The notes beneath the pieces were generated by a model that saw only the letters and a list, made by a program, of their open reading frames with translations, made no database searches and had not been told where the DNA came from. DNA of 64,000 nt. It comes from Thermoanaerobaculia bacterium (lineage in GTDB: Bacteria; Acidobacteriota; Thermoanaerobaculia; Multivoradales; JAGPDF01). The translations under genes and the position numbers were made by a program. Shown piece after piece: positions 1 to 64,000 of this stretch (its first letter is position 1; each line of letters opens with the position of its first letter). The stretch is taken from NCBI GenBank assembly GCA_018057705.1, contig JAGPDF010000021.1, forward strand, positions 1-64,000, given 5' to 3'.

Positions 1-666
1 CGTGAGCTGCCGGCGGACGAGCGGCCGCGGGAGCGGCTGCTGGCGCAGGGGGCGCGGGCGTTGGGCGACGCCGAGCTGCTGGCGATCCTGCTGCGCACCG
101 GGCGGCCGGGAGCGTCGGCCCTCGAGGTGGCGCGCGAGATCCTGACGGCGATCGGCGGTCTGCCCGGCCTCGCCGGGACGGGGGCGCAGGGGCTCCTGCG
201 CAAAGGACTCGGCGAGGCCAAGGCGGCAGCACTACTTGCCGCCGCCGAGGTCGGGCGGCGCCTGGCGAGGAACGACGCCGTCGAGCGCGCCGTCCTCGGG
301 GCGCCGGCCGCGGTCGCGAGCTACCTCGCGCTGCGCTACGGGGTGCGTGACCAGGAGGTGATGGGCGCCCTCTACCTCGACACGCGCAATCGCCTCCTCG
401 CCGAGCGCGAGCTCTATCGTGGCACCGTCAACCGCGCGGCGGTCGAGCCGCGGGCGATCCTCAAAGAGGGGTTGCTGCACGGTGCCTGCGGCATGGTCGT
501 CTTCCACACCCATCCCTCCGGCGATCCGAGTCCAAGTCCGGAGGACCTCGCCTTCACCCGGCGTCTCGCCGAAGGCGGCGAGCTCGTCGGTGTGCGGCTG
601 GTCGACCACCTGATCCTGGGCGGCGTCGGGCGCTGGGTTTCCCTGCGTGAGCGCGGCGCATGGTAA
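1..666 (+). CDS. radC: RadC family JAB-domain protein (5' end outside window)
   Basis: The reading frame is open from the first base of the window and ends at TAA 664-666, so the start lies upstream. The visible N-terminal part (ADERPRERLL, then LGDAELLAILLRTG) is the helix-hairpin-helix UPF0758 region. The C-terminal half is a JAB/MPN metalloprotease-like fold with the HTHPSGDPSPS motif (nt about 505-540) and a downstream Asp, the usual zinc ligands of the family. RadC was first linked to DNA repair, but its biochemical role remains unproven. Only about 20 codons before the first internal TTG at 61 are visible. The larC GTG follows 9 bases after the stop, so the two may be co-transcribed. 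Confidence 0.93.
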   Translation, partial: RELPADERPRERLLAQGARALGDAELLAILLRTGRPGASALEVAREILTAIGGLPGLAGTGAQGLLRKGLGEAKAAALLAAAEVGRRLARNDAVERAVLGAPAAVASYLALRYGVRDQEVMGALYLDTRNRLLAERELYRGTVNRAAVEPRAILKEGLLHGACGMVVFHTHPSGDPSPSPEDLAFTRRLAEGGELVGVRLVDHLILGGVGRWVSLRERGAW

Positions 667-675
667 TTTCGGGCG

Positions 676-2235
676 GTGCGCGGCAAGGACCTCCATCTCG
701 ATTGCTTCAGCGGCCTGGCGGGAGACATGTTCCTCGGCGCCTGCCTCGACATGGGGATGCCGTCGAGTGTCGTCGCGGAGGCCGTCGCCAGCCTGAACCT
801 GCACGGCATCTCCATCGAGTCGCGAAAGACCACCCGCGCCGGCTTCGCCGGCACGCGGTTCCGCGTCCTCGACCATGGCAAACCGGTCGAGGGACCCGAT
901 CCGGAGGAGCTGGACCCTGAGTCCGCCGTGGAAGGGCGATCGAAGGTACTTTCAGCAGCAAGGCAACAAGAAGCAAAGCTCTCGGTAAATGATGGTGGCA
1001 GCCGCAGCGGCGGTGCGGCGGGCGGACACCCTCATCCGCACGATCACCCTCATGCGGAGCCTCATTCGCGTTCGCACGCGCACTCGCGCTCCGACGAAGC
1101 GGGCTTCGTGGCAGCCGAGCCTGGCCACGAACGCGACGCGGACCACCCCCTCTACCAGCAAGCTTTTTCTGAGGCCTCGCCTGCTCCTGCGCCCGAGGCT
1201 GGATACGGACACCAGCACCACCGTGACCAAGACCAGGACCATGCCCACGGCCGTAACCTGGCGGAGATCCTGGAGCTCATCGATTCGAGCGGGCTCGCGC
1301 CGGCGGTGAAGTCGCGCGCCCGCGCGCTCTTTCACCGCTTGGGGGAGGCCGAAGCGAAGGCGCACGGCATGGCGGTCGAGCGCGTGCAGTTTCACGAGGT
1401 GGGGGCGGTCGATTCGATCGTCGACCTCGTGGGAGCCGCGGCGGCGGTCGAGTGGCTGGCGCCGCGGCGGATCACCTGCGGCGCGGTGAACCTCGGCGGC
1501 GGCACGGTGCGCGGCGCGCACGGCCTCCTGCCGGTGCCGCCGCCGGCGGTCGCCGAGCTCATGCGCGGGCTGCCGGTCTACGGCAGCGACCGTTCGGTGG
1601 GCGAGCTCCTGACACCGACCGGAGCGGTGCTGCTCGTCGAGCTGGTGGATGAGTTCGTGGAACTGCCGACGCTGCTCGTCTCCGGCGTGGGGTACGGTCT
1701 CGGCCGCAAGGAGACCGCCGGCCGGCCGAACGCCGTGCGGTTGATCTCGGGGAGCTCCTGGCCGGCGACCGCGAGCGACGAAACGAACAGGGAGGTCCTG
1801 GTCGTCGAGTGCGAAATCGACGATCTCTCCGGCGAAGGGCTCGGGCATGCCATGACCCGACTGATCGCCGAGGGCGCTCTCGACGTGTACATGACGCCGG
1901 TGCAGATGAAGAAGGGCCGGCCAGGAATCCTGTTGACGATGCTCAGCCGGCGTCCGGACCTCGAGCGCCTTTCGGGGATCCTGCTCGCCGAGACCGGCTC
2001 CCTCGGTTGTCGATTTCAGGCCACCGGGCGTTTCGAGGCCGAGCGCGAGATCGTCACGCTGACGACCCGCTTCGGTGATGTTCGGGTCAAGCGCTCCCGA
2101 TTCCTCGGCCGAACGATCTCCAATGCACCGGAGTACGAGGACTGCAGGCGCCTGGCGGAAGTCGCTGGAACCACCTGGCGGGCAGTCCACGAAGCTGCGC
2201 TGGTCGAAGCCGCCGCGGCGTCGTTTTCCTTGTGA
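676..2235 (+). CDS. larC: Nickel pincer cofactor biosynthesis protein LarC
   Basis: LarC (DUF111 family) inserts nickel into the pyridinium dithiocarboxylate precursor to make the nickel-pincer nucleotide of lactate racemase-type enzymes. The N-terminus (HLDCFSGLAGDMFLGA) and the later blocks EVGAVDSIVDLVGAAAA and LTPTGAVLL are family hallmarks. In lactobacilli larC is split in two and joined by ribosomal frameshifting; here it is one continuous 519-codon frame. It is about 100 residues longer than usual because of a low-complexity insert, roughly residues 71-192, with His clusters at 118-137 and 179-191 that could hold nickel. The GTG start 9 bases after radC places the conserved motif at residue 5. 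larB, larE and larA are not in the window. Confidence 0.92.
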   Translation: MRGKDLHLDCFSGLAGDMFLGACLDMGMPSSVVAEAVASLNLHGISIESRKTTRAGFAGTRFRVLDHGKPVEGPDPEELDPESAVEGRSKVLSAARQQEAKLSVNDGGSRSGGAAGGHPHPHDHPHAEPHSRSHAHSRSDEAGFVAAEPGHERDADHPLYQQAFSEASPAPAPEAGYGHQHHRDQDQDHAHGRNLAEILELIDSSGLAPAVKSRARALFHRLGEAEAKAHGMAVERVQFHEVGAVDSIVDLVGAAAAVEWLAPRRITCGAVNLGGGTVRGAHGLLPVPPPAVAELMRGLPVYGSDRSVGELLTPTGAVLLVELVDEFVELPTLLVSGVGYGLGRKETAGRPNAVRLISGSSWPATASDETNREVLVVECEIDDLSGEGLGHAMTRLIAEGALDVYMTPVQMKKGRPGILLTMLSRRPDLERLSGILLAETGSLGCRFQATGRFEAEREIVTLTTRFGDVRVKRSRFLGRTISNAPEYEDCRRLAEVAGTTWRAVHEAALVEAAAASFSL

Positions 2236-2245
2236 GGTACTTTTC

Positions 2246-3139
2246 TTGAAGAAGCTACTGCAGGTCGGCTCGCTCGAGTACGGCGTCGCCGGCGAAGTCA
2301 GCTTGCGCTGGGCGGCGGTCGACCTGACTCCAGCGGTGGAAGAGGCGCGCCAGCGCCACGATCTGTCGCCGATCGCCGCGGTGGCGCTCGGTCGCGCGAT
2401 GGCCGGCGCGACCCTCCTGCTGCGGCTCTCGGTGCGCGCTTCGCGACGGCTCACCTTGACCGTCACCGGCGACGGACCGATCGGCAAGATCGTTGCCGAG
2501 GTCGACAGCGAAGGCAACCTCCGCGGGCTGGTGGGGGAGCCGCACGTCGCTTTGCCCGAGCCCGCGGAAGGGCAGGCGGGCGAGCGCAAGGCGGGACTGC
2601 GGATCGCCGAGGCGGTGGGCCGGGGGCTCCTGCGCGTCCGCCGCGAGCTCATCGACGGCAGCTCCTACGAGAGCCAGGTGGCGCTCGAGTCGGGCGAGAT
2701 CGGTCTCGACCTGGCGCACTTCCTGGAGCAGAGCGAGCAGACCCAGTCGGTCGTCCTGGTCGGCGTGTTGGAGGGACCGGAAGGGATCCGCGCCGCGGGC
2801 GGGATGATCGTCGAGGTGATGCCCGGCGCGCGTGAAGATGCGGTCGAACAGCTCGAGTTGAATCTGGCGCGGATCGGCGGCGTCAGCCGGACGATCGGGC
2901 GCGGCGGCCTCGCCGAGCTCCGCGACGATGTGCTCCATGGCCTCGAGCCGGAGCTCATCGATCGCCGGGAGGTCCGATTCCGCTGCAGTTGCAGCCGCGA
3001 GGGGCTGCTCGGCAGTCTCGTCGGGCTGCCTCCCGAGGACTTCGACTCGATCCGCGACGACGAGGGGCGCGTCGAGGCGGAGTGTTCGTACTGCGGCGCG
3101 CGCTACCTCTTTCAGCGAGGCGAGCTCGCGACGAGTTAG
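2246..3139 (+). CDS. hslO: Hsp33 redox-regulated chaperone
   Basis: Hsp33 is a cytoplasmic holdase activated by oxidative unfolding of its zinc-binding C-terminus. The protein shows the typical N-terminal fold (ALGRAMAGATLLLRL) and, at the C-terminus, a CSC pair followed about 33 residues later by CSYC, the four zinc-binding cysteines that act as the redox switch. I place the start at TTG 2246: GAGG at 2234-2237 overlaps the larC stop at a spacing of 8, and the resulting 297 aa match the family length. The frame is open further upstream to 2075, but that stretch lies inside larC and has no Hsp33 character. Confidence 0.93.
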   Translation: MKKLLQVGSLEYGVAGEVSLRWAAVDLTPAVEEARQRHDLSPIAAVALGRAMAGATLLLRLSVRASRRLTLTVTGDGPIGKIVAEVDSEGNLRGLVGEPHVALPEPAEGQAGERKAGLRIAEAVGRGLLRVRRELIDGSSYESQVALESGEIGLDLAHFLEQSEQTQSVVLVGVLEGPEGIRAAGGMIVEVMPGAREDAVEQLELNLARIGGVSRTIGRGGLAELRDDVLHGLEPELIDRREVRFRCSCSREGLLGSLVGLPPEDFDSIRDDEGRVEAECSYCGARYLFQRGELATS

Positions 3140-3208
3140 CGTCTGCCAGGGCTCCGGGGCGGAGAGCGCTGATAGACTGCCTGCCCAGCGAGAGGCAGGA
3201 ACATCCGA

Positions 3209-5365
3209 ATGCCGCCCTACTACCTCACCACCCCGATCTACTACGTCAACGATCTGCCCCACATCGGGCATATCTTCACCACCGTCGTCGCCGACACCCT
3301 GGCGCGCTACCGCCGGATGGCGGGCGACGACGTTCGGTTCCTGACCGGGACCGACGAACACGGCCAGAACATCGAGCGCGCGGCGGCGCGCGAAGGAGTC
3401 ACCCCGCTGCAGCTTGCCGACAAGGTCGTGGCCCGCTACCACGAGCTCTGGAAGACCTTCGGTATCTCGCACGATGATTTCATCCGCACGAGCGAGCCGC
3501 GCCACGAACAGGGCGTCGTCGAGCTCATCCGGCGGATCGAGGCGGCGGGTGATCTCTATCTCGCGAAGCACGAAGGCTGGTACTGCTCGCCCTGCGAGCT
3601 CTTCTACACCGAGAAGGAGCTCTCGCCGGGACAGAAGTGCCCGGTGCACGGCGCCGCCGTCGAATGGAAGTCGGAGGAGAACGTCTTCTTCCGGCTGGCG
3701 AAGTACCAGCAGCCGCTGCTCGACTGGATCGACGCCAACCCCGAGGCGATCCGCCCCGAAACGCGCCGGAACGAAGTGCGCTCGTTCGTCGAGTCGGGCC
3801 TGCGCGACCTCTCGGTCAGCCGCACCGGGCTCGCCTGGGGGATCCCGTTCCCGGGCTATCCCGGCCACACCGTCTACGTCTGGCTGGATGCGCTGGCGAA
3901 CTACATCACCGCGCTCGGCTTCGGCGCCGAAGGCGCAACGGCCGGGGCTCCCCACGGTCCTGACGGGCTGAATGCGAAAGGCTCGAACAAGGGGGGGGCG
4001 ATCGAGGCGGCGGTGCAGGAGCGCGCCGTCGGCGAGCGCGGAACGCCCGCAGCCGGCGCCGACGCACGAGCCCCCGAAGCCGAGCCTGCGTCCTCCCTTT
4101 ACCGGTCCTTTTGGAGCAATTCTCCTGACGAGACCACTGGGCCGACTCGCGTCCATCTGATGGGCAAGGACATCCTGCGCTTTCACGCGGTCTACTGGCC
4201 GGCCTTCCTGATGTCTGCCGGGCTGCCGCTCCCGACCCAGGTCTGGGCGCACGGCTGGTGGCTGCGCGACTCGAAGAAGATGTCGAAGTCGGTCGGCAAC
4301 GTCGTGCGGCCGGACGATCTCGTGGCGCGTTTCGGGCCCGACGCGCTGCGCTATTACCTGCTCCGGGAGATGGTTTTCGGGCAGGACGCCAACTTCTCCG
4401 ACGAGGCGTTCGTCGACCGCTTCAACAGCGACCTCGCGAACGACCTCGGCAACACCGCGAGCCGCGTCGTGAGGGTGACGCGCGGGGCGTTTGACGGACG
4501 GACCCCGCCGCTCTCGTGCGACGAAAATCCGCTCATCCCGGTCGCCCGCCAGGTCGTCGCCGACTATCGCGCGGCGATGGACCAGCTGGCCTTCCAGGAC
4601 GCCCTGCGGGCGCTCTGGCGGCTGCTCGCCGAAGCGAACCAGTATCTGGTCGTCCGCGAGCCGTGGAAGATGGTCAAGGCCGAGGGCGCGACCGACGCGC
4701 TCTCGCGCATCCTCTGGAACGGACTCGAGGCAGTGCGCATCGTCGCTACCGGCCTGCTGCCGTTCATGCCGACCGTGGCGCGCCAGGTGCTCGCGGCGGT
4801 CGGCACGGGCACCGTGACGGAGAATCTCGACGCCATGGCCTGGGGCGGCACGCCCACTTCCGCGCCGCTGCCGGAGCTGGCGCCGCTCTTTCCGAGAATC
4901 GACAAGGAGAAGTTCATGTCCGAAATCCACTCGTCCGCGCCGGGGACGACACCTCCGGCGGCGGCTGCAGAGACCTCCACTCCTGCTTCGGCAGCTGCAA
5001 CCGCGGTCGCGCCGGCTGCTGCGGCGGTGGGAGCCGAGGTCTCAATCGACCAATTCTTCGCCACCGAGCTCAAGGTCGGCACGGTCCGGTTCGCCGAGCG
5101 GGTGCCGAAGTCCGACAAGCTGATCCGCCTCCTGGTCGACCTCGGCGAAGAGACGCCGCGCCAGCTCGTGGCCGGCATCGGCAAGGCGTACGCGCCGGAA
5201 GAGCTGGTGGGCGAACAGGTCGTCGTCGTGGCCAATCTCAAGCCGGCGAAGCTCATGGGCGTCGAATCGCGCGGCATGATCCTCGCAGCGACCGATGCCG
5301 ACGGCAAGCCGATCCTCGTCCGACCGCACGCCACAGGAGCGGCGAACGGAACGCGCGTGAAGTGA
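3209..5365 (+). CDS. metG: Methionyl-tRNA synthetase with C-terminal tRNA-binding domain
   Basis: This class I synthetase charges tRNA-Met. The HIGH signature is PHIGH (residues 18-21), KMSKS is at 357-361, and the zinc knuckle has C126, C129, C144 and H147. The C-terminal 105 residues form an EMAP/Trbp111-type tRNA-binding domain (ELKVGTVRFAERVPKSDKL), joined by an Ala-rich linker. Residues about 239-297, between YITALGFG and LYRSFW, are a Gly/Ala/Glu-rich low-complexity insertion in the catalytic domain where relatives have only a few residues. ATG 3209 follows GAGAGGCAGGAAC, a usable ribosome site. The TGA stop overlaps the GTG start of tatD. Confidence 0.96.
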   Translation: MPPYYLTTPIYYVNDLPHIGHIFTTVVADTLARYRRMAGDDVRFLTGTDEHGQNIERAAAREGVTPLQLADKVVARYHELWKTFGISHDDFIRTSEPRHEQGVVELIRRIEAAGDLYLAKHEGWYCSPCELFYTEKELSPGQKCPVHGAAVEWKSEENVFFRLAKYQQPLLDWIDANPEAIRPETRRNEVRSFVESGLRDLSVSRTGLAWGIPFPGYPGHTVYVWLDALANYITALGFGAEGATAGAPHGPDGLNAKGSNKGGAIEAAVQERAVGERGTPAAGADARAPEAEPASSLYRSFWSNSPDETTGPTRVHLMGKDILRFHAVYWPAFLMSAGLPLPTQVWAHGWWLRDSKKMSKSVGNVVRPDDLVARFGPDALRYYLLREMVFGQDANFSDEAFVDRFNSDLANDLGNTASRVVRVTRGAFDGRTPPLSCDENPLIPVARQVVADYRAAMDQLAFQDALRALWRLLAEANQYLVVREPWKMVKAEGATDALSRILWNGLEAVRIVATGLLPFMPTVARQVLAAVGTGTVTENLDAMAWGGTPTSAPLPELAPLFPRIDKEKFMSEIHSSAPGTTPPAAAAETSTPASAAATAVAPAAAAVGAEVSIDQFFATELKVGTVRFAERVPKSDKLIRLLVDLGEETPRQLVAGIGKAYAPEELVGEQVVVVANLKPAKLMGVESRGMILAATDADGKPILVRPHATGAANGTRVK

Positions 5366-6153
5366 GCTCGCGCCCTTTCCTCATCGACTCGCACTGCCAC
5401 CTGCAGTATCTCGATCCGGCGGAGCAGGCGGCCGCCATCGGGCGCGCCCGGGCGCGCGGCGTCGAGGGATTCCTGGTGCCGGCGACCGAGCTCGACCAGG
5501 CCGAAACGTTGCTCGCGCTCTGCCACTCGCAGGAAAACGTCTGGTGCGCCATCGGCGTGCACCCACACGAGGCGGCGAGCTGGCAATCGGGCGACGAAGC
5601 CCGGTTGCGCGATCTTCTCGCCGACCCGAAAGTGGTCGCAGTGGGGGAGTGCGGGCTGGACTTCTTCTACGACCACGCGCCGCGCGAGGTGCAGGAAGAT
5701 GTCCTGCGAGCGCAATGGCGAGTCGCGGTCGAGCTCGACCTGCCGGCGATCGTCCACAACCGCGACTCGAACGAGCGCATGCTCGCGATCCTCGCCGAGC
5801 CGGAGTTCGCTACCCTGAAGGCCGACTTCCATTCGTTCGCCGGCGGCCGCGAGATGGGCGAGACCGTCGTGGCCCACGGTTGCATGCTCGGCATGTCGGG
5901 GATGGTCACGTTTCCCAAAGCGGACAACGTCCGCGAGGTCATCCCGGGAACGCCGCACGACCGCTTCCTGGTCGAGACCGACACCCCGTACCTGGCGCCG
6001 GTGCCCCATCGCGGCAAGCCCAACGAACCGTCGTTCATCGTCGAGATCGCGACGCGGCTGGGCCTCGAGCTCGGCCTCGACCTCGCGGCGACGGCGGCGC
6101 TCACGACGGAGAATTTCTTCCGCTTTTTTGCGAAGGCCGAAGCCTCAGCCTAG
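5362..6153 (+). CDS. tatD: TatD family metal-dependent hydrolase (DNase)
   Basis: This is a TIM-barrel hydrolase of the TatD/YcfH family, metal-dependent nucleases acting on DNA ends or other phosphoesters. Family motifs in order are DSHCHL at the N-terminus, GVHPHEA, GECGLDFFYD, VHNRDS, DFHSFAGG and the final ETDTPYLAP, which supply the His, Asp and Glu metal ligands. The start is GTG 5362, overlapping the metG stop as GTGA; the resulting 263 aa are standard length. The frame is open further upstream through metG, but that part is out of frame with metG and has no homology character. A metG-tatD pair is common in bacteria. Confidence 0.95.
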   Translation: MSSRPFLIDSHCHLQYLDPAEQAAAIGRARARGVEGFLVPATELDQAETLLALCHSQENVWCAIGVHPHEAASWQSGDEARLRDLLADPKVVAVGECGLDFFYDHAPREVQEDVLRAQWRVAVELDLPAIVHNRDSNERMLAILAEPEFATLKADFHSFAGGREMGETVVAHGCMLGMSGMVTFPKADNVREVIPGTPHDRFLVETDTPYLAPVPHRGKPNEPSFIVEIATRLGLELGLDLAATAALTTENFFRFFAKAEASA

Positions 6154-6197
6154 TCGTCCGCTCGCTCGGGGTCCTGTCCGGTCCGTCTTGGTACGCC

Positions 6198-6267
6198 GGG
6201 GACACGTATCCGCCTTGGGGCTTTCTGGGTCGGTTCGGGCGCTAACTTGAGGCGGCTACATGTCCCC
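6198..6267. repeat. Imperfect 18-bp inverted repeat (A)
   Basis: The left arm GGGGACACGTATCCGCCT (6198-6215) and right arm AGGCGGCTACATGTCCCC (6250-6267) match at 16 of 18 positions as an inverted repeat around a 34-base loop. The GGGGACA...TGTCCCC ends resemble the palindromic REP/MITE-like units that accompany IS200-type Y1 transposases in GC-rich bacteria. No transposase is present here, so this is an inference from shape only. Confidence 0.6.
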
Positions 6268-6344
6268 AGCTGCGGGTTCGGCCAGCCCTGGTAGGAAGGG
6301 TGGCGAAGGAACTGCCTTTCAGCGCCGGCTCACCGCGAGGCGAA

Positions 6345-6411
6345 GGGCGCTCGGGATCCAAAGTGGGCGACCACGCTTCAAATAGGAGCCCGCTTTGGAT
6401 CCCGAGCGCCC
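6345..6411. repeat. Near-perfect 24-bp inverted repeat (B)
   Basis: The arms at 6345-6368 and 6388-6411 pair at 23 of 24 positions (inner 19 bp perfect: GGGCGCTCGGGATCCAAAG against its complement), with a 19-base loop. The hairpin would be very stable in RNA or single-stranded DNA. It has no adjoining T-run. It may work as a bidirectional terminator for the convergent genes or be a remnant miniature element. Confidence 0.7.
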
Positions 6412-6436
6412 GAGCACGCGACCACGCGGGCTGGCC

Positions 6437-6499
6437 GGGACACACAAATGGGACACACACCGGCGTGCGTCCCATTTGTGTGTCCCGTTTGTGTGTCCC
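6437..6499. repeat. 18-bp inverted repeat with extra direct copy (C)
   Basis: GGGACACACAAATGGGAC (6437-6454) and its exact complement (6469-6486) are separated by 14 bases. The outer 12 bases of the right arm (TTTGTGTGTCCC) are repeated directly at 6488-6499, and a shortened copy GGGACACAC lies at 6450-6458. The structure ends 3 bases before the stop codon of the Nif3 gene. Repeated GGGACACACAAATGGGACAC-like units look like a multi-copy dispersed element. Confidence 0.65.
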
Positions 6500-6502
6500 G
6501 GG

Positions 6503-7273
6503 TCAGACGGGGTTGGGGATGTCGATGAATTCGTGGGTGAGGCCGAAGCGGGCGGCGAGGTGGTCGCCCAGGGCCTGGATGCCGAGACGTTCGCTGGCGT
6601 AGTGGCCGACGGCGAGAAAGTGAATGCGGCTCTCCTTCGCCACGTTCATCACCCATTCGGTCGGCTCGCCGGTGATGTAGGCGTCGAGGCCGGCGGCGAT
6701 CGCCTGATGAAGCTCGCCGGCGGCGCCGCCGCTCACCATGCCCACGGTCGAGATCTCCTCCGGGCCATGAAGGAAGGCGAGCGGCTCCTGGCCGAAGACG
6801 GTGCGGCAGCGCGTGACCAGCTCCTCGCGGGAGACCGGCTCGGGATAGCGGCCGCGGAAGCCGATCGGCAGGCCATGGTAGTCGGCGAACGGCTCGACCG
6901 AATAGAGCCCGAGCCGCTTCACGGCGAGAATGTTGTTGCCCAGCTCCGGATGGCGGTCGAGCGGCAGATGGTAGGCGAGCAGGTGGATCCCGGCCTCGAG
7001 GAGCGTCGCGACGCGGGCGTAGGTGTGCCCCGTGAGCTGGCGCGGCATGCCGTCCCAGAAGAGCCCATGATGGACCAGAACCGCGTCGGCGCCGGCGTCG
7101 CGGGCGCGCTCGAAGAGCTCGACGCAGGAGGAGACCCCCGTCGCGATCTTGCGGATCGGGCGGCGCCCCTGGACCTGCAGACCGTTCGGACCGAAGTCCT
7201 TGCCTGCGGCGGCCTCCAGCAGCCGATCGAGGTGATCCGACAGTTCGGTGATCGAAAGCTCTCCGTGTGCCAT
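6503..7273 (-). CDS. Nif3/YbgI family dinuclear metal centre protein
   Basis: This is a member of the conserved Nif3-like (DUF34) family. The proteins form hexameric toroids with two metals per subunit; the substrate is not settled, and GTP cyclohydrolase-like or hydrolase roles have been suggested. Visible ligands are the HH pair in VLVHHGLFW, H and D in HLPLDRH, and the C-terminal GHYASERLG with His and Glu. The length (256 aa) fits the short form without the inserted PII-like domain. I use ATG at 7273, preceded by GAGG at a spacing of 5; a TTG at 7300 would add nine residues. It lies downstream of the pnp terminator. Confidence 0.88.
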   Translation of the reverse strand: MAHGELSITELSDHLDRLLEAAAGKDFGPNGLQVQGRRPIRKIATGVSSCVELFERARDAGADAVLVHHGLFWDGMPRQLTGHTYARVATLLEAGIHLLAYHLPLDRHPELGNNILAVKRLGLYSVEPFADYHGLPIGFRGRYPEPVSREELVTRCRTVFGQEPLAFLHGPEEISTVGMVSGGAAGELHQAIAAGLDAYITGEPTEWVMNVAKESRIHFLAVGHYASERLGIQALGDHLAARFGLTHEFIDIPNPV

Positions 7274-7331
7274 CGTGGCCTCGATTTCCTGGGCTTTCAA
7301 ACCCTTCCGGACGCTCTCGCCCGGACAGATG

Positions 7332-7363
7332 AAAAAAGGGCCGGATCGTTGCCGACCCGGCCC
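7332..7363 (-). terminator. Intrinsic terminator after pnp
   Basis: Read on the minus strand, a GC hairpin (GGGCCGG with CCGGCCC, 7338-7363) is followed by six T residues (7337-7332), just after the pnp stop at 7391. This closes the rimP-to-pnp operon and separates it from the Nif3 gene. Confidence 0.85.
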
Positions 7364-7390
7364 AATTCTAGTTCCAGTTCTGCAGTCGCG

Positions 7391-9646
<2,256 letters not shown>

Positions 9647-9688
9647 TGATTTTCCTTGATCTTCATTGAGCTGCATGAACGGCGGGTC

Positions 9689-9747
9689 GGGAACGGCGGC
9701 CCGGTCACCGGATCCCCGTGGGGAAGCCGTGGACCGGGTGCGTTCCC
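9689..9747 (-). promoter_or_regulatory. Long stem-loop in the rpsO-pnp spacer (pnp leader)
   Basis: Nested complementary segments lie between the rpsO stop and the pnp start: GGGAAC (9689-9694) with GTTCCC (9742-9747), CCCGGT (9700-9705) with ACCGGG (9733-9738), and CCCC (9714-9717) with GGGG (9720-9723). In E. coli a long hairpin at this place is cut by RNase III and lets PNPase repress its own message. Position and shape suggest the same use here; that function is inferred. Confidence 0.6.
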
Positions 9748-9785
9748 GCCGCCGATCGGAGGGGGTCCGAGGGGTAGGAAGAGAG

Positions 9786-10046
9786 CTACTTGCGGATTCC
9801 CAGGCGCTCGATGACCTGGCGGTAGCGGTCGGCGTCCCGCCGCTTCATGTAGTCGAGCAGGCGGCGGCGCTGGCCGACGAGCTTCAGCAGACCGCGGCGG
9901 CTGTGGTGATCCTTGGTGTGGGTCTTGAAGTGCCCGGTGAGCTCGTTGATCCGCTGGGTGAGCAGCGCGATCTGCACGTCGGTCGAGCCGGTGTCGGTCT
10001 CGTGAATCCGGAAATCCCGGATGATCTCTGCCTTTTCCTGATGCAA
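9786..10046 (-). CDS. rpsO: 30S ribosomal protein S15
   Basis: S15 is an early-binding 16S rRNA protein of the small-subunit platform. The diagnostic stretch [20 protein letters not shown] and then [18 protein letters not shown] is unmistakable. At 86 aa it has nearly the usual 88-89. The start is TTG 10046, with AAGGAGA at a spacing of about 8; no ATG is available in the right place. It lies between truB and pnp in the universally conserved order. Confidence 0.97.
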
Positions 10047-10108
10047 GTCTCTTCTCCTTCTGTGGGGTGGCGATCGCTTGGTATCGCCCGGTTTTGGGGG
10101 CCCTTTGT

Positions 10109-11065
10109 CTATATCCTCGAAAAGCTTACCACGTCGGGGCCGCCCTTGAACACGATACGCGGCTGGAGGACGGCCGTGCCGCCGTTCCCGATGGCCTCGA
10201 CCACCGAGCCGACGGCAACCAGCTCGCCGACCCGGTCGACCATCCGCACCCACTCGCCGGCCGAACCGCCGAGGGCCGAGAGAATCACCGTCTGGCCATT
10301 GACCGCCCGGCGCTCCTGCAGTGCGTCGAGGGTTGCCGTGATGAACGGCAGGGGGATCGCGGCCAGGGGCAGAAAGGCCGATTCGAGGGCAATTCCGCCG
10401 GCGTTGCGCCGGTTCGCCTCGGCGAGCGTCAGGGCCTGCCCGACGTCGAACCAGAGCCCGGGCTTGCCGATCCGCGTGCGGCGCAGCTTCGAGAGGTGGG
10501 CGCCGGTGCCGACGGCGGTGCCGACGTCGTGGGCGAGGCTCCGCGCATAGGTGCCGGAGCTGCACGTCAGGCGGAAGTCGATCCGGTTCTCGGCCAGATC
10601 GGAGAGCCGGACGAACTCATCCACCGTCACCATCTTGCTGGCGACCGGGATCTCCTCACCCCGACGCGCCATCTCGTAAAGTTTCACGCCCTGGATCTTG
10701 TGCGCGCTGTAGGCCGGGAGCCGCTGCTCGAAGGTGCCGGCGAAGGTCGCCATCGCGGCGTCGATCGCCTCGCCAGTGAGACCCTCGGTCGGTCGCTCGG
10801 CGACCGGACGGCCCGAGGCGTCGTAGGTGTCGGTCTCCAGGCCGAAGGTGATCGTTCCCTCGTAGACTTTGCGCGCCTGGATCAGGAAGCGCGTGAGCCG
10901 GGTCGCCTGTCCCATCGTCACGAGCAGCAGCCCGGTGGCGTCGGGATCGAGCGTGCCGCAATGCCCCACCCGCTTCTGCTTGAAGATCCGGCGCACCATC
11001 TGCACGACGTCGTGCGAGGTGCAGCCACCCTCCTTGTCGACCAGCAGCAACCCGTCAAGCGTCAT
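10109..11065 (-). CDS. truB: tRNA pseudouridine(55) synthase
   Basis: TruB makes pseudouridine 55 in the T-loop of tRNAs. The catalytic Asp is in the GTLDPDATG motif near residue 40, preceded by KRVGHCG. A C-terminal PUA-like domain follows ([16 protein letters not shown]). The 318 aa are normal length. The ATG start overlaps the nrnA 3' end by 11 bases, indicating translational coupling in the operon. Confidence 0.96.
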
Positions 11066-12044
11066 GGTCGACCTCCAGAGTCCCGAGAGCGCTCGCGAGC
11101 TCAGCGACCAGAGTCGTCTTCAGCCCGGCGAGCTCGCCTTCCACCTTGCAGCCGGCGGCGTTCTTGTGGCCCCCGCCGCCACGGCGCTGGGCGACCGCCT
11201 GGACGTCGACAGGTCCGCGGCTGCGCAGCGAGACCTTCCATTGCCCGGGCCCGGTCTCGCGCAGCATCGCGACCGCCTCGACGCCGGCGATCGAACGCGG
11301 GCTGTCGACGAGACCTTCGGAATCCCCAGCTACGGCGCCGGCGCGACGGAACATCTCCAGCGTCAGATGCACCGAGGCGACCCGCCCTCCGGCATGGAGC
11401 TCGAGAGTGCCGAGCAACTCGCCGAGCAGGCGCACGGCGCCCTCGGGCTGGCTCTCGTTCAGCCACTGCGAGACCTGCTCGGGCCGCGCCCCTTCGCGGA
11501 CGAGCGTCGCCGCGGCCTCGAAGGCGGCCGGCGTGGCGTTGGAAAAGCGGAAGCCGCCGGTGTCGCTGACCAGCGCCAGCAGCAGGCAGTCGGCGGTCTG
11601 CGGATCGACCGCGATGCCGAGCCGGCGGGCGAGGGCGGCGACCATGACGCCGACCGCGGGCGCTTCGGTATCGACCCAGTTCGCCACGCCATAGAGCGCA
11701 TTCCCGAGGTGGTGATCGATGTTCACCAGCGGCAGCTGTGCGAGCCGCTCCTCGAGGCCGGTCCGGTCGAGCGTCGGGCACTCGAGGACGACGGCACAGT
11801 CGAACGCGGCGGGGAAGCCGGCGGGGGGCTCGGCGCCGACGTGGATCCCGGCGCTGTCGGGCAGCGACCGGTAGGTGCCCGGCGTCGGGTGGAAGTTCCA
11901 GATCCGCGCCGCCTTGCCGGCGCGGTGGAGAAGCCGCATCAGGCCGATCTCCGAACCGATGGCGTCGCCGTCGGGATTGGCGTGGCTGGTGATGAGGAAG
12001 CGCCGATGGCTGCCGAGCAGCAAGGACAGGTTCTCAGGTATCAC
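11055..12044 (-). CDS. nrnA: Bifunctional oligoribonuclease/pAp phosphatase NrnA (DHH/DHHA1)
   Basis: This DHH phosphoesterase breaks down short RNA oligonucleotides and 3',5'-bisphosphate nucleotides; it substitutes for Orn in many bacteria. The DHH domain has SHANPDGDAIGSE and NIDHHLGN, and the DHHA1 domain ends with GGGGHKNAAG. The length of 329 aa is typical. It starts at GTG 12044 inside the 3' end of rbfA. Sitting between rbfA and truB is the usual place in Firmicutes and Acidobacteriota. Confidence 0.95.
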   Translation of the reverse strand: MIPENLSLLLGSHRRFLITSHANPDGDAIGSEIGLMRLLHRAGKAARIWNFHPTPGTYRSLPDSAGIHVGAEPPAGFPAAFDCAVVLECPTLDRTGLEERLAQLPLVNIDHHLGNALYGVANWVDTEAPAVGVMVAALARRLGIAVDPQTADCLLLALVSDTGGFRFSNATPAAFEAAATLVREGARPEQVSQWLNESQPEGAVRLLGELLGTLELHAGGRVASVHLTLEMFRRAGAVAGDSEGLVDSPRSIAGVEAVAMLRETGPGQWKVSLRSRGPVDVQAVAQRRGGGGHKNAAGCKVEGELAGLKTTLVAELASALGTLEVDHDA

Positions 12045-12387
12045 TCGGTTCCTTGTGCAGCTTGTCGAGGAGCTCGGTCATGTCCTGCAGATATTCGGCG
12101 CCGCGATCGAGCTCGAAAGCGAGCTCCGGAGTGACCCGGAGCTTGAGTCGGCGTCCGATCTGACTGCGCAGGAAGCCCTTGGCATGCTCGATGCCTGCCA
12201 TCGTCTGCTGGCGGGTCTCTTCGTCGCCCAGCACGGAGATCCAGATGCGGGCGTGACCCAGGTCTCTCGCGACCTGCACGCGCGAGATGGTCGCGAGCGC
12301 GACCCGAGGATCGCGCACCTCGCGCATCAGGAGGACCGAAAGCTCCTTGCGGAGCGAGTCGGCGACGCGATCGGTTCGTTGGCTCAT
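12034..12387 (-). CDS. rbfA: 30S ribosome-binding factor A
   Basis: RbfA is a KH-like cold-shock factor that helps mature the 16S rRNA 5' end. The protein (117 aa) begins RTDRVADSLRKELSVLL and contains the conserved VRDPRV and the variant KH segment. It overlaps the DUF503 gene upstream by 4 bases and nrnA downstream by 11. Confidence 0.95.
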   Translation of the reverse strand: MSQRTDRVADSLRKELSVLLMREVRDPRVALATISRVQVARDLGHARIWISVLGDEETRQQTMAGIEHAKGFLRSQIGRRLKLRVTPELAFELDRGAEYLQDMTELLDKLHKEPSDT

Positions 12388-12677
12388 CCACCTTCCTCCA
12401 GAATCTGCGGCTCCCAGCCCAGGACGACCGCCTCACCCTCGTCGTCGGCGAGCCGCAGGACCTCGTCCAGCAACTGCTGTGCGGTGGCCTCGTTCGCCGC
12501 CACCAGCGCCACTCCGATCTCGGCCCGCTGCAATCTGTCGTGCAGGCCGGTTTCGGCGGCGGAGATCCGGTGGCGCGCGTGCAGGCGATCGATCAGGCTC
12601 CGCACCACCCGGCGCTTCGCCTTGAGATCGTGGACGTGGGGGAGCTCGAGGTCGAGAATTCCGAGGCCGACGTACAT
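12384..12677 (-). CDS. DUF503 (YlxP-like) protein
   Basis: This is a 97-aa protein of the DUF503/YlxP family. The N-terminus MYVGLGILDLELPHVHDLK and the LKAKRRVVRSLIDRL helix are typical. The family is almost always found between infB and rbfA, so a ribosome-related role is likely but unproven. An 87-base spacer separates it from infB, where I see no gene or clear terminator. Confidence 0.92.
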   Translation of the reverse strand: MYVGLGILDLELPHVHDLKAKRRVVRSLIDRLHARHRISAAETGLHDRLQRAEIGVALVAANEATAQQLLDEVLRLADDEGEAVVLGWEPQILEEGG

Positions 12678-12764
12678 GCGATGCGATTCCGCAGTTCGAA
12701 TCCGGCTTCCTCTCCGGAGGCTTCGCGCGGGGCAGGGGCCCGGCGCGGCCTCCCCGACGAGGGC

Positions 12765-15821
<3,057 letters not shown>

Positions 15822-15875
15822 ATGTTCCGTCGTTCTCCTGGCTGATCCTGCTTGACCGTCGGGGGCGCGAGAGGA

Positions 15876-17393
15876 CTACTCGCGCTCGCCTTCCGGGGAC
15901 TGCTCGGTGGCTGCATCCTGGGCTTCGTCTTCGACGACCTTGGCGCGGTCCTCGGACTCCTTGAAGGCACGCGACAGCGCCGCCATGAAGTCCTGGTCGT
16001 TCATCGAGGACGACGACTCCGCCGCCATCGGGCGCCCGGCTCCGAAAGGCTCGGCGGTCTCCGCGACCTGGGCCTTCTCTGCCTGCTCCTTGGCCCAGTT
16101 CAGGATCGAAACCGCGGTCTTCGGTCCGATGCCCTCCACCTCCTGCAGCATCTCCGGGGTGGCATCCACCAGCGACTGGACGGTGGTGAAGCCGGCGCCC
16201 TCCAGCAGGCCTGCCGTCCGCGGTCCGATACCCGGCACCGTGGTGAGGTCCAACGGGGCGTCGAGGTCGGGCGCGGCCGGCGTCTCGCCGAAGGCGTTCT
16301 GAAGCATGCGGGCGAGGGCTCCGGCGACCTCGTCCTTGACGTCGGATTCGCTCTTGATGTCGATGCGGCAGCCGATCAGCTCGGCGGCGAGGCGCACGTT
16401 CTGGCCGCGCTTGCCGATGGCGAGCGAGAGCTGTTCGTCCTCGACGATGACGTCGAGGTGCGGCAGCGCGCCGACGTGATGCACCGAGACGCGAGTGATC
16501 TTGGCGGGCGCGAGCGCGCTCTGGGCGAAGGTGACCAGGTCGTCGCTGTACTCGATGATGTCGATCTTCTCGCCGCGCAGCTCGCGGATGATCGACTGCA
16601 CGCGGGAACCTTTCATGCCGACGCAGGCGCCGACCGGATCGACGTCCCGTTCGCGGCTGTAGACCGCGACCTTGGCGCGCTCGCCGGGAGCGCGCACGGC
16701 GGCCTTGATCATGACGGTGCCGTCGTAGATTTCGGGGACTTCCATCTCGAACAGCTTCACCAGGAGCCGCGGATCGGTGCGCGACAGGATGATCTGTGGT
16801 CCCTTCGGCTGCTTGTGGACCTCGACGATGACGCCGCGGATGCGCTCGCCCTGGCTGTAGCGCTCGTGGCGCGCCTGCTCGGAGCGCGGCACCACGGCCT
16901 CCGTACGGCCGAGGTCGACGATGATGTCGCCGCGCTCGAAGCGCTTGACGGTGCCGTTGACCACCTCGCCGGTGCGGTCGATGTATTCGTTGTAGACCTT
17001 TTCGCGCTCGGCTTCCCGCACCCGCTGATAGAGGACCTGCTTGGCGGATTGCGCGGCGATGCGACCGAGACCCTCGGTGGAGAGGGGGGTGAGAATCTCG
17101 TCTCCGGCCTGGGCGCCGGGCTTGTGCTCCTGGGCCTCATCCACCGTCCACTCGGCCGTCGCGTCCTCGACCACTTCGACGACCTTCTTCACCGTCCAGG
17201 CGTCGAACTTGCCGGTCTCCGGGTTCCAAGTGGCGCGAACGGGCTCCTTGATCCGGTGCTGCTTCTTGGCTGCCGAGGCCATCGCGTCTTCGAGCGCCTG
17301 GACCCAGCGCTCGTAGTCGATTTCCTTCTCGCGCGCGACCTGGCGCAGCACGTCTCCAAGATTGACTTCCGGGGTTGCCTGTGTCTGAGCCAT
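15876..17393 (-). CDS. nusA: Transcription elongation/termination factor NusA
   Basis: NusA binds RNA polymerase and nascent RNA and modulates pausing, termination and antitermination. The N-terminal polymerase-binding domain is followed by S1 ([21 protein letters not shown]), KH1 ([26 protein letters not shown]) and KH2 ([25 protein letters not shown]). The C-terminus carries a helix-hairpin-helix repeat ([17 protein letters not shown] and [13 protein letters not shown]) and an acidic tail. The length is 505 aa. It lies between rimP and infB, the standard order; a YlxR gene, often present between nusA and infB, is absent from the 54-base spacer. Confidence 0.97.
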
Positions 17394-17405
17394 ACCGTCC
17401 TGTTC

Positions 17406-17870
17406 CTACTCCTCGATCACCAGCTTCGCGAGCTGGATGTCCTGCAATCTGAGCCGGATATCCGGCTTGCTTTCGATCTCGACCAACTCCACTTCGCCTG
17501 CCGTTTCGTCGAACCCGGCGAGCCGACCCACGATCGTGGCACGCTTACCCGTGGCGGGATCCACGAAACGGACACGTGCCCGTCGCCCCACGAAGCGCGC
17601 GAAGTCGCGCGGCCCGTAGAGCTCGCGATCCAGCCCGGGGGAGCTCACCTCGAGCGTGTACCTGCCGGGCCCGAAATTGCGCACGTCGAGCAACGCCGAG
17701 CTCAGCTTCGAGACCGTCTCGCAATCCTCGAGACGAACCCCTTCCTCGCGGTCGAGAATGAGGCGCAGAGTGCCGGCCTGGAACTCGACCTGCAGAAGCT
17801 CGCAGCCCTGAGCTGCAGCGATCTCGGCCAACTCTGCGCCGAGCTCGGGGTCGATCCCTTTTCCGGCCAT
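17406..17870 (-). CDS. rimP: Ribosome maturation factor RimP
   Basis: RimP is needed for 30S assembly. The protein shows the family pattern LLQVEFQ...LRLILDRE, LEDCETVSKLSSALLD and YTLEVSSPGLDRELYGPRDFARFVG. I use ATG 17870; an in-frame TTG three codons earlier (17879) is also possible. It is the first gene of the minus-strand operon and sits about 25 bases downstream of a terminator-like hairpin. Confidence 0.94.
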   Translation of the reverse strand: MAGKGIDPELGAELAEIAAAQGCELLQVEFQAGTLRLILDREEGVRLEDCETVSKLSSALLDVRNFGPGRYTLEVSSPGLDRELYGPRDFARFVGRRARVRFVDPATGKRATIVGRLAGFDETAGEVELVEIESKPDIRLRLQDIQLAKLVIEE

Positions 17871-17894
17871 CCCGTCCAATGCCTGCCGTACAAC

Positions 17895-17920
17895 AAAAAA
17901 GGTGGGCTAATCGGCCCACC
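17895..17920 (-). terminator. Terminator-type hairpin in the rimP leader (candidate attenuator)
   Basis: Read on the minus strand, GGTGGGC and GCCCACC form a 7-bp stem around a 6-base loop (17920-17901), followed at once by six T residues (17900-17895). No minus-strand gene lies upstream. The structure sits between the operon promoter (17951-17979) and rimP, which is the arrangement of a transcription attenuator. Confidence 0.75.
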
Positions 17921-17950
17921 TCACAACCGTTAGGCAAGCTGTCGAGGGGC

Positions 17951-17979
17951 ATGATAGCGCGGAGCTCGCGGGATGGCAA
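17951..17979 (-). promoter_or_regulatory. Sigma-70-type promoter of the rimP-nusA-infB operon
   Basis: On the minus strand TTGCCA (17979-17974) and TATCAT (17956-17951) are separated by exactly 17 bases, a good -35/-10 pair. Transcription would start near 17944, giving a leader of roughly 75 bases before rimP. Confidence 0.65.
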
Positions 17980-18192
17980 GTTACGGAGGCGCCGGGGTTT
18001 CCGCCGGGGTGCCTGGCGCAGTTGCGGTCCGTCGTGCTCCGGCGGGCGCGTCACTCTGGCGCCTCGGGGAGGGTCGGGAGCGCAGATTCGGGTCGCATCG
18101 CCCTGTTGCCGGGGGGCGGGATTCGGGCACGGCGATTGCTTTCACCTCTCGTGGCAGGTCAAACAGGACTCTTCCTCCAAGGAGAACACTTC

Positions 18193-19752
18193 ATGTCGTC
18201 TTCCCCGCATCCGAGCCGAAACGTCACGACCTTTGGCTTGCTCTTCGGAGCCGTGATCTTCGGAATGGTGCTCGCCTCCGGCCTCGATCTTTCCGCGACG
18301 GGCGCGGCCGCACCGGTACCCGTGGCCGCCGACGCCGCCGCAGCACCCGCCGGGGAGGCCTCCGCACAGCTGCGCGGCGGGCCCTCCTACCTGCCTTCGT
18401 TCGCCGATCTGGCTGCCAAGGTGGTGCCGTCGGTGGTGGCGATCGAGGCCCAGACCATCGAGAAGGCCGATGCGCGGAGAATTCCCGGACACGGCGGTTC
18501 GCAGGATCCCTTCCAGTTCTTCTTCGGCCCACGCGGTGGCCAGCCGGAGGCGGACCCGAACCGCGAGTACCGCTCCGACTCTGGCGGCAGCGGCTTCGTC
18601 GTGAGCGCCGACGGCTACGTCGTCACCAACAATCACGTGATCGAGGGCGCGACCAAGTTGCGGGTGCGGCTCGAGGAGCGCTACTACGACGCGACGGTCA
18701 AGGGCACCGACCCGGCGACCGACCTGGCACTGTTGAAGATCGAGGCCGGGCGCCCACTGGCGTTCCTGCCGCTCGGCGACAGCGACCGGATGCGACAGGG
18801 TGACTACGTCATGGCAATCGGCAATCCGCTCCTCCTCGATCACACGGTGACCGTCGGCGTGGTGAGCGCCAAAGGGCGGTCGATCGGCCTGACCCGCGAC
18901 AGCTCGTTCGAGAACTTCATCCAGACCGACGCCGCCATCAATCGGGGAAACTCGGGCGGCCCACTGGTCAACCTGGCCGGCGAAGTGATCGGTATCGCCA
19001 CGGCGATGAACGGCGGCGCCGAGAACATCGGTTTCGCGGTGCCGGTCAGCACGCTCAAGGCGGTTCTGCCCCAGCTCAAGGAGAAGGGCAAGGTCAGCCG
19101 GGGCTATATCGGCGTGAACATCACCAACATCGACTTCGACCGCGCCCAGGCGTTCGGCCTGTCCGAGGCCGGCGGCGCCCTGGTGACCCAGGTCGTGGAC
19201 GATTCCCCGGCGGCCAAGGCGGGCGTCGAGCACGGTGACGTCGTCCTGTCGGTGGACGGACGCAAGGTGAAGGAGACGCGCGACCTGATCGACTACGTCT
19301 CCGCCCAGGGTCCGGGCAAGAAGGTGGAGCTCGAGATCCTGCGCGACGGCAAGACCCTCCGGCGGACGGTGGAGCTCACCGAGCGCCAGGCCGATGCGGC
19401 CACGGAGACCGAGACCAAGGAAGACCCGGGCTCGCGCGGCTTCGGCTGGCTCGGGCTCGAGTACCAGGATCTGACTCCGGCCCTTCGTCAGAGCCTGGGG
19501 CTGGCCGGGACGGTCGAGGGCGTGATGGTGCGCGAAGTCTCCGCGACGAGCCCTCTTTACGACGAAGGCGTCGCCGAAGGCGATCTCATCCTCGAGGTCA
19601 ACGGGCAACCGACGCCCAACGTCAAGGAGTTCGAGGCCCTGGTCGGCGGCGTTCCGTCAGGTTCTTTCCTGCGTCTCTACCTGCGCCGGATCAGCCGGCA
19701 GGCGCCGGGGGGCCGACCGGTGAACTACTTCGCGATCGTCCGGGTTCCCTGA
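18193..19752 (+). CDS. HtrA/DegP-family periplasmic serine protease with two PDZ domains
   Basis: This is a trypsin-like envelope quality-control protease. Residues 11-31 are a hydrophobic segment that serves as signal or membrane anchor, followed by an Ala/Pro-rich linker. The catalytic triad is H148 (TNNHVIEG), D177 (DPATDLALLKI) and S254 (NRGNSGGPL). Two PDZ domains follow, the first near GGALVTQVVDDSPAAKAGVEHGD and the second near GTVEGVMVREVSATSPLYDEGV, as in DegP/DegQ. The 519 aa are typical. Start ATG 18193 has AAGGAG at a spacing of 8; the open frame upstream is not protein-like. A strong terminator follows. Confidence 0.94.
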   Translation: MSSSPHPSRNVTTFGLLFGAVIFGMVLASGLDLSATGAAAPVPVAADAAAAPAGEASAQLRGGPSYLPSFADLAAKVVPSVVAIEAQTIEKADARRIPGHGGSQDPFQFFFGPRGGQPEADPNREYRSDSGGSGFVVSADGYVVTNNHVIEGATKLRVRLEERYYDATVKGTDPATDLALLKIEAGRPLAFLPLGDSDRMRQGDYVMAIGNPLLLDHTVTVGVVSAKGRSIGLTRDSSFENFIQTDAAINRGNSGGPLVNLAGEVIGIATAMNGGAENIGFAVPVSTLKAVLPQLKEKGKVSRGYIGVNITNIDFDRAQAFGLSEAGGALVTQVVDDSPAAKAGVEHGDVVLSVDGRKVKETRDLIDYVSAQGPGKKVELEILRDGKTLRRTVELTERQADAATETETKEDPGSRGFGWLGLEYQDLTPALRQSLGLAGTVEGVMVREVSATSPLYDEGVAEGDLILEVNGQPTPNVKEFEALVGGVPSGSFLRLYLRRISRQAPGGRPVNYFAIVRVP

Positions 19753-19804
19753 ACCGACCCGGCCGGGGGCCGGACCGCACCAGCAGGCAATCGACATCTC
19801 CGAC

Positions 19805-19841
19805 GGGCCGGCTCGATCCTGAGCCGGCCCCGTTTTCGTTT
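19805..19841 (+). terminator. Intrinsic terminator after the HtrA gene
   Basis: A perfect 10-bp stem (GGGCCGGCTC / GAGCCGGCCC, 19805-19830, loop GATCCT) is followed by a T-rich run CGTTTTCGTTT. It lies between the HtrA stop and the next gene, which starts only 15 bases later. Confidence 0.85.
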
Positions 19842-19843
19842 GT

Positions 19844-19849
19844 TACACT
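19844..19849 (+). promoter_or_regulatory. Candidate -10 element, leaderless start of the NtrC-like regulator
   Basis: TACACT lies 6 bases before ATG 19856, so transcription would begin at or beside the start codon. There is no Shine-Dalgarno between it and the ATG and no clear -35, so this rests on spacing and on similar sites in the window. Confidence 0.4.
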
Positions 19850-19855
19850 GAAATC

Positions 19856-21250
19856 ATGTGCGCAGCTGCGAAAGCCTCGATTCTCGTGGTGGATGACGAG
19901 GCCTCGATCCGCGAGAGCCTGCGGATGGTGCTCGAATTCGAGGGCTATCGCGTCGAGGAGGCCAGGAACGGGCTCGAAGCGCTGCAGAAGGTCCGCGAGC
20001 GCCCGCCGCAAGCCATTCTTCTCGACCTCCGGATGCCCGAGATGGACGGCGCCGAGACGCTGCGGGCTCTGCGGGAGCGCGGGTACGACATGCCGGTGCT
20101 GGTCGTTTCCGGCCACGCCGACGTCGCCACCGCCGTCGAGATGACCCGCCGCGGCGCCTTCGACTTCTTCGAGAAGCCGCTGCAGAGCGACCGTCTGCTG
20201 ATCTCGGTCCGCAACGCCGTCGAGGCGCAGCGACTTGCGGACGGCAAGGACGGCGCCGCGGTCGGCGGCGACAGCTCGCGCCTGGTCGGTACGTCGCCCG
20301 CCATGCAGCGGCTGCGCGAGACGATCGAGCTGGCGGCGCCGACCGCCGCCACGGTGCTGGTCACCGGGGAAAGCGGCACAGGAAAGGAGCTGGTGGCGCG
20401 GTCGATCCACGACTCGAGCTCACGCCGCGGGCAGGCCTTCGTGCAGGTGAACTGCGCGGCGATTCCGGAGGAGTTGATCGAATCGGAGCTCTTCGGACAC
20501 GAGAAGGGAAGCTTCACCGGCGCGGTCCGCCGGCAGACGGGGAAGTTCGTCGCGGCGGACGGCGGCACGATCTTTCTCGACGAGGTCGGCGACATGTCGG
20601 CGCGGACGCAGGCGAAGGTCCTGCGGGTGCTCGAGAGCGGCGACGTCGAGCCGATCGGCGCCGACAAGGTCGTGCGGGTGAACGTCCGGGTCGTCGCAGC
20701 GACGAACCGCGTCCTCGAGGAGGACATCCGGTCCGGACGATTCCGCGAGGACCTGTTCTACCGCCTGAACGTCGTCCCCATCCGCACGCCGCCGCTGCGC
20801 GAACGGCTGGAGGACGTGCCGCTCCTGGTCGAACACTTCACGCGGCGCTTCTGCGAGGCGAACAACTACCGCCGCAAGCGCATCACCACGGAGGCGATGG
20901 AGGTGCTTCAGATGCTGCCCTTCAAAGGCAACGTGCGCGAGCTTCGCAACCTCGTCGAGCGCCTCCTGATCCTGACTCCGGGCGATGTGATCGGACGCGA
21001 GGCCGTGACCGCCGCCGCCGGAAGCGCGCGCGTCGAGCTCGGGCAGTCGTTCCGGGGCCTGAAGACGCTGCGCGAGTTCCGCGACCAGGCGGAGAAGCTC
21101 TTTCTCGTGCAGAAACTCGGCGACCACCAGTGGAACGTGACTCAGACCGCGCTCGCCATCGATACCCCACGCAGCAATCTCTACAAGAAGATGGAGCAGT
21201 ATGAGATCCGACGAAGCGAGCCCCCCGTTGCAGCAGGCGATGACGAATAA
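19856..21250 (+). CDS. Sigma-54-dependent response regulator (NtrC/NtrX type)
   Basis: This is a transcription activator of sigma-54 promoters. The receiver domain (residues 8-120) has the acidic pair DDE near 13 and phospho-acceptor D57 (LLDLRMPEMDG). The AAA+ domain has Walker A GESGTGKE (171-178), GSFTGA (218-223, the sigma-54 contact loop; the more usual form is GAFTGA), Walker B GTIFLDEVGD (237-246) and the arginine-finger region. A Fis-type helix-turn-helix ends the protein (NVTQTALAIDTPRSNLYKKM). No histidine kinase is adjacent. The 3' end overlaps pyrE. Targets cannot be inferred. Confidence 0.94.
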   Translation: MCAAAKASILVVDDEASIRESLRMVLEFEGYRVEEARNGLEALQKVRERPPQAILLDLRMPEMDGAETLRALRERGYDMPVLVVSGHADVATAVEMTRRGAFDFFEKPLQSDRLLISVRNAVEAQRLADGKDGAAVGGDSSRLVGTSPAMQRLRETIELAAPTAATVLVTGESGTGKELVARSIHDSSSRRGQAFVQVNCAAIPEELIESELFGHEKGSFTGAVRRQTGKFVAADGGTIFLDEVGDMSARTQAKVLRVLESGDVEPIGADKVVRVNVRVVAATNRVLEEDIRSGRFREDLFYRLNVVPIRTPPLRERLEDVPLLVEHFTRRFCEANNYRRKRITTEAMEVLQMLPFKGNVRELRNLVERLLILTPGDVIGREAVTAAAGSARVELGQSFRGLKTLREFRDQAEKLFLVQKLGDHQWNVTQTALAIDTPRSNLYKKMEQYEIRRSEPPVAAGDDE

Positions 21251-21827
21251 CGGCCTTCTCGGGGCCCTCGAGGCCTGTGGCGCTCTGCGGCGCGGGCACT
21301 TCCTGCTCTCCTCGGGCCTGCACTCGCCGGCCTATGTGCAGTGTGCCGTGCTGCTCGAGAGTCCCGCCCGTGCGGCTGCGGCCGGGGAGCAGATCGCCGA
21401 CCGGCTGCGCACCCTGGTGCCGGATTCGGTGCTGGCGCCGGCGCTGGGCGGGGTGATCATCGGCTACGAAGTGGCCCGGGCCCTGGGGGTGCCGTTCCGA
21501 TTCGCCGAGCGCGCCGGGGAGCGCCTCGCCCTGCGACGGGGTTTCGAGCTCTCCCCGGGCGAGCGGGTCGTGATCATCGAGGACGTCGTGACCACCGGCA
21601 AGTCGACGATCGAGACGGCGGCTCTCGCGGAAAGCGCCGGCGCCGTCGTCGTCGGAATCGGATCGATCATCGACCGGAGCGCCGGAAAACACGGATTCGC
21701 CGTGCCGTTCGCGGCGCTGCTGTCCCTGGATCTCCCCACCTACGACCCCGGCGCCTGCCCGCTCTGCCAGGACGGATCCGAGGCGATCAAGCCGGGAAGC
21801 CGGCCACAGGCATCCCCGACGAAGTAA
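21240..21827 (+). CDS. pyrE: Orotate phosphoribosyltransferase
   Basis: PyrE makes OMP from orotate and PRPP in pyrimidine synthesis. The N-terminal GHFLLSSGLHSPAYVQ and the PRPP-binding motif VVIIEDVVTTGKS are diagnostic. I use ATG 21240, which places the conserved region at the usual distance (195 aa) and overlaps the regulator by 11 bases. ATG 21201, with GGAG upstream, would add 13 residues and overlap by 50, and is a real alternative. The C-terminal part has a CPLC pair. Confidence 0.94.
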   Translation: MTNNGLLGALEACGALRRGHFLLSSGLHSPAYVQCAVLLESPARAAAAGEQIADRLRTLVPDSVLAPALGGVIIGYEVARALGVPFRFAERAGERLALRRGFELSPGERVVIIEDVVTTGKSTIETAALAESAGAVVVGIGSIIDRSAGKHGFAVPFAALLSLDLPTYDPGACPLCQDGSEAIKPGSRPQASPTK

Positions 21828-21866
21828 GCGGCCGGCGAGGTTCGCCGAAGATCTGGTGCGGAATCG

Positions 21867-22115
21867 CTAGCGCAGGGCGCTGCGGTAGAGCTTGTCCACG
21901 CTCAGCCGGAGGGCCTCGAGGCGGCCGCTCGCGGCGGCCGCCTGGCCGGTGACTTTCAGCGGCCAGAGATTGTCCGTCGAGTCGTAGACCTCGATCTGGT
22001 AGGTACTCTTGCCGGCATCCCAGACTCCGGCGCGGTTCGGGCGGATTCCCCAACCCGAGGGCAGGTAGCTGCGGATCTCGACGTCGGTGAACGTCAGTCG
22101 GTTCGATTCGGCCAT
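21867..22115 (-). CDS. Hypothetical 82-aa protein
   Basis: I do not recognise this gene. The 82-aa product has alternating strands with aromatic and glycine turns (DVEIRSYLPSGWGIRPNR, STYQIEVYDSTDNLWPLKV) and a C-terminal helix ending LRLSVDKLYRSALR. This suggests a small mixed alpha/beta domain without membrane segments or Cys motifs. ATG 22115 has GGGAT upstream; the frame stays open to 22229, but that part is Arg-rich and not protein-like. It is convergent with pyrE and divergent from the acyl-CoA dehydrogenase. Codon use looks coding (GC-rich third positions), so I keep it with moderate confidence. Confidence 0.6.
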   Translation of the reverse strand: MAESNRLTFTDVEIRSYLPSGWGIRPNRAGVWDAGKSTYQIEVYDSTDNLWPLKVTGQAAAASGRLEALRLSVDKLYRSALR

Positions 22116-22219
22116 GATCCCGCAATCTTGTCGCAGAAACGCCTGCCGGCCAAGAGCTCGATTCCGGCGGTGGCGAGGGCCCTCGAGCGGCGTTTTGCGA
22201 CTCTTCCCCCCGAATCCGC

Positions 22220-22248
22220 TTTCCGCCACTCCCCCCCGCTGGTAGCAT
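22220..22248 (+). promoter_or_regulatory. Candidate promoter of the acyl-CoA dehydrogenase operon
   Basis: TTTCCG (22220-22225) and TAGCAT (22243-22248) are 17 bases apart, followed by GAGGGATGAC as ribosome site before ATG 22265. The -35 is weak. Confidence 0.35.
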
Positions 22249-22264
22249 CGCGCCGAGGGATGAC

Positions 22265-23410
22265 ATGGAAATCGAGCTCAACGAAGAGCAGGTGATGTTG
22301 CGCGACACGGTACGCCGCTTCGCGGCCGAGGTCGTGGCGCCGCGGGCGCGCGAGATCGACGCCAGCGGAGAGTTCCCGATCGCCTACTACCATCAGGCCG
22401 GAGAGCTCGGGCTCGCCGGCGTCTGCGTGCCGGAGGAGTTCGGCGGTGCCGGAATGGACATGGTCTCCTACTGCGTCGCGATCGAGGAGATCAGCCGGGT
22501 CTGCGCGTCGAGCGGCGTGATCCTGTCGGTCAACAACTCGCTGGTCTGCGATCCGCTGATGCGCTACGCGACCGACGAGCAGAAGCGCGAGTTCCTGACA
22601 CCGCTCGCCGCCGGCAAGAAGCTGGGTTGCTTCGCGCTGACCGAGCCCGAGGCCGGGAGCGACGCCGCCGCCCTCAAGACGACGGCGAAGCGTGACGGCG
22701 AGGACTACATCCTCAACGGCAGCAAGGTCTTCATCACCAACGGTACCCACGCCGATACGGCTCTGGTTTTCGCCACCGTCGATCCGGCGCTGAAGCACCG
22801 CGGCATCACGGCTTTCATCGTCGAGATGGACAGTCCCGGGTTCAGCCGCGGTCACCACGAATACAAGCTCGGCGTGCAGGCCTCCGGGACGACGCAGCTC
22901 TACTTCGACAATCTCCGGGTGCCGGCGCGGCAGCGGCTGGCAGACGAGGGGAAGGGCTTCGGGGTGGCGATGTCGACGCTCGACGGCGGGCGCATCGGCA
23001 TCGCGGCGCAGGCGGTCGGCATCGCCCAGGGAGCCTTCGAGGCCGCACTCAAGTACGCCAAGGAGCGCGAGCAGTTCGGGCATCCGATCGCCGACTTCCA
23101 GGCGATCCAGTTCTATCTCGCCGACATGGCGATGGAGCTCGACGCCGCGCGCCTCCTGGTCTACAAGGCGGCCTGGGCGAAAGAGAACACCAAGCGCTGC
23201 ACCCTCGAAGCGGCGCAGGCCAAGCTCTTCGCCTCGGAGATGGCGCAACGGGTGACCAACAAGGCGCTGCAGATCCACGGCGGCTACGGCTACACCCGCG
23301 ACTACGACGTTGAGCGCTTCTTCCGCGATGCCCGCATCACCGAGATTTACGAGGGAACCAGCGAAATCCAGAAGCTGGTCATTGCCGACTCGATCCTCAA
23401 GGGGGGCTGA
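22265..23410 (+). CDS. Acyl-CoA dehydrogenase (short/branched-chain type)
   Basis: This FAD enzyme performs the alpha,beta-desaturation of acyl-CoA and passes electrons to ETF. The three-domain pattern is complete: helical N-terminus, FAD/acyl-binding strand region (CFALTEPEAGSDAAALKTTA), and C-terminal helices with LQIHGGYGYTRDYDVERFFRDARI. The catalytic base is E363 in IYEGTSEIQ. The length of 381 aa fits the butyryl/short-chain group. It is followed after 5 bases by a second, related dehydrogenase. With the nearby B12-dependent mutase this points to short or branched acyl-CoA catabolism; the exact substrate cannot be read from sequence. Confidence 0.93.
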   Translation: MEIELNEEQVMLRDTVRRFAAEVVAPRAREIDASGEFPIAYYHQAGELGLAGVCVPEEFGGAGMDMVSYCVAIEEISRVCASSGVILSVNNSLVCDPLMRYATDEQKREFLTPLAAGKKLGCFALTEPEAGSDAAALKTTAKRDGEDYILNGSKVFITNGTHADTALVFATVDPALKHRGITAFIVEMDSPGFSRGHHEYKLGVQASGTTQLYFDNLRVPARQRLADEGKGFGVAMSTLDGGRIGIAAQAVGIAQGAFEAALKYAKEREQFGHPIADFQAIQFYLADMAMELDAARLLVYKAAWAKENTKRCTLEAAQAKLFASEMAQRVTNKALQIHGGYGYTRDYDVERFFRDARITEIYEGTSEIQKLVIADSILKGG

Positions 23411-23415
23411 CTCCC

Positions 23416-24561
23416 TTGACGGTCGACTTCTCTTTCTCGGAGGAGCAGGACCTTCTGCGCCAGGAGATCCGCCGGTTCGCCGTCGAACGGATCCTCCCCG
23501 GCGTCGGCGAGCGGGACCGTACCCATACCTTCCCGGCGGAGCTGCTGCGCGAGGTGGGGGAGATGGGCCTCCTCGGAATGCTCGTCGAGGACCGCTACGG
23601 CGGGACGGGCTTCGACCCGCTCTCCTACTGCCTCGCCGTCGAGGAGATCTCGCGCATCTGCCCGTCGATCGGCGTCACGATGAGCGTCTCGAACTCCGTC
23701 TGCTGCTGGCCGATCGCGAAGTTCGGCAGCGAGGAGATCAAGGAGCGGTTCCTGCCGGACCTTGCGAGCGGACGCAAGCTCGGGGGCTTCTGCCTGACCG
23801 AAGCCGGTTCGGGAAGCGACGCCGGAGCGATGCTCTCGACCGCCCGGCGGGACGGAAACGACTACGTTCTCGATGGCGCCAAGGTCTGGATCACCAACGC
23901 CGGAGTCGCCGGGACCTTCGTCGTCATGGCGAAAACCGAGCCGCAGGCCGGGAAGCGCGGCATCTCGGCATTCGTCGTCGATGCCGCCTCGCCCGGCATC
24001 CAGATCGGCCGGCCGGAAGCGAAGCTGGGCCTGCGCGCTTCGGTGACGGCGGCGGTGACCTTCACCGAGTGCCGGGTTCCCGCCCGCCAGCTCCTCGGCG
24101 CCGAGGGCAGTGGCTTCAAGATCGCCCTCGCGACGCTCGACCACTCGCGCCTGGGAATCGCGGCGCAGGCGGTGGGCATGCACCAGCGCGCCCTCGAGCT
24201 CGCCGTCGCCTACGCGCAAGAGCGGGTGCAGTTCGGCATCGCCATCTCGGGGCACCAGGCGATCCAGTTCCAGCTCGCGCGCATGGCGACCGAGCTCGCC
24301 GCGTCGCGCGCGCTCCTCTGGCACGCCGCGGCCTCCGAGAAGAGCTCGGAGGCCGGGCGGCTGGCGGCGGAGGCCAAGGCCTACGCCAGCGAAGCCGCCA
24401 ACCGGGCCGTCTGGGACGCCCTGCAGATCCACGGTGGCAACGGCTGCAGCGAGGAGTACGAGATCGCCCGGCTCTACCGCGATGTCCGGGTGACGACGAT
24501 CTACGAAGGCACGAGCGAGATGCAGCGTCTCGTGATCGCCCGGCACCTGCTGGGCACGTGA
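23416..24561 (+). CDS. Acyl-CoA dehydrogenase (second copy)
   Basis: This is a paralogue of the preceding gene with the same length and layout: FCLTEAGSGSDAGAMLSTA flavin-binding block, LQIHGGNGCSEEYEIARLYRDVRV, and catalytic E364 in IYEGTSEMQRL. Compared with the first copy it is clearly diverged (for example CCWP around residue 96), so a different acyl chain is likely. The start is TTG 23416, only 5 bases after the first copy. Its stop overlaps the GTG of the glycosyltransferase (GTGA). Confidence 0.93.
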   Translation: MTVDFSFSEEQDLLRQEIRRFAVERILPGVGERDRTHTFPAELLREVGEMGLLGMLVEDRYGGTGFDPLSYCLAVEEISRICPSIGVTMSVSNSVCCWPIAKFGSEEIKERFLPDLASGRKLGGFCLTEAGSGSDAGAMLSTARRDGNDYVLDGAKVWITNAGVAGTFVVMAKTEPQAGKRGISAFVVDAASPGIQIGRPEAKLGLRASVTAAVTFTECRVPARQLLGAEGSGFKIALATLDHSRLGIAAQAVGMHQRALELAVAYAQERVQFGIAISGHQAIQFQLARMATELAASRALLWHAAASEKSSEAGRLAAEAKAYASEAANRAVWDALQIHGGNGCSEEYEIARLYRDVRVTTIYEGTSEMQRLVIARHLLGT

Positions 24562-25517
24562 GCCGAAAGCCGGGTCCGGCAGCGGCTGCCGGAGAGTCTC
24601 CGGCGCCGCGCCTTCGTCCGAAGGTTCTGGCGATCGTGCTCAACTACAACGGTCGCGAGATGACGCTCGCCACGGTCGCGAGCCTCCTCGCGCTCGACTA
24701 CCCCGAGCTCGGCATCCTGGTCGTCGACAACGGCTCGACGGACGGCTCCGACGCCGCCGTCGCGGCGGCCTTCCCGGCCGTGCGGCGGCTGCGCACGGCG
24801 GAGAATCTGGGCATCTCCGGGGGGCTGAATCTCGGTTTCCGGGTCGGTCTCGCCGAGGGCTGGGACTTCCTGATGCCGATGAACAACGACATCGAAGTGG
24901 CGCCGGACCTCCTGCGCGAGCTCGTCGCCGCAGCCGCCGACGATCCGACGATCGGCTGCGCGGGGCCGAAGTGCTTCTACTTCTTCGGCGACCGCAACCG
25001 GATCTGGTCGGCTGGCGGGACCCTCCGGTTCCGCGAGTCGGTGACCCGCGAACGGGGCATGGGGGAGCTCGATCGTGGCCGCTTCGACCGCGACGGCGAG
25101 GTCGACTACGTCAACGGGGCCCTGATGCTGATCCGCCGCGAGGCGATGCTCGCCACGGGTCTCTGGGATCCCGTCTACCATGTCTCGGTCGAGGACGCCG
25201 ACTGGTGCGTGCGCATGAAGCGGGCCGGGTTCCGCTGTTGGTACGCCCACCGGGCGCGCCTCTGGCACATGGTCTCGCCGACCACCGGAGGGTACACGGC
25301 AGGGCGGACCTTCCGCACCGGCCGCTCGACGGCGATCTTCGTGCGCAAGTACGCCGGCCTGGCCGGCTGGGCGGGATTCCTCTTCTGGACCGCGGTGGCG
25401 ATTCCAGCCGCGCTGCTGCGCGAGTTGCCGCGCCGGAACGCCGCCGCTGTCGTGGCGAAGTTCCGCGGCGTGCTCGCGGGGCTTCGCGCCCCGCTGCCGG
25501 ACCCCCCGGAAGCCTGA
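24558..25517 (+). CDS. Family 2 glycosyltransferase (rhamnosyltransferase-like)
   Basis: This is a GT-A fold glycosyltransferase. The N-terminal block (LAIVLNYNGREMTLATVASL then ILVVDNGSTDGS), the DxD-like NND motif (MPMNNDIEV), and the ED acceptor motif (HVSVEDADWCVRMKRAGF) are of the WbbL-like rhamnosyltransferase group. The C-terminus has a short hydrophobic stretch (LAGWAGFLFWTAVAIPAALL) that may associate with the membrane. It starts at GTG 24558, overlapping the dehydrogenase stop, and has 319 aa. Sugar donor and acceptor are unknown; the link to fatty-acid genes may be only positional. Confidence 0.88.
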   Translation: MSRKPGPAAAAGESPAPRLRPKVLAIVLNYNGREMTLATVASLLALDYPELGILVVDNGSTDGSDAAVAAAFPAVRRLRTAENLGISGGLNLGFRVGLAEGWDFLMPMNNDIEVAPDLLRELVAAAADDPTIGCAGPKCFYFFGDRNRIWSAGGTLRFRESVTRERGMGELDRGRFDRDGEVDYVNGALMLIRREAMLATGLWDPVYHVSVEDADWCVRMKRAGFRCWYAHRARLWHMVSPTTGGYTAGRTFRTGRSTAIFVRKYAGLAGWAGFLFWTAVAIPAALLRELPRRNAAAVVAKFRGVLAGLRAPLPDPPEA

Positions 25518-25610
25518 GACGGGCGATCCTCCCGCCCGGGCCGGAATTGCCCGGCTGAGCGCCCGGAGCCTTATACTCACTCGTCCGCAGGAACCGAGGA
25601 GAACCCGATC

Positions 25611-27347
<1,737 letters not shown>

Positions 27348-27354
27348 GGGCGCG

Positions 27355-27852
27355 ATGAGCTCGCTCCTGCCGACGGTTCGCGGACTGATCGCCTACACCA
27401 TCTGGGCCGACCGCACGGTGCTCGCGGAGTTGGGCAGCGTGCGTGCCGAAGACCTGACGCGCGAGACCGGGACGAGTTTCGGCTCGGTGCTCGGGACGAT
27501 GGCCCACATCCTCGGCTCCGAGCAGCTCTGGCTCTCCCGATTCCTGGGAATTCCGCTCGGGCGCGTCCCGAGCATCGACGACTTCCCGACACTCGAAGCG
27601 CTCAGGGCAACGTACGAGGACTTCTGGCCGCAGATGGAGTTCTTCCTCGCCTCGCTGGCCGAGGAACAGCTCGACCAGGAGTTCACCTGGACGAACCTGG
27701 CGGGCGAGACGCACACAGCACCCTTCCGGCAGGTCCTGCTGCATTTCGTGAATCACGCAACCTACCACCGCGGGCAGGTGGTCAGTCTGCTGCGGCAGTT
27801 GGGCTATATCCCGCCGCATACCGATCTTGTCTATTTTCGGGGTGCCTTCTGA
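27355..27852 (+). CDS. DinB family protein
   Basis: This is a four-helix-bundle protein of the DinB/YfiT superfamily, often metal-dependent enzymes or thiol transferases. Candidate metal ligands are the His in MAHILGSEQLWL and the two His of VNHATYHRGQ near the C-terminus, the usual three-His set. It has 165 aa and starts 7 bases after the mutase stop, so it is in the same operon. The reaction is unknown. Confidence 0.88.
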   Translation: MSSLLPTVRGLIAYTIWADRTVLAELGSVRAEDLTRETGTSFGSVLGTMAHILGSEQLWLSRFLGIPLGRVPSIDDFPTLEALRATYEDFWPQMEFFLASLAEEQLDQEFTWTNLAGETHTAPFRQVLLHFVNHATYHRGQVVSLLRQLGYIPPHTDLVYFRGAF

Positions 27853-29777
27853 CGCCGAGACCCGGGCAGCTCAGCGCCCTCCTCGCCAGTCTCGCCTGCC
27901 TCGCCAGCCTCGCTTGCCCGGGCCCCAGGGCCGAGACGCGCAGCGCGCGGCTCCTCGATCCCGGCTGGGTTCCCGAAGTCACCTGGCCCGCGGGGGTCGT
28001 GCTGCCGGAGTCGGGCCTGCGCCCTGGGGACGACCTTGCGACCGTCGATCCGGCCGGTCCCGCCCATGTAGCCCGGGTGCGGCTCGGCGAGGTCTTCACG
28101 CGCGAGGAGCGCCTGGCGCTCGTCGCTCCTCCCGGCTCGGTCTACCGCTACACGATGACGGTACCGGCCGCCGGGCGCCTGCGATTCGGACTGGGGGTCC
28201 TCGACAGTGCGGCGAAGGGTGGAGCCGTGCAGATGCAGGTCCGGATCGGAAAGCGCGGGGCCGTCGCCGAACCGATTCTCGACCGCAAAGTCGCCGCCGA
28301 AGTCCCCGGACGCTGGCACGACGAGGAGCTCGACCTCGCCGCCTGGGGTGGCCAGGAGGTCACGCTCGAGCTCGCGGCGCTTGCGGGCGCTTCCGAAGGC
28401 CTCTTAGGCGCCTGGTCGTCGCCTCTCCTCTCGGTCGGCTCGTCCGCTGGCGGGCAGAACTCCGGCACGGTAGGCGGTGTCGGCGGCGGCTCCGGTGCGA
28501 AGCGCCCCAACATCGTCTGGATCAGCCTCGACACGCTGCGTGCCGACCACCTCGGCACCTATGGCTACGAGCGTCCGACCTCGCCCAATCTCGATGCTTT
28601 CGCCGCTCGCAGCTTGCGTTTCGACTGGGCGATCAGCCAGGCGCCGTGGACGCGCCCGTCGCACCGTTCGATGCTCACCGGCGTCTACCCGGCGTCGCGC
28701 GGCGGGCTCGACTCGCCGATGATCGGCGAGGTGCTCTACCGTGCCGGCTACCAGACCTTCGCCGTCACCGGTGGGGGACAGGTCGACTCGACGCTCGGCT
28801 TCGATCGCGGTTTCGAGATCTACCGGGTCGACGACTGGATCCACCAGCCGAGCCGGATCGTCGAGTGGGTCCGGTCGCGCTCCGAGCGGCCCTATTTCCT
28901 GTTCCTGCACTGCTACGAAACCCATGAACCCTATACCCACACGCGCTTCGCCGAAGGGATGCCGTCGGGGCGGCTGGCGGGCGAGTTCTCCAAGGAGATC
29001 TGGAACCGGCTCCGCAAGCGCTTCTCCGAGGAGGAGATGCGCTACGCCGAAGCGCTCTACGACGGCGACATCGCCTACACCGACGCCCGGATCGGAGAGT
29101 TCTTCTCCGGCTTCGAGGGCGCCGGCGAACTCGCGGATTCCATCATCATCGTGACCAGCGATCACGGCGAGCAGTTCTGGGAACACGGCTCCTGGGGGCA
29201 TGGGCAGAACCTGCACGACCACCAGATCCACGTTCCGCTGCTGGTCTTCCTGCCCGAGTCGGTGAAAGCGGAGCTGGCCCTGAAGAGCCGCGGCAAGGGG
29301 AAGGGCCAGCCGGTGACGCAGGGCGCGATCGAGGACCAGGTCGAGCTCATCGACCTCTATCCGACGCTGCTCGAGCTCATCGGGGTCGGGATGGACGGCC
29401 CGGTGAACGGGCGTAGCCTCGTCTCCGTGCTGGCGGGGCAGGGTTCCCTCCCCGACCGCGAGGCCTTCGCCGAGCACACCAACATCAAGGAGAACGAGCA
29501 AAAGGCGTTGCGCACGCCGCGCTACAAGTTCATGGTCTCGATTCCGCGCAAGTCCTCCGCTGCCACCGGCGAGAGCTACGAGCTCTTCGACCTCAAGCGC
29601 GATCCAGGCGAGCAGAAGAACCTGGCGCCGGGCCTCCCTGCGAAGGTGGTCGAGCTGCGCGCCAAGCTCGGCCGGATCATGGACGGAAGCGATACCGCCC
29701 GGGACGAAGAGGTTCCGGCCGACATCGACGAGGCCCTGCGGGAGCAGCTCAAGGCGCTGGGATACATCGGCAACTGA
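27849..29777 (+). CDS. Exported sulfatase-fold (alkaline phosphatase superfamily) hydrolase with Thr nucleophile
   Basis: The C-terminal two thirds are an alkaline-phosphatase-superfamily catalytic domain: NIVWISLDTLRADHLG (metal Asp), APWTRPSHRSMLTG at the nucleophile, TSDHGEQFWEHGSWGHG (metal Asp/His). The nucleophile position is Thr (codon at 28650), not Cys or Ser, so it cannot form formylglycine and true sulfatase action is doubtful; phosphotransferases of the fold use Thr. The first conventional start is GTG 27999. In-frame codons from CTG 27849 encode a convincing signal or lipoprotein leader (LSALLASLACLASLAC) and overlap the DinB stop as CTGA after GGGGTG, so I annotate from there. 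An N-terminal beta-rich domain precedes a Gly-rich linker. Confidence 0.82.
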   Translation: MTPRPGQLSALLASLACLASLACPGPRAETRSARLLDPGWVPEVTWPAGVVLPESGLRPGDDLATVDPAGPAHVARVRLGEVFTREERLALVAPPGSVYRYTMTVPAAGRLRFGLGVLDSAAKGGAVQMQVRIGKRGAVAEPILDRKVAAEVPGRWHDEELDLAAWGGQEVTLELAALAGASEGLLGAWSSPLLSVGSSAGGQNSGTVGGVGGGSGAKRPNIVWISLDTLRADHLGTYGYERPTSPNLDAFAARSLRFDWAISQAPWTRPSHRSMLTGVYPASRGGLDSPMIGEVLYRAGYQTFAVTGGGQVDSTLGFDRGFEIYRVDDWIHQPSRIVEWVRSRSERPYFLFLHCYETHEPYTHTRFAEGMPSGRLAGEFSKEIWNRLRKRFSEEEMRYAEALYDGDIAYTDARIGEFFSGFEGAGELADSIIIVTSDHGEQFWEHGSWGHGQNLHDHQIHVPLLVFLPESVKAELALKSRGKGKGQPVTQGAIEDQVELIDLYPTLLELIGVGMDGPVNGRSLVSVLAGQGSLPDREAFAEHTNIKENEQKALRTPRYKFMVSIPRKSSAATGESYELFDLKRDPGEQKNLAPGLPAKVVELRAKLGRIMDGSDTARDEEVPADIDEALREQLKALGYIGN

Positions 29778-29803
29778 CGCCCCCTAAATTCCGATTCCCC
29801 TGT

Positions 29804-29809
29804 TAGAAT
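29804..29809 (+). promoter_or_regulatory. Candidate extended -10, leaderless start of the B12 subunit
   Basis: TGTTAGAAT gives an extended -10 (TGn plus TAGAAT) ending 7 bases before ATG 29817, so transcription would start at the ATG itself. No Shine-Dalgarno is present before this ATG. Confidence 0.5.
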
Positions 29810-29816
29810 CAAGCGG

Positions 29817-30218
29817 ATGGCCGACATGAGCAGACGAATCCTGATCGCCAAGCCCGGCTTGGACGGGCACGACCGCGGCGCCAAAGTGGTGGCCCGCGCC
29901 CTCCGCGACGCCGGTTTCGAAGTGATCTACACCGGCCTGCGCCAGACCCCTGAGCAGATCGCTTCCGCCGCCGTGCAGGAAGATGTCGATGCGGTCGGAC
30001 TCTCGATTCTCTCCGGAGCGCACAACCGGCTCCTGCCCGAGATCACCCGTCTGCTGCGCGAGGCCGGAGCTCCCGAGATGCTGGTGTTCGCGGGCGGCAT
30101 CATTCCCGATCGCGATGTCGCGGCGTTGAAGCAGGCAGGAATCGACCAGATCTTTCTTCCGGGGACCAACACCGGCGATATTGTGAAGTATCTCGAACAG
30201 CGCCTCGTTCGAGCCTGA
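29817..30218 (+). CDS. Cobalamin-binding small subunit of acyl-CoA mutase
   Basis: This is a 133-aa Rossmann-like B12-binding domain. H18 in GLDGHDRG is the DxHxxG lower axial ligand to cobalt. [14 protein letters not shown] and [16 protein letters not shown] complete the nucleotide-tail binding site. It is the partner of the large subunit at 25611, separated from it by the DinB and sulfatase-fold genes. Split subunits of this type are known for isobutyryl-CoA, 2-hydroxyisobutyryl-CoA and archaeal methylmalonyl-CoA mutases. The MeaB-type chaperone GTPase is not in the window. Confidence 0.93.
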
Positions 30219-30273
30219 ACAGAGGGTCTCCCGCAGCATGGGCCAGGCGCCCCGGGAGCGACTCGGAGGAGCA

Positions 30274-31146
30274 ATGACGAAGACGATTCTCCTGGCAGAC
30301 GACAGTGTCACCATCCAGAAGGTGGTCGAACTGACCTTTATGGACGAGGACTTTCACGTCACTGCGGTGTCGAACGGAGCGGAGGCGATCGCGCGCCTCG
30401 GCGAGACCCGGCCGGATGTGGTCATCACGGACGTGCACATGCCGGGTGCCAACGGTTTCGAGGTCTGCAGGCGCTCGAAGGAGCTCTATCCCGCGGTGCC
30501 CGTGCTGCTGCTCGTCGGCACGTTCGAGGGCTTCGACGCCGACGAGGCGGTGCGCTGTGGAGCCGATGGCCACCTGAAGAAGCCGTTCGATTCCCAGGAG
30601 CTGATGCGTCGCGTGCGTGAGCTGGCCTCGGCGCCCTCCCGTTCCGTGCCGGTTCCTCCGGCGACGCCCGACTTCGCGTCGTTCGCGGTCCCCGCGGAGG
30701 CTGCGGTTTCGGCGACGGGGTCGGCATCGGACGCCGCGCCAGAACTGGCCGCCGACGACATCTATGCCCTGCCGACGCCCGCGGAGGATCTCTGGGAGCC
30801 GATCGCGGAAGAGATCCCGGTGCAGGACTCGCCCGGCATGTACGCCCCCGCGGAGTCCCTCGCGGACACGGCCACCCGTTTCGTCGCCGTGCAGAGCACG
30901 CCGGAGGCGCTCCCACCCGGGGTTTCGTCCTACTTCGAGGCGGCCGAGCCGGCGGGCGCCGCGTTGGCGCCGGTGGCAGCCGCGGGAGCCGCGCTCTCGG
31001 ACGCCGACATCGATCGAATCGCCCGCAGGATGGTCGAGTTGGTCGGGGACAAGGCGGTGCGGGACGTCGCCTGGGAGGTCGTCCCCGACCTCGCCGAAGT
31101 GCTCCTGAAGAGCCGCATTCGCGAACTGGAATCTTCTATCGACTAG
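30274..31146 (+). CDS. Response regulator with C-terminal helical domain
   Basis: An N-terminal CheY-like receiver starts KTILLADDSVTIQKVVELTF, with the phospho-acceptor Asp in VVITDVHMPGANG and the conserved Lys in LKKPFD. It is followed by an Ala/Pro/Glu-rich linker of about 100 residues and a C-terminal helical segment (DADIDRIARRMVELVGDKAVRDVAWEVVPDLAEVLLKSRI). There is no DNA-binding domain, so output is probably by protein contact. A similar tail occurs, to my knowledge, in response regulators of Acidobacteriota and delta-type proteobacteria. ATG 30274 has GGAGGA upstream; an earlier in-frame start at 30238 lacks support. 290 aa. Confidence 0.88.
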   Translation: MTKTILLADDSVTIQKVVELTFMDEDFHVTAVSNGAEAIARLGETRPDVVITDVHMPGANGFEVCRRSKELYPAVPVLLLVGTFEGFDADEAVRCGADGHLKKPFDSQELMRRVRELASAPSRSVPVPPATPDFASFAVPAEAAVSATGSASDAAPELAADDIYALPTPAEDLWEPIAEEIPVQDSPGMYAPAESLADTATRFVAVQSTPEALPPGVSSYFEAAEPAGAALAPVAAAGAALSDADIDRIARRMVELVGDKAVRDVAWEVVPDLAEVLLKSRIRELESSID

Positions 31147-31151
31147 TTTTC

Positions 31152-31197
31152 CGGGCCGGCGCTCTCTCTGCGGAGACGAGCCTTGCCGGCCGGCCCG
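31152..31197 (+). terminator. Possible terminator after the response regulator
   Basis: CGGGCCGGC (31152-31160) pairs with GCCGGCCCG (31189-31197) around a 28-base loop and is followed by only three T residues. It is weak as an intrinsic terminator. If used, it also argues that valS begins downstream of the TTG at 31183. Confidence 0.35.
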
Positions 31198-31248
31198 TTT
31201 CCGGCGTCCTCGACCGGTCGCCTCATGAGGACGACTCCGATCAGCGAG

Positions 31249-33930
31249 ATGGACAAACGTTTCGATCCGAAGAGCTACGAAAGCCGCTGGCAGGAGGAGT
31301 GGGCGGCCAGGGGCTACTTCACCTGCATCGTTCCGGCGGAGCCTCGCGACGCCGACGCGGCAGAGCCCTACTGCATCATGATTCCGCCGCCGAACATCAC
31401 CGGCAAGCTCCATATGGGGCATGCGCTGCAGTCGACCCTGCAGGATCTGCTCACGCGCTGGCGGCGCATGCAGGGCCGGAACTCTCTCTGGCTGCCAGGG
31501 ACGGACCATGCCGGCATCGCCACCCAGTTGATGGTCGAACGCGACCTGGCGAAAGAGGGCAAATCCCGCCACGACCTCGGACGCGAAGCCTTCCTCGAAC
31601 GGGTCTGGGCCTGGAAGGAGCAGTATCAGGGGAACATCCGCCGTCAGCTCGACCTCCTCGGCGCGTCGTGCGACTGGACCCGCGAGCGCTTCACGCTCGA
31701 CGAGGGTCTCTCGGTGGCCGTCCGCGAGGCTTTCGTGCGGCTGTTCGAAGAGGGGCGGATCACTCGCGGCGAGTATCTCGTGAACTGGTCCACCGGGCTG
31801 GATACCGCGATCTCCGATCTCGAAGTCGAGATGCGGCAGGTCAAGGACAAGCTCTGGAAGATCGCCTATCCGATCGCGGGCAGCAGCGAGCGCGTCGTCG
31901 TCGCGACGACCCGCCCCGAGACTCTGCTCGGCGACACCGCCCTCGCGGTGCACCCCGAAGACGACCGCTACCGGCATCTCCTCGGGAAGCGCGCCGTCGT
32001 CCCGGTCGCGGGGCGGGAGATTCCGTTCGTCGCCGACGAGTCGGTCGAACGCGACTTCGGCACCGGTGTGGTCAAGGTCACGCCGTACCACGACCTCGCC
32101 GACTTCGAGACCGGCCGCCGCCACGGCCTGCCCGGCATCCAGGTCATCGATCGCAAGGGGCGCATGACCGCAGCGGCGGGCGAGGACTTCGCCGGCCTCG
32201 AGGTCGACGCGGCACGCGAGCTCCTGCTCGCAAGACTTCGCGAGTCGGGACTGCTCGTGCACGAAGAGGACTACGTCCACAACGTCGGCTTCTGCCAGCG
32301 CAGCGGCGTGCGTGTTCAGCCGCTCATGTCGACGCAGTGGTTCTGCGACGTCTCGTCGATGGCTGCCGAGGCGCTCGCGGCGCAGAACGACGGCCGCCTC
32401 GAGCTCGTTCCGGCGTCGTGGGGAAAGACCTGGGAGCACTGGCTGGCGAATATCCGGCCGTGGTGCATCTCGCGGCAGCTGTGGTGGGGCCATCAGATTC
32501 CGGCCTGGTACGACGAGGCGGGAAACTGCTTCGTCGCCCGCAGCCGCGAAGCGGCCGTGGCCCAGGCTGGCCACGACCGGCTCACCCAGGATGCCGACGT
32601 TCTCGACACCTGGTTCTCGTCCGCGCTCTGGCCGTTCTCGACTCTCGGCTGGCCCGAGAAGAGCGCCGACCTCGACTACTACTATCCGACTTCGGTGCTG
32701 GTCACCGGGTTCGACATCCTGTTCTTCTGGGTGGCGCGCATGGTGATGATGGGACTTCACTTCACCGGCGCGAGCCCGTTCGCGCGCGTCCACCTGACCG
32801 GTCTCGTCCGCGACGCCGAAGGCGTCAAGATGTCGAAGACCAAAGGCAACGTCCTCGACCCCGAGGACCTCGTGCAGGAATACGGCGCCGACGCGGTGCG
32901 ATTCACGCTCGCGTTGCTCGACAGCCCCGGCCGTGACATTCCGCTCGACCCCGAGCGCATGGCCGGCTACCGCGCCTTCGGCAACAAGATCTGGAACGCC
33001 ACCCGCTTCGCGCTCTCCAAGGTCGGCGAGGCGCGGATTCCGGAGACGATCGACTTCGCGGAGCTCGCCCTGCCCGAGCGCTGGATCCTCTCGCGGCTCT
33101 CCGAGACCGCGCAGGCGGTCAGTCGGCATCTCGAGGAGTTCCGCTTCGACCTCGCCTGTTCCGCTCTCTACTCCTTCTTCTGGAGCGATTTCTGCGACTG
33201 GTACATCGAGATGGCGAAGCCGGGCTGCGATCCGGGAAGCGAAAGGCGGCTGGTAAAGGAAGTGCTTCTGCTGACGCTCGATCGGTCGCTGCGACTTCTG
33301 CACCCGGCGATGCCCTTCCTGACGGAAGAGCTGTGGCAGAGGTTGCCCGGCCACGAGGCCATCCACCCGCAGACCATCTGTCTGGCGGCCTTCCCTGCGA
33401 ACGAGCCCGACTGGGTCCTGTCCGCAGAGGACGAAGTTCTGATGAAGCTGTTCCAGGAGACGGTGACGATTCTCCGCAACGAGCGCGCCGACCGCAAGCT
33501 GACCCATCGGGTCAAGGCGGATCTGTATCTGCAGCCGGCCGCGGCGGGGGCCGCGACAGGCGCAATCGCAGGCCTGCGCTTTCTGGCCTCGGAGGACGTC
33601 CAGCGGCTGCTCTCGACGATCGCCGGAGTGCGGCGGGTGCTCGTCGAGCCGGCGCCGTCGGGCGCGATGAACAAGAGCGTCAGGGAAGGCGTCGAGATCA
33701 CGTCGGTGTTCGATATCCCCGCGGAGTCGGTCGATCTGGGCAAACTCCGGCTCGCGCTCGCCGTTTGTGAGGACAACATCGCCAAGGTCCGGGCACGGCT
33801 CGAGAGCGCGGACTTCGCGTCCAAGGCGCCGGCCGCCGTCGTCGACGGCGCACGCAAGAACCTGGACACCCTGGAGCTCGAACGCGCGCGTCTGCGAGCC
33901 GCTCTCGGGCTGGACCGCGACCCGGGCTGA
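31249..33930 (+). CDS. valS: Valyl-tRNA synthetase
   Basis: This class I synthetase charges tRNA-Val and edits threonine. The HIGH motif is GKLHMGHA, the editing domain is marked by TTRPETLLGDTALAVHPEDDRY, KMSKS is EGVKMSKTKGN, and the C-terminal coiled coil (LAVCEDNIAKVRARLESADFASKAP) is the usual tRNA-binding arm. I start at ATG 31249 (DKRFDPKSYESRW, the common ValS start), giving 893 aa. In-frame ATG 31225 and a TTG at 31183 with GGAG upstream are alternatives. birA starts one base after the stop. Confidence 0.96.
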   Translation: MDKRFDPKSYESRWQEEWAARGYFTCIVPAEPRDADAAEPYCIMIPPPNITGKLHMGHALQSTLQDLLTRWRRMQGRNSLWLPGTDHAGIATQLMVERDLAKEGKSRHDLGREAFLERVWAWKEQYQGNIRRQLDLLGASCDWTRERFTLDEGLSVAVREAFVRLFEEGRITRGEYLVNWSTGLDTAISDLEVEMRQVKDKLWKIAYPIAGSSERVVVATTRPETLLGDTALAVHPEDDRYRHLLGKRAVVPVAGREIPFVADESVERDFGTGVVKVTPYHDLADFETGRRHGLPGIQVIDRKGRMTAAAGEDFAGLEVDAARELLLARLRESGLLVHEEDYVHNVGFCQRSGVRVQPLMSTQWFCDVSSMAAEALAAQNDGRLELVPASWGKTWEHWLANIRPWCISRQLWWGHQIPAWYDEAGNCFVARSREAAVAQAGHDRLTQDADVLDTWFSSALWPFSTLGWPEKSADLDYYYPTSVLVTGFDILFFWVARMVMMGLHFTGASPFARVHLTGLVRDAEGVKMSKTKGNVLDPEDLVQEYGADAVRFTLALLDSPGRDIPLDPERMAGYRAFGNKIWNATRFALSKVGEARIPETIDFAELALPERWILSRLSETAQAVSRHLEEFRFDLACSALYSFFWSDFCDWYIEMAKPGCDPGSERRLVKEVLLLTLDRSLRLLHPAMPFLTEELWQRLPGHEAIHPQTICLAAFPANEPDWVLSAEDEVLMKLFQETVTILRNERADRKLTHRVKADLYLQPAAAGAATGAIAGLRFLASEDVQRLLSTIAGVRRVLVEPAPSGAMNKSVREGVEITSVFDIPAESVDLGKLRLALAVCEDNIAKVRARLESADFASKAPAAVVDGARKNLDTLELERARLRAALGLDRDPG

Positions 33931-33931
33931 C

Positions 33932-34750
33932 TTGGAAACCGGGCGTCCAGCCGTGACCGTGGAGGAGCTCTGCCAGGAGTGGAAGCGCGGGCTCGGTGGT
34001 GCATCCGGCTCGCCGCTCAATGGCCTCTTCCTGTCCCGGGTCGACTCGACACAGCGGCTGGCGCGGACGCTCCTCGACCAGTGCGTGCACGAAGACGAAG
34101 GCCCGCTGCCGTTCGTCGTGGCGGCACTCGAGCAATCGGCGGGGCGCGGGCGGCAGGGCAGGGAGTGGCGGAGCCCTCCGGGAAGCGGCCTCTATGCCAG
34201 CCTGGTGATCCCGGTCCCGGGAGGCGATCGCCTGCAGGAGCTTCCGATCCGGTCGGCGGCGGCGCTCGCGGAATTCGCGAGCGCGAGGATCCAGGGTGAG
34301 TGCCGGATCAAGTGGCCCAACGATCTCGTCGTCGGTCGCCACAAGCTCGGAGGGATCCTCGTCGACGCGGTGACTCCGCCGAGTCCGGCCGAGTCCTGGG
34401 CGATCATCGGTTTCGGTCTCAACTACCGGACTCCCGCGAGAGCGTTGGTGCCGGACGCCACCTCAGTGTTCGAAGAGGCCGTTCGCGGTCGCATCGAGGC
34501 GCCGCCCTTCGCGCGCTGGGTGGTCGAGGGCGTGAGCGCGGTCTGGGAGGCGGTGACGAGCGCCGAGGGAGACTGGGCGGAGCGCTTCGCGCGCCTTTCC
34601 GCTCATCGTGCTGGCGACACGATCCGGTTCAGGCTCGACGGGAAAGAAGTGGAAGGGACTTTCGGCGGCTTCGACGAGCACGGCTTCCTGCGGCTCGAGA
34701 CCGCTTCTGGAGTGCGCCGGATTCGATCCGGGGAGATCTATTCGTGGTGA
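33932..34750 (+). CDS. birA: Biotin-[acetyl-CoA-carboxylase] ligase
   Basis: This enzyme attaches biotin to carboxylase carrier domains. Motifs are RVDSTQRLAR, QSAGRGRQGREW (adenylate loop) and IKWPNDLVVGRHKLGGILVD, followed by a small C-terminal SH3-like domain. There is no N-terminal winged helix, so it is a ligase only and not a BirA repressor. The frame begins at TTG 33932, directly after valS; GTG 33953 is another option. birA followed by coaX is a common pair. Confidence 0.93.
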   Translation: METGRPAVTVEELCQEWKRGLGGASGSPLNGLFLSRVDSTQRLARTLLDQCVHEDEGPLPFVVAALEQSAGRGRQGREWRSPPGSGLYASLVIPVPGGDRLQELPIRSAAALAEFASARIQGECRIKWPNDLVVGRHKLGGILVDAVTPPSPAESWAIIGFGLNYRTPARALVPDATSVFEEAVRGRIEAPPFARWVVEGVSAVWEAVTSAEGDWAERFARLSAHRAGDTIRFRLDGKEVEGTFGGFDEHGFLRLETASGVRRIRSGEIYSW

Positions 34751-35538
34751 GCGTCCGCCAGTCTGCCGGAGTTCTCGTCGTCGTCGATGTCGGCAACACC
34801 AATACGGTCTTCGGCGTCTACCGGGGCGACGATCTGGTGGCGAATTTCCGCCTCTCGACCGACACCGAGCGCACCGCGGATGAATATGGCGCCATGCTGC
34901 TGCCGCTCTTCGGCCGGGCCGGCATCGATCCGGCCTCCGCTTCGGCGGTGATCGTCTCGTCCGTGGTGCCACCGCTCAACACCACCCTGACTCGGCTCTC
35001 CGCGGAGTTCTTCGGCCGCCCGCCGCTCTACGTCGAGCCGGGGATCCGCACCGGCATGCCGATCCGCTACGACAACCCGGCGGAGGTCGGCGCCGACCGC
35101 ATCGTCAACGCCGTGGCGGCGCGAGAGCTCTATGGGGCGCCCGTCGTCGTGGTCGACTTCGGAACCGCGACGACATTCGACCTCGTGAACGCCGCCGGAG
35201 AGTACTCGGGCGGGATCATCGCGCCTGGAATCCTGATCTCGGCCGAAGCACTCTTCGCTCATGCCTCGCGCCTCTACCGCGTCGATGTGCGGCGGCCGAC
35301 GGAGCTCATCGGCCGCAACACCGCCGGCGCCATGCAGGCCGGAATCTACTTCGGCTACATCGGCCTGGTCGACGGCATTCTCGAGCGCCTCCAGCACGAG
35401 ATTCCGGGCCTCCGCGAGATCGTCGCCACCGGCGGTCAGGCGGAGCTCATCGCCTCCGGGTCGCGCTTCATCCGCAAGACCGAGCCGCTGCTGACGATGA
35501 TCGGCCTGAAGCTGATCTATGAACGCAACCGCGCCTGA
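34744..35538 (+). CDS. coaX: Type III pantothenate kinase
   Basis: CoaX performs the first step of coenzyme A synthesis. The ASKHA-fold motifs are VVVDVGNTNTVFGVY (phosphate 1), GADRIVNAVAA and VVVDFGTATTFDLV (phosphate 2). The 264 aa are standard. The start is GTG 34744 with GGAG at a spacing of 8, overlapping the birA stop by 7 bases; the adjacent GTG 34747 is equivalent. Confidence 0.95.
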   Translation: MVSVRQSAGVLVVVDVGNTNTVFGVYRGDDLVANFRLSTDTERTADEYGAMLLPLFGRAGIDPASASAVIVSSVVPPLNTTLTRLSAEFFGRPPLYVEPGIRTGMPIRYDNPAEVGADRIVNAVAARELYGAPVVVVDFGTATTFDLVNAAGEYSGGIIAPGILISAEALFAHASRLYRVDVRRPTELIGRNTAGAMQAGIYFGYIGLVDGILERLQHEIPGLREIVATGGQAELIASGSRFIRKTEPLLTMIGLKLIYERNRA

Positions 35539-36256
35539 CGATCTTCCCTCGCCCGAGGATCACGCCTATTTCCTGAAGATCGAGCGTACCTTCCTGGGTC
35601 TGCGGAAGAAGGCGGCCCTGCTCACTCCGGCTGACTGGCAGGAGGCCCAGGGGTGGCACCGGCAGGGAATCCCGGCGGCACTCATCCAGGACGTGATGGA
35701 GAAGCTCTTCGAGCGCCAGGCGGCCCGAAAGGGCCGGACGATCTCGGGCCTGCGCTATTTCCGTGCGGCAGTCGAGGCTGCCTGGGAGGAGCTCTCGGCG
35801 CTCAAGGCGGGCGGTCGCGCCGAAGAGGCCGTCGCGCTGCCCGTCGAAGCCCGACTCGCCAACCTGGCTGGGAGCTTGCCCCGGGCGCTGCCATTGCGGC
35901 CGCGCTGGGCGGCGGCGCTCGCCGATCTCGCGGCCCGCGGTGGACCGGCGAGCGAGGTCGAAGAGGCCCTGCGCGCGCTCGATGCCGAGCTGCTCCAGGC
36001 GCTCGAAGCCAGCCTCCGCCCCGCCGGAAGCAAAGCGCTCGCCGACCAGGTCGAGCAGGCTCTCATCCGGCTGCGCGGGCGTCTGGCGGAGGACGAGATC
36101 GCCATCGCCAGCGCGCGGGTCATGGAGCAGTCGCTGCGCCGGCACTTCGAGGTGGCGGTGCTGTCGCTGTTCTCCCCCGAGGCGCAGGCCGAGAGCGCGG
36201 CGCCCGGGCCGCCGGACCTGCCGGCACCGCTCGCTGCGAAAGATAGCGGAGGCTGA
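35519..36256 (+). CDS. Hypothetical helical protein
   Basis: I cannot name this 245-aa protein. It starts inside the last 20 bases of coaX, so it is translationally coupled. The N-terminal 80 residues (SPEDHAYFLKIERTFLGLRKKAALLTPADW) are the most ordered and probably conserved. A long Ala/Leu/Glu-rich helical region follows and the tail is disordered and Pro-rich. No signal peptide, membrane segment or metal motif is seen. The pattern RQGIPAALIQDVMEKLFERQAARKG suggests a helix-turn-helix-like fold, but this is weak. Confidence 0.75.
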   Translation: MNATAPDDLPSPEDHAYFLKIERTFLGLRKKAALLTPADWQEAQGWHRQGIPAALIQDVMEKLFERQAARKGRTISGLRYFRAAVEAAWEELSALKAGGRAEEAVALPVEARLANLAGSLPRALPLRPRWAAALADLAARGGPASEVEEALRALDAELLQALEASLRPAGSKALADQVEQALIRLRGRLAEDEIAIASARVMEQSLRRHFEVAVLSLFSPEAQAESAAPGPPDLPAPLAAKDSGG

Positions 36257-36273
36257 TTCCGTCTTTACGGAAT

Positions 36274-38562
36274 GTGAAATCGGCGCACGCTCCGGCGGCC
36301 GTCCCTGCCCTCATCTTCCTCGCTGCGCTTTCTGCCGGGGGGCTGCTCGAATCCTCTCCCGTCGGGGCTCTGGTGGCCGGTGGCGCCCTCTCGGCCGCGC
36401 TCCGCGGGCGCGCCGGCGTCCGGCTGGCGGCTCTCTTCCTCGGGCTCCTGGTCGCCCGGCTCCAGCCCGACTCCCGGCTCGAGGCTTTCGATCCGACGCG
36501 TCCGGCGGAGGTCTCCGGCTGGGTTGCGGGCGATTGGCGGGAGGAGCCCGGAGGGGCGAGTGCGCCGCTGCGGCTCGACCTCGTTCGCCAGGGGATGCGG
36601 CTTTGGATCACGCCCCCTCCAGCCCGTCTGGAGGTCGCGAGCAGCATGGTTCGTCCGCCGGCCGGGAGCCGCGTCCGGGCGCGCGGCCACCTGACGCGGT
36701 CGCCGGGCTTCGCGAACGCCCATGGGATCGCCCCCGGGCCTTTTCGCCTGCGGGTCAAGTCGAACCGGCTCCTCGATGTGGAGTGCTCGCCGGCGCTGCC
36801 GCAGCGCGCGCTCCACCGGCTGCGCGCCATGGTGGCGCGACCGCTCGCCGAGGGCGCTCGCCGCCACCCGGGACTGGCCTATGCCCGGGGACTGCTGCTG
36901 GGCGACCTCGAGAGCGTCGCGGCGAGCGAGCGACTGGCGTTCCGGCGCTCGGGTCTCGCGCATCTGCTCGCGGTCTCCGGGATGAACGTGGCCCTGGTCG
37001 CCGGCGTCGCGGCGGCGCTCGCCTCCTTCTGCGGCCGGCGCCTTCGTCTCGGCCTCGTGGCTTCGGCGGTGCTCCTGCACCTCGCCCTGGTCGGGCCGGT
37101 GCCCTCGCTGCTGCGCGCGACCCTGATGACCGCTGCGGCCCTGCTCGGACTCATTCTCGAGCGGCGGGCTCTCGCCCTGCAGTCGCTCGCCATCGCCGCC
37201 ACCGCGATGGCTGCTTTCGATCCGCCGCTGGTGCGGAATCTGGGCTTCGGCCTCTCCTGCTCGGCCACTTTTGGTCTGGTGGTGCTCGCTCCGGCGGTGC
37301 TGCGCGGATGGGAGGCCGGAAGGCAGCCGGTGGCGATGGCGCTCGCGGTCTCCTGGTCGGCGCAGGCCGCGACCCTGCCTTGGTCGCTCTCGACTTTTGC
37401 GTATCTCACGCCGGCCGCTCCGCTGCTCAACCTCCTCGCCGTGCCGCTTGCCGGTCTGTTGCTGGTCGGGGCCCTCGCCTGGATCGCGCTCGCGCTGCTG
37501 TTTCCGGTGGCGAGCGACATTGCCGCCGTGCCCCTCGATTGGCTCGCTGAGCCCTTTCATTGGCTGCCGGCGCTGCCGGCATCGCCCTGGATCTGCCTCC
37601 CCGTGACACCTTCGTGGGGGCTCGGGCTGGCGCTGGCGGTGCTCGCCATGCTCGCCGGGAGCAGCCCGCGCTCGGCGCGCCGCGCGCTCCTCGGCGGTCT
37701 GCTGCTCGCCGCCCGGCCCCAGAGCCGGGTCGAGTATTCGACCGGGGTCGAATGGGTCGTAGCGGATGTCGGGCAAGGCGACGGCTCGCTGCTGCGTCGC
37801 GGACCGACCAACGTCCTCATCGACGGGGGTGGGGGCTCCGGGCGCCGTCCGCACAGTGGCGGCGGGCGGGACTTCGCAGCCCAGATCTGGCTGCCGCTCC
37901 TCGCAGCGCGGGGTGTCGGGCGGCTCGACGCCGTGGTCGTCACTCATGGCGACAGCGATCACTGCGGCGGGTTGATCGATGTCGCGAGCTACGTTCCGAT
38001 CCGCGAGGTCTGGGCCTCGCCCGAGCTCCGCGACCAGGGCTGTGTGCGGGAGATTCTCGAGCTCTCGCGAGCGCACTTCCGGGGACTCGGAGCCGGAGAC
38101 GCGGTGGCCGTCGGTGAGCTGCGCTTCCATGTCCTCGGTCCGCAGCGGGGAGGTTCCGGCAACGACAACGATCGCTCGCTGGTGCTCGCTGTCGAGGCGG
38201 AGGGCCGCCGCCTGCTGTTCACCGGCGATGTCGAACGCCGCGCCGAGCTCGCGCTCGTCTCCCGCGATCCCGAAGCCTTGCGTTGCGACCTTCTGAAGGT
38301 CGCCCACCACGGATCCGCGACCTCCTCCAGCGCTGCCTTCCTGGCGGCCGCCCGCCCCCGGCTGGCGCTCCTGTCGTCGGGGGCGGGGAATCGCTTCGGG
38401 CATCCTGCGCCTGCAGTCCTGGCGCGCCTCTCGCTCTCGGGAAGCCGGGCGTTGCGTACCGACCTCTGCGGCGGGATCGTCTTGCGCTGGCGCCGCGGCT
38501 CGCCGCTCGAGATCTCGCTGCCGGGCTCGCCCCGGGCCGTTCTCGGTCTGCCCAGCGAGTAG
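36274..38562 (+). CDS. comEC: ComEC/Rec2 family DNA-uptake channel
   Basis: ComEC carries single-stranded DNA across the inner membrane in natural transformation. The N-terminal DUF4131-like soluble domain is followed by the polytopic Competence domain (HLLAVSGMNVALVAG, then many hydrophobic helices). The C-terminus is a metallo-beta-lactamase domain with VVTHGDSDHCGG, DRSLVLAVEAEGRRLLFTGD and HHGSATSSSAAFL. The layout and length (762 aa) are complete. It starts at GTG 36274. No other competence genes are in the window apart from the unrelated pseudopilin at 47884. Confidence 0.92.
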   Translation: MKSAHAPAAVPALIFLAALSAGGLLESSPVGALVAGGALSAALRGRAGVRLAALFLGLLVARLQPDSRLEAFDPTRPAEVSGWVAGDWREEPGGASAPLRLDLVRQGMRLWITPPPARLEVASSMVRPPAGSRVRARGHLTRSPGFANAHGIAPGPFRLRVKSNRLLDVECSPALPQRALHRLRAMVARPLAEGARRHPGLAYARGLLLGDLESVAASERLAFRRSGLAHLLAVSGMNVALVAGVAAALASFCGRRLRLGLVASAVLLHLALVGPVPSLLRATLMTAAALLGLILERRALALQSLAIAATAMAAFDPPLVRNLGFGLSCSATFGLVVLAPAVLRGWEAGRQPVAMALAVSWSAQAATLPWSLSTFAYLTPAAPLLNLLAVPLAGLLLVGALAWIALALLFPVASDIAAVPLDWLAEPFHWLPALPASPWICLPVTPSWGLGLALAVLAMLAGSSPRSARRALLGGLLLAARPQSRVEYSTGVEWVVADVGQGDGSLLRRGPTNVLIDGGGGSGRRPHSGGGRDFAAQIWLPLLAARGVGRLDAVVVTHGDSDHCGGLIDVASYVPIREVWASPELRDQGCVREILELSRAHFRGLGAGDAVAVGELRFHVLGPQRGGSGNDNDRSLVLAVEAEGRRLLFTGDVERRAELALVSRDPEALRCDLLKVAHHGSATSSSAAFLAAARPRLALLSSGAGNRFGHPAPAVLARLSLSGSRALRTDLCGGIVLRWRRGSPLEISLPGSPRAVLGLPSE

Positions 38563-38565
38563 ACT
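38560..38565 (+). promoter_or_regulatory. Candidate -10 element before miaA
   Basis: TAGACT lies 10 bases before GTG 38576 and overlaps the comEC stop. No -35 is clear. It is one of several such hexamers close to start codons in this window. Confidence 0.3.
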
Positions 38566-38575
38566 AGCTGGCGCC

Positions 38576-39556
38576 GTGCCCCGCGTCTTCGCCATCGTCG
38601 GTCCCACCGCTTCGGGCAAGAGCGCGCTGGCGATGGAGCTCGCGGAGGCGACCGGAGGAGAGATCGTCAATGCGGATGCCCTCCAGGTCTATCGCGGCTT
38701 CGACATCGGCACGGCGAAGCCGTCGCCGGAAGAACGCCAGCGAGTGCCGCATCATCTCGTCGACATCCTCGACCCCGGCGCGCGTTATTCGGCCGGCGAG
38801 TTCGCGCGCCGGGCGCGCGCAGCGCTCGCGGAGATCGCCGCCCGCGGGCGGACCGCGATCCTGGTCGGCGGAAGCGGCCTCTATCTGCGGGCGCTCTGGT
38901 CCGGGATCGCGCCGTTGCCGCCGGTCGACGGGGCGGCCCGTGCGGCTCTGCTCGAGCGCCTGGAGCGCGAGGGGCTGGGGGCGCTCCATGCCGAGCTCGC
39001 GCGGCTCGACCCGCCCACGGCGGTGCGACTCGGCCCGGGCGACACGCAGCGCATCCTGCGCGCCCTCGAGGTCGCGGTCTCGACCGGGGAGACGCTGACA
39101 TCGTGGATCGCGAAGCAGCCGTTCGGAACGGCGCCGGTGGCGATGCACAAGGTCGGATTGACGCTTCCGCGCGGCCTTCTGTACGATGCCATCGCGGCCC
39201 GGGTGCAGAAGATGCTCGATGCGGGCTGGCTCGAGGAGGTGCGCGCTCTCCTGGTCAACGGAGTCGATCGTTCGGCGCCCGCGTTTCAGGCGATCGGGTA
39301 CCGGCAGTGGGTCGAGCTCCTGGACGGTGCGCGCGGTTTCGATGAGTCGTTGCAGACAGTGGTCACTTCGACGAGACGTTTCGCCAAGCGTCAGGAAACC
39401 TGGTTTCGTCGAGAGGAGGGAATCGTCTGGTGGGACGCCCGCAGGACCCGGGAGTGCTTGCTGTCCATGATGGAGATGCCTGAAGTGGCAGGTGCCGAGC
39501 CGGCGAAGACCGGCGGAATCGCGGAGCCAACCGGTGCAACGGGCGGCGGAGGTTAG
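38576..39556 (+). CDS. miaA: tRNA dimethylallyltransferase
   Basis: MiaA isopentenylates A37 of tRNAs that read UNN codons. The P-loop is GPTASGKS (residues 9-16); NADALQVYRGFDIGTAKPS and the HHLVDILDPGARYSAGEF block follow, with the QAIGYRQ and RRFAKRQETWF signatures near the end. The length of 326 aa includes a Gly/Thr-rich tail of about 25 residues beyond the usual end. It precedes hfq as in many bacteria. Confidence 0.95.
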   Translation: MPRVFAIVGPTASGKSALAMELAEATGGEIVNADALQVYRGFDIGTAKPSPEERQRVPHHLVDILDPGARYSAGEFARRARAALAEIAARGRTAILVGGSGLYLRALWSGIAPLPPVDGAARAALLERLEREGLGALHAELARLDPPTAVRLGPGDTQRILRALEVAVSTGETLTSWIAKQPFGTAPVAMHKVGLTLPRGLLYDAIAARVQKMLDAGWLEEVRALLVNGVDRSAPAFQAIGYRQWVELLDGARGFDESLQTVVTSTRRFAKRQETWFRREEGIVWWDARRTRECLLSMMEMPEVAGAEPAKTGGIAEPTGATGGGG

Positions 39557-39557
39557 C

Positions 39558-39770
39558 ATGAACAAGCCGAGCATCAATATCCAAGACGGATTCCTCTTTC
39601 AGAGTCTGAAGGACGGCCGGCCGATGAGCATCGAGCTCGTCACCGGCAAGCATCTCGAAGGCAAGATCCGGCGGTTCGATCGCTTCGCTGTCGTCGTCGA
39701 GATCGCGGGGCGCGAGGTCATGGTCTACAAGCACGCCATCGCGACCATCGCCCACTCGGGCGAAGGCTGA
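39558..39770 (+). CDS. hfq: RNA chaperone Hfq
   Basis: Hfq is an Sm-like hexamer that pairs small RNAs with mRNAs. Sm1 runs from QDGFLFQSLKDGRPMSIELV to FDRFAVVVEI, and Sm2 is VYKHAIATI, with the KH pair that binds U-rich 3' ends. It is short (70 aa), with almost no C-terminal tail. ATG 39558 with GGAGG at a spacing of 6 lies one base after the miaA stop. miaA-hfq order is conserved. Confidence 0.95.
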   Translation: MNKPSINIQDGFLFQSLKDGRPMSIELVTGKHLEGKIRRFDRFAVVVEIAGREVMVYKHAIATIAHSGEG

Positions 39771-39786
39771 CCGGCCGCAGCCGACA

Positions 39787-41121
39787 ATGCCGTACCGACG
39801 CCGACTCGCGGCGGCAGGGCTTCTCGGCCTGGCGGTCGCGGTCGCCTGTTCGCCCCCCAGACCCGCTGCACCGGACCTCGGAGTCGATCCCGTCCTGCGT
39901 CCCTTCCTGCTCGACCCGACCGCGGACTGCCGCCCGGCACCGGATGAGCGCGCCGCCGCCGGGTTGCAGGTGGCGCACCGCGAGCTCCTGCGCACGGGCG
40001 ATGCGGCGGCGGCGCTGCAGAGCGCCCGGCTCCAGGAAGAGCGGGCGGAGGGCGAAGCGTCGACCCTGCAGGCGGCAGGAGTGCTCCGCGCCCAGGCGCT
40101 GCTCGTCGCCGGACGGCCGGCGGAAGCGGTCGAGCACCTCTCCTCTCTCACCCCGGCGTCGCCGGACTGCCTGCCGATGCTCGTCGTCCTCGGGCGCGCG
40201 CAGGAAGAGCTCGGCGATCTGCCCGAGGCGTTCGTTGCCTATTCGGCGGCCGCCGGGCGATCGGAGACCGCCGCCTCGAGCGCGAGCCGGATCTCGGATC
40301 GCGCCCGGGAGATCGTCCAGAATCGCTTCTCTGCGGCTCTCGAGGCTGGCCGCAGGGAGGCCGCGGCCTGGCATCTCTCGCGGCTCGAGCGCTACTGGCC
40401 GAACTCGGAAGAGGCGCTCGTCGCCGCCATGAATATGACCGCGGTCCAGGGCGACGCACGCGGCGAACTGGCAGCCGTCAAGGCCCTCCAGGCGTCGCGC
40501 CCCGAGGATCCGGCGCTCGCCCTGAGGCGCGGCCAGCTCGAGCTGCTCGTCGGCGATGCGCGCAAGGGACTCGCGCTCATCGAAGGGCTCGCCGCCGCCA
40601 CCCCTTCCGACCCGCTGCTGCAGACGGAGCTCGCGCGGGCGAAGTTCTCCTGGCGCATGCTGAATTCGCCGGAGCAGGTGCGCGGCCTGCGCGACAAGGC
40701 CGCACTCAGCCGCGCCGACTTCGCCGTCCTGCTCTATTGGACCGTGCCGCAGATCCGCACCGCGAGGCCGGGTGCGGCGCAAATCGCCTCGGACATCGTC
40801 GATCACCCTTCGCGGGACGAGATCGCCCGGGTGGCGAACCTCGGCCTGATGTCGATCGACGAGTCGCTGCACCGTTTCTCGCCCAATGCCGCCGTGCGTC
40901 GTGCGGACGCGGTTTCGGCGCTGTTGCGGCTGCTCGACACCGAGGACCGGACGGGGGCCTGCGGCTTGCCCCCCGCAGGCGGCCGAGACGGGCTCTGCAG
41001 GGCGGGAGTCGCCTGCGGGCTGTTCGAGGATCCGACCCTCTGCCTGGCCGGCGCCGGACTGTCCGGAAACGAGGCGATCGAGATGCTCCGCCGTGCCCTC
41101 GACCGGCTGGAGGGCTCATGA
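39787..41121 (+). CDS. Lipoprotein with TPR-like helices and a C-terminal SLH-like segment
   Basis: The N-terminus is a lipoprotein signal (AAGLLGLAVAVAC, lipobox cysteine near residue 21), so the protein should be anchored in a membrane facing the periplasm. Residues about 50-300 are helical pairs resembling tetratricopeptide repeats (RTGDAAAALQSARLQEERAEG, AQEELGDLPEAFVAYSAAAG). Residues about 335-383 (DEIARVANLGLMSIDESLHRFSPNAAVRRADAVSALL) match the S-layer-homology pattern. The C-terminus has four Cys (CGL, CRAG, CGLF, CLAG) that may form disulfides. 444 aa; overlaps pgsA by ATGA. Role unknown, perhaps cell-envelope assembly. Confidence 0.82.
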   Translation: MPYRRRLAAAGLLGLAVAVACSPPRPAAPDLGVDPVLRPFLLDPTADCRPAPDERAAAGLQVAHRELLRTGDAAAALQSARLQEERAEGEASTLQAAGVLRAQALLVAGRPAEAVEHLSSLTPASPDCLPMLVVLGRAQEELGDLPEAFVAYSAAAGRSETAASSASRISDRAREIVQNRFSAALEAGRREAAAWHLSRLERYWPNSEEALVAAMNMTAVQGDARGELAAVKALQASRPEDPALALRRGQLELLVGDARKGLALIEGLAAATPSDPLLQTELARAKFSWRMLNSPEQVRGLRDKAALSRADFAVLLYWTVPQIRTARPGAAQIASDIVDHPSRDEIARVANLGLMSIDESLHRFSPNAAVRRADAVSALLRLLDTEDRTGACGLPPAGGRDGLCRAGVACGLFEDPTLCLAGAGLSGNEAIEMLRRALDRLEGS

Positions 41122-41672
41122 ACCTCACGGTTCCGAACCTGCTCTCGATTCTCCGCATGGGGCTCATTCCGTGGTTCGTGATCTCGGTGCTCGACGGCAA
41201 TGCCACCCAGGCGCTCTGGATCTTCGCCATCGCCGGAGTCACCGACGCCCTGGACGGCTTCATCGCGCGCTTCTGGCACCAGCAGTCGGCGCTCGGCGCC
41301 TATCTCGACCCGCTCGCCGACAAGCTCCTGCTGGTGACCGCCTACGTCATGCTGGCGATTCCCAACTTGCGGACCGGATTCGTGATCCCGGCCTGGGTGA
41401 CTGCATTGGTGATCACCCGCGACGTGGTCATCGTCGTGGTCGCCCTGGTGTTGCACCTCGCGGTGGGCCTGTCGCGTTTCCCGCCCTCGCCGCTCTCCAA
41501 GATCAACACCGCCGCGCAGCTACTGGCGATCATCGGCGTTCTGCTCTCCAGCCGTGGCCCGCTCTTCGAGGCGGCCGCGAGCTTTCTGGTATTTCTGGTG
41601 GCTGCCCTGACGATCGGGTCCGGAATCGAGTACATCTACCGGGCGAACCGGATGGCCGCTCATCGCGAGTGA
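41118..41672 (+). CDS. pgsA: CDP-alcohol phosphatidyltransferase (PgsA/cardiolipin synthase-like)
   Basis: This is a membrane enzyme that transfers phosphatidyl groups from CDP-diacylglycerol, most likely to glycerol-3-phosphate. The CDP-OH-P signature DALDGFIARFWHQQSALGAYLDPLADK gives all the conserved D, G, A, R residues in the D-G-x2-A-R-x8-G-x3-D-x3-D spacing. About five hydrophobic helices are present in 184 aa. The ATG overlaps the previous stop. Whether it is phosphatidylglycerophosphate synthase or a related transferase cannot be decided from motifs. Confidence 0.88.
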   Translation: MNLTVPNLLSILRMGLIPWFVISVLDGNATQALWIFAIAGVTDALDGFIARFWHQQSALGAYLDPLADKLLLVTAYVMLAIPNLRTGFVIPAWVTALVITRDVVIVVVALVLHLAVGLSRFPPSPLSKINTAAQLLAIIGVLLSSRGPLFEAAASFLVFLVAALTIGSGIEYIYRANRMAAHRE

Positions 41673-41687
41673 CATGACCTCCCTGGC

Positions 41688-44600
41688 ATGACCGACTTCG
41701 TCCACCTGCACCTCCACAGCCAGTACAGCCTGCTCGACGGCGCCAATCGTCTGGACGACGTGATTCAGGCGGCGGCCGCCGCCGGCATGAAGGCGATCAG
41801 CCTGACCGATCACGGCAATCTGTTCGGCGCGATCGAGTTCTACGACAAGGCGAAGAAGGCCGGGATCAAACCGATCATCGGCATCGAGGCCTACGTTGCG
41901 CAGGGCAGCCTCGCCGACCGTAATCCGGCCCGCGGCAGCAGCAATCACCTCGTGCTGCTCGCGCGCAACCAGACCGGCTATCAGAATCTCATCAAGCTGA
42001 CGACGCGCTCCTATCTCCAGGGCTTCTACTACAAGCCGCGCATCGACCACGAGACGCTGCGTGAGTTCAGCGACGGTCTGATCGGGCTCTCTGCCTGTCT
42101 CAAGGGAGAGATCAACGAGCGCATCCTCAGCAATCGCGAGGCCGAAGCCGAGGCCAGGGCCCGCGAGTACGCCGAGATCCTCGGTCCGGAGAACTTCTAC
42201 CTCGAGCTGCAGGACCACGGAATTCCCGAGCAGCGCGCCGCGAACGAGGTGCTCCGGCGCATGTCGAAGAAGCTCGGCCTGGGGCTGGTGGTCACGAACG
42301 ACTGCCACTACCTGCACCAGAGTGATTCGGTCGCCCACGACGTCCTGCTCTGCATCGGCACTCAGCGCGCGCGTTCCGACCCCGACCGTCTGAAGTACGC
42401 CTCCGACCAGTTCTACCTGAAGTCGGGTGACGAGCTCGCCGCGCTCTTTCCGGATGATGGCGAGGCGATCGAGAACACCGTGGCGATCGCCGAACGGTGC
42501 AACGTCGAGATCCCTTCGGGAAAGTTCCACCTGCCGGATTTCCCCTTGCCACCGGGGGAGTCGATCGACAGCTTCTTCGAGCATCGGGCGATGGCTGGCC
42601 TGGAGGAGCGCTTCGAGGAGATGACGCGCCGCGGGACGCTCGATTCCAGGTATTCGATGGACCTCTATCGCGAGCGACTCAAGTTCGAGATCTCGGTCAT
42701 CCAGCGGATGCGTTTCCCCGGCTACTTCATGATCGTCTGGGACTTCATCCGGTTCGCGCGCGAGAGCGGCATCCCGGTTGGCCCCGGGCGCGGCTCGGCG
42801 GCGGGCTCGCTGGTCTCCTTCGCCTTGCGCATCACCGACATCGATCCGATGCGCTACGACCTTCTCTTCGAGCGCTTCCTGAACCCCGATCGGGTCAGCA
42901 TGCCCGACATCGACATCGACTTCTGCATGCGCCGCCGCGGCGAGGTGATCCAGTACGTCAACGAGAAGTACGGCCGCGATCGGGTCGCCCAGATCATCAC
43001 TTTCGGGACCCTCGCCGCGAAGGGCGTGCTGCGCGACGTCGGGCGGGTGCTCGGATTGCCGTTCGCGAAGATGGACCGGGTGGCGAAGCTCCTGCCGGAC
43101 ATGACCAAGTCGCTGGCGGAGGCCGCGCGCTCGGTCGACAGCCTGGCCTCGGAGGTCGCCAAGGACCCGGAGATCAAGGAGGTCGTCGACATCGGCAGCC
43201 GCCTCGAGGGACTGACCCGGCACGCCTCGGTCCATGCCGCCGGCGTGGTCATCACGCCAGTGCCCCTCGACGACCTGGTGCCGCTCTACAAGACGAGCCG
43301 CGACGAAATCACGACGCAGTGGGACATGAAGGCGGTCGAGCGTCTCGGCGTCCTCAAGATGGACTTTCTCGGCCTGAAGACCGTAACAGTCGTCGACGAC
43401 ACGCTGCGCACACTCAAGATGCAAGGCATCGACCTCGACCTCGACGCGGTGCCGCTCGACGACTCCGAGGTCTTCCGCCTGTTCTGCGACGGACGCACCA
43501 ACGGCATTTTCCAGTTCGAGTCCAGCGGCATGCGCGACATGCTGCGTCGCGCCCAGCCTTCGCGGTTCGAGGAGTTGGCGGCCTTCAACGCCCTCTATCG
43601 TCCGGGAGCGCTCTCGGTCGGGATGGTGGAGGAGTTCATCCAGCGCAAGCTGGGCAAGAAGAAGGTGCAGTACATCCTGCCCGAGACCAAACCGATTCTC
43701 GAAGAGACCTTCGGAGTCATCGCCTACCAGGAGCAGGTGATGCAGGTCGCCGTCGCCATCGGTGGCTTCACCATGGCCGAAGCGGACGTGCTGCGCAAGG
43801 CGATGGGCAAGAAGGATCCGGTCGCGATGGCGAAGCAGAAGGAGAAGTTCGTCTCCGGGGGGGAGAAGCGCGGCTTCGCGAAGAAGAAGGCGGAAGAGCT
43901 CTGGGAGTACATCGAACCCTTCGCCGGCTACGGCTTCAACAAGAGCCACAGCGTCGCCTACGCGATGCTGGCCTACAAGACCGCCTACCTGAAGGCGCAC
44001 TATCCGGTGGCGTTCATGGCGGCGATGCTCTCCTGCGAAATGGGCTCGACCGAGGAGATCGTCAAGTACATCAACGAGAGCCGGGAGATGGGGATTCCGA
44101 TTTTGCCGCCCGACGTCAACGAGAGCGAGTGGACCTTTTCGGTCGTGGGCTCCGCGATCCGATTCGGCCTCGGTGCCATCAAGGGCGTTGGTGAGAGCGC
44201 CGGCGAGGCCATTCTGGCCGCGCGCCGGGCGCAGGGGAGCTTCAGGAACCTCGCCCACCTGCTGCTCGAGGTCGATGCCCAGGCCGCCAACCAGAAGGTC
44301 TTCGACGCCCTCGTGAAGTCGGGCGCCTGCGATTCTCTGGGTGGGCACCGTGCGGGGCTCGCCGCGGCGATCGCCGGACTGGCCGAGCAGGCCGCACGCC
44401 GCCGGCGCGAGATCGAAGCCGGGCAGAGCAATCTGTTCGGTTCGGGAAGCGCGAGCACGCTGCCCAGCGAGCCGCCTTCGACAGTGCCCGCCTGGTCGGA
44501 GAGCGAGCGCCTGCGGCTGGAGAAGGAATCGCTCGGTTTCTACCTCTCCGGAAATCCGCTCGTCGAGTTCGAGAGTCACCTCAAGCGTCTGGTCAGCCAC

Positions 44601-45140
44601 ACCACGGATCAGCTGCGCGGCGGCTTCCAGGGCACCGCCACGGTCGGCGGGCTGGTAACCCGGATTTCGCGCGCCAAGATCAAGAGCGGCCAGAATGCCG
44701 GACGGGTGATGGGGAGATTCGTCCTCGAAGACCTCCACGGTTCGCTGCCGGTCACCGTTTTCGCCGACCAGTTGCAGCGCTTCGACGCGCTCCTGGTGGA
44801 GGATGCCGCAGTCATCCTCAAGGGCCAGGTGCGCGAGCGCGGCGCCGAGAACGAGATGACCCTGGAGGAGATGACGCTGCTCGCCAAGGCGGTGGAGAAG
44901 CTGGTCTCCGGAGTCCGCGTGGCCCTCGACCGGGAGTTGCCGCAGACCGAGATGCTCCGCCTGCGCGACATTCTCGCCGACCATCCGGGCGATGTCGCGG
45001 TGGAGTTCGAAGTCCGGCTTGGCGACGAGCTGGTGCGGATCGCGCCGCAGGAGAGGTTTCGTGTCGCCGCGACGCCGGCTCTGTTCGCGGCGATCGAGGG
45101 CGTCCTCGGGGCAGGCAGGGCCCAACGCCTGGGACTCTGA
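41688..45140 (+). CDS. dnaE: DNA polymerase III alpha subunit
   Basis: This is the replicative polymerase. The PHP domain starts FVHLHLHSQYSLLDG, with SLTDHGNLFG. The palm has the catalytic acids PDIDIDF (about nt 42903-42923) and LKMDFLGLK; the fingers include VGPGRGSAAGSLVSF and EPFAGYGFNKSHSVAYA. A tandem HhH and an OB domain (GLVTRISRAKIKSGQNAGRVM) follow. The length of 1150 aa is typical of DnaE1. No proofreading exonuclease domain is fused. ATG 41688 lies 15 bases after pgsA. Confidence 0.97.
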   Translation: MTDFVHLHLHSQYSLLDGANRLDDVIQAAAAAGMKAISLTDHGNLFGAIEFYDKAKKAGIKPIIGIEAYVAQGSLADRNPARGSSNHLVLLARNQTGYQNLIKLTTRSYLQGFYYKPRIDHETLREFSDGLIGLSACLKGEINERILSNREAEAEARAREYAEILGPENFYLELQDHGIPEQRAANEVLRRMSKKLGLGLVVTNDCHYLHQSDSVAHDVLLCIGTQRARSDPDRLKYASDQFYLKSGDELAALFPDDGEAIENTVAIAERCNVEIPSGKFHLPDFPLPPGESIDSFFEHRAMAGLEERFEEMTRRGTLDSRYSMDLYRERLKFEISVIQRMRFPGYFMIVWDFIRFARESGIPVGPGRGSAAGSLVSFALRITDIDPMRYDLLFERFLNPDRVSMPDIDIDFCMRRRGEVIQYVNEKYGRDRVAQIITFGTLAAKGVLRDVGRVLGLPFAKMDRVAKLLPDMTKSLAEAARSVDSLASEVAKDPEIKEVVDIGSRLEGLTRHASVHAAGVVITPVPLDDLVPLYKTSRDEITTQWDMKAVERLGVLKMDFLGLKTVTVVDDTLRTLKMQGIDLDLDAVPLDDSEVFRLFCDGRTNGIFQFESSGMRDMLRRAQPSRFEELAAFNALYRPGALSVGMVEEFIQRKLGKKKVQYILPETKPILEETFGVIAYQEQVMQVAVAIGGFTMAEADVLRKAMGKKDPVAMAKQKEKFVSGGEKRGFAKKKAEELWEYIEPFAGYGFNKSHSVAYAMLAYKTAYLKAHYPVAFMAAMLSCEMGSTEEIVKYINESREMGIPILPPDVNESEWTFSVVGSAIRFGLGAIKGVGESAGEAILAARRAQGSFRNLAHLLLEVDAQAANQKVFDALVKSGACDSLGGHRAGLAAAIAGLAEQAARRRREIEAGQSNLFGSGSASTLPSEPPSTVPAWSESERLRLEKESLGFYLSGNPLVEFESHLKRLVSHTTDQLRGGFQGTATVGGLVTRISRAKIKSGQNAGRVMGRFVLEDLHGSLPVTVFADQLQRFDALLVEDAAVILKGQVRERGAENEMTLEEMTLLAKAVEKLVSGVRVALDRELPQTEMLRLRDILADHPGDVAVEFEVRLGDELVRIAPQERFRVAATPALFAAIEGVLGAGRAQRLGL

Positions 45141-45147
45141 GCGGCGG

Positions 45148-45153
45148 TAGAAT
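45148..45153 (+). promoter_or_regulatory. Candidate -10 element before the CCA-adding enzyme
   Basis: TAGAAT lies 10 bases before ATG 45164, within the short spacer after dnaE; no Shine-Dalgarno is visible. A near-leaderless transcript is possible. Confidence 0.35.
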
Positions 45154-45163
45154 CGCCGTCAAT

Positions 45164-46657
45164 ATGCGGCCTCCTCCCGAAGTGCCGCCTGCAGCCGCGT
45201 TGCAACTTCCGACGCTTGGCGCGGCGACGGACTCGGCCGCCGACGAATTCGGCGGCGATGCAGATGCCGGCCGCGAGATCCTCGCCCGGTTTCGCCGCCT
45301 TCCGGGAGACCGGCTGGAGCTGTTGCGGAGCGCCGCCGAGGTTGCCACCGCCTGCGGTTGCGGGCTCTACTGGGTCGGCGGCGGCGTGCGCGATCTCTGG
45401 CTCGGGAGGAGTGAGCTCGATGTCGACCTGGTCGTGGACGGCGATCTCGCGCCGTTCGCCGAGCGCCTCGCCGAGCGGCTCGGGAGCGCGCTGCTCTCCC
45501 ACCCGCAGTTCCTCACGGCCGAGCTCCAGGCGCCCGGCGGGGTGCGCGTCGACCTGGCGCGCGCCAGGTCGGAGAGCTACGCCGCTCCCGCGACCCTGCC
45601 GCGGGTCGAGCCGGACTCGCTGGCGCGCGACCTGCTGCGCCGCGACTTCGCGGTGAACTGCCTCGCGCTGGCGCTCGCACCCGACTTCGGAGAGCGCCTG
45701 ATCGATACCTGTCAGGGGCTCGAGGATCTGTCGCAGAGGCGCCTGCGGACGTTGCACCCCGCGTCGTTCATGGACGACCCGACCCGGCTCCTGCGCGGCG
45801 TCGAATTCGAGGCCCGACTCGGCTTCGCGTTCTCCCCGGAGACCCGGCGCGAAGCCGAACGCGCCGTCGCTCACGGCGCTTTCGCCCTGCTTTCACCGGC
45901 CCGACGGACCGACGCGCTCCGGCGGGCCCTCGGCCGGCCGGAAAGCGCCTCCGTCGTGCTGCATCGCCTGCGGGACGCGGGCTGGCTCCCGGCGATCGTG
46001 AGCGAGGTTCGCAGCGCCGGCCCTGCGGCGCGGTTCGCCGCTCCGGAGCGCTTCGACGCTGCGAGGCGCGCGCGCTCCGCGACAGGGCCTCCGTCCGGCG
46101 GGGGCGACCGGCTCGAGGAAGTCGGAACCTTCTCGCTGGCACTTCTCTGTCTGGGTCTCGACCTCGAGGGCGCGCAGCGTCAGCGGCTCGTCCGCCGACT
46201 GACCTTGTCGGCGAGGGAACAGGCACTTCTCGCACTCGGCCCGGAGAGAGTGGGAGCGGCGCTCGCCGCGCTGTCAGCGACCGGCGCCTCCCCCCGGCCG
46301 AGCGCCGTGCATCGCGCCCTGGGAGGCCTCACCGGCGAGGAGCTCGCGGTCGTGGCGGCGCACAGCCCCGAGACGAGGGAATGGGTCCGGCGGGAGTACG
46401 CCGAGCTGCGGAGGGTCCGCCTGGCGATCGGCGGACGGGAACTGATGGCCGCCGGGGTCGCCGCCGGATCGGCGCTTGGCCGGGTCCTCGAGCTCACCCT
46501 GGAGGCCAGGCTGGACGGGCGGCTCGGCGCCGAAGGGGAGCTCGGCTTCGCGCTCCGCGCCTTGGGCGAAGAGGCCGCGCCCGGCACCGGAGCATCCGAT
46601 GGAGGTGGCCTCGGCGACAGCAGCGGGGGCGACGACGCCGGTGAGGCGGTTTCGTGA
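45164..46657 (+). CDS. cca: CCA tRNA nucleotidyltransferase / poly(A) polymerase family (class II)
   Basis: This enzyme adds or repairs the 3' CCA of tRNAs, or adds poly(A). The nucleotidyltransferase motif is VGGGVRDLWLG (residues 71-81), followed by the metal carboxylates in LDVDLV (86-88), then RRDFAVNCLA and DPTRLLRGVEFEARL (template-binding arm). The C-terminal part (about residue 250 on) is variable and helical; no HD domain motif is evident. Start ATG 45164 leaves about 35 disordered N-terminal residues. CCA addition versus poly(A) addition cannot be separated from sequence. The one tRNA in the window already encodes CCA. Confidence 0.9.
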   Translation: MRPPPEVPPAAALQLPTLGAATDSAADEFGGDADAGREILARFRRLPGDRLELLRSAAEVATACGCGLYWVGGGVRDLWLGRSELDVDLVVDGDLAPFAERLAERLGSALLSHPQFLTAELQAPGGVRVDLARARSESYAAPATLPRVEPDSLARDLLRRDFAVNCLALALAPDFGERLIDTCQGLEDLSQRRLRTLHPASFMDDPTRLLRGVEFEARLGFAFSPETRREAERAVAHGAFALLSPARRTDALRRALGRPESASVVLHRLRDAGWLPAIVSEVRSAGPAARFAAPERFDAARRARSATGPPSGGGDRLEEVGTFSLALLCLGLDLEGAQRQRLVRRLTLSAREQALLALGPERVGAALAALSATGASPRPSAVHRALGGLTGEELAVVAAHSPETREWVRREYAELRRVRLAIGGRELMAAGVAAGSALGRVLELTLEARLDGRLGAEGELGFALRALGEEAAPGTGASDGGGLGDSSGGDDAGEAVS

Positions 46658-47319
46658 CGAGGCGCCGGCGCTTCGAGCGGTGGGTGCTCGCGGCCAGCCT
46701 CCTGGCGGTCGTGTCTGCGGAAGAGCTCCCGGCGATCGATCCGGCGGTCGAGCTCCTGCGCCGCGACTGCTCGAACCGCCTCGGGCGCAACGAGGTGACG
46801 CTGTTCGCGAACGGAACGATCCGCTGGCGGGAGTGGCAGGAAGGGAAGATGACGATGCGGCTGGCCGAGGTGGGGCGCGACGAGGTCGCCGCCTACCAAC
46901 GGCGGCTCGAGGGCTTCGACCTGTCGCAGGTCCGCGAGAGCCCAGGGGGCGTCGCGGGGGAGTGGGTGGAGCGCTGCGAGATCGCGCTCGACCTGCCGGG
47001 AGTCGAACCGCGGCAGTTCCGTTTCGGCCGGCTGGACACGCACCCCCTGGCGCTTGCCGACCTGTTGCGCCTCGCGGAAGAGCTGGCGCAGCGGGCGCTC
47101 TCGGCACCGGTGGCGGGCGGATTGCCGGCCGACTACCTGCCGCGTTTCGGGGACCTGCTCCTGCGAGTCGACGAAATCGAGTTCGAGGTCGTCGGGCGGA
47201 CTGCCGACGGTCAGGGGATCGAGGTTCGCGGCAAGGTTCAGCCGCTCAGCATGTACCTCACGCTCGACGAGCTGCGCACCCAGTTCGTGCGCATCCTGCG
47301 TCGCGGGCCGGACAAGTGA
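46654..47319 (+). CDS. Exported hypothetical protein
   Basis: I do not recognise this 221-aa protein. It begins with a basic N-terminus and a short hydrophobic segment (RWVLAASLLAVVSAEE) consistent with a signal peptide. The body is beta-rich (NEVTLFANGTIRWREW) with one Cys pair. It ends with a helix-rich segment (YLTLDELRTQFVRILRRG). The GTG 46654 overlaps the cca stop and its own stop overlaps rsmD (GTGA), so it sits in a tightly coupled cca-x-rsmD operon. Confidence 0.75.
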   Translation: MTRRRRFERWVLAASLLAVVSAEELPAIDPAVELLRRDCSNRLGRNEVTLFANGTIRWREWQEGKMTMRLAEVGRDEVAAYQRRLEGFDLSQVRESPGGVAGEWVERCEIALDLPGVEPRQFRFGRLDTHPLALADLLRLAEELAQRALSAPVAGGLPADYLPRFGDLLLRVDEIEFEVVGRTADGQGIEVRGKVQPLSMYLTLDELRTQFVRILRRGPDK

Positions 47320-47873
47320 GCGCGAAGTCGCCGGGCATCCGCATCTCGAGCGGCGAGCTGAAGGGTCGCCGGCTCGAAGTGCCGGCGGGGATCCGCCCGA
47401 CCGAGCAGAAGGTGAAGGAGGCCCTGTTCTCGATCTGGGGCGAACGGCTCGCCGAGGCGGCAGTGCTCGATCTATTCGCCGGCAGCGGGGCGGTCGCCAT
47501 CGAGGCGATCAGCCGCGGCGCCCTCGAAGTCACGGTGGTCGAGGCGAATCGCCCGGTTCTGGAGGCCCTGAAGCGGAACGCGTCGATTCTGCCGGCGGGG
47601 AGCTTCCACCTGCTGCCGCGACCGGTGGAGAGGGCCTTGACCGAGCTCGACGGCCGCGCCGCCCGCTTCGACCTCATCTTCGCCGATCCGCCCTATTCGT
47701 GGGTTCCGGACGCCGGCTTTCTCGCCGGCTGCGGTGCGCTGCTGCGTGAGGGGGGAGCGCTCACCGTGGAGCACAGCTCACGGGTCGAGCTACCGGGCGA
47801 GGCCGGAGCTCTCGTGCGGACCGACTCGCGGCGCTACGGGGAGTCGGCCCTGACCTTCTACGGCAAAGTCTAG
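47316..47873 (+). CDS. rsmD: 16S rRNA (guanine(966)-N2)-methyltransferase
   Basis: RsmD methylates G966 of 16S rRNA in the small subunit. The protein shows RISSGELKGRRLEVP and RPTEQKVKEALFSIW, then the SAM site VLDLFAGSGAVAIEAISRGA and the catalytic DPPY motif (FADPPYSW). The length of 185 aa is standard. The start is GTG 47316, in GTGA overlap with the preceding gene. It converges on the pseudopilin gene with only 10 bases between the stops. Confidence 0.94.
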   Translation: MSAKSPGIRISSGELKGRRLEVPAGIRPTEQKVKEALFSIWGERLAEAAVLDLFAGSGAVAIEAISRGALEVTVVEANRPVLEALKRNASILPAGSFHLLPRPVERALTELDGRAARFDLIFADPPYSWVPDAGFLAGCGALLREGGALTVEHSSRVELPGEAGALVRTDSRRYGESALTFYGKV

Positions 47874-47883
47874 GCGACTGCGG

Positions 47884-48504
47884 CTACTTCCACTCCCACT
47901 TGTGGACGATGCTGCCGACGATCTCGCCGTTCACGAAGAAGGCGTCCTCGGCGTCGAAGTACTTGCGCAGCACGATCCGTCCGGTGGCGGGCATCTGAAT
48001 GCGGACTTCGAGGAAGTTGTCGTTGCTGTCCTTCAGCCGAAACGAGCCGACGCGGTCGGCGGAACCGTCCGGATTGAAGACCGGCCCGAGGCGCACGGAC
48101 GGAGCGTCGTCCCAGCCGTCGATCGCGTTTGCGCCGTTCACTCCGGCGTCGCCCGGCCCCCGGAACTCGACCTTCTTCGGCACGGGTATCCGCGCGGCGA
48201 GGATGCGATCGGGAGCGCTCAAGACCTGGTCGCGGTCGAGGTCGACGAAGGCAAAGAAGCTGTTCGAGGTGGCGTCGTAGTTCACCTGAGCAGGGGCGTT
48301 CATCTTGATCGCCTCCTGGCGGGCCGCCTGCATCAGTGACGTCAGCTCGCGGGTCGTGCCGGTGAGCTTGAATCGGTTCATCATCTTCAGGAATGCCGGC
48401 GCGGAGATCAGGACGAGGATCCCGATCACGGCGACCACGACGAGCGATTCGATCAGCGTGAAACCTGCCTGGCGCGTGCAAGTGCGACGTCGGGCTGCTC
48501 TCAT
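47884..48504 (-). CDS. GspH/FimT-family pseudopilin
   Basis: The N-terminus has a classic prepilin leader, RQAG then FTLIESLVVVAVIGILVLISAP, cleaved after Gly with Glu at position +5 of the mature protein. The rest is a beta-rich globular domain (NAPAQVNYDATSNSFFAFVDLDRD) with a GspH/FimT-like fold, 206 aa. Such minor pseudopilins work in type IV pili or type II secretion. It stands alone at the end of the complex I operon with no other pilus gene nearby. ATG 48504 has GGGAG upstream and a -10-like TATACT (48528-48523) on its strand, so it may have its own promoter. Confidence 0.9.
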   Translation of the reverse strand: MRAARRRTCTRQAGFTLIESLVVVAVIGILVLISAPAFLKMMNRFKLTGTTRELTSLMQAARQEAIKMNAPAQVNYDATSNSFFAFVDLDRDQVLSAPDRILAARIPVPKKVEFRGPGDAGVNGANAIDGWDDAPSVRLGPVFNPDGSADRVGSFRLKDSNDNFLEVRIQMPATGRIVLRKYFDAEDAFFVNGEIVGSIVHKWEWK

Positions 48505-48605
48505 GGCACTCTCCCGCGGCGCAGTATAGCTCCCTCGGCGGCGAAGGGCTGTGAATCGTCCCACCGTCCCCCGAGTCGGCCCGGGGAAGGGCTGGCGCTG
48601 GCGTC

Positions 48606-50054
48606 TTAGAGCGTTCCCAGGGCTCGTTCGATCCAGGCCAGGAACGGACCGGGGAAGGCGCCCAGGGCGAGGGTGCCGGCGGCTGCGAGAACCGCCGCCA
48701 TCTGGCCGCCGAAATCGAGCTTCAGGCTGCCGGGGCTCGCGACCTCGTCGCGCATGTAGAGCATGTAGATGACGCGCAGGTAGAAGACCACACCGATGAG
48801 GCTCGCGAGAATGCCGACGATCGCCAGCGCCAGGTTCCCGTTCTGGATGGCGTGGGCGAAGATCAGGTACTTCGCGACGAAGCCGGCCGTCGGCGGAATC
48901 CCGCCGAGGGAGAGCATGCAGACCGCCATGCAGGCCGCAGCCACCGGGAACCGGAAGGCCCAGCCCGAGAGATTGGCGATTGCATGCTGTTCGCCGGGCT
49001 TGGCGTAGAGCATCGAAACCAGGACGAAGGCGCCGCCGTTCATCAGGGTGTAGGAGACGAGGTAGACCAGCATCGGCCGCCAGCTCGCGGCGCCGGGCGA
49101 AGCCAGCGGAATCAGGAGATAGCCCATGTGGGCGATTCCGGAGTAGGCCAGCATCCGCTTGATGTCGCGCTGCGCGAGGGCGAAGAGATTCCCCACCAGC
49201 ATCGAGGCGATGGCGAGGACGCTCACCAGCTTCACCCAGTCGCCGGCCGTGGGCGACGACGTCGCCAGGATGACGAGGCGGGCGAGCACGACCGCGGAGG
49301 CGGCCTTCGGAGCCACCGACAGGAAGGCGACGAACGGCGAGGGCGCGCCCTGGTAGACGTCGGGTGCCCAGGCATGGAAGGGCACCAAGCCGAGCTTGAA
49401 CCCGAAGCCGCAGACGAGCAGCAGGAAGCCGAGGAAGACCAGCGCGGGGGATCCGGCTCCCGCCGAGAGCGCCGCGGAGATTCCGGCGAGCGTCGTCGAG
49501 CCGGTCTCGCCGTAGACGAGTGCGGCGCCGTAGAGCACGAAGGAGCTGACGAGCGCGCCCATGAGGAAGTACTTGATCGCGGCCTCGGAAGAGACCGCTT
49601 CCCGGCGATGGAAAGCCGCGAGTCCGTAGAGCGCCACCGAGAGGAGCTCCAGGGCCACGAAGATCATCACGAGCTCGACGCTGCGCACCAGGAGCAAGAG
49701 GCCCGTGGCGCACCAGAGCAGGAGCGCCGGATATTCGCCGAACAGGAGGCGCTCGCGCTTGAGATAGCCCTGGGCCGAGAGCAGGCCGATGGCCGTCGCC
49801 AGGAGGATGGTCTGCGAGAAAGCGCCGGTGAGCGCGGTCGACTCGATCAGGTCGTGGAAATAGAGACCGGCCGGCTGTTGCGCGAGGAGGGCCGCAGCCG
49901 CCGCGACGCCGGCCAGGGCCAGGCCGTTGAAGGCCGGTCGCAGCCGGGGAGTGAAGGCCTCGAGCAGCAGAATCAGGGAGCCGACCCCGGTCAGCACGAT
50001 CTCGGGGAGGATCGACAGCCAGTCGCCCTGCGGCAACGCGAAGATCGTGTTCAT
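48606..50054 (-). CDS. nuoN: NADH-quinone oxidoreductase subunit N
   Basis: This is an antiporter-like membrane subunit of complex I with about 14 predicted helices. The proton-channel helices with conserved charged residues are present (YFLMGALVSSFVLYGAALVYG and RDIKRMLAYSGIAHMGYLLI). It has 482 aa and is the last gene of the nuo operon, overlapping nuoM by 4 bases. A 101-base spacer with a possible weak hairpin follows before the pseudopilin gene. Confidence 0.95.
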   Translation of the reverse strand: MNTIFALPQGDWLSILPEIVLTGVGSLILLLEAFTPRLRPAFNGLALAGVAAAAALLAQQPAGLYFHDLIESTALTGAFSQTILLATAIGLLSAQGYLKRERLLFGEYPALLLWCATGLLLLVRSVELVMIFVALELLSVALYGLAAFHRREAVSSEAAIKYFLMGALVSSFVLYGAALVYGETGSTTLAGISAALSAGAGSPALVFLGFLLLVCGFGFKLGLVPFHAWAPDVYQGAPSPFVAFLSVAPKAASAVVLARLVILATSSPTAGDWVKLVSVLAIASMLVGNLFALAQRDIKRMLAYSGIAHMGYLLIPLASPGAASWRPMLVYLVSYTLMNGGAFVLVSMLYAKPGEQHAIANLSGWAFRFPVAAACMAVCMLSLGGIPPTAGFVAKYLIFAHAIQNGNLALAIVGILASLIGVVFYLRVIYMLYMRDEVASPGSLKLDFGGQMAAVLAAAGTLALGAFPGPFLAWIERALGTL

Positions 50055-51721
50055 CGCGCGCTCCCGGATCCCGCCGGCGGTGTGCCCGCGGCGAAGGTCG
50101 CGGCCGGCGCGCCCGTTGCGCGCGTTGCGGACATTGCGGTCGCCGCCGCCGGCAGGGACAGCGTCACCGCTCCCGGAGGACCGGCCGCCATCTGAGCGCG
50201 GTAGGTTGCGAGCACGGTGCTCAACGCCGGGCGGCTCGGTTCGAGGAAGCGGCCCGGAGCGACGCCGATCCAGAGCATCAGGATGCAGAGCGGCAACAGG
50301 GTCAGGACCTCGCGCGTGTCGAGATCCTTGAGCGACCGGTTCTCGTCCCTGGTGATCGGTCCCCAGATCGTCTCCTGGAGCATCTTCAGGAGGTAGACCG
50401 CCGCGAGCACGACTCCGAAGGTGGCGATGCCTGTCGCCCAGAGAAGTCCGCCTTGCCAGGCGCCGATGAGGATCATGAACTCGCCGACGAATCCGTTGAG
50501 CGCCGGCAGGCCGACCGAAGCCAGGGTGGCGAAGACGAGCATGACGGCGAACCAGGGGATGGTTTTCGCGAGACCGCCGAACTCCTCGAACTTCTTGGTG
50601 TGGCGGCGGTCATAGAGCATCCCGACGAGCAGGAAGAGGGCGCCGGTCGAGAGACCGTGGTTGACCATCTGGAGCAGGGCGCCCTGCCATGCGATCTCGT
50701 TGAAAGCGAAGAGGCCGAGCATGACGAAGCCCAGGTGGGCGATCGAGGAGTAGGCGACCAGCTTCTTCATGTCGATCTGCGCCCAGGCGACCAGCGCGCC
50801 GTAGACGATGCCGACCAGCGCGAGGCCGACGACCCAGGGTGCGAGCTGGGTCGCGGCCTGGGGAAAGAACGGGATCGCGAAGCGCAGGAAGCCGTAGGTG
50901 CCGAGCTTGAGCAGGACGCCGGCCAGGATCACCGAGCCGCCCGTGGGGGCCTCGACATGGGCGTCGGGCAGCCAGGTATGGAACGGAAACATCGGCACCT
51001 TGATTGCAAACGCCAGGGCGAAGGCGCCGAACAGCCAGAGCTGCTGGTCGAGAGGGAACTGCAGCTGCAGCAGGTCTTCGTAACGGAAGCTCCAGACGCC
51101 CGTCAGCTTGCCGTAGCTCCAGGCCATCCAGAGGATCCCCAGCAGCATGAGCAGGCTTCCCGCCATGGTGAAGATGAAGAACTTGACCGCGGCATAGACC
51201 CGGCGGTCGCCGCCCCAGATTCCGATGATCAGGTACATCGGGATCAGCATCACTTCCCAGAAGACGTAGAACACCAGCAGGTCGAGCGCGACGAGCGCCC
51301 CCAGCATGCCGGTAGTGAGGAGGAGCATCGACGCAGCGAAACCGGCCCAGTGCCTGGTGATTCCTTTCCAGGAGCCGAGAATGACCAGCGGCAGCAGCAG
51401 GCCGGTCAGCAGGACGAGGGGCAGCGAGATGCCGTCCACACCTACCTCGTAGAGCACCTTGAGCGAGCCGAAATCGAGCCACCGGAGGGTGGCGTCGCGC
51501 GCCACCATCGTGCCGCCGCCCCAGTGGGTGACGGCGAACAGGGCGATGAGCGCGAACTCGACGAGGGCGACGAAAAGGGCATAGAGCTTGACCGTTCGCT
51601 CCCCGGCGCGACCGAGGAAGAGCAGCGGCAGCGCTGCGAGACTCGGGAAGAACACGAACCGGGTGATCGTGTCGCCGAGGAGCAGGTCGAGAAACTCGAG
51701 CGTCATCAGAAGATCATCCAC
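50051..51721 (-). CDS. nuoM: NADH-quinone oxidoreductase subunit M
   Basis: This is the second antiporter-like subunit. Typical features are the VDGISLPLVLLTGLLLPLVI entry, the conserved FWEVMLIPMYLIIGIWGG glutamate helix and the AYSSIAHLGFVMLGLFAF channel helix with the preceding Lys (DMKKLVAYSS). The 556 aa include an Ala/Pro-rich C-terminal tail longer than usual. The start overlaps nuoL by 16 bases. Confidence 0.95.
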   Translation of the reverse strand: MDDLLMTLEFLDLLLGDTITRFVFFPSLAALPLLFLGRAGERTVKLYALFVALVEFALIALFAVTHWGGGTMVARDATLRWLDFGSLKVLYEVGVDGISLPLVLLTGLLLPLVILGSWKGITRHWAGFAASMLLLTTGMLGALVALDLLVFYVFWEVMLIPMYLIIGIWGGDRRVYAAVKFFIFTMAGSLLMLLGILWMAWSYGKLTGVWSFRYEDLLQLQFPLDQQLWLFGAFALAFAIKVPMFPFHTWLPDAHVEAPTGGSVILAGVLLKLGTYGFLRFAIPFFPQAATQLAPWVVGLALVGIVYGALVAWAQIDMKKLVAYSSIAHLGFVMLGLFAFNEIAWQGALLQMVNHGLSTGALFLLVGMLYDRRHTKKFEEFGGLAKTIPWFAVMLVFATLASVGLPALNGFVGEFMILIGAWQGGLLWATGIATFGVVLAAVYLLKMLQETIWGPITRDENRSLKDLDTREVLTLLPLCILMLWIGVAPGRFLEPSRPALSTVLATYRAQMAAGPPGAVTLSLPAAATAMSATRATGAPAATFAAGTPPAGSGSAR

Positions 51722-53643
51722 CAGAAGAGGGCGAGCACTCCGGCAAAGAAATAGAGGGCGTACTGGCGGACGTTGCCCGTGGTGGAGAAGCGTCCGAGGT
51801 CACCCGCCAGCTCCGTGACGAAGGCCAGCACGTGCAGGCCGCCGTCGATGAACACGGAATCGATGACTTTCCAGCAGAACCGCGCCGTCGCCCGGAGCGG
51901 GCGAACCACGAGGCGGTCGTAGATCTCGTCGACGAAATACTTGTTCTCGAGGAGGCGGTAGAGGCGCGGAATGCGTCGCGCCAGCGCTTCGTCGGAGGCC
52001 GTGCCGCGGCCGCCTCCCCATAGCCTCCAGGCGAGCCCCAACCCCGCGGCTGCGGCGGCGATCGACGCGGCGACGAGAATCGCCTCCAGCCCCAGGCCGT
52101 GATGTCCGCCATGGGCCTCGTGCCCAGGGATGGCGACGATGACCGGAGCCAGGAATCCTCCGAGCCAGTCGAGGTGGGTGAACGGGATCTTGCCGGCGTA
52201 GCCGGCGAGGGCCGCTCCGGCCGCGAGGATGACGAGCGGAGCCACCATGACGGCGGGCGATTCGTGGAGGTGATGCTCCTGCTCGTGCGTGCCGCGGAAC
52301 TTGCCGAGGAAGGTCAGGCAGAGCAGTCGCAGCATGTAGCAGGCGGTCAGGGCCGCGGTCGCGAGCCCGACGATCCAGAGCACCGGCGACTTCTCGAAAG
52401 CGCCGCCGAGGATGGCGTCCTTGCTGAAGAAGCCGGCGAGGAGCGGAACTCCGGAGATCGCGAGCGTTCCGACGAGGAAGGTGCGATAGGTCCAGGGCAG
52501 CTGCTTCCTGAGGCCGCCCATCTTGCGCATGTCCTGCTCGCCGCCCATGGCGTGGATCACCGAGCCGGAGCCGAGGAAGAGCAGCGCCTTGAAGAAGGCG
52601 TGCGTGGCGAGGTGGAAGATCGCCGCGACGTAGGCGCCGACGCCGGCGGCCAGGAACATGTATCCGAGCTGCGACACGGTCGAATAGGCGAGGACCTTCT
52701 TGATGTCGTTCTGCGCGATGCCGATCGTGGCGGCGAAGATCGCGGTCGCCGCACCGACGATCGCTACGAAAAGCATGATCGACGGCGCGAGCTGATAGAT
52801 GAGGTTGGTGCGGACGACCATGTAGACGCCGGCCGTGACCATCGTCGCCGCATGGATGAGGGCCGATACCGGCGTCGGGCCGGCCATCGCATCCGGCAAC
52901 CAGACGTAGAGCGGAATCTGCGCGCTCTTGCCCATGGCGCCGATGAACAGGAAGAGGGCGATGAAGCTGGCGAGCGAGAGGCCGAGCGCGAAAGGCGCCT
53001 CGAGGGCGGAGACGTCGGCCAGGATCGCGGTGTTGACGCCCTTGAAATTGAGCGTTCCGAACTGGCTGAAGATCGCGAACAGGCCGACCAGGAAGGCGAA
53101 GTCGCCGATCCGGTTGACGATGAAAGCCTTGCGTCCGGCCTGGGGCGGGAAGTCCTGGTCGAAATAGAAGCCGATCAGCAGGTAGGAGCAGAGACCGACG
53201 CCCTCCCAGCCGACGAACATCACCAGGTAGTTGTCGCCGAGAATCAGGAGCAACATGGCGCCCATGAACAGGTTCAGATAGGAGAAGTAGCGCCGGTAGC
53301 CCTCTTCGTGGGCCATGTAGCCGACCGAGTAGACGTGGATGAGGAAACCCACGAAGGTGACCACGAAGAGCATCACGGCCGAGAGCGGATCGAGCAGGAA
53401 GGCGATGTCGATCTTCAGGGAACCGGCGGTCCAGGGATAGAGGAGCTGCTCGTAGGGCGCGTGGCCGGGCCGGCCGAGGAACTCGGCGAGGCAGGCGAGC
53501 GCGACGAGCAGCGACAGGCCGGGGGCGCCGACGCCGATCGCGGTCGCGAGCGACTTGTGGCGATTCCTGACGAGGAGGCCGTTCACGGCCGCACCGAGGA
53601 AGGGCAGCGCCGGGATCAGCCAGAGATAGTCGAGAGCTCTCAT
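51706..53643 (-). CDS. nuoL: NADH-quinone oxidoreductase subunit L
   Basis: This is the distal antiporter-like subunit that also forms the long lateral helix. Key blocks are MLFVVTFVGFLIHVYSVGYM, MFVGWEGVGLCSYLLIGFYF, QIPLYVWLPDAMAGPTPVSALIHAATMVTAGVY and NDIKKVLAYSTVSQLGYMFLA. The C-terminal helix carries the piston helix region. 645 aa, start ATG 53643, 4 bases after the nuoK stop. Confidence 0.96.
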   Translation of the reverse strand: MRALDYLWLIPALPFLGAAVNGLLVRNRHKSLATAIGVGAPGLSLLVALACLAEFLGRPGHAPYEQLLYPWTAGSLKIDIAFLLDPLSAVMLFVVTFVGFLIHVYSVGYMAHEEGYRRYFSYLNLFMGAMLLLILGDNYLVMFVGWEGVGLCSYLLIGFYFDQDFPPQAGRKAFIVNRIGDFAFLVGLFAIFSQFGTLNFKGVNTAILADVSALEAPFALGLSLASFIALFLFIGAMGKSAQIPLYVWLPDAMAGPTPVSALIHAATMVTAGVYMVVRTNLIYQLAPSIMLFVAIVGAATAIFAATIGIAQNDIKKVLAYSTVSQLGYMFLAAGVGAYVAAIFHLATHAFFKALLFLGSGSVIHAMGGEQDMRKMGGLRKQLPWTYRTFLVGTLAISGVPLLAGFFSKDAILGGAFEKSPVLWIVGLATAALTACYMLRLLCLTFLGKFRGTHEQEHHLHESPAVMVAPLVILAAGAALAGYAGKIPFTHLDWLGGFLAPVIVAIPGHEAHGGHHGLGLEAILVAASIAAAAAGLGLAWRLWGGGRGTASDEALARRIPRLYRLLENKYFVDEIYDRLVVRPLRATARFCWKVIDSVFIDGGLHVLAFVTELAGDLGRFSTTGNVRQYALYFFAGVLALFWWMIF

Positions 53644-53647
53644 CGTC

Positions 53648-53956
53648 TCACCATCGGAGTCGATTCAGGCGATTGACGTCGATCGTATGCCGGAGCCGAT
53701 AGATGCTGATGAACAGGCCCAGGCCCACGGCGGCCTCGGCGGCGGCGACGGCGAGCGCGAAGAAGACGAACATCTGCCCGGCGCTGTCGCCATGGATGCG
53801 CGAGTAGGCGACGAGCGTCAGGTTGGCTGCATTCAACATGAGCTCGATCGAGAGGAAGATCGCGATGCCGCTGCGACGAGTGAGGGCGCCGAAGGTCCCG
53901 ATGCAGAAGAGCACCGCGGCCAGCACCAGGAACCAGGCAATGGGAATCGTCGTCAT
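53648..53956 (-). CDS. nuoK: NADH-quinone oxidoreductase subunit K
   Basis: This is a three-helix subunit of 102 aa. The two conserved membrane glutamates for proton transfer are in FLSIELMLNAANLTLVAY and FALAVAAAEAAVGLGLFI. It overlaps nuoJ by 4 bases (ATG 53956). Confidence 0.95.
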   Translation of the reverse strand: MTTIPIAWFLVLAAVLFCIGTFGALTRRSGIAIFLSIELMLNAANLTLVAYSRIHGDSAGQMFVFFALAVAAAEAAVGLGLFISIYRLRHTIDVNRLNRLRW

Positions 53957-54510
53957 CGCGGCTCTCCCTGCTGCTCCGGCGCGGACTCGTCAGAAGAGCC
54001 CTGCGGAGCCGCGGGTTCCGCCTTCTGGGCGACCCAGCTCGCGGCGACGACCGCCACCAGCAGCAGCAGTCCGATCATCTCGAAGGGCAGGATGTAGATG
54101 CTGAAGAGCTCGCGCGCGATCTTCACCAGCGAGGTGGTCTCGGAGTCGAGGGGCGCAACAGTCGCGCCGGAGTAGGCCACCCAGAAGAGGCGGACCAGGG
54201 CTCCGGCGAAGACCACCGCGCAGATCCCCGCCGCGACGAGCATGCCGCTCACCCGGGTCACCGCCGCACGCTCGCGCTGCACGTTGAGCAGCATGATGAC
54301 GAAGAGGAAGAGCACCAGGATCGCGCCGGTGTAGAGCAGGATCTGGAGCGCCGCGAGGAAGGGCGATCCGAGCATGATGAAGAGCCCGGCCGTGGCGACG
54401 AGCGTCACGACGAGGCTCATGGTGGAGAAGACCGGATTGCGGTGCAGGACGACCACGATCGCCGAGCTGACCGCAGCGACTGCCAGGATTACGAAGACGG
54501 CGAGCAGCAT
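53953..54510 (-). CDS. nuoJ: NADH-quinone oxidoreductase subunit J
   Basis: This is a five-helix subunit. Conserved TM3 has the YTGAILVLFLFVIMLLNV pi-bulge motif. The 185 aa include a polar C-terminus. It starts 2 bases after the nuoH stop, so no nuoI is encoded between nuoH and nuoJ, unlike the usual order. Confidence 0.94.
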   Translation of the reverse strand: MLLAVFVILAVAAVSSAIVVVLHRNPVFSTMSLVVTLVATAGLFIMLGSPFLAALQILLYTGAILVLFLFVIMLLNVQRERAAVTRVSGMLVAAGICAVVFAGALVRLFWVAYSGATVAPLDSETTSLVKIARELFSIYILPFEMIGLLLLVAVVAASWVAQKAEPAAPQGSSDESAPEQQGEPR

Positions 54511-54512
54511 CG

Positions 54513-55610
54513 TCAGATCTTTCCGGCGACGGCGAGCGCGGCCACGACGACGAAGTTGAGGAGCGCGAGAGGCAGGAGCACCTTCCAGCCCAGGTGCATG
54601 AGTTGATCGTAGCGGAAACGCGGGAAGGTCCAGCGCACCCAGATGAAGAAGAAGAGCGCCATGTAGGTCTTCACCAGCAGGACGGAGAAGCCGAAGATCG
54701 CCGTGCCCAGTCCCGGGCCGAGGAGCGGGCCGAGAACGGGAAGCGTCGCGATCCAGGCGCCGGCCGCGGCGGCGTCGACGCCGGGCACGGACCAGCCGCC
54801 GAAGTAGAGCGTGGCTCCGAGGGCCGACAGGATCGCCATCGACTGGTACTCGCCCATGTAGAAGAGCGCCATGCGGAGGCCGCCGTATTCGGTGTGGTAG
54901 CCGGCGACGAGCTCGGACTCCGCTTCCGGCAGGTCGAACGGGAGTCGGTTGGTCTCGGCGAAGGCCGCCACCAGGAAGACCAGGAAACCCAACGGCTGCA
55001 GGAAGATGTTCCAGGCCGGCAGGAAGCCGAAGAGCGTGCCGGCGATCTGGTGATCGACGACGCGCGAGAGGTTCAACGAGCCGGCCGGAATGAGCGCGGC
55101 CAGCACCGCCACCGTCAGCGCGAGCTCATAGCTCACCATCTGGGCCGAGGCGCGGATGCCGCCCATCATCGACCATTTGCTGTTCGAGCTGTAACCGGCG
55201 AGAACGAGGCCGTAGACCCCGAGGCTGGACAGGGCCAGGAAGAGGAGCATCCCGGCGTCGGAGTCGATCACCACCAGCGGGAAGGAGTGGCCCGCGACGG
55301 TGACCTCGGGACCGAAAGGAATCACCAGGTAGGTGAGGAGCGAGGCGACGAAACCGACGGTGGGGGCGAGGATGAAGAGCGTCTTGTCGGCGCCCGCCGG
55401 GTTGATGTCCTCCTTGAAGATGAACTTGAGGACGTCGGCGATCGCCTGGAAGAGCCCGAGCGGGCCGAGCCGGTTCGGGCCGAGGCGATCCTGCATGAAT
55501 GCGGGCGCCCGGCGCTCGAGCCAGAGCATGATCGGCGTCACGTTGATCAACGCGAAGAGCCACAGGCCGGTCATGGCCAGGGCGGCGACGACAGTCGGAG
55601 TGAAGACCAC
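54513..55610 (-). CDS. nuoH: NADH-quinone oxidoreductase subunit H
   Basis: This is the quinone-channel membrane subunit. Conserved motifs include LWLERRAPAFMQDRLGPNRLGPLGLFQAIADVLKF, the AAFAETNRLPFDLPEAESELVAGYHTEY loop and GYSSNSKWSMMGGIRASAQMVSYE. I start at GTG 55610 (VVFTPTVVAALAMTG), with GGGAG upstream; 365 aa. The frame is open further upstream inside nuoG, but that is not NuoH-like. Confidence 0.95.
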   Translation of the reverse strand: MVFTPTVVAALAMTGLWLFALINVTPIMLWLERRAPAFMQDRLGPNRLGPLGLFQAIADVLKFIFKEDINPAGADKTLFILAPTVGFVASLLTYLVIPFGPEVTVAGHSFPLVVIDSDAGMLLFLALSSLGVYGLVLAGYSSNSKWSMMGGIRASAQMVSYELALTVAVLAALIPAGSLNLSRVVDHQIAGTLFGFLPAWNIFLQPLGFLVFLVAAFAETNRLPFDLPEAESELVAGYHTEYGGLRMALFYMGEYQSMAILSALGATLYFGGWSVPGVDAAAAGAWIATLPVLGPLLGPGLGTAIFGFSVLLVKTYMALFFFIWVRWTFPRFRYDQLMHLGWKVLLPLALLNFVVVAALAVAGKI

Positions 55611-55615
55611 GGTCG

Positions 55616-57246
55616 TTACGCTCCCGCCCCTGCGGGCGCATTCTCGGGGGCTCCCGGCAGGCGGGTGCCTTGCGCTGCAATGTCGCGGAAGCGCAGGCCC
55701 GAGAAGGCCGGAACCTCTTCCGCCATCAGGTCGAACACCGTTGCGGGTGTGACCGTCGACCACTTCGGGTCGAACCGCGACAGGAGATCCGCGAGTGCCT
55801 CGACGCCCGGCCGCACCTGCGGCGGTGCGGGGAAGGCCTGCTCGAAGCGCTGCACGCGCCATTCGGAGTTGACGAAGGTTCCGGCGCGCTCGGCGTGGGT
55901 GGCGACCGGAAGGACGACGTCCGCGACCCGGGCGAGTGGCGAATCGGCCCAACCCATGACCGCCAGGAACTTCGCCTCGCGCAGGCGCTCGACGACTTTG
56001 GGATCGTGGGCGGCGCGCCCGAAGTCGCTGTCGGCGACGAAGATCGCTCCGCACTTGGCCGCGCCACCCGCGAGCAGCAGGTCCTCGCTGCCGACCGCGC
56101 CGCTCGCGGGCACCAGCCCGGCCAACTCGGCGCCGCGGCGGTTCGGTGCCGCGTCATGCCCGGTGATGCCGCCCTGCAGATTCGGGATCTGTCGTGCCGG
56201 ACCGCTGTCGACCCAGATCGAACGATGCGGCGACTCGACGAAAGCAGCGATCTTGGCGAACAGGAAAGCCTCTTCGGTCGACAGGAAGCCCGAGCCCAGG
56301 AAGGCGATGGCGCCTTCGCTCCTGCGCGAGCGCAGGTTGTGCGCGACGTTGTCGAGCGCTTCCTTCCAGCCGGTCGCAGCGAGAGCGCCGTTGCGGCGAA
56401 TCTGCGGGAAAGCGAGCCGTGGGATCTCGCGGTAGCGCTCGTGCGTGGAACGTCCGTAGTCGCACATCCAGAAGTCGTTGACATCCGGATTCTGGCGCGG
56501 CTTGTAGCGCTTGATCGACCCGTGCTTGTGCTCGAGAGTGATGTTGCAGCCGACGTCGCAGCCGGTGCAGATCGACGGGTTCTTGTCGAGGTACCAGACG
56601 CGCTCGGCGAACCGGAAGCGGGTCGACGTCAGGGCGCCGACCGGGCAGATGTCGACGACGCAGGTCGAGAGCGGGTTGTCGAGCGGCTTGCCGGGGAAGG
56701 TGCCGATCTCCGCATGCGAACCGCGCTCGAAGAAGCCGAGCTCGCTGGTCCCGGAGATCTCCTCGGTGAAGCGCACGCACCTGGTGCACTGGATGCACCG
56801 GTTCATGTTCAGCATCACCGTCGGCCCGAGCGGGATGCGCTCCTTCTCGGGATAGGTCCGCTTCTCTTCGAACCGGAACCGCGAAAAGGCCTGCCCGTGC
56901 TTGTAGGAGTAGTCCTGGAGCCCGCATTCGCCGGCCTGATCGCAGATCGGGCAGTCGAGCGGATGATTGATGAGCAGGAACTCCATGATCGCGCGCTGCG
57001 CCTCTTCTGCGTTGGGGGAGGCGGTGCGGACGACCATGCCGTCCTTCATCACCTGGGTCGAGCAGGCCGCCTGGAGCTTGCCCATGCCTTCGATCTCGAC
57101 CATGCACATGCGGCACTGGCCGACGATCGACAGTCGCGGGTGATAGCAGTAGTGCGGTATCTGGACTCCGACCTTCAGTCCGGCTTCGATCAGGTTGGTC
57201 CCGGCCGGCACCTCGACCGTGCGTCCGTCGATGGTCAAGGTAGGCA

Positions 57247-57247
<1 letters not shown>
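55616..57247 (-). CDS. nuoG: NADH-quinone oxidoreductase subunit G
   Basis: This is the iron-sulfur subunit of the peripheral arm. [2Fe-2S] cysteines are C34, C45, C48 and C62; the His-Cys3 cluster is H95, C99, C102 and C108; the [4Fe-4S] cluster is C151, C154, C157 and C201. An additional C227-x2-C230-x3-C234-x27-C262 matches the distal N7-type cluster of some bacteria. The molybdopterin-like part is much shorter than in E. coli NuoG (543 versus about 910 aa), which is common in short NuoG variants. Start ATG 57247 overlaps the nuoF stop region by one base. Confidence 0.94.
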
Positions 57248-58545
<1,298 letters not shown>

Positions 58546-58547
58546 GG

Positions 58548-59045
58548 TCACTTGAGCTCCCGCACGATCTGGCGGACCCGGTCGGGAGTCAGGTTCTCGT
58601 GGTAGTCGTCGTCGATCATGACCATCGGCGCCGTGTCGCAGGAGCCGAGGCACTCGAACTGGACGTAGGAGCAGCGGCCGTCCGCGGTGACCTGCCCCTC
58701 GGAGACGCCGAGCTCCTGGCCGATCGTTTCGAGGATCTCGCCCGAACCGCGCAGCTGGCAGGAGAGGTTGGTGCAGACGCGGATCCGATGTCGGCCTACG
58801 GGGCGCACGTGGTACATGTCATAGAACGAAACCACTCCTGCGACTCGCGCGACCGGCAATTCCAGCAGGTGGGCGACCGCTTCGATCGCGGCCTCGGGGA
58901 GCCAGCCGCCGTTGGCACGCTGGGCAATGTGCAGGGCCGGCAGGGTCAGGGCTTCCAGGGTTGGATACTTGGGCCGGAGAGCGAGAATCTCTTCGATCGC
59001 GCTTTCGGGCAGGCTTTCGCTCGCTGCTCGTCGGCCGGAGCTCAT
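58548..59045 (-). CDS. nuoE: NADH-quinone oxidoreductase subunit E
   Basis: This is the [2Fe-2S] thioredoxin-like subunit. Cys ligands are in VCTNLSCQLRG and FECLGSC. ALHIAQRANGGWLPEAAIEAVA is the usual N-terminal helix region. 165 aa, two bases upstream of nuoF. Confidence 0.95.
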   Translation of the reverse strand: MSSGRRAASESLPESAIEEILALRPKYPTLEALTLPALHIAQRANGGWLPEAAIEAVAHLLELPVARVAGVVSFYDMYHVRPVGRHRIRVCTNLSCQLRGSGEILETIGQELGVSEGQVTADGRCSYVQFECLGSCDTAPMVMIDDDYHENLTPDRVRQIVRELK

Positions 59046-59432
59046 CTAGTTGCCCCTCTGCGGGCGCAGGTTTTTCGCCACGACGTCGAGCCCGCCCTTT
59101 CGCCAGACATAGGCGTACCCGACGAGGATCAGGCCGAGGAAGGCCATGACCGCCGCGAACAGCGGCCAGCCACCTTCTCGCATGACGACGATCCAGGGGT
59201 AGAGGAAGGCGGCTTCGACGTCGAAAACGACGAAGTCGATGGCGATCAGGAAGAAAGCGATGGAGAGCCGCTTGCGCGAACGGTCGAGGAGCGGCAGGCC
59301 CGACTCATAGGTCGAGAGCTTGACGCGACCCCCGCTGCGACGGCCCGCGAACCAGGAGATGGCCATGAGAAGACAGGCCAGCGCGAAGGCCGCGGTGAAT
59401 GCGACGAGGATGGGAAAGTACGCCTCTGGCAC
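59046..59432 (-). CDS. nuoA: NADH-quinone oxidoreductase subunit A
   Basis: This is a three-helix subunit. The STYESGLPLL loop and FFLIAIDFVVFDVEAAFLYPW, with the conserved acidic residues, are typical. The start is GTG 59432, with AAAGG upstream; 128 aa. It leads the operon but is followed by nuoE, not nuoB: nuoB, nuoC and nuoD are absent. Confidence 0.94.
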   Translation of the reverse strand: MPEAYFPILVAFTAAFALACLLMAISWFAGRRSGGRVKLSTYESGLPLLDRSRKRLSIAFFLIAIDFVVFDVEAAFLYPWIVVMREGGWPLFAAVMAFLGLILVGYAYVWRKGGLDVVAKNLRPQRGN

Positions 59433-59494
59433 GTGCGAAGCCTTTCACAAGCGCTCGGCGGAGAACAAGAGGTCCAGGTCGGGAAATGCTGTGC

Positions 59495-59500
59495 TATAAG
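59495..59500 (+). promoter_or_regulatory. Candidate extended -10 before the glycosyltransferase
   Basis: TGCTATAAG (TGn extended -10) ends 10 bases before GTG 59511, with no Shine-Dalgarno in between. On the opposite strand TATAGC with an upstream TTCACG could serve nuoA, so the two promoters may overlap in this 78-base divergent spacer. Confidence 0.45.
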
Positions 59501-59510
59501 TTGTCGATTC

Positions 59511-60194
59511 GTGAGTCGTGAAGACATTGTCGCGGTGATTCCGGCCTTCGATTGTGGGGGGACGATCGGTGCGGTCGTCGCCGGCACCCGGCGTTTCCTG
59601 GCGGATGTCGTCGTGGTGAGCGACGGCAGCCGGGACGACACCGCGGCGAAGGCGGAGGCGGCCGGCGCGCGGGTCGAAGTTCTGCCGGAGAACCGCGGCA
59701 AGGGCTTCGCCCTGCGGCGGGGAATCGAGCTCGCGCTCTCGCGCGGCCCGCAGGCGCTCGTTCTGCTCGACGGCGACGGCCAGCACGATCCCGGCGACCT
59801 CCCGGCCCTCTTTGCGGCCTGGGACGGCGGCCGGGGAGACCTCGTGGTCGGGGCCCGGCTGGAGGACGCGGGGCGGATTCCCAGGGCTCGCTACTGGACG
59901 AACTACATCGGTACCCGGATCCTCACCTGGATGTCGGAGCTCGAGCTCGAGGATTCGCAGTCGGGCTACCGGCTCCTGTCGAGCGACCTCGCCCGCCGGA
60001 TGCGCCTGCGCTCCGACGGCTACGCCATCGAGACCGAGATGCTCATCAAGGCCGGCAAGGCGGGTGCGCGCGTCGCGCACGTTCCGGTGCGGACTATCTA
60101 TAATGACGAGAAGAGCCATTTCCGGCCTCTTCTCGACACCCTCCGGATCGCCCTTGCCGCCATCCAATTCAAAGTCGACGACGGCATCCCCTGA
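59511..60194 (+). CDS. Family 2 glycosyltransferase (dolichyl-phosphate mannosyltransferase-like)
   Basis: This is a compact GT-A protein of 227 aa. VAVIPAFDCGGTIGAVV, VVVVSDGSRDDTAAKAEAAG, PENRGKGFALRRGIE and the catalytic LLDGDGQHDP (DGD metal site) are typical of the DPM1-like group that moves sugars to lipid phosphates. It has no obvious membrane helix. It starts at GTG 59511 in a short divergent spacer. Its 3' end overlaps the deacetylase start. Confidence 0.9.
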   Translation: MSREDIVAVIPAFDCGGTIGAVVAGTRRFLADVVVVSDGSRDDTAAKAEAAGARVEVLPENRGKGFALRRGIELALSRGPQALVLLDGDGQHDPGDLPALFAAWDGGRGDLVVGARLEDAGRIPRARYWTNYIGTRILTWMSELELEDSQSGYRLLSSDLARRMRLRSDGYAIETEMLIKAGKAGARVAHVPVRTIYNDEKSHFRPLLDTLRIALAAIQFKVDDGIP

Positions 60195-61131
60195 GCTCCA
60201 GACGCTCGCCGGCCGATTCGGCCCGGCGCTCTCCGTCGACGTCGAGGAGTGGTACCACAACTGCTGGGTCCCTGAGTACGTGGACCCGTCGATGCGCCCC
60301 CGGCTGCGCGAGGAGCTCGACTGGCTGCTTCCCGAGGTGGCCGAGGAGTTCGCCCGCTCCGGCGCCAAGGCTACCTTCTTCGTCCTCGGCGAGCTCGCGG
60401 GCCGGATCGGGCCGCGCTTGCGGGAGCTCGCGGCGGACGGCCACGAGATCGCCTGTCATTCCTTTCATCACTATCGCGCCAACAGCCTCGGTCGAGAACA
60501 GTTCCGGTCCGAGATCGGGCGCGCCAAGACGACGCTCGAAGAGGTCCTCGGCACGCAGGTGCGCGGCTTCCGGGCTCCTGAATGGTCGTTGCGCGAAGTC
60601 GCAAACCCGCGTTTGAGAATCGTCGCCGAAGCCGGTTTCGCCTACGACAGTTCCCTCGTCCCGGCAGCGGGCGCCGGCTCGGCGGGAAATCCCGATCGTC
60701 CCGTGCGTCTGGTGTGGCCGCAGGGCCCGTCGCTGCTGGAGATCCCGCCGCTCACCTGGGGTGGCCCGCTGCGCCTTCCTGCCGGCGGCTGGTGCGGCAG
60801 GGCCGCGGCTCCGACCTGGATTCTGGGCGCCGCCCGGAGGCAACTGCGGCGCGGCGGTCTGCCGCTCCTCGTCGTTCATCCGTGGGAGCTCACCGGCCGT
60901 GCGGTTCCGGGCTTTCTCTCGGGCTTCGCGCGGTTCTTCCACGAAGCGGCGCGCGAGGGGTTCCTCGATCGCTTCCGCACGACGCTCTCCGGCCTGCCCT
61001 GGAGAACCCTCGCCTCGGCGGTCGGAGAGGGGAGCCTCGCCGCGGCGACCGAGCGTCTGCCGGACATCGGCGTCGTCCTGGCTGCGGCGCGGCTCGCGGC
61101 ACCCTCCTCGCGCGGCGAAGGTCGGTCTTGA
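60154..61131 (+). CDS. Polysaccharide deacetylase family protein
   Basis: This is a NodB/CE4-type deacetylase. [10 protein letters not shown] supplies the catalytic Asp and metal Asp; [14 protein letters not shown] gives the two His ligands (H-x3-H); RGFRAPEWS is motif 3, and LVVHPWEL the late His motif. The form DVEEWYH and the length resemble the PEP-CTERM-type or DUF3473-like group used in exopolysaccharide modification. I start at TTG 60154; ATG 60103 is also in frame but deep inside the previous gene. It probably acts on N-acetylated sugars, perhaps the same glycan as the upstream glycosyltransferase. Confidence 0.88.
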
Positions 61132-61883
61132 AGCCGTCCTTTCCGCCAGGCCCGACAGGCGCGGGTCGCGTCGCCCTCGTCACCGGCGCGAGCGGCGGGA
61201 TCGGCGCGGCTTCGGTGCGGGCGCTCGCCGCCCGCGGCGAACGGGTCGCCCTGACCTATCTCCGCAACGGCGAAGCCGCCGAGGCGCTCGCCGCCGAGGT
61301 CGGGGGCGTTGCCTATCCGCTCGACGTGCGCGACCGGGCGGCGATCGCTGCGCTGGTCTCCGAGGTCCGGAGAGACCTCGGAGAGATCCAGATCCTGGTC
61401 CTGAACGCGGGAACGACGCGAGATGCCCTGTTGCCGTTCCTCTCGGAGGAGGACTGGAGCGAAGTCCTCGAGGTCAACCTCCACGCCGCATTCCGGCTGA
61501 GCAAGGCGGTGATCAAGGGGATGCTGAAGCTGCGCTGGGGGCGCGTCATCGCGATCGCCAGCGCGAGCGGCGTCGCGGGGCAGATGGGGCAGACGCACTA
61601 CAGCGCGGCCAAGGGCGGCCTGATCGCCTTCAGCAAGGCGCTCGCCAAGGAGGTCGCCACCTTCGGGGTGACCAGCAACGCCATCGCCCCTGGATTCGTC
61701 GACACCGACCTGCTGCGGGCCATGCCGGAGGCCAAGCTCCTCGAGGCGCTGAAGGGCGTTCCGATGGGCCGTGTCGGCCGGCCGGAGGAGGTGGCGGCGG
61801 TCGTCGCTTTCCTCGCCTCCGACGGCGCCTCGTACATCACCGGCCAGACCCTGCGCGTCGATGGCGGCCTGCTGACGTCTTGA
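61128..61883 (+). CDS. FabG-like 3-oxoacyl-ACP reductase
   Basis: This is a short-chain dehydrogenase. VTGASGGIG binds NADPH and LNAGTT is the NAG motif; the catalytic Ser is in ASASGV, and Tyr/Lys in HYSAAKGG. The FabG-type block [11 protein letters not shown] and the [10 protein letters not shown] end are typical. TTG 61128 overlaps the deacetylase stop, with AAGG at a spacing of about 7. As the next genes are an ACP and a hotdog dehydratase-like protein, a 3-oxoacyl-ACP substrate is likely. Confidence 0.9.
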
Positions 61884-61932
61884 ATCCGCTTCCGGCGGGC
61901 GGGTCCGGCTGGCCGTGTCACATGCCCGCTGT

Positions 61933-62022
61933 CTCTCGTCCGGGCGATCCATGCGTCGCCCGAACTCGCCTGGCCGGGCCCATCCCGGCGGCCTCTCGTA
62001 GGGGCGACGCATGCGTCGCCCG
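61933..62022. repeat. Two 30-bp direct repeats with palindromic cores
   Basis: Copies at 61933-61962 and 61993-62022 are exactly 60 bases apart. Each contains CTCTCGT followed by a palindrome; the second core GGGCGACGCATGCGTCGCCC (62002-62021) is perfect and the first (61942-61961) differs at two bases. The element lies in the spacer between fabG-like and ACP genes. Such short palindromes with GCATGC cores occur as dispersed repeats in several phyla. The rest of the 235-base spacer shows no gene. Confidence 0.7.
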
Positions 62023-62118
62023 GGCGGCGATCGCTCCGAGATGTCGTCATGAAGCGCGCCGACGCCGCGGTGGTACCATCTCTCGCCGGCCAAGTCGCCG
62101 ACGATTCGAGGGCATGAA

Positions 62119-62379
62119 ATGAAGAATCAGATCAAGGTACTCCTGGTGGACCGCCTCAAGCTGGAGCGCGACGCCGCATCGATCGGCGACGACGAACCGC
62201 TCTTCGGACCGGATGGGCTGGGGCTCGACTCGATCGACGCTCTGGAGCTGGTGCTCGGAATCGAGCAGGAGTTCGGCGTCGCGATCGACGATTCGCAGTC
62301 GGGCTCCGAAATTCTTGCGACGGTCAATACCATCGCGGACTTCGTCGCTGCCAAGCGCGCCGTGACGGTCGCCTCCTAG
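62119..62379 (+). CDS. Acyl carrier protein
   Basis: This is an 86-aa ACP. The phosphopantetheine attachment Ser38 is in GLDSIDALELV, with the usual acidic helices around it (LVLGIEQEFGVAIDD). It differs from housekeeping AcpP in its long N-terminus and SGSEILATVNTIADFV end, so it is probably a dedicated carrier for this gene set. A 4'-phosphopantetheinyl transferase is not in the window. Confidence 0.9.
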   Translation: MKNQIKVLLVDRLKLERDAASIGDDEPLFGPDGLGLDSIDALELVLGIEQEFGVAIDDSQSGSEILATVNTIADFVAAKRAVTVAS

Positions 62380-62405
62380 CGCCCCCAGCCGACCGGACCC
62401 TGCCG

Positions 62406-62774
62406 TTGAACCTGCCGCACCGGTTTCCCTTCCGCTGGGTCGAAGGCATCCGGGACGGCAAGGCACTCGCCGTCTTCAGCGCCAACTCCACCTGGTTGCG
62501 TGGCTCGGCTCCGATTCCGGCCGCCTTTCTGGCGGAGCTGGTGGCGCAGGCCGCCGCCGTGCTGCTCGAAGATCCGACGGCTTCGCCCACGACGCCGCAG
62601 CAGCGTTGGCTCGCCGGCATCGACCGCCTCGAGATGCATCGCACGGTGGCCGCCGGGGATCTCCTGGAGGTCGCGGTTGTGGCCGGCCGGCGCTTCGGCA
62701 ACGCGATGCGCGTGGAGGGAGCGATCTCCACCGGCGGCGAGCCGGTGGCCGACGTCGTGCTGCTGCTGGTCTGA
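62406..62774 (+). CDS. Hotdog-fold 3-hydroxyacyl-ACP dehydratase-like protein
   Basis: This is a 122-aa hotdog protein. LPHRFPFRWVEGI matches the FabZ-type start with the catalytic His (H5), and AAFLAELVAQAAAVLL contains the catalytic Glu helix. It is shorter than FabZ and resembles the dehydratases of aryl-polyene-type clusters. The start is TTG 62406. It ends 17 bases before the tRNA-Leu 3' end, which is on the opposite strand. Confidence 0.78.
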   Translation: MNLPHRFPFRWVEGIRDGKALAVFSANSTWLRGSAPIPAAFLAELVAQAAAVLLEDPTASPTTPQQRWLAGIDRLEMHRTVAAGDLLEVAVVAGRRFGNAMRVEGAISTGGEPVADVVLLLV

Positions 62775-62791
62775 TTCAGGGAAGATCGGGA

Positions 62792-62878
62792 TGGTGCGAA
62801 AGGGGGGACTCGAACCCCCACGGCCTTACGACCACAAGCTCCTGAGGCTTGCGCGTCTACCAATTCCGCCACTTTCGC
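62792..62878 (-). tRNA. tRNA-Leu (CAG)
   Basis: The 87-nt tRNA reads on the minus strand from GCGAAAG (62878) to its complement CTTTCGC, with discriminator A and an encoded 3' CCA (62794-62792). The anticodon stem CAAGC/GCTTG encloses loop CTCAGGA, giving anticodon CAG, which reads CUG. The long variable arm fits a class II Leu tRNA, and GGTTCGAGTCC is the T-arm. Leu is also supported by the GTGGCGGAATTGGTAGACGC D-arm region. Confidence 0.96.
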
Positions 62879-62887
62879 GCTGCCGCC

Positions 62888-62917
62888 ATTGTATGGACCG
62901 GCGCGCGAGCCTGTCAA
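62888..62917 (-). promoter_or_regulatory. Near-consensus promoter of tRNA-Leu
   Basis: TTGACA (62917-62912) and TACAAT (62893-62888) are 18 bases apart on the minus strand, ending 9 bases before the tRNA 5' end. It is the best sigma-70-type promoter seen in the window. Confidence 0.8.
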
Positions 62918-62999
62918 CCACGCGGAGCAGTTTGCTAGACTGTCCGATCGGAGACGAGCGCTTTCTCTCCGTCTCTCGGCAACGCAAGCGACCCCTCCG

Positions 63000-64000
63000 A
63001 TGACCTCCACTGCAGCCGTCTCCATCGTCGGCCGGCCCAACGTCGGCAAATCGACCATCTTCAACCGCCTGGTCGGGCGCAAGCAGGCGATCGTCCACGA
63101 TCAGCCCGGGGTGACCCGCGATCGCAACATCGCGCAGGCGAACCTCGACGAGGACTGGCCGGTCCTGTTCATCGACACCGGCGGTCTCATGCTCGACGAG
63201 GACCCGCTGGGCTTGAACCAGCAGGTGCGCGCGGCGATCGACGAATCGGATCTGGTGCTCCTGATCGTGGACGGCCGCGAAGGCGTGGTGCCGGCCGATC
63301 AGCGCATCGTCGAACAGCTGCGACCGCTCGGCAAGTCGGTGCTGCTGGTGGTGAACAAGGGCGAGAACCAGAAGGTCGCGCAGGGCATGGGGGAGTTCTA
63401 CACCTTGGGCTACCCCGAGCCGATCCTGGTCTCTGCCGAACACGGGTTGGGGTTCGACGAGCTGCGCACCCGGATCCGCGCCGTCCTGCCGCGGCGCATC
63501 GCCGAGCCGGTCGAGGGCGAGGCTCCGCCGGTCGCGATCGTGGGGCGCCCCAACGTCGGCAAGTCGTCGCTCTTGAACCGCATCCTGGGCGAGAACCGGG
63601 TCCTGGTCTCGCCGGTGGCCGGCACCACCCGGGATCCGATCGACACCCTGGTCGAGCGCGACGGCAAGCGCTTCCTGTTCATCGACACCGCGGGCATCCG
63701 CCGCCGCGCCAAGGTCACCGGCACGGCGGAGGACCTCGCGGTCATGTTCGCGCGCCGTCAGGTCGATCGCGCCGACGTGGCGCTGCTGGTGATCGAAGCG
63801 CCGTCGGGCGTCTCGAGCAGCGATCTCGCCATCGCTGGCGCCATCTGGGAGGCCGGGCGTGCCACCGTCGTGGCGATGAACAAGTGGGATCTCCTCGACG
63901 ACCGCGGGCGCGAGAAGCTCGACGCGAGCTGGCCGCGCCTGGCGGAGATCCTGGCCGACCCGCCGCGGGTGAATCTCTCGGCGCTCTCCGGGCGGGGAGT
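63000..64000 (+). CDS. der: Ribosome assembly GTPase Der (EngA), 3' end outside window
   Basis: Der has two tandem GTPase domains and a KH-like C-terminus and helps assemble the 50S subunit. Domain 1 has GRPNVGKST, DQPGVTRDR (G2/switch), DTGGL and NKGENQ; domain 2 has GRPNVGKSSLLN, PVAGTTRDPIDT, DTAGIRRRAKV and NKWDLL. In domain 1 the G4 motif is NKGE rather than NKxD. 333 codons are visible and the frame is open to the last base, so the KH domain is missing here. ATG at 63000. An extended -10-like TGCTAGACT (62933-62941) lies upstream. Confidence 0.95.
   Translation, partial: MTSTAAVSIVGRPNVGKSTIFNRLVGRKQAIVHDQPGVTRDRNIAQANLDEDWPVLFIDTGGLMLDEDPLGLNQQVRAAIDESDLVLLIVDGREGVVPADQRIVEQLRPLGKSVLLVVNKGENQKVAQGMGEFYTLGYPEPILVSAEHGLGFDELRTRIRAVLPRRIAEPVEGEAPPVAIVGRPNVGKSSLLNRILGENRVLVSPVAGTTRDPIDTLVERDGKRFLFIDTAGIRRRAKVTGTAEDLAVMFARRQVDRADVALLVIEAPSGVSSSDLAIAGAIWEAGRATVVAMNKWDLLDDRGREKLDASWPRLAEILADPPRVNLSALSGRG

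Follow-up and report, generated by a model that had tools for sequence, protein, structure and literature searches.

The 64-kb window (the whole stretch of DNA that was analysed, 64,000 nucleotides at 68% GC) carries rimP, nusA and infB on the minus strand, preceded by a promoter and a terminator-like hairpin. The features are as follows.

12765-15821, minus strand: infB, encoding IF-2 (Pfam-type domain assignment)
15876-17393, minus strand: nusA, encoding NusA, the proposed regulator (domains NusA_N, S1, KH and, towards the C-terminus, HHH_5)
17406-17870, minus strand: rimP (Pfam RimP_N, 1.4e-17; DUF150_C, 2.6e-9)
17895-17920, minus strand: rimP-leader intrinsic terminator, GGTGGGC-CGATTA-GCCCACC-TTTTTT, then GTTG (stem scan, folding, conservation)
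17921-17943, minus strand: 5' leader GACAGCTTGCCTAACGGTTGTGA, with a start site at about 17943 predicted from the -10 hexamer
17951-17956, minus strand: -10 hexamer TATCAT, spacer 17 nt (promoter scan against shuffles)
17974-17979, minus strand: -35 hexamer TTGCCA (identical in the congener G001 over ACGTAACTTGCCATCCC)
18193 (ATG), plus strand: start of a DegP-like protease gene (Pfam Trypsin_2/PDZ)

The start codon of rimP is most likely the ATG at 17870, with a TTG at 17879 as the alternative. The nusA gene begins 12 nt past rimP on the same strand, which places it inside the operon that the leader would control. The window belongs to Acidobacteriota, class Thermoanaerobaculia: the encoded NusA matches contigs named Thermoanaerobaculia at 74-78% identity. 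Its helix-hairpin-helix region (HHH_5) near the C-terminus is followed by an acidic tail. A search of a plasmid collection gave a distant Sinorhizobium nusA as its sole match. There is no tRNA gene upstream of rimP in the 64-kb window that would correspond to metY of E. coli, and the only tRNA gene in the window lies at 62792-62878. On the plus strand at 19805-19830, approximately 50 nt past the DegP-like gene, a hairpin GGGCCGGCTCGATCCTGAGCCGGCCC with a T-rich tail CGTTTTCGTT is probably a 3' terminator whose T tract is imperfect.

The original prediction described a short leader with a 7-bp GC stem and six T residues ahead of rimP, and this anatomy is present on the minus strand at 17920-17895. 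The arms GGTGGGC (17920-17914) and GCCCACC (17907-17901) form seven Watson-Crick pairs, six of them GC, around the loop CGATTA, and the T6 tract occupies 17900-17895; the stem can be extended to nine pairs through A17921-T17900 and G17922-T17899. Both strands of the window were scanned for perfect stems that have 7 or more base pairs, five or more of them GC, and run into a tract of five or more T residues; this terminator was the sole match, and none was found in 60 dinucleotide shuffles. The leader RNA is predicted to fold into a separate upstream hairpin and the terminator, at -21.4 kcal/mol compared with -12.1 +/- 2.8 kcal/mol in shuffles (z = -3.4). With ATG 17870 as the most likely start of rimP, the U tract ends approximately 25 nt before the start codon. 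It had also been claimed that there is no upstream minus-strand gene, and this holds: the neighbour is the plus-strand DegP-like protease gene, and the terminator therefore has no upstream operon to serve.

The promoter of the original prediction, TTGCCA and TATCAT separated by 17 nt, is found at 17979-17951 on the minus strand. Within 20 kb no other promoter-like match occurs, though shuffles lead to an expectation of 0.9 there (0.2 in 4 kb), and a second such site was absent from the interval between the terminator and rimP. The distance from the predicted start site to the stem would be approximately 23 nt, giving a leader of about 20-25 nt. Comparison with the congener G001 reveals that the -35 hexamer, the -10 hexamer and the leader from GACAG onward are identical, whereas the spacer, the discriminator and the upstream DNA have diverged. 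Relatives possess a TTG(A/C)-type -35 and a TATAAT-type -10 at a similar distance, and within the window's order many genomes have a -10 that ends 28-42 nt ahead of the GTGGGC core. Upstream sequence was sufficient at 98 loci. At 53 of these a sigma-70-like site scoring at least 9 of 12 lies upstream of the hairpin (3.6% of shuffled segments), and at 18 of the 53 the site scores at least 10 of 12 (0.3% of shuffled segments). In the predicted first transcribed bases (17921-17943, minus strand), CAGCTTGCC(T/C) recurs in loci L011, L012, L015, L017, L022, L024 and L027.

Conservation in related genomes had been put forward as a check on the attenuator, and it is found in most of the relatives surveyed. 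Starting from the nusA loci of relatives and reading the sequence upstream of rimP, we obtained 123 non-redundant Acidobacteriota and Deltaproteobacteria rimP loci, and a GTGGG[C/T]...GCCC[A/G]C hairpin with a T tract is present in 107 of them; the motif also occurs in three Deltaproteobacteria/Desulfobacterota loci (L072, L076 and L109). All six core pairs are kept in each of the 107 motif-bearing loci, a count that is biased towards pairing because the loci were chosen with a pattern already requiring the core. Within these loci GGG/CCC is without variation, the remaining core pairs vary compatibly (T-A/C-G/T-G and C-G/T-G/T-A), and pair -1, which flanks the core on the outside, is A-T, G-T or G-C in 105. 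A looser hairpin finder, independent of the core pattern, detected pairing kept with changed sequence in L096 (GTCGGC/GCCGGC), L036 (GCGGCC/GGCCGC), L108, L009 and L013. The loop sequence varies freely, even between congeners (CGATTA in the window and CGAGCA in G001). Many Terriglobia leaders (L036-L110, for example L047 and L052) have (C)TGTTGTGT...GGCGAAGCACACCA immediately ahead of GTGGGC, and TGTTGTGT together with GCACACCA could form a stem adjoining the terminator.

No such terminator was found within the up to 700 nt searched at six of the 123 loci (L112, L113, L114, L116, L128 and L086), and it is therefore dispensable. Four of the six (L112, L113, L114 and L116) belong to one family of the window's order, f7, and the sequences suggest an apparent lineage-specific loss in f7 and in L128. 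The genomes of the four f7 loci and of L128 are approximately 7-11 Mb in size.

The motif is almost exclusively tied to rimP-nusA. A strict pattern, GTGGGCN3-10GCCCRCNTTTT, was applied to 119 Acidobacteriota genomes and gave 57 matches in 50 of them. For 47 of these matches, one in each of 47 genomes, nusA follows on the same strand at a distance of 491-890 nt, four more are the opposite-strand reading of a rimP-nusA-linked hairpin, and the single match in the window's own genome is the 17895-17920 element. With 47 of 57 matches at rimP-nusA and one in its own genome, the motif therefore comes near to being a signature for the 5' end of rimP. Such specificity for rimP leaders was reported for other bacteria in 2010 (PMC2965389).

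We think it likely that this element is a rimP-leader, a conserved attenuator that acts as a NusA-sensitive brake on rimP-nusA-infB. The attenuator reading, which was at the center of the original prediction, is well supported by the conservation of position, sequence and promoter among relatives; the case for NusA feedback on this particular leader is one of analogy. RNA polymerase would start at approximately 17943, transcribe a leader of about 20-25 nt and meet the conserved intrinsic terminator ahead of the rimP ribosome-binding site. Part of the polymerases would stop there, giving an RNA of approximately 45-50 nt, and the rest would continue into rimP-nusA-infB. NusA made from the operon would slow the polymerase and favour hairpin-driven release, and because of these two effects it would set read-through inversely, with less read-through when NusA is plentiful and more when it is scarce. 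Neither a riboswitch nor an obligatory antiterminator would be needed. From work on B. subtilis, NusA dependence is said usually to mark weaker terminators. The window terminator looks strong, which counts against NusA dependence, and simple NusA-stimulated termination leaves the conservation of the stem sequence beyond pairing unexplained.

That GGG/CCC never varies in the core suggests recognition of the sequence itself, and this would suit an attenuator of the same operon in which read-through is set mainly by NusG, RimP, another stem-binding protein or the growth-dependent elongation rate. RimP was also considered as the regulator in the 2010 survey (PMC2965389), and in B. subtilis NusG is described as a factor for intrinsic termination (PMC8060035). 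However, NusA was named the best candidate in the same survey, and a 2025 review reports that the B. subtilis leader is under NusA control (PMC12288461); we regard control mainly by another factor as rather unlikely. It is highly improbable that the promoter and terminator constitute a stand-alone small RNA with incidental effects on rimP: the predicted terminated RNA of about 45-50 nt would be compatible with it, and in enterobacteria a list of attenuator-derived small RNAs that associate with ProQ includes the rimP leader (PMC5391140), but the motif is bound to rimP in 47 genomes and the stretch from the terminator to rimP showed no further promoter-like site. Nothing specific favours an ordinary 3' terminator that ends an upstream or an antisense transcript, or a hairpin formed by chance, and the probability of either is next to nil: the upstream neighbour is oriented the opposite way, and chance is excluded by the conservation of the hairpin and its link to rimP.

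A true antiterminator would have the RNA 5' end CAGCTTGCCT pairing with the terminator 5' arm AGGTGGGC to keep the terminator open. The complementarity between GCTTGCCT and AGGTGGGC extends over 8 of 8 positions, three of them G-U, and CAGCTTGCC, which is able to pair with the 5' arm, recurs across several families of the window's order; the leader is also the same in the congener G001, in which the discriminator has diverged. Among loci of the window's order, thinned to 20, the leader-arm duplex is at -10.9 kcal/mol compared with -9.6 kcal/mol in dinucleotide shuffles, and the observed complementarity was reached by 2 of 200 shuffles of the leader and 0 of 200 of the arm, although these shuffles ignore relatedness. 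Against this, arms of the same genome are paired no better than those of other genomes (0.28 of permutations were as good, 0.085 in a larger set), the duplex test detected no complementarity excess in other classes, and the predicted fold is a separate upstream hairpin and the terminator. With the 3' arm removed, the paired fraction of the 5' arm in partition-function pairing is not clearly higher than in shuffles for the window's order (0.67 compared with 0.63), and it is 0.50 compared with 0.55 in other classes. A phylum-wide antiterminator is not supported, as partition-function pairing of the 5' arm showed no excess over shuffles, and the own-versus-cross duplex test for covarying alternative pairing was not significant. 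The original prediction suggested looking for conserved alternative pairing in relatives: there is a leader-arm excess over shuffles in the window's order, with own pairs no better than cross pairs and nothing in other classes, and alternative pairing in this order is a weak lead and not a finding. That the window's order gained an antiterminator, with CAGCTTGCCT pairing the 5' arm to make a two-state switch, is improbable, and a true antiterminator as the explanation of the element is distinctly so.

The NusA-sensitive attenuator has a published counterpart, and the novelty implied at the outset has to be reduced. Naville and Gautheret (2010; PMC2965389) described a 'rimP-leader' with a GGGc...gCCC stem and proposed NusA feedback, and that paper ranks it as the most ubiquitous transcription attenuator of their survey; the element and the feedback proposal are therefore already known. 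A description specific to Acidobacteriota was not found in the literature searched; the supplements of the 2010 survey may list such cases. The present analysis adds a survey across the phylum, the conservation of the promoter, the loss of the terminator in some lineages and, for the window's own order, a hint of alternative pairing that is weak and unproven. With genome-scale counts the survey carries the rimP-leader into Acidobacteriota, and it suggests that very distant bacteria have a brake on NusA supply in common. The question of why the stem sequence, beyond its pairing, stays conserved is sharpened, and the lineages without the terminator are natural comparisons.

The element shares with the 2010 rimP-leader its position 5' of rimP-nusA-infB, the GGGc...gCCC stem with its U stretch, and a terminator-gene distance (about 25 nt here) inside the reported range of 4-130 nt. 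The 2010 element was without an evident antiterminator; here one is not supported across the phylum, and the window's order shows a weak excess of leader-arm complementarity without covariation. The Acidobacteriota element differs in its longer common core, GTGGGC/GCCCAC, and in a recognisable promoter approximately 30 nt upstream of that core. Rfam gave no relevant match: its family RF01770, named for the same gene context (rimP), has a 102-position model that did not match anything in the window's genome even at E 10, which we attribute to a narrower model and not to a different kind of element. In E. coli, terminators t1 and t2 lie upstream of rimP (PMC6511841), the one nearest rimP in MG1655 being TGGGCTTTAGGCCC followed by T7, and the metY-rimP-nusA-infB leader additionally contains the tRNA gene metY, RNase III sites and a further terminator upstream. 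The B. subtilis rimP(ylxS)-nusA operon likewise has a leader terminator ahead of it, where NusA-stimulated termination autoregulates NusA according to a 2025 review citing Mondal 2016 (PMC12288461); the B. subtilis leader is about 180 nt long (PMC2965389), compared with about 20-25 nt ahead of the stem here. The leader of S. agalactiae gbs0413-gbs0418 is very short, as here, with termination 31 nt past the start site and NusA feedback proposed from the terminated leader RNA (PMC4448216); it is a Firmicutes system with RNA evidence. These rimP-leader precedents in other phyla support the attenuator and NusA reading by homology.
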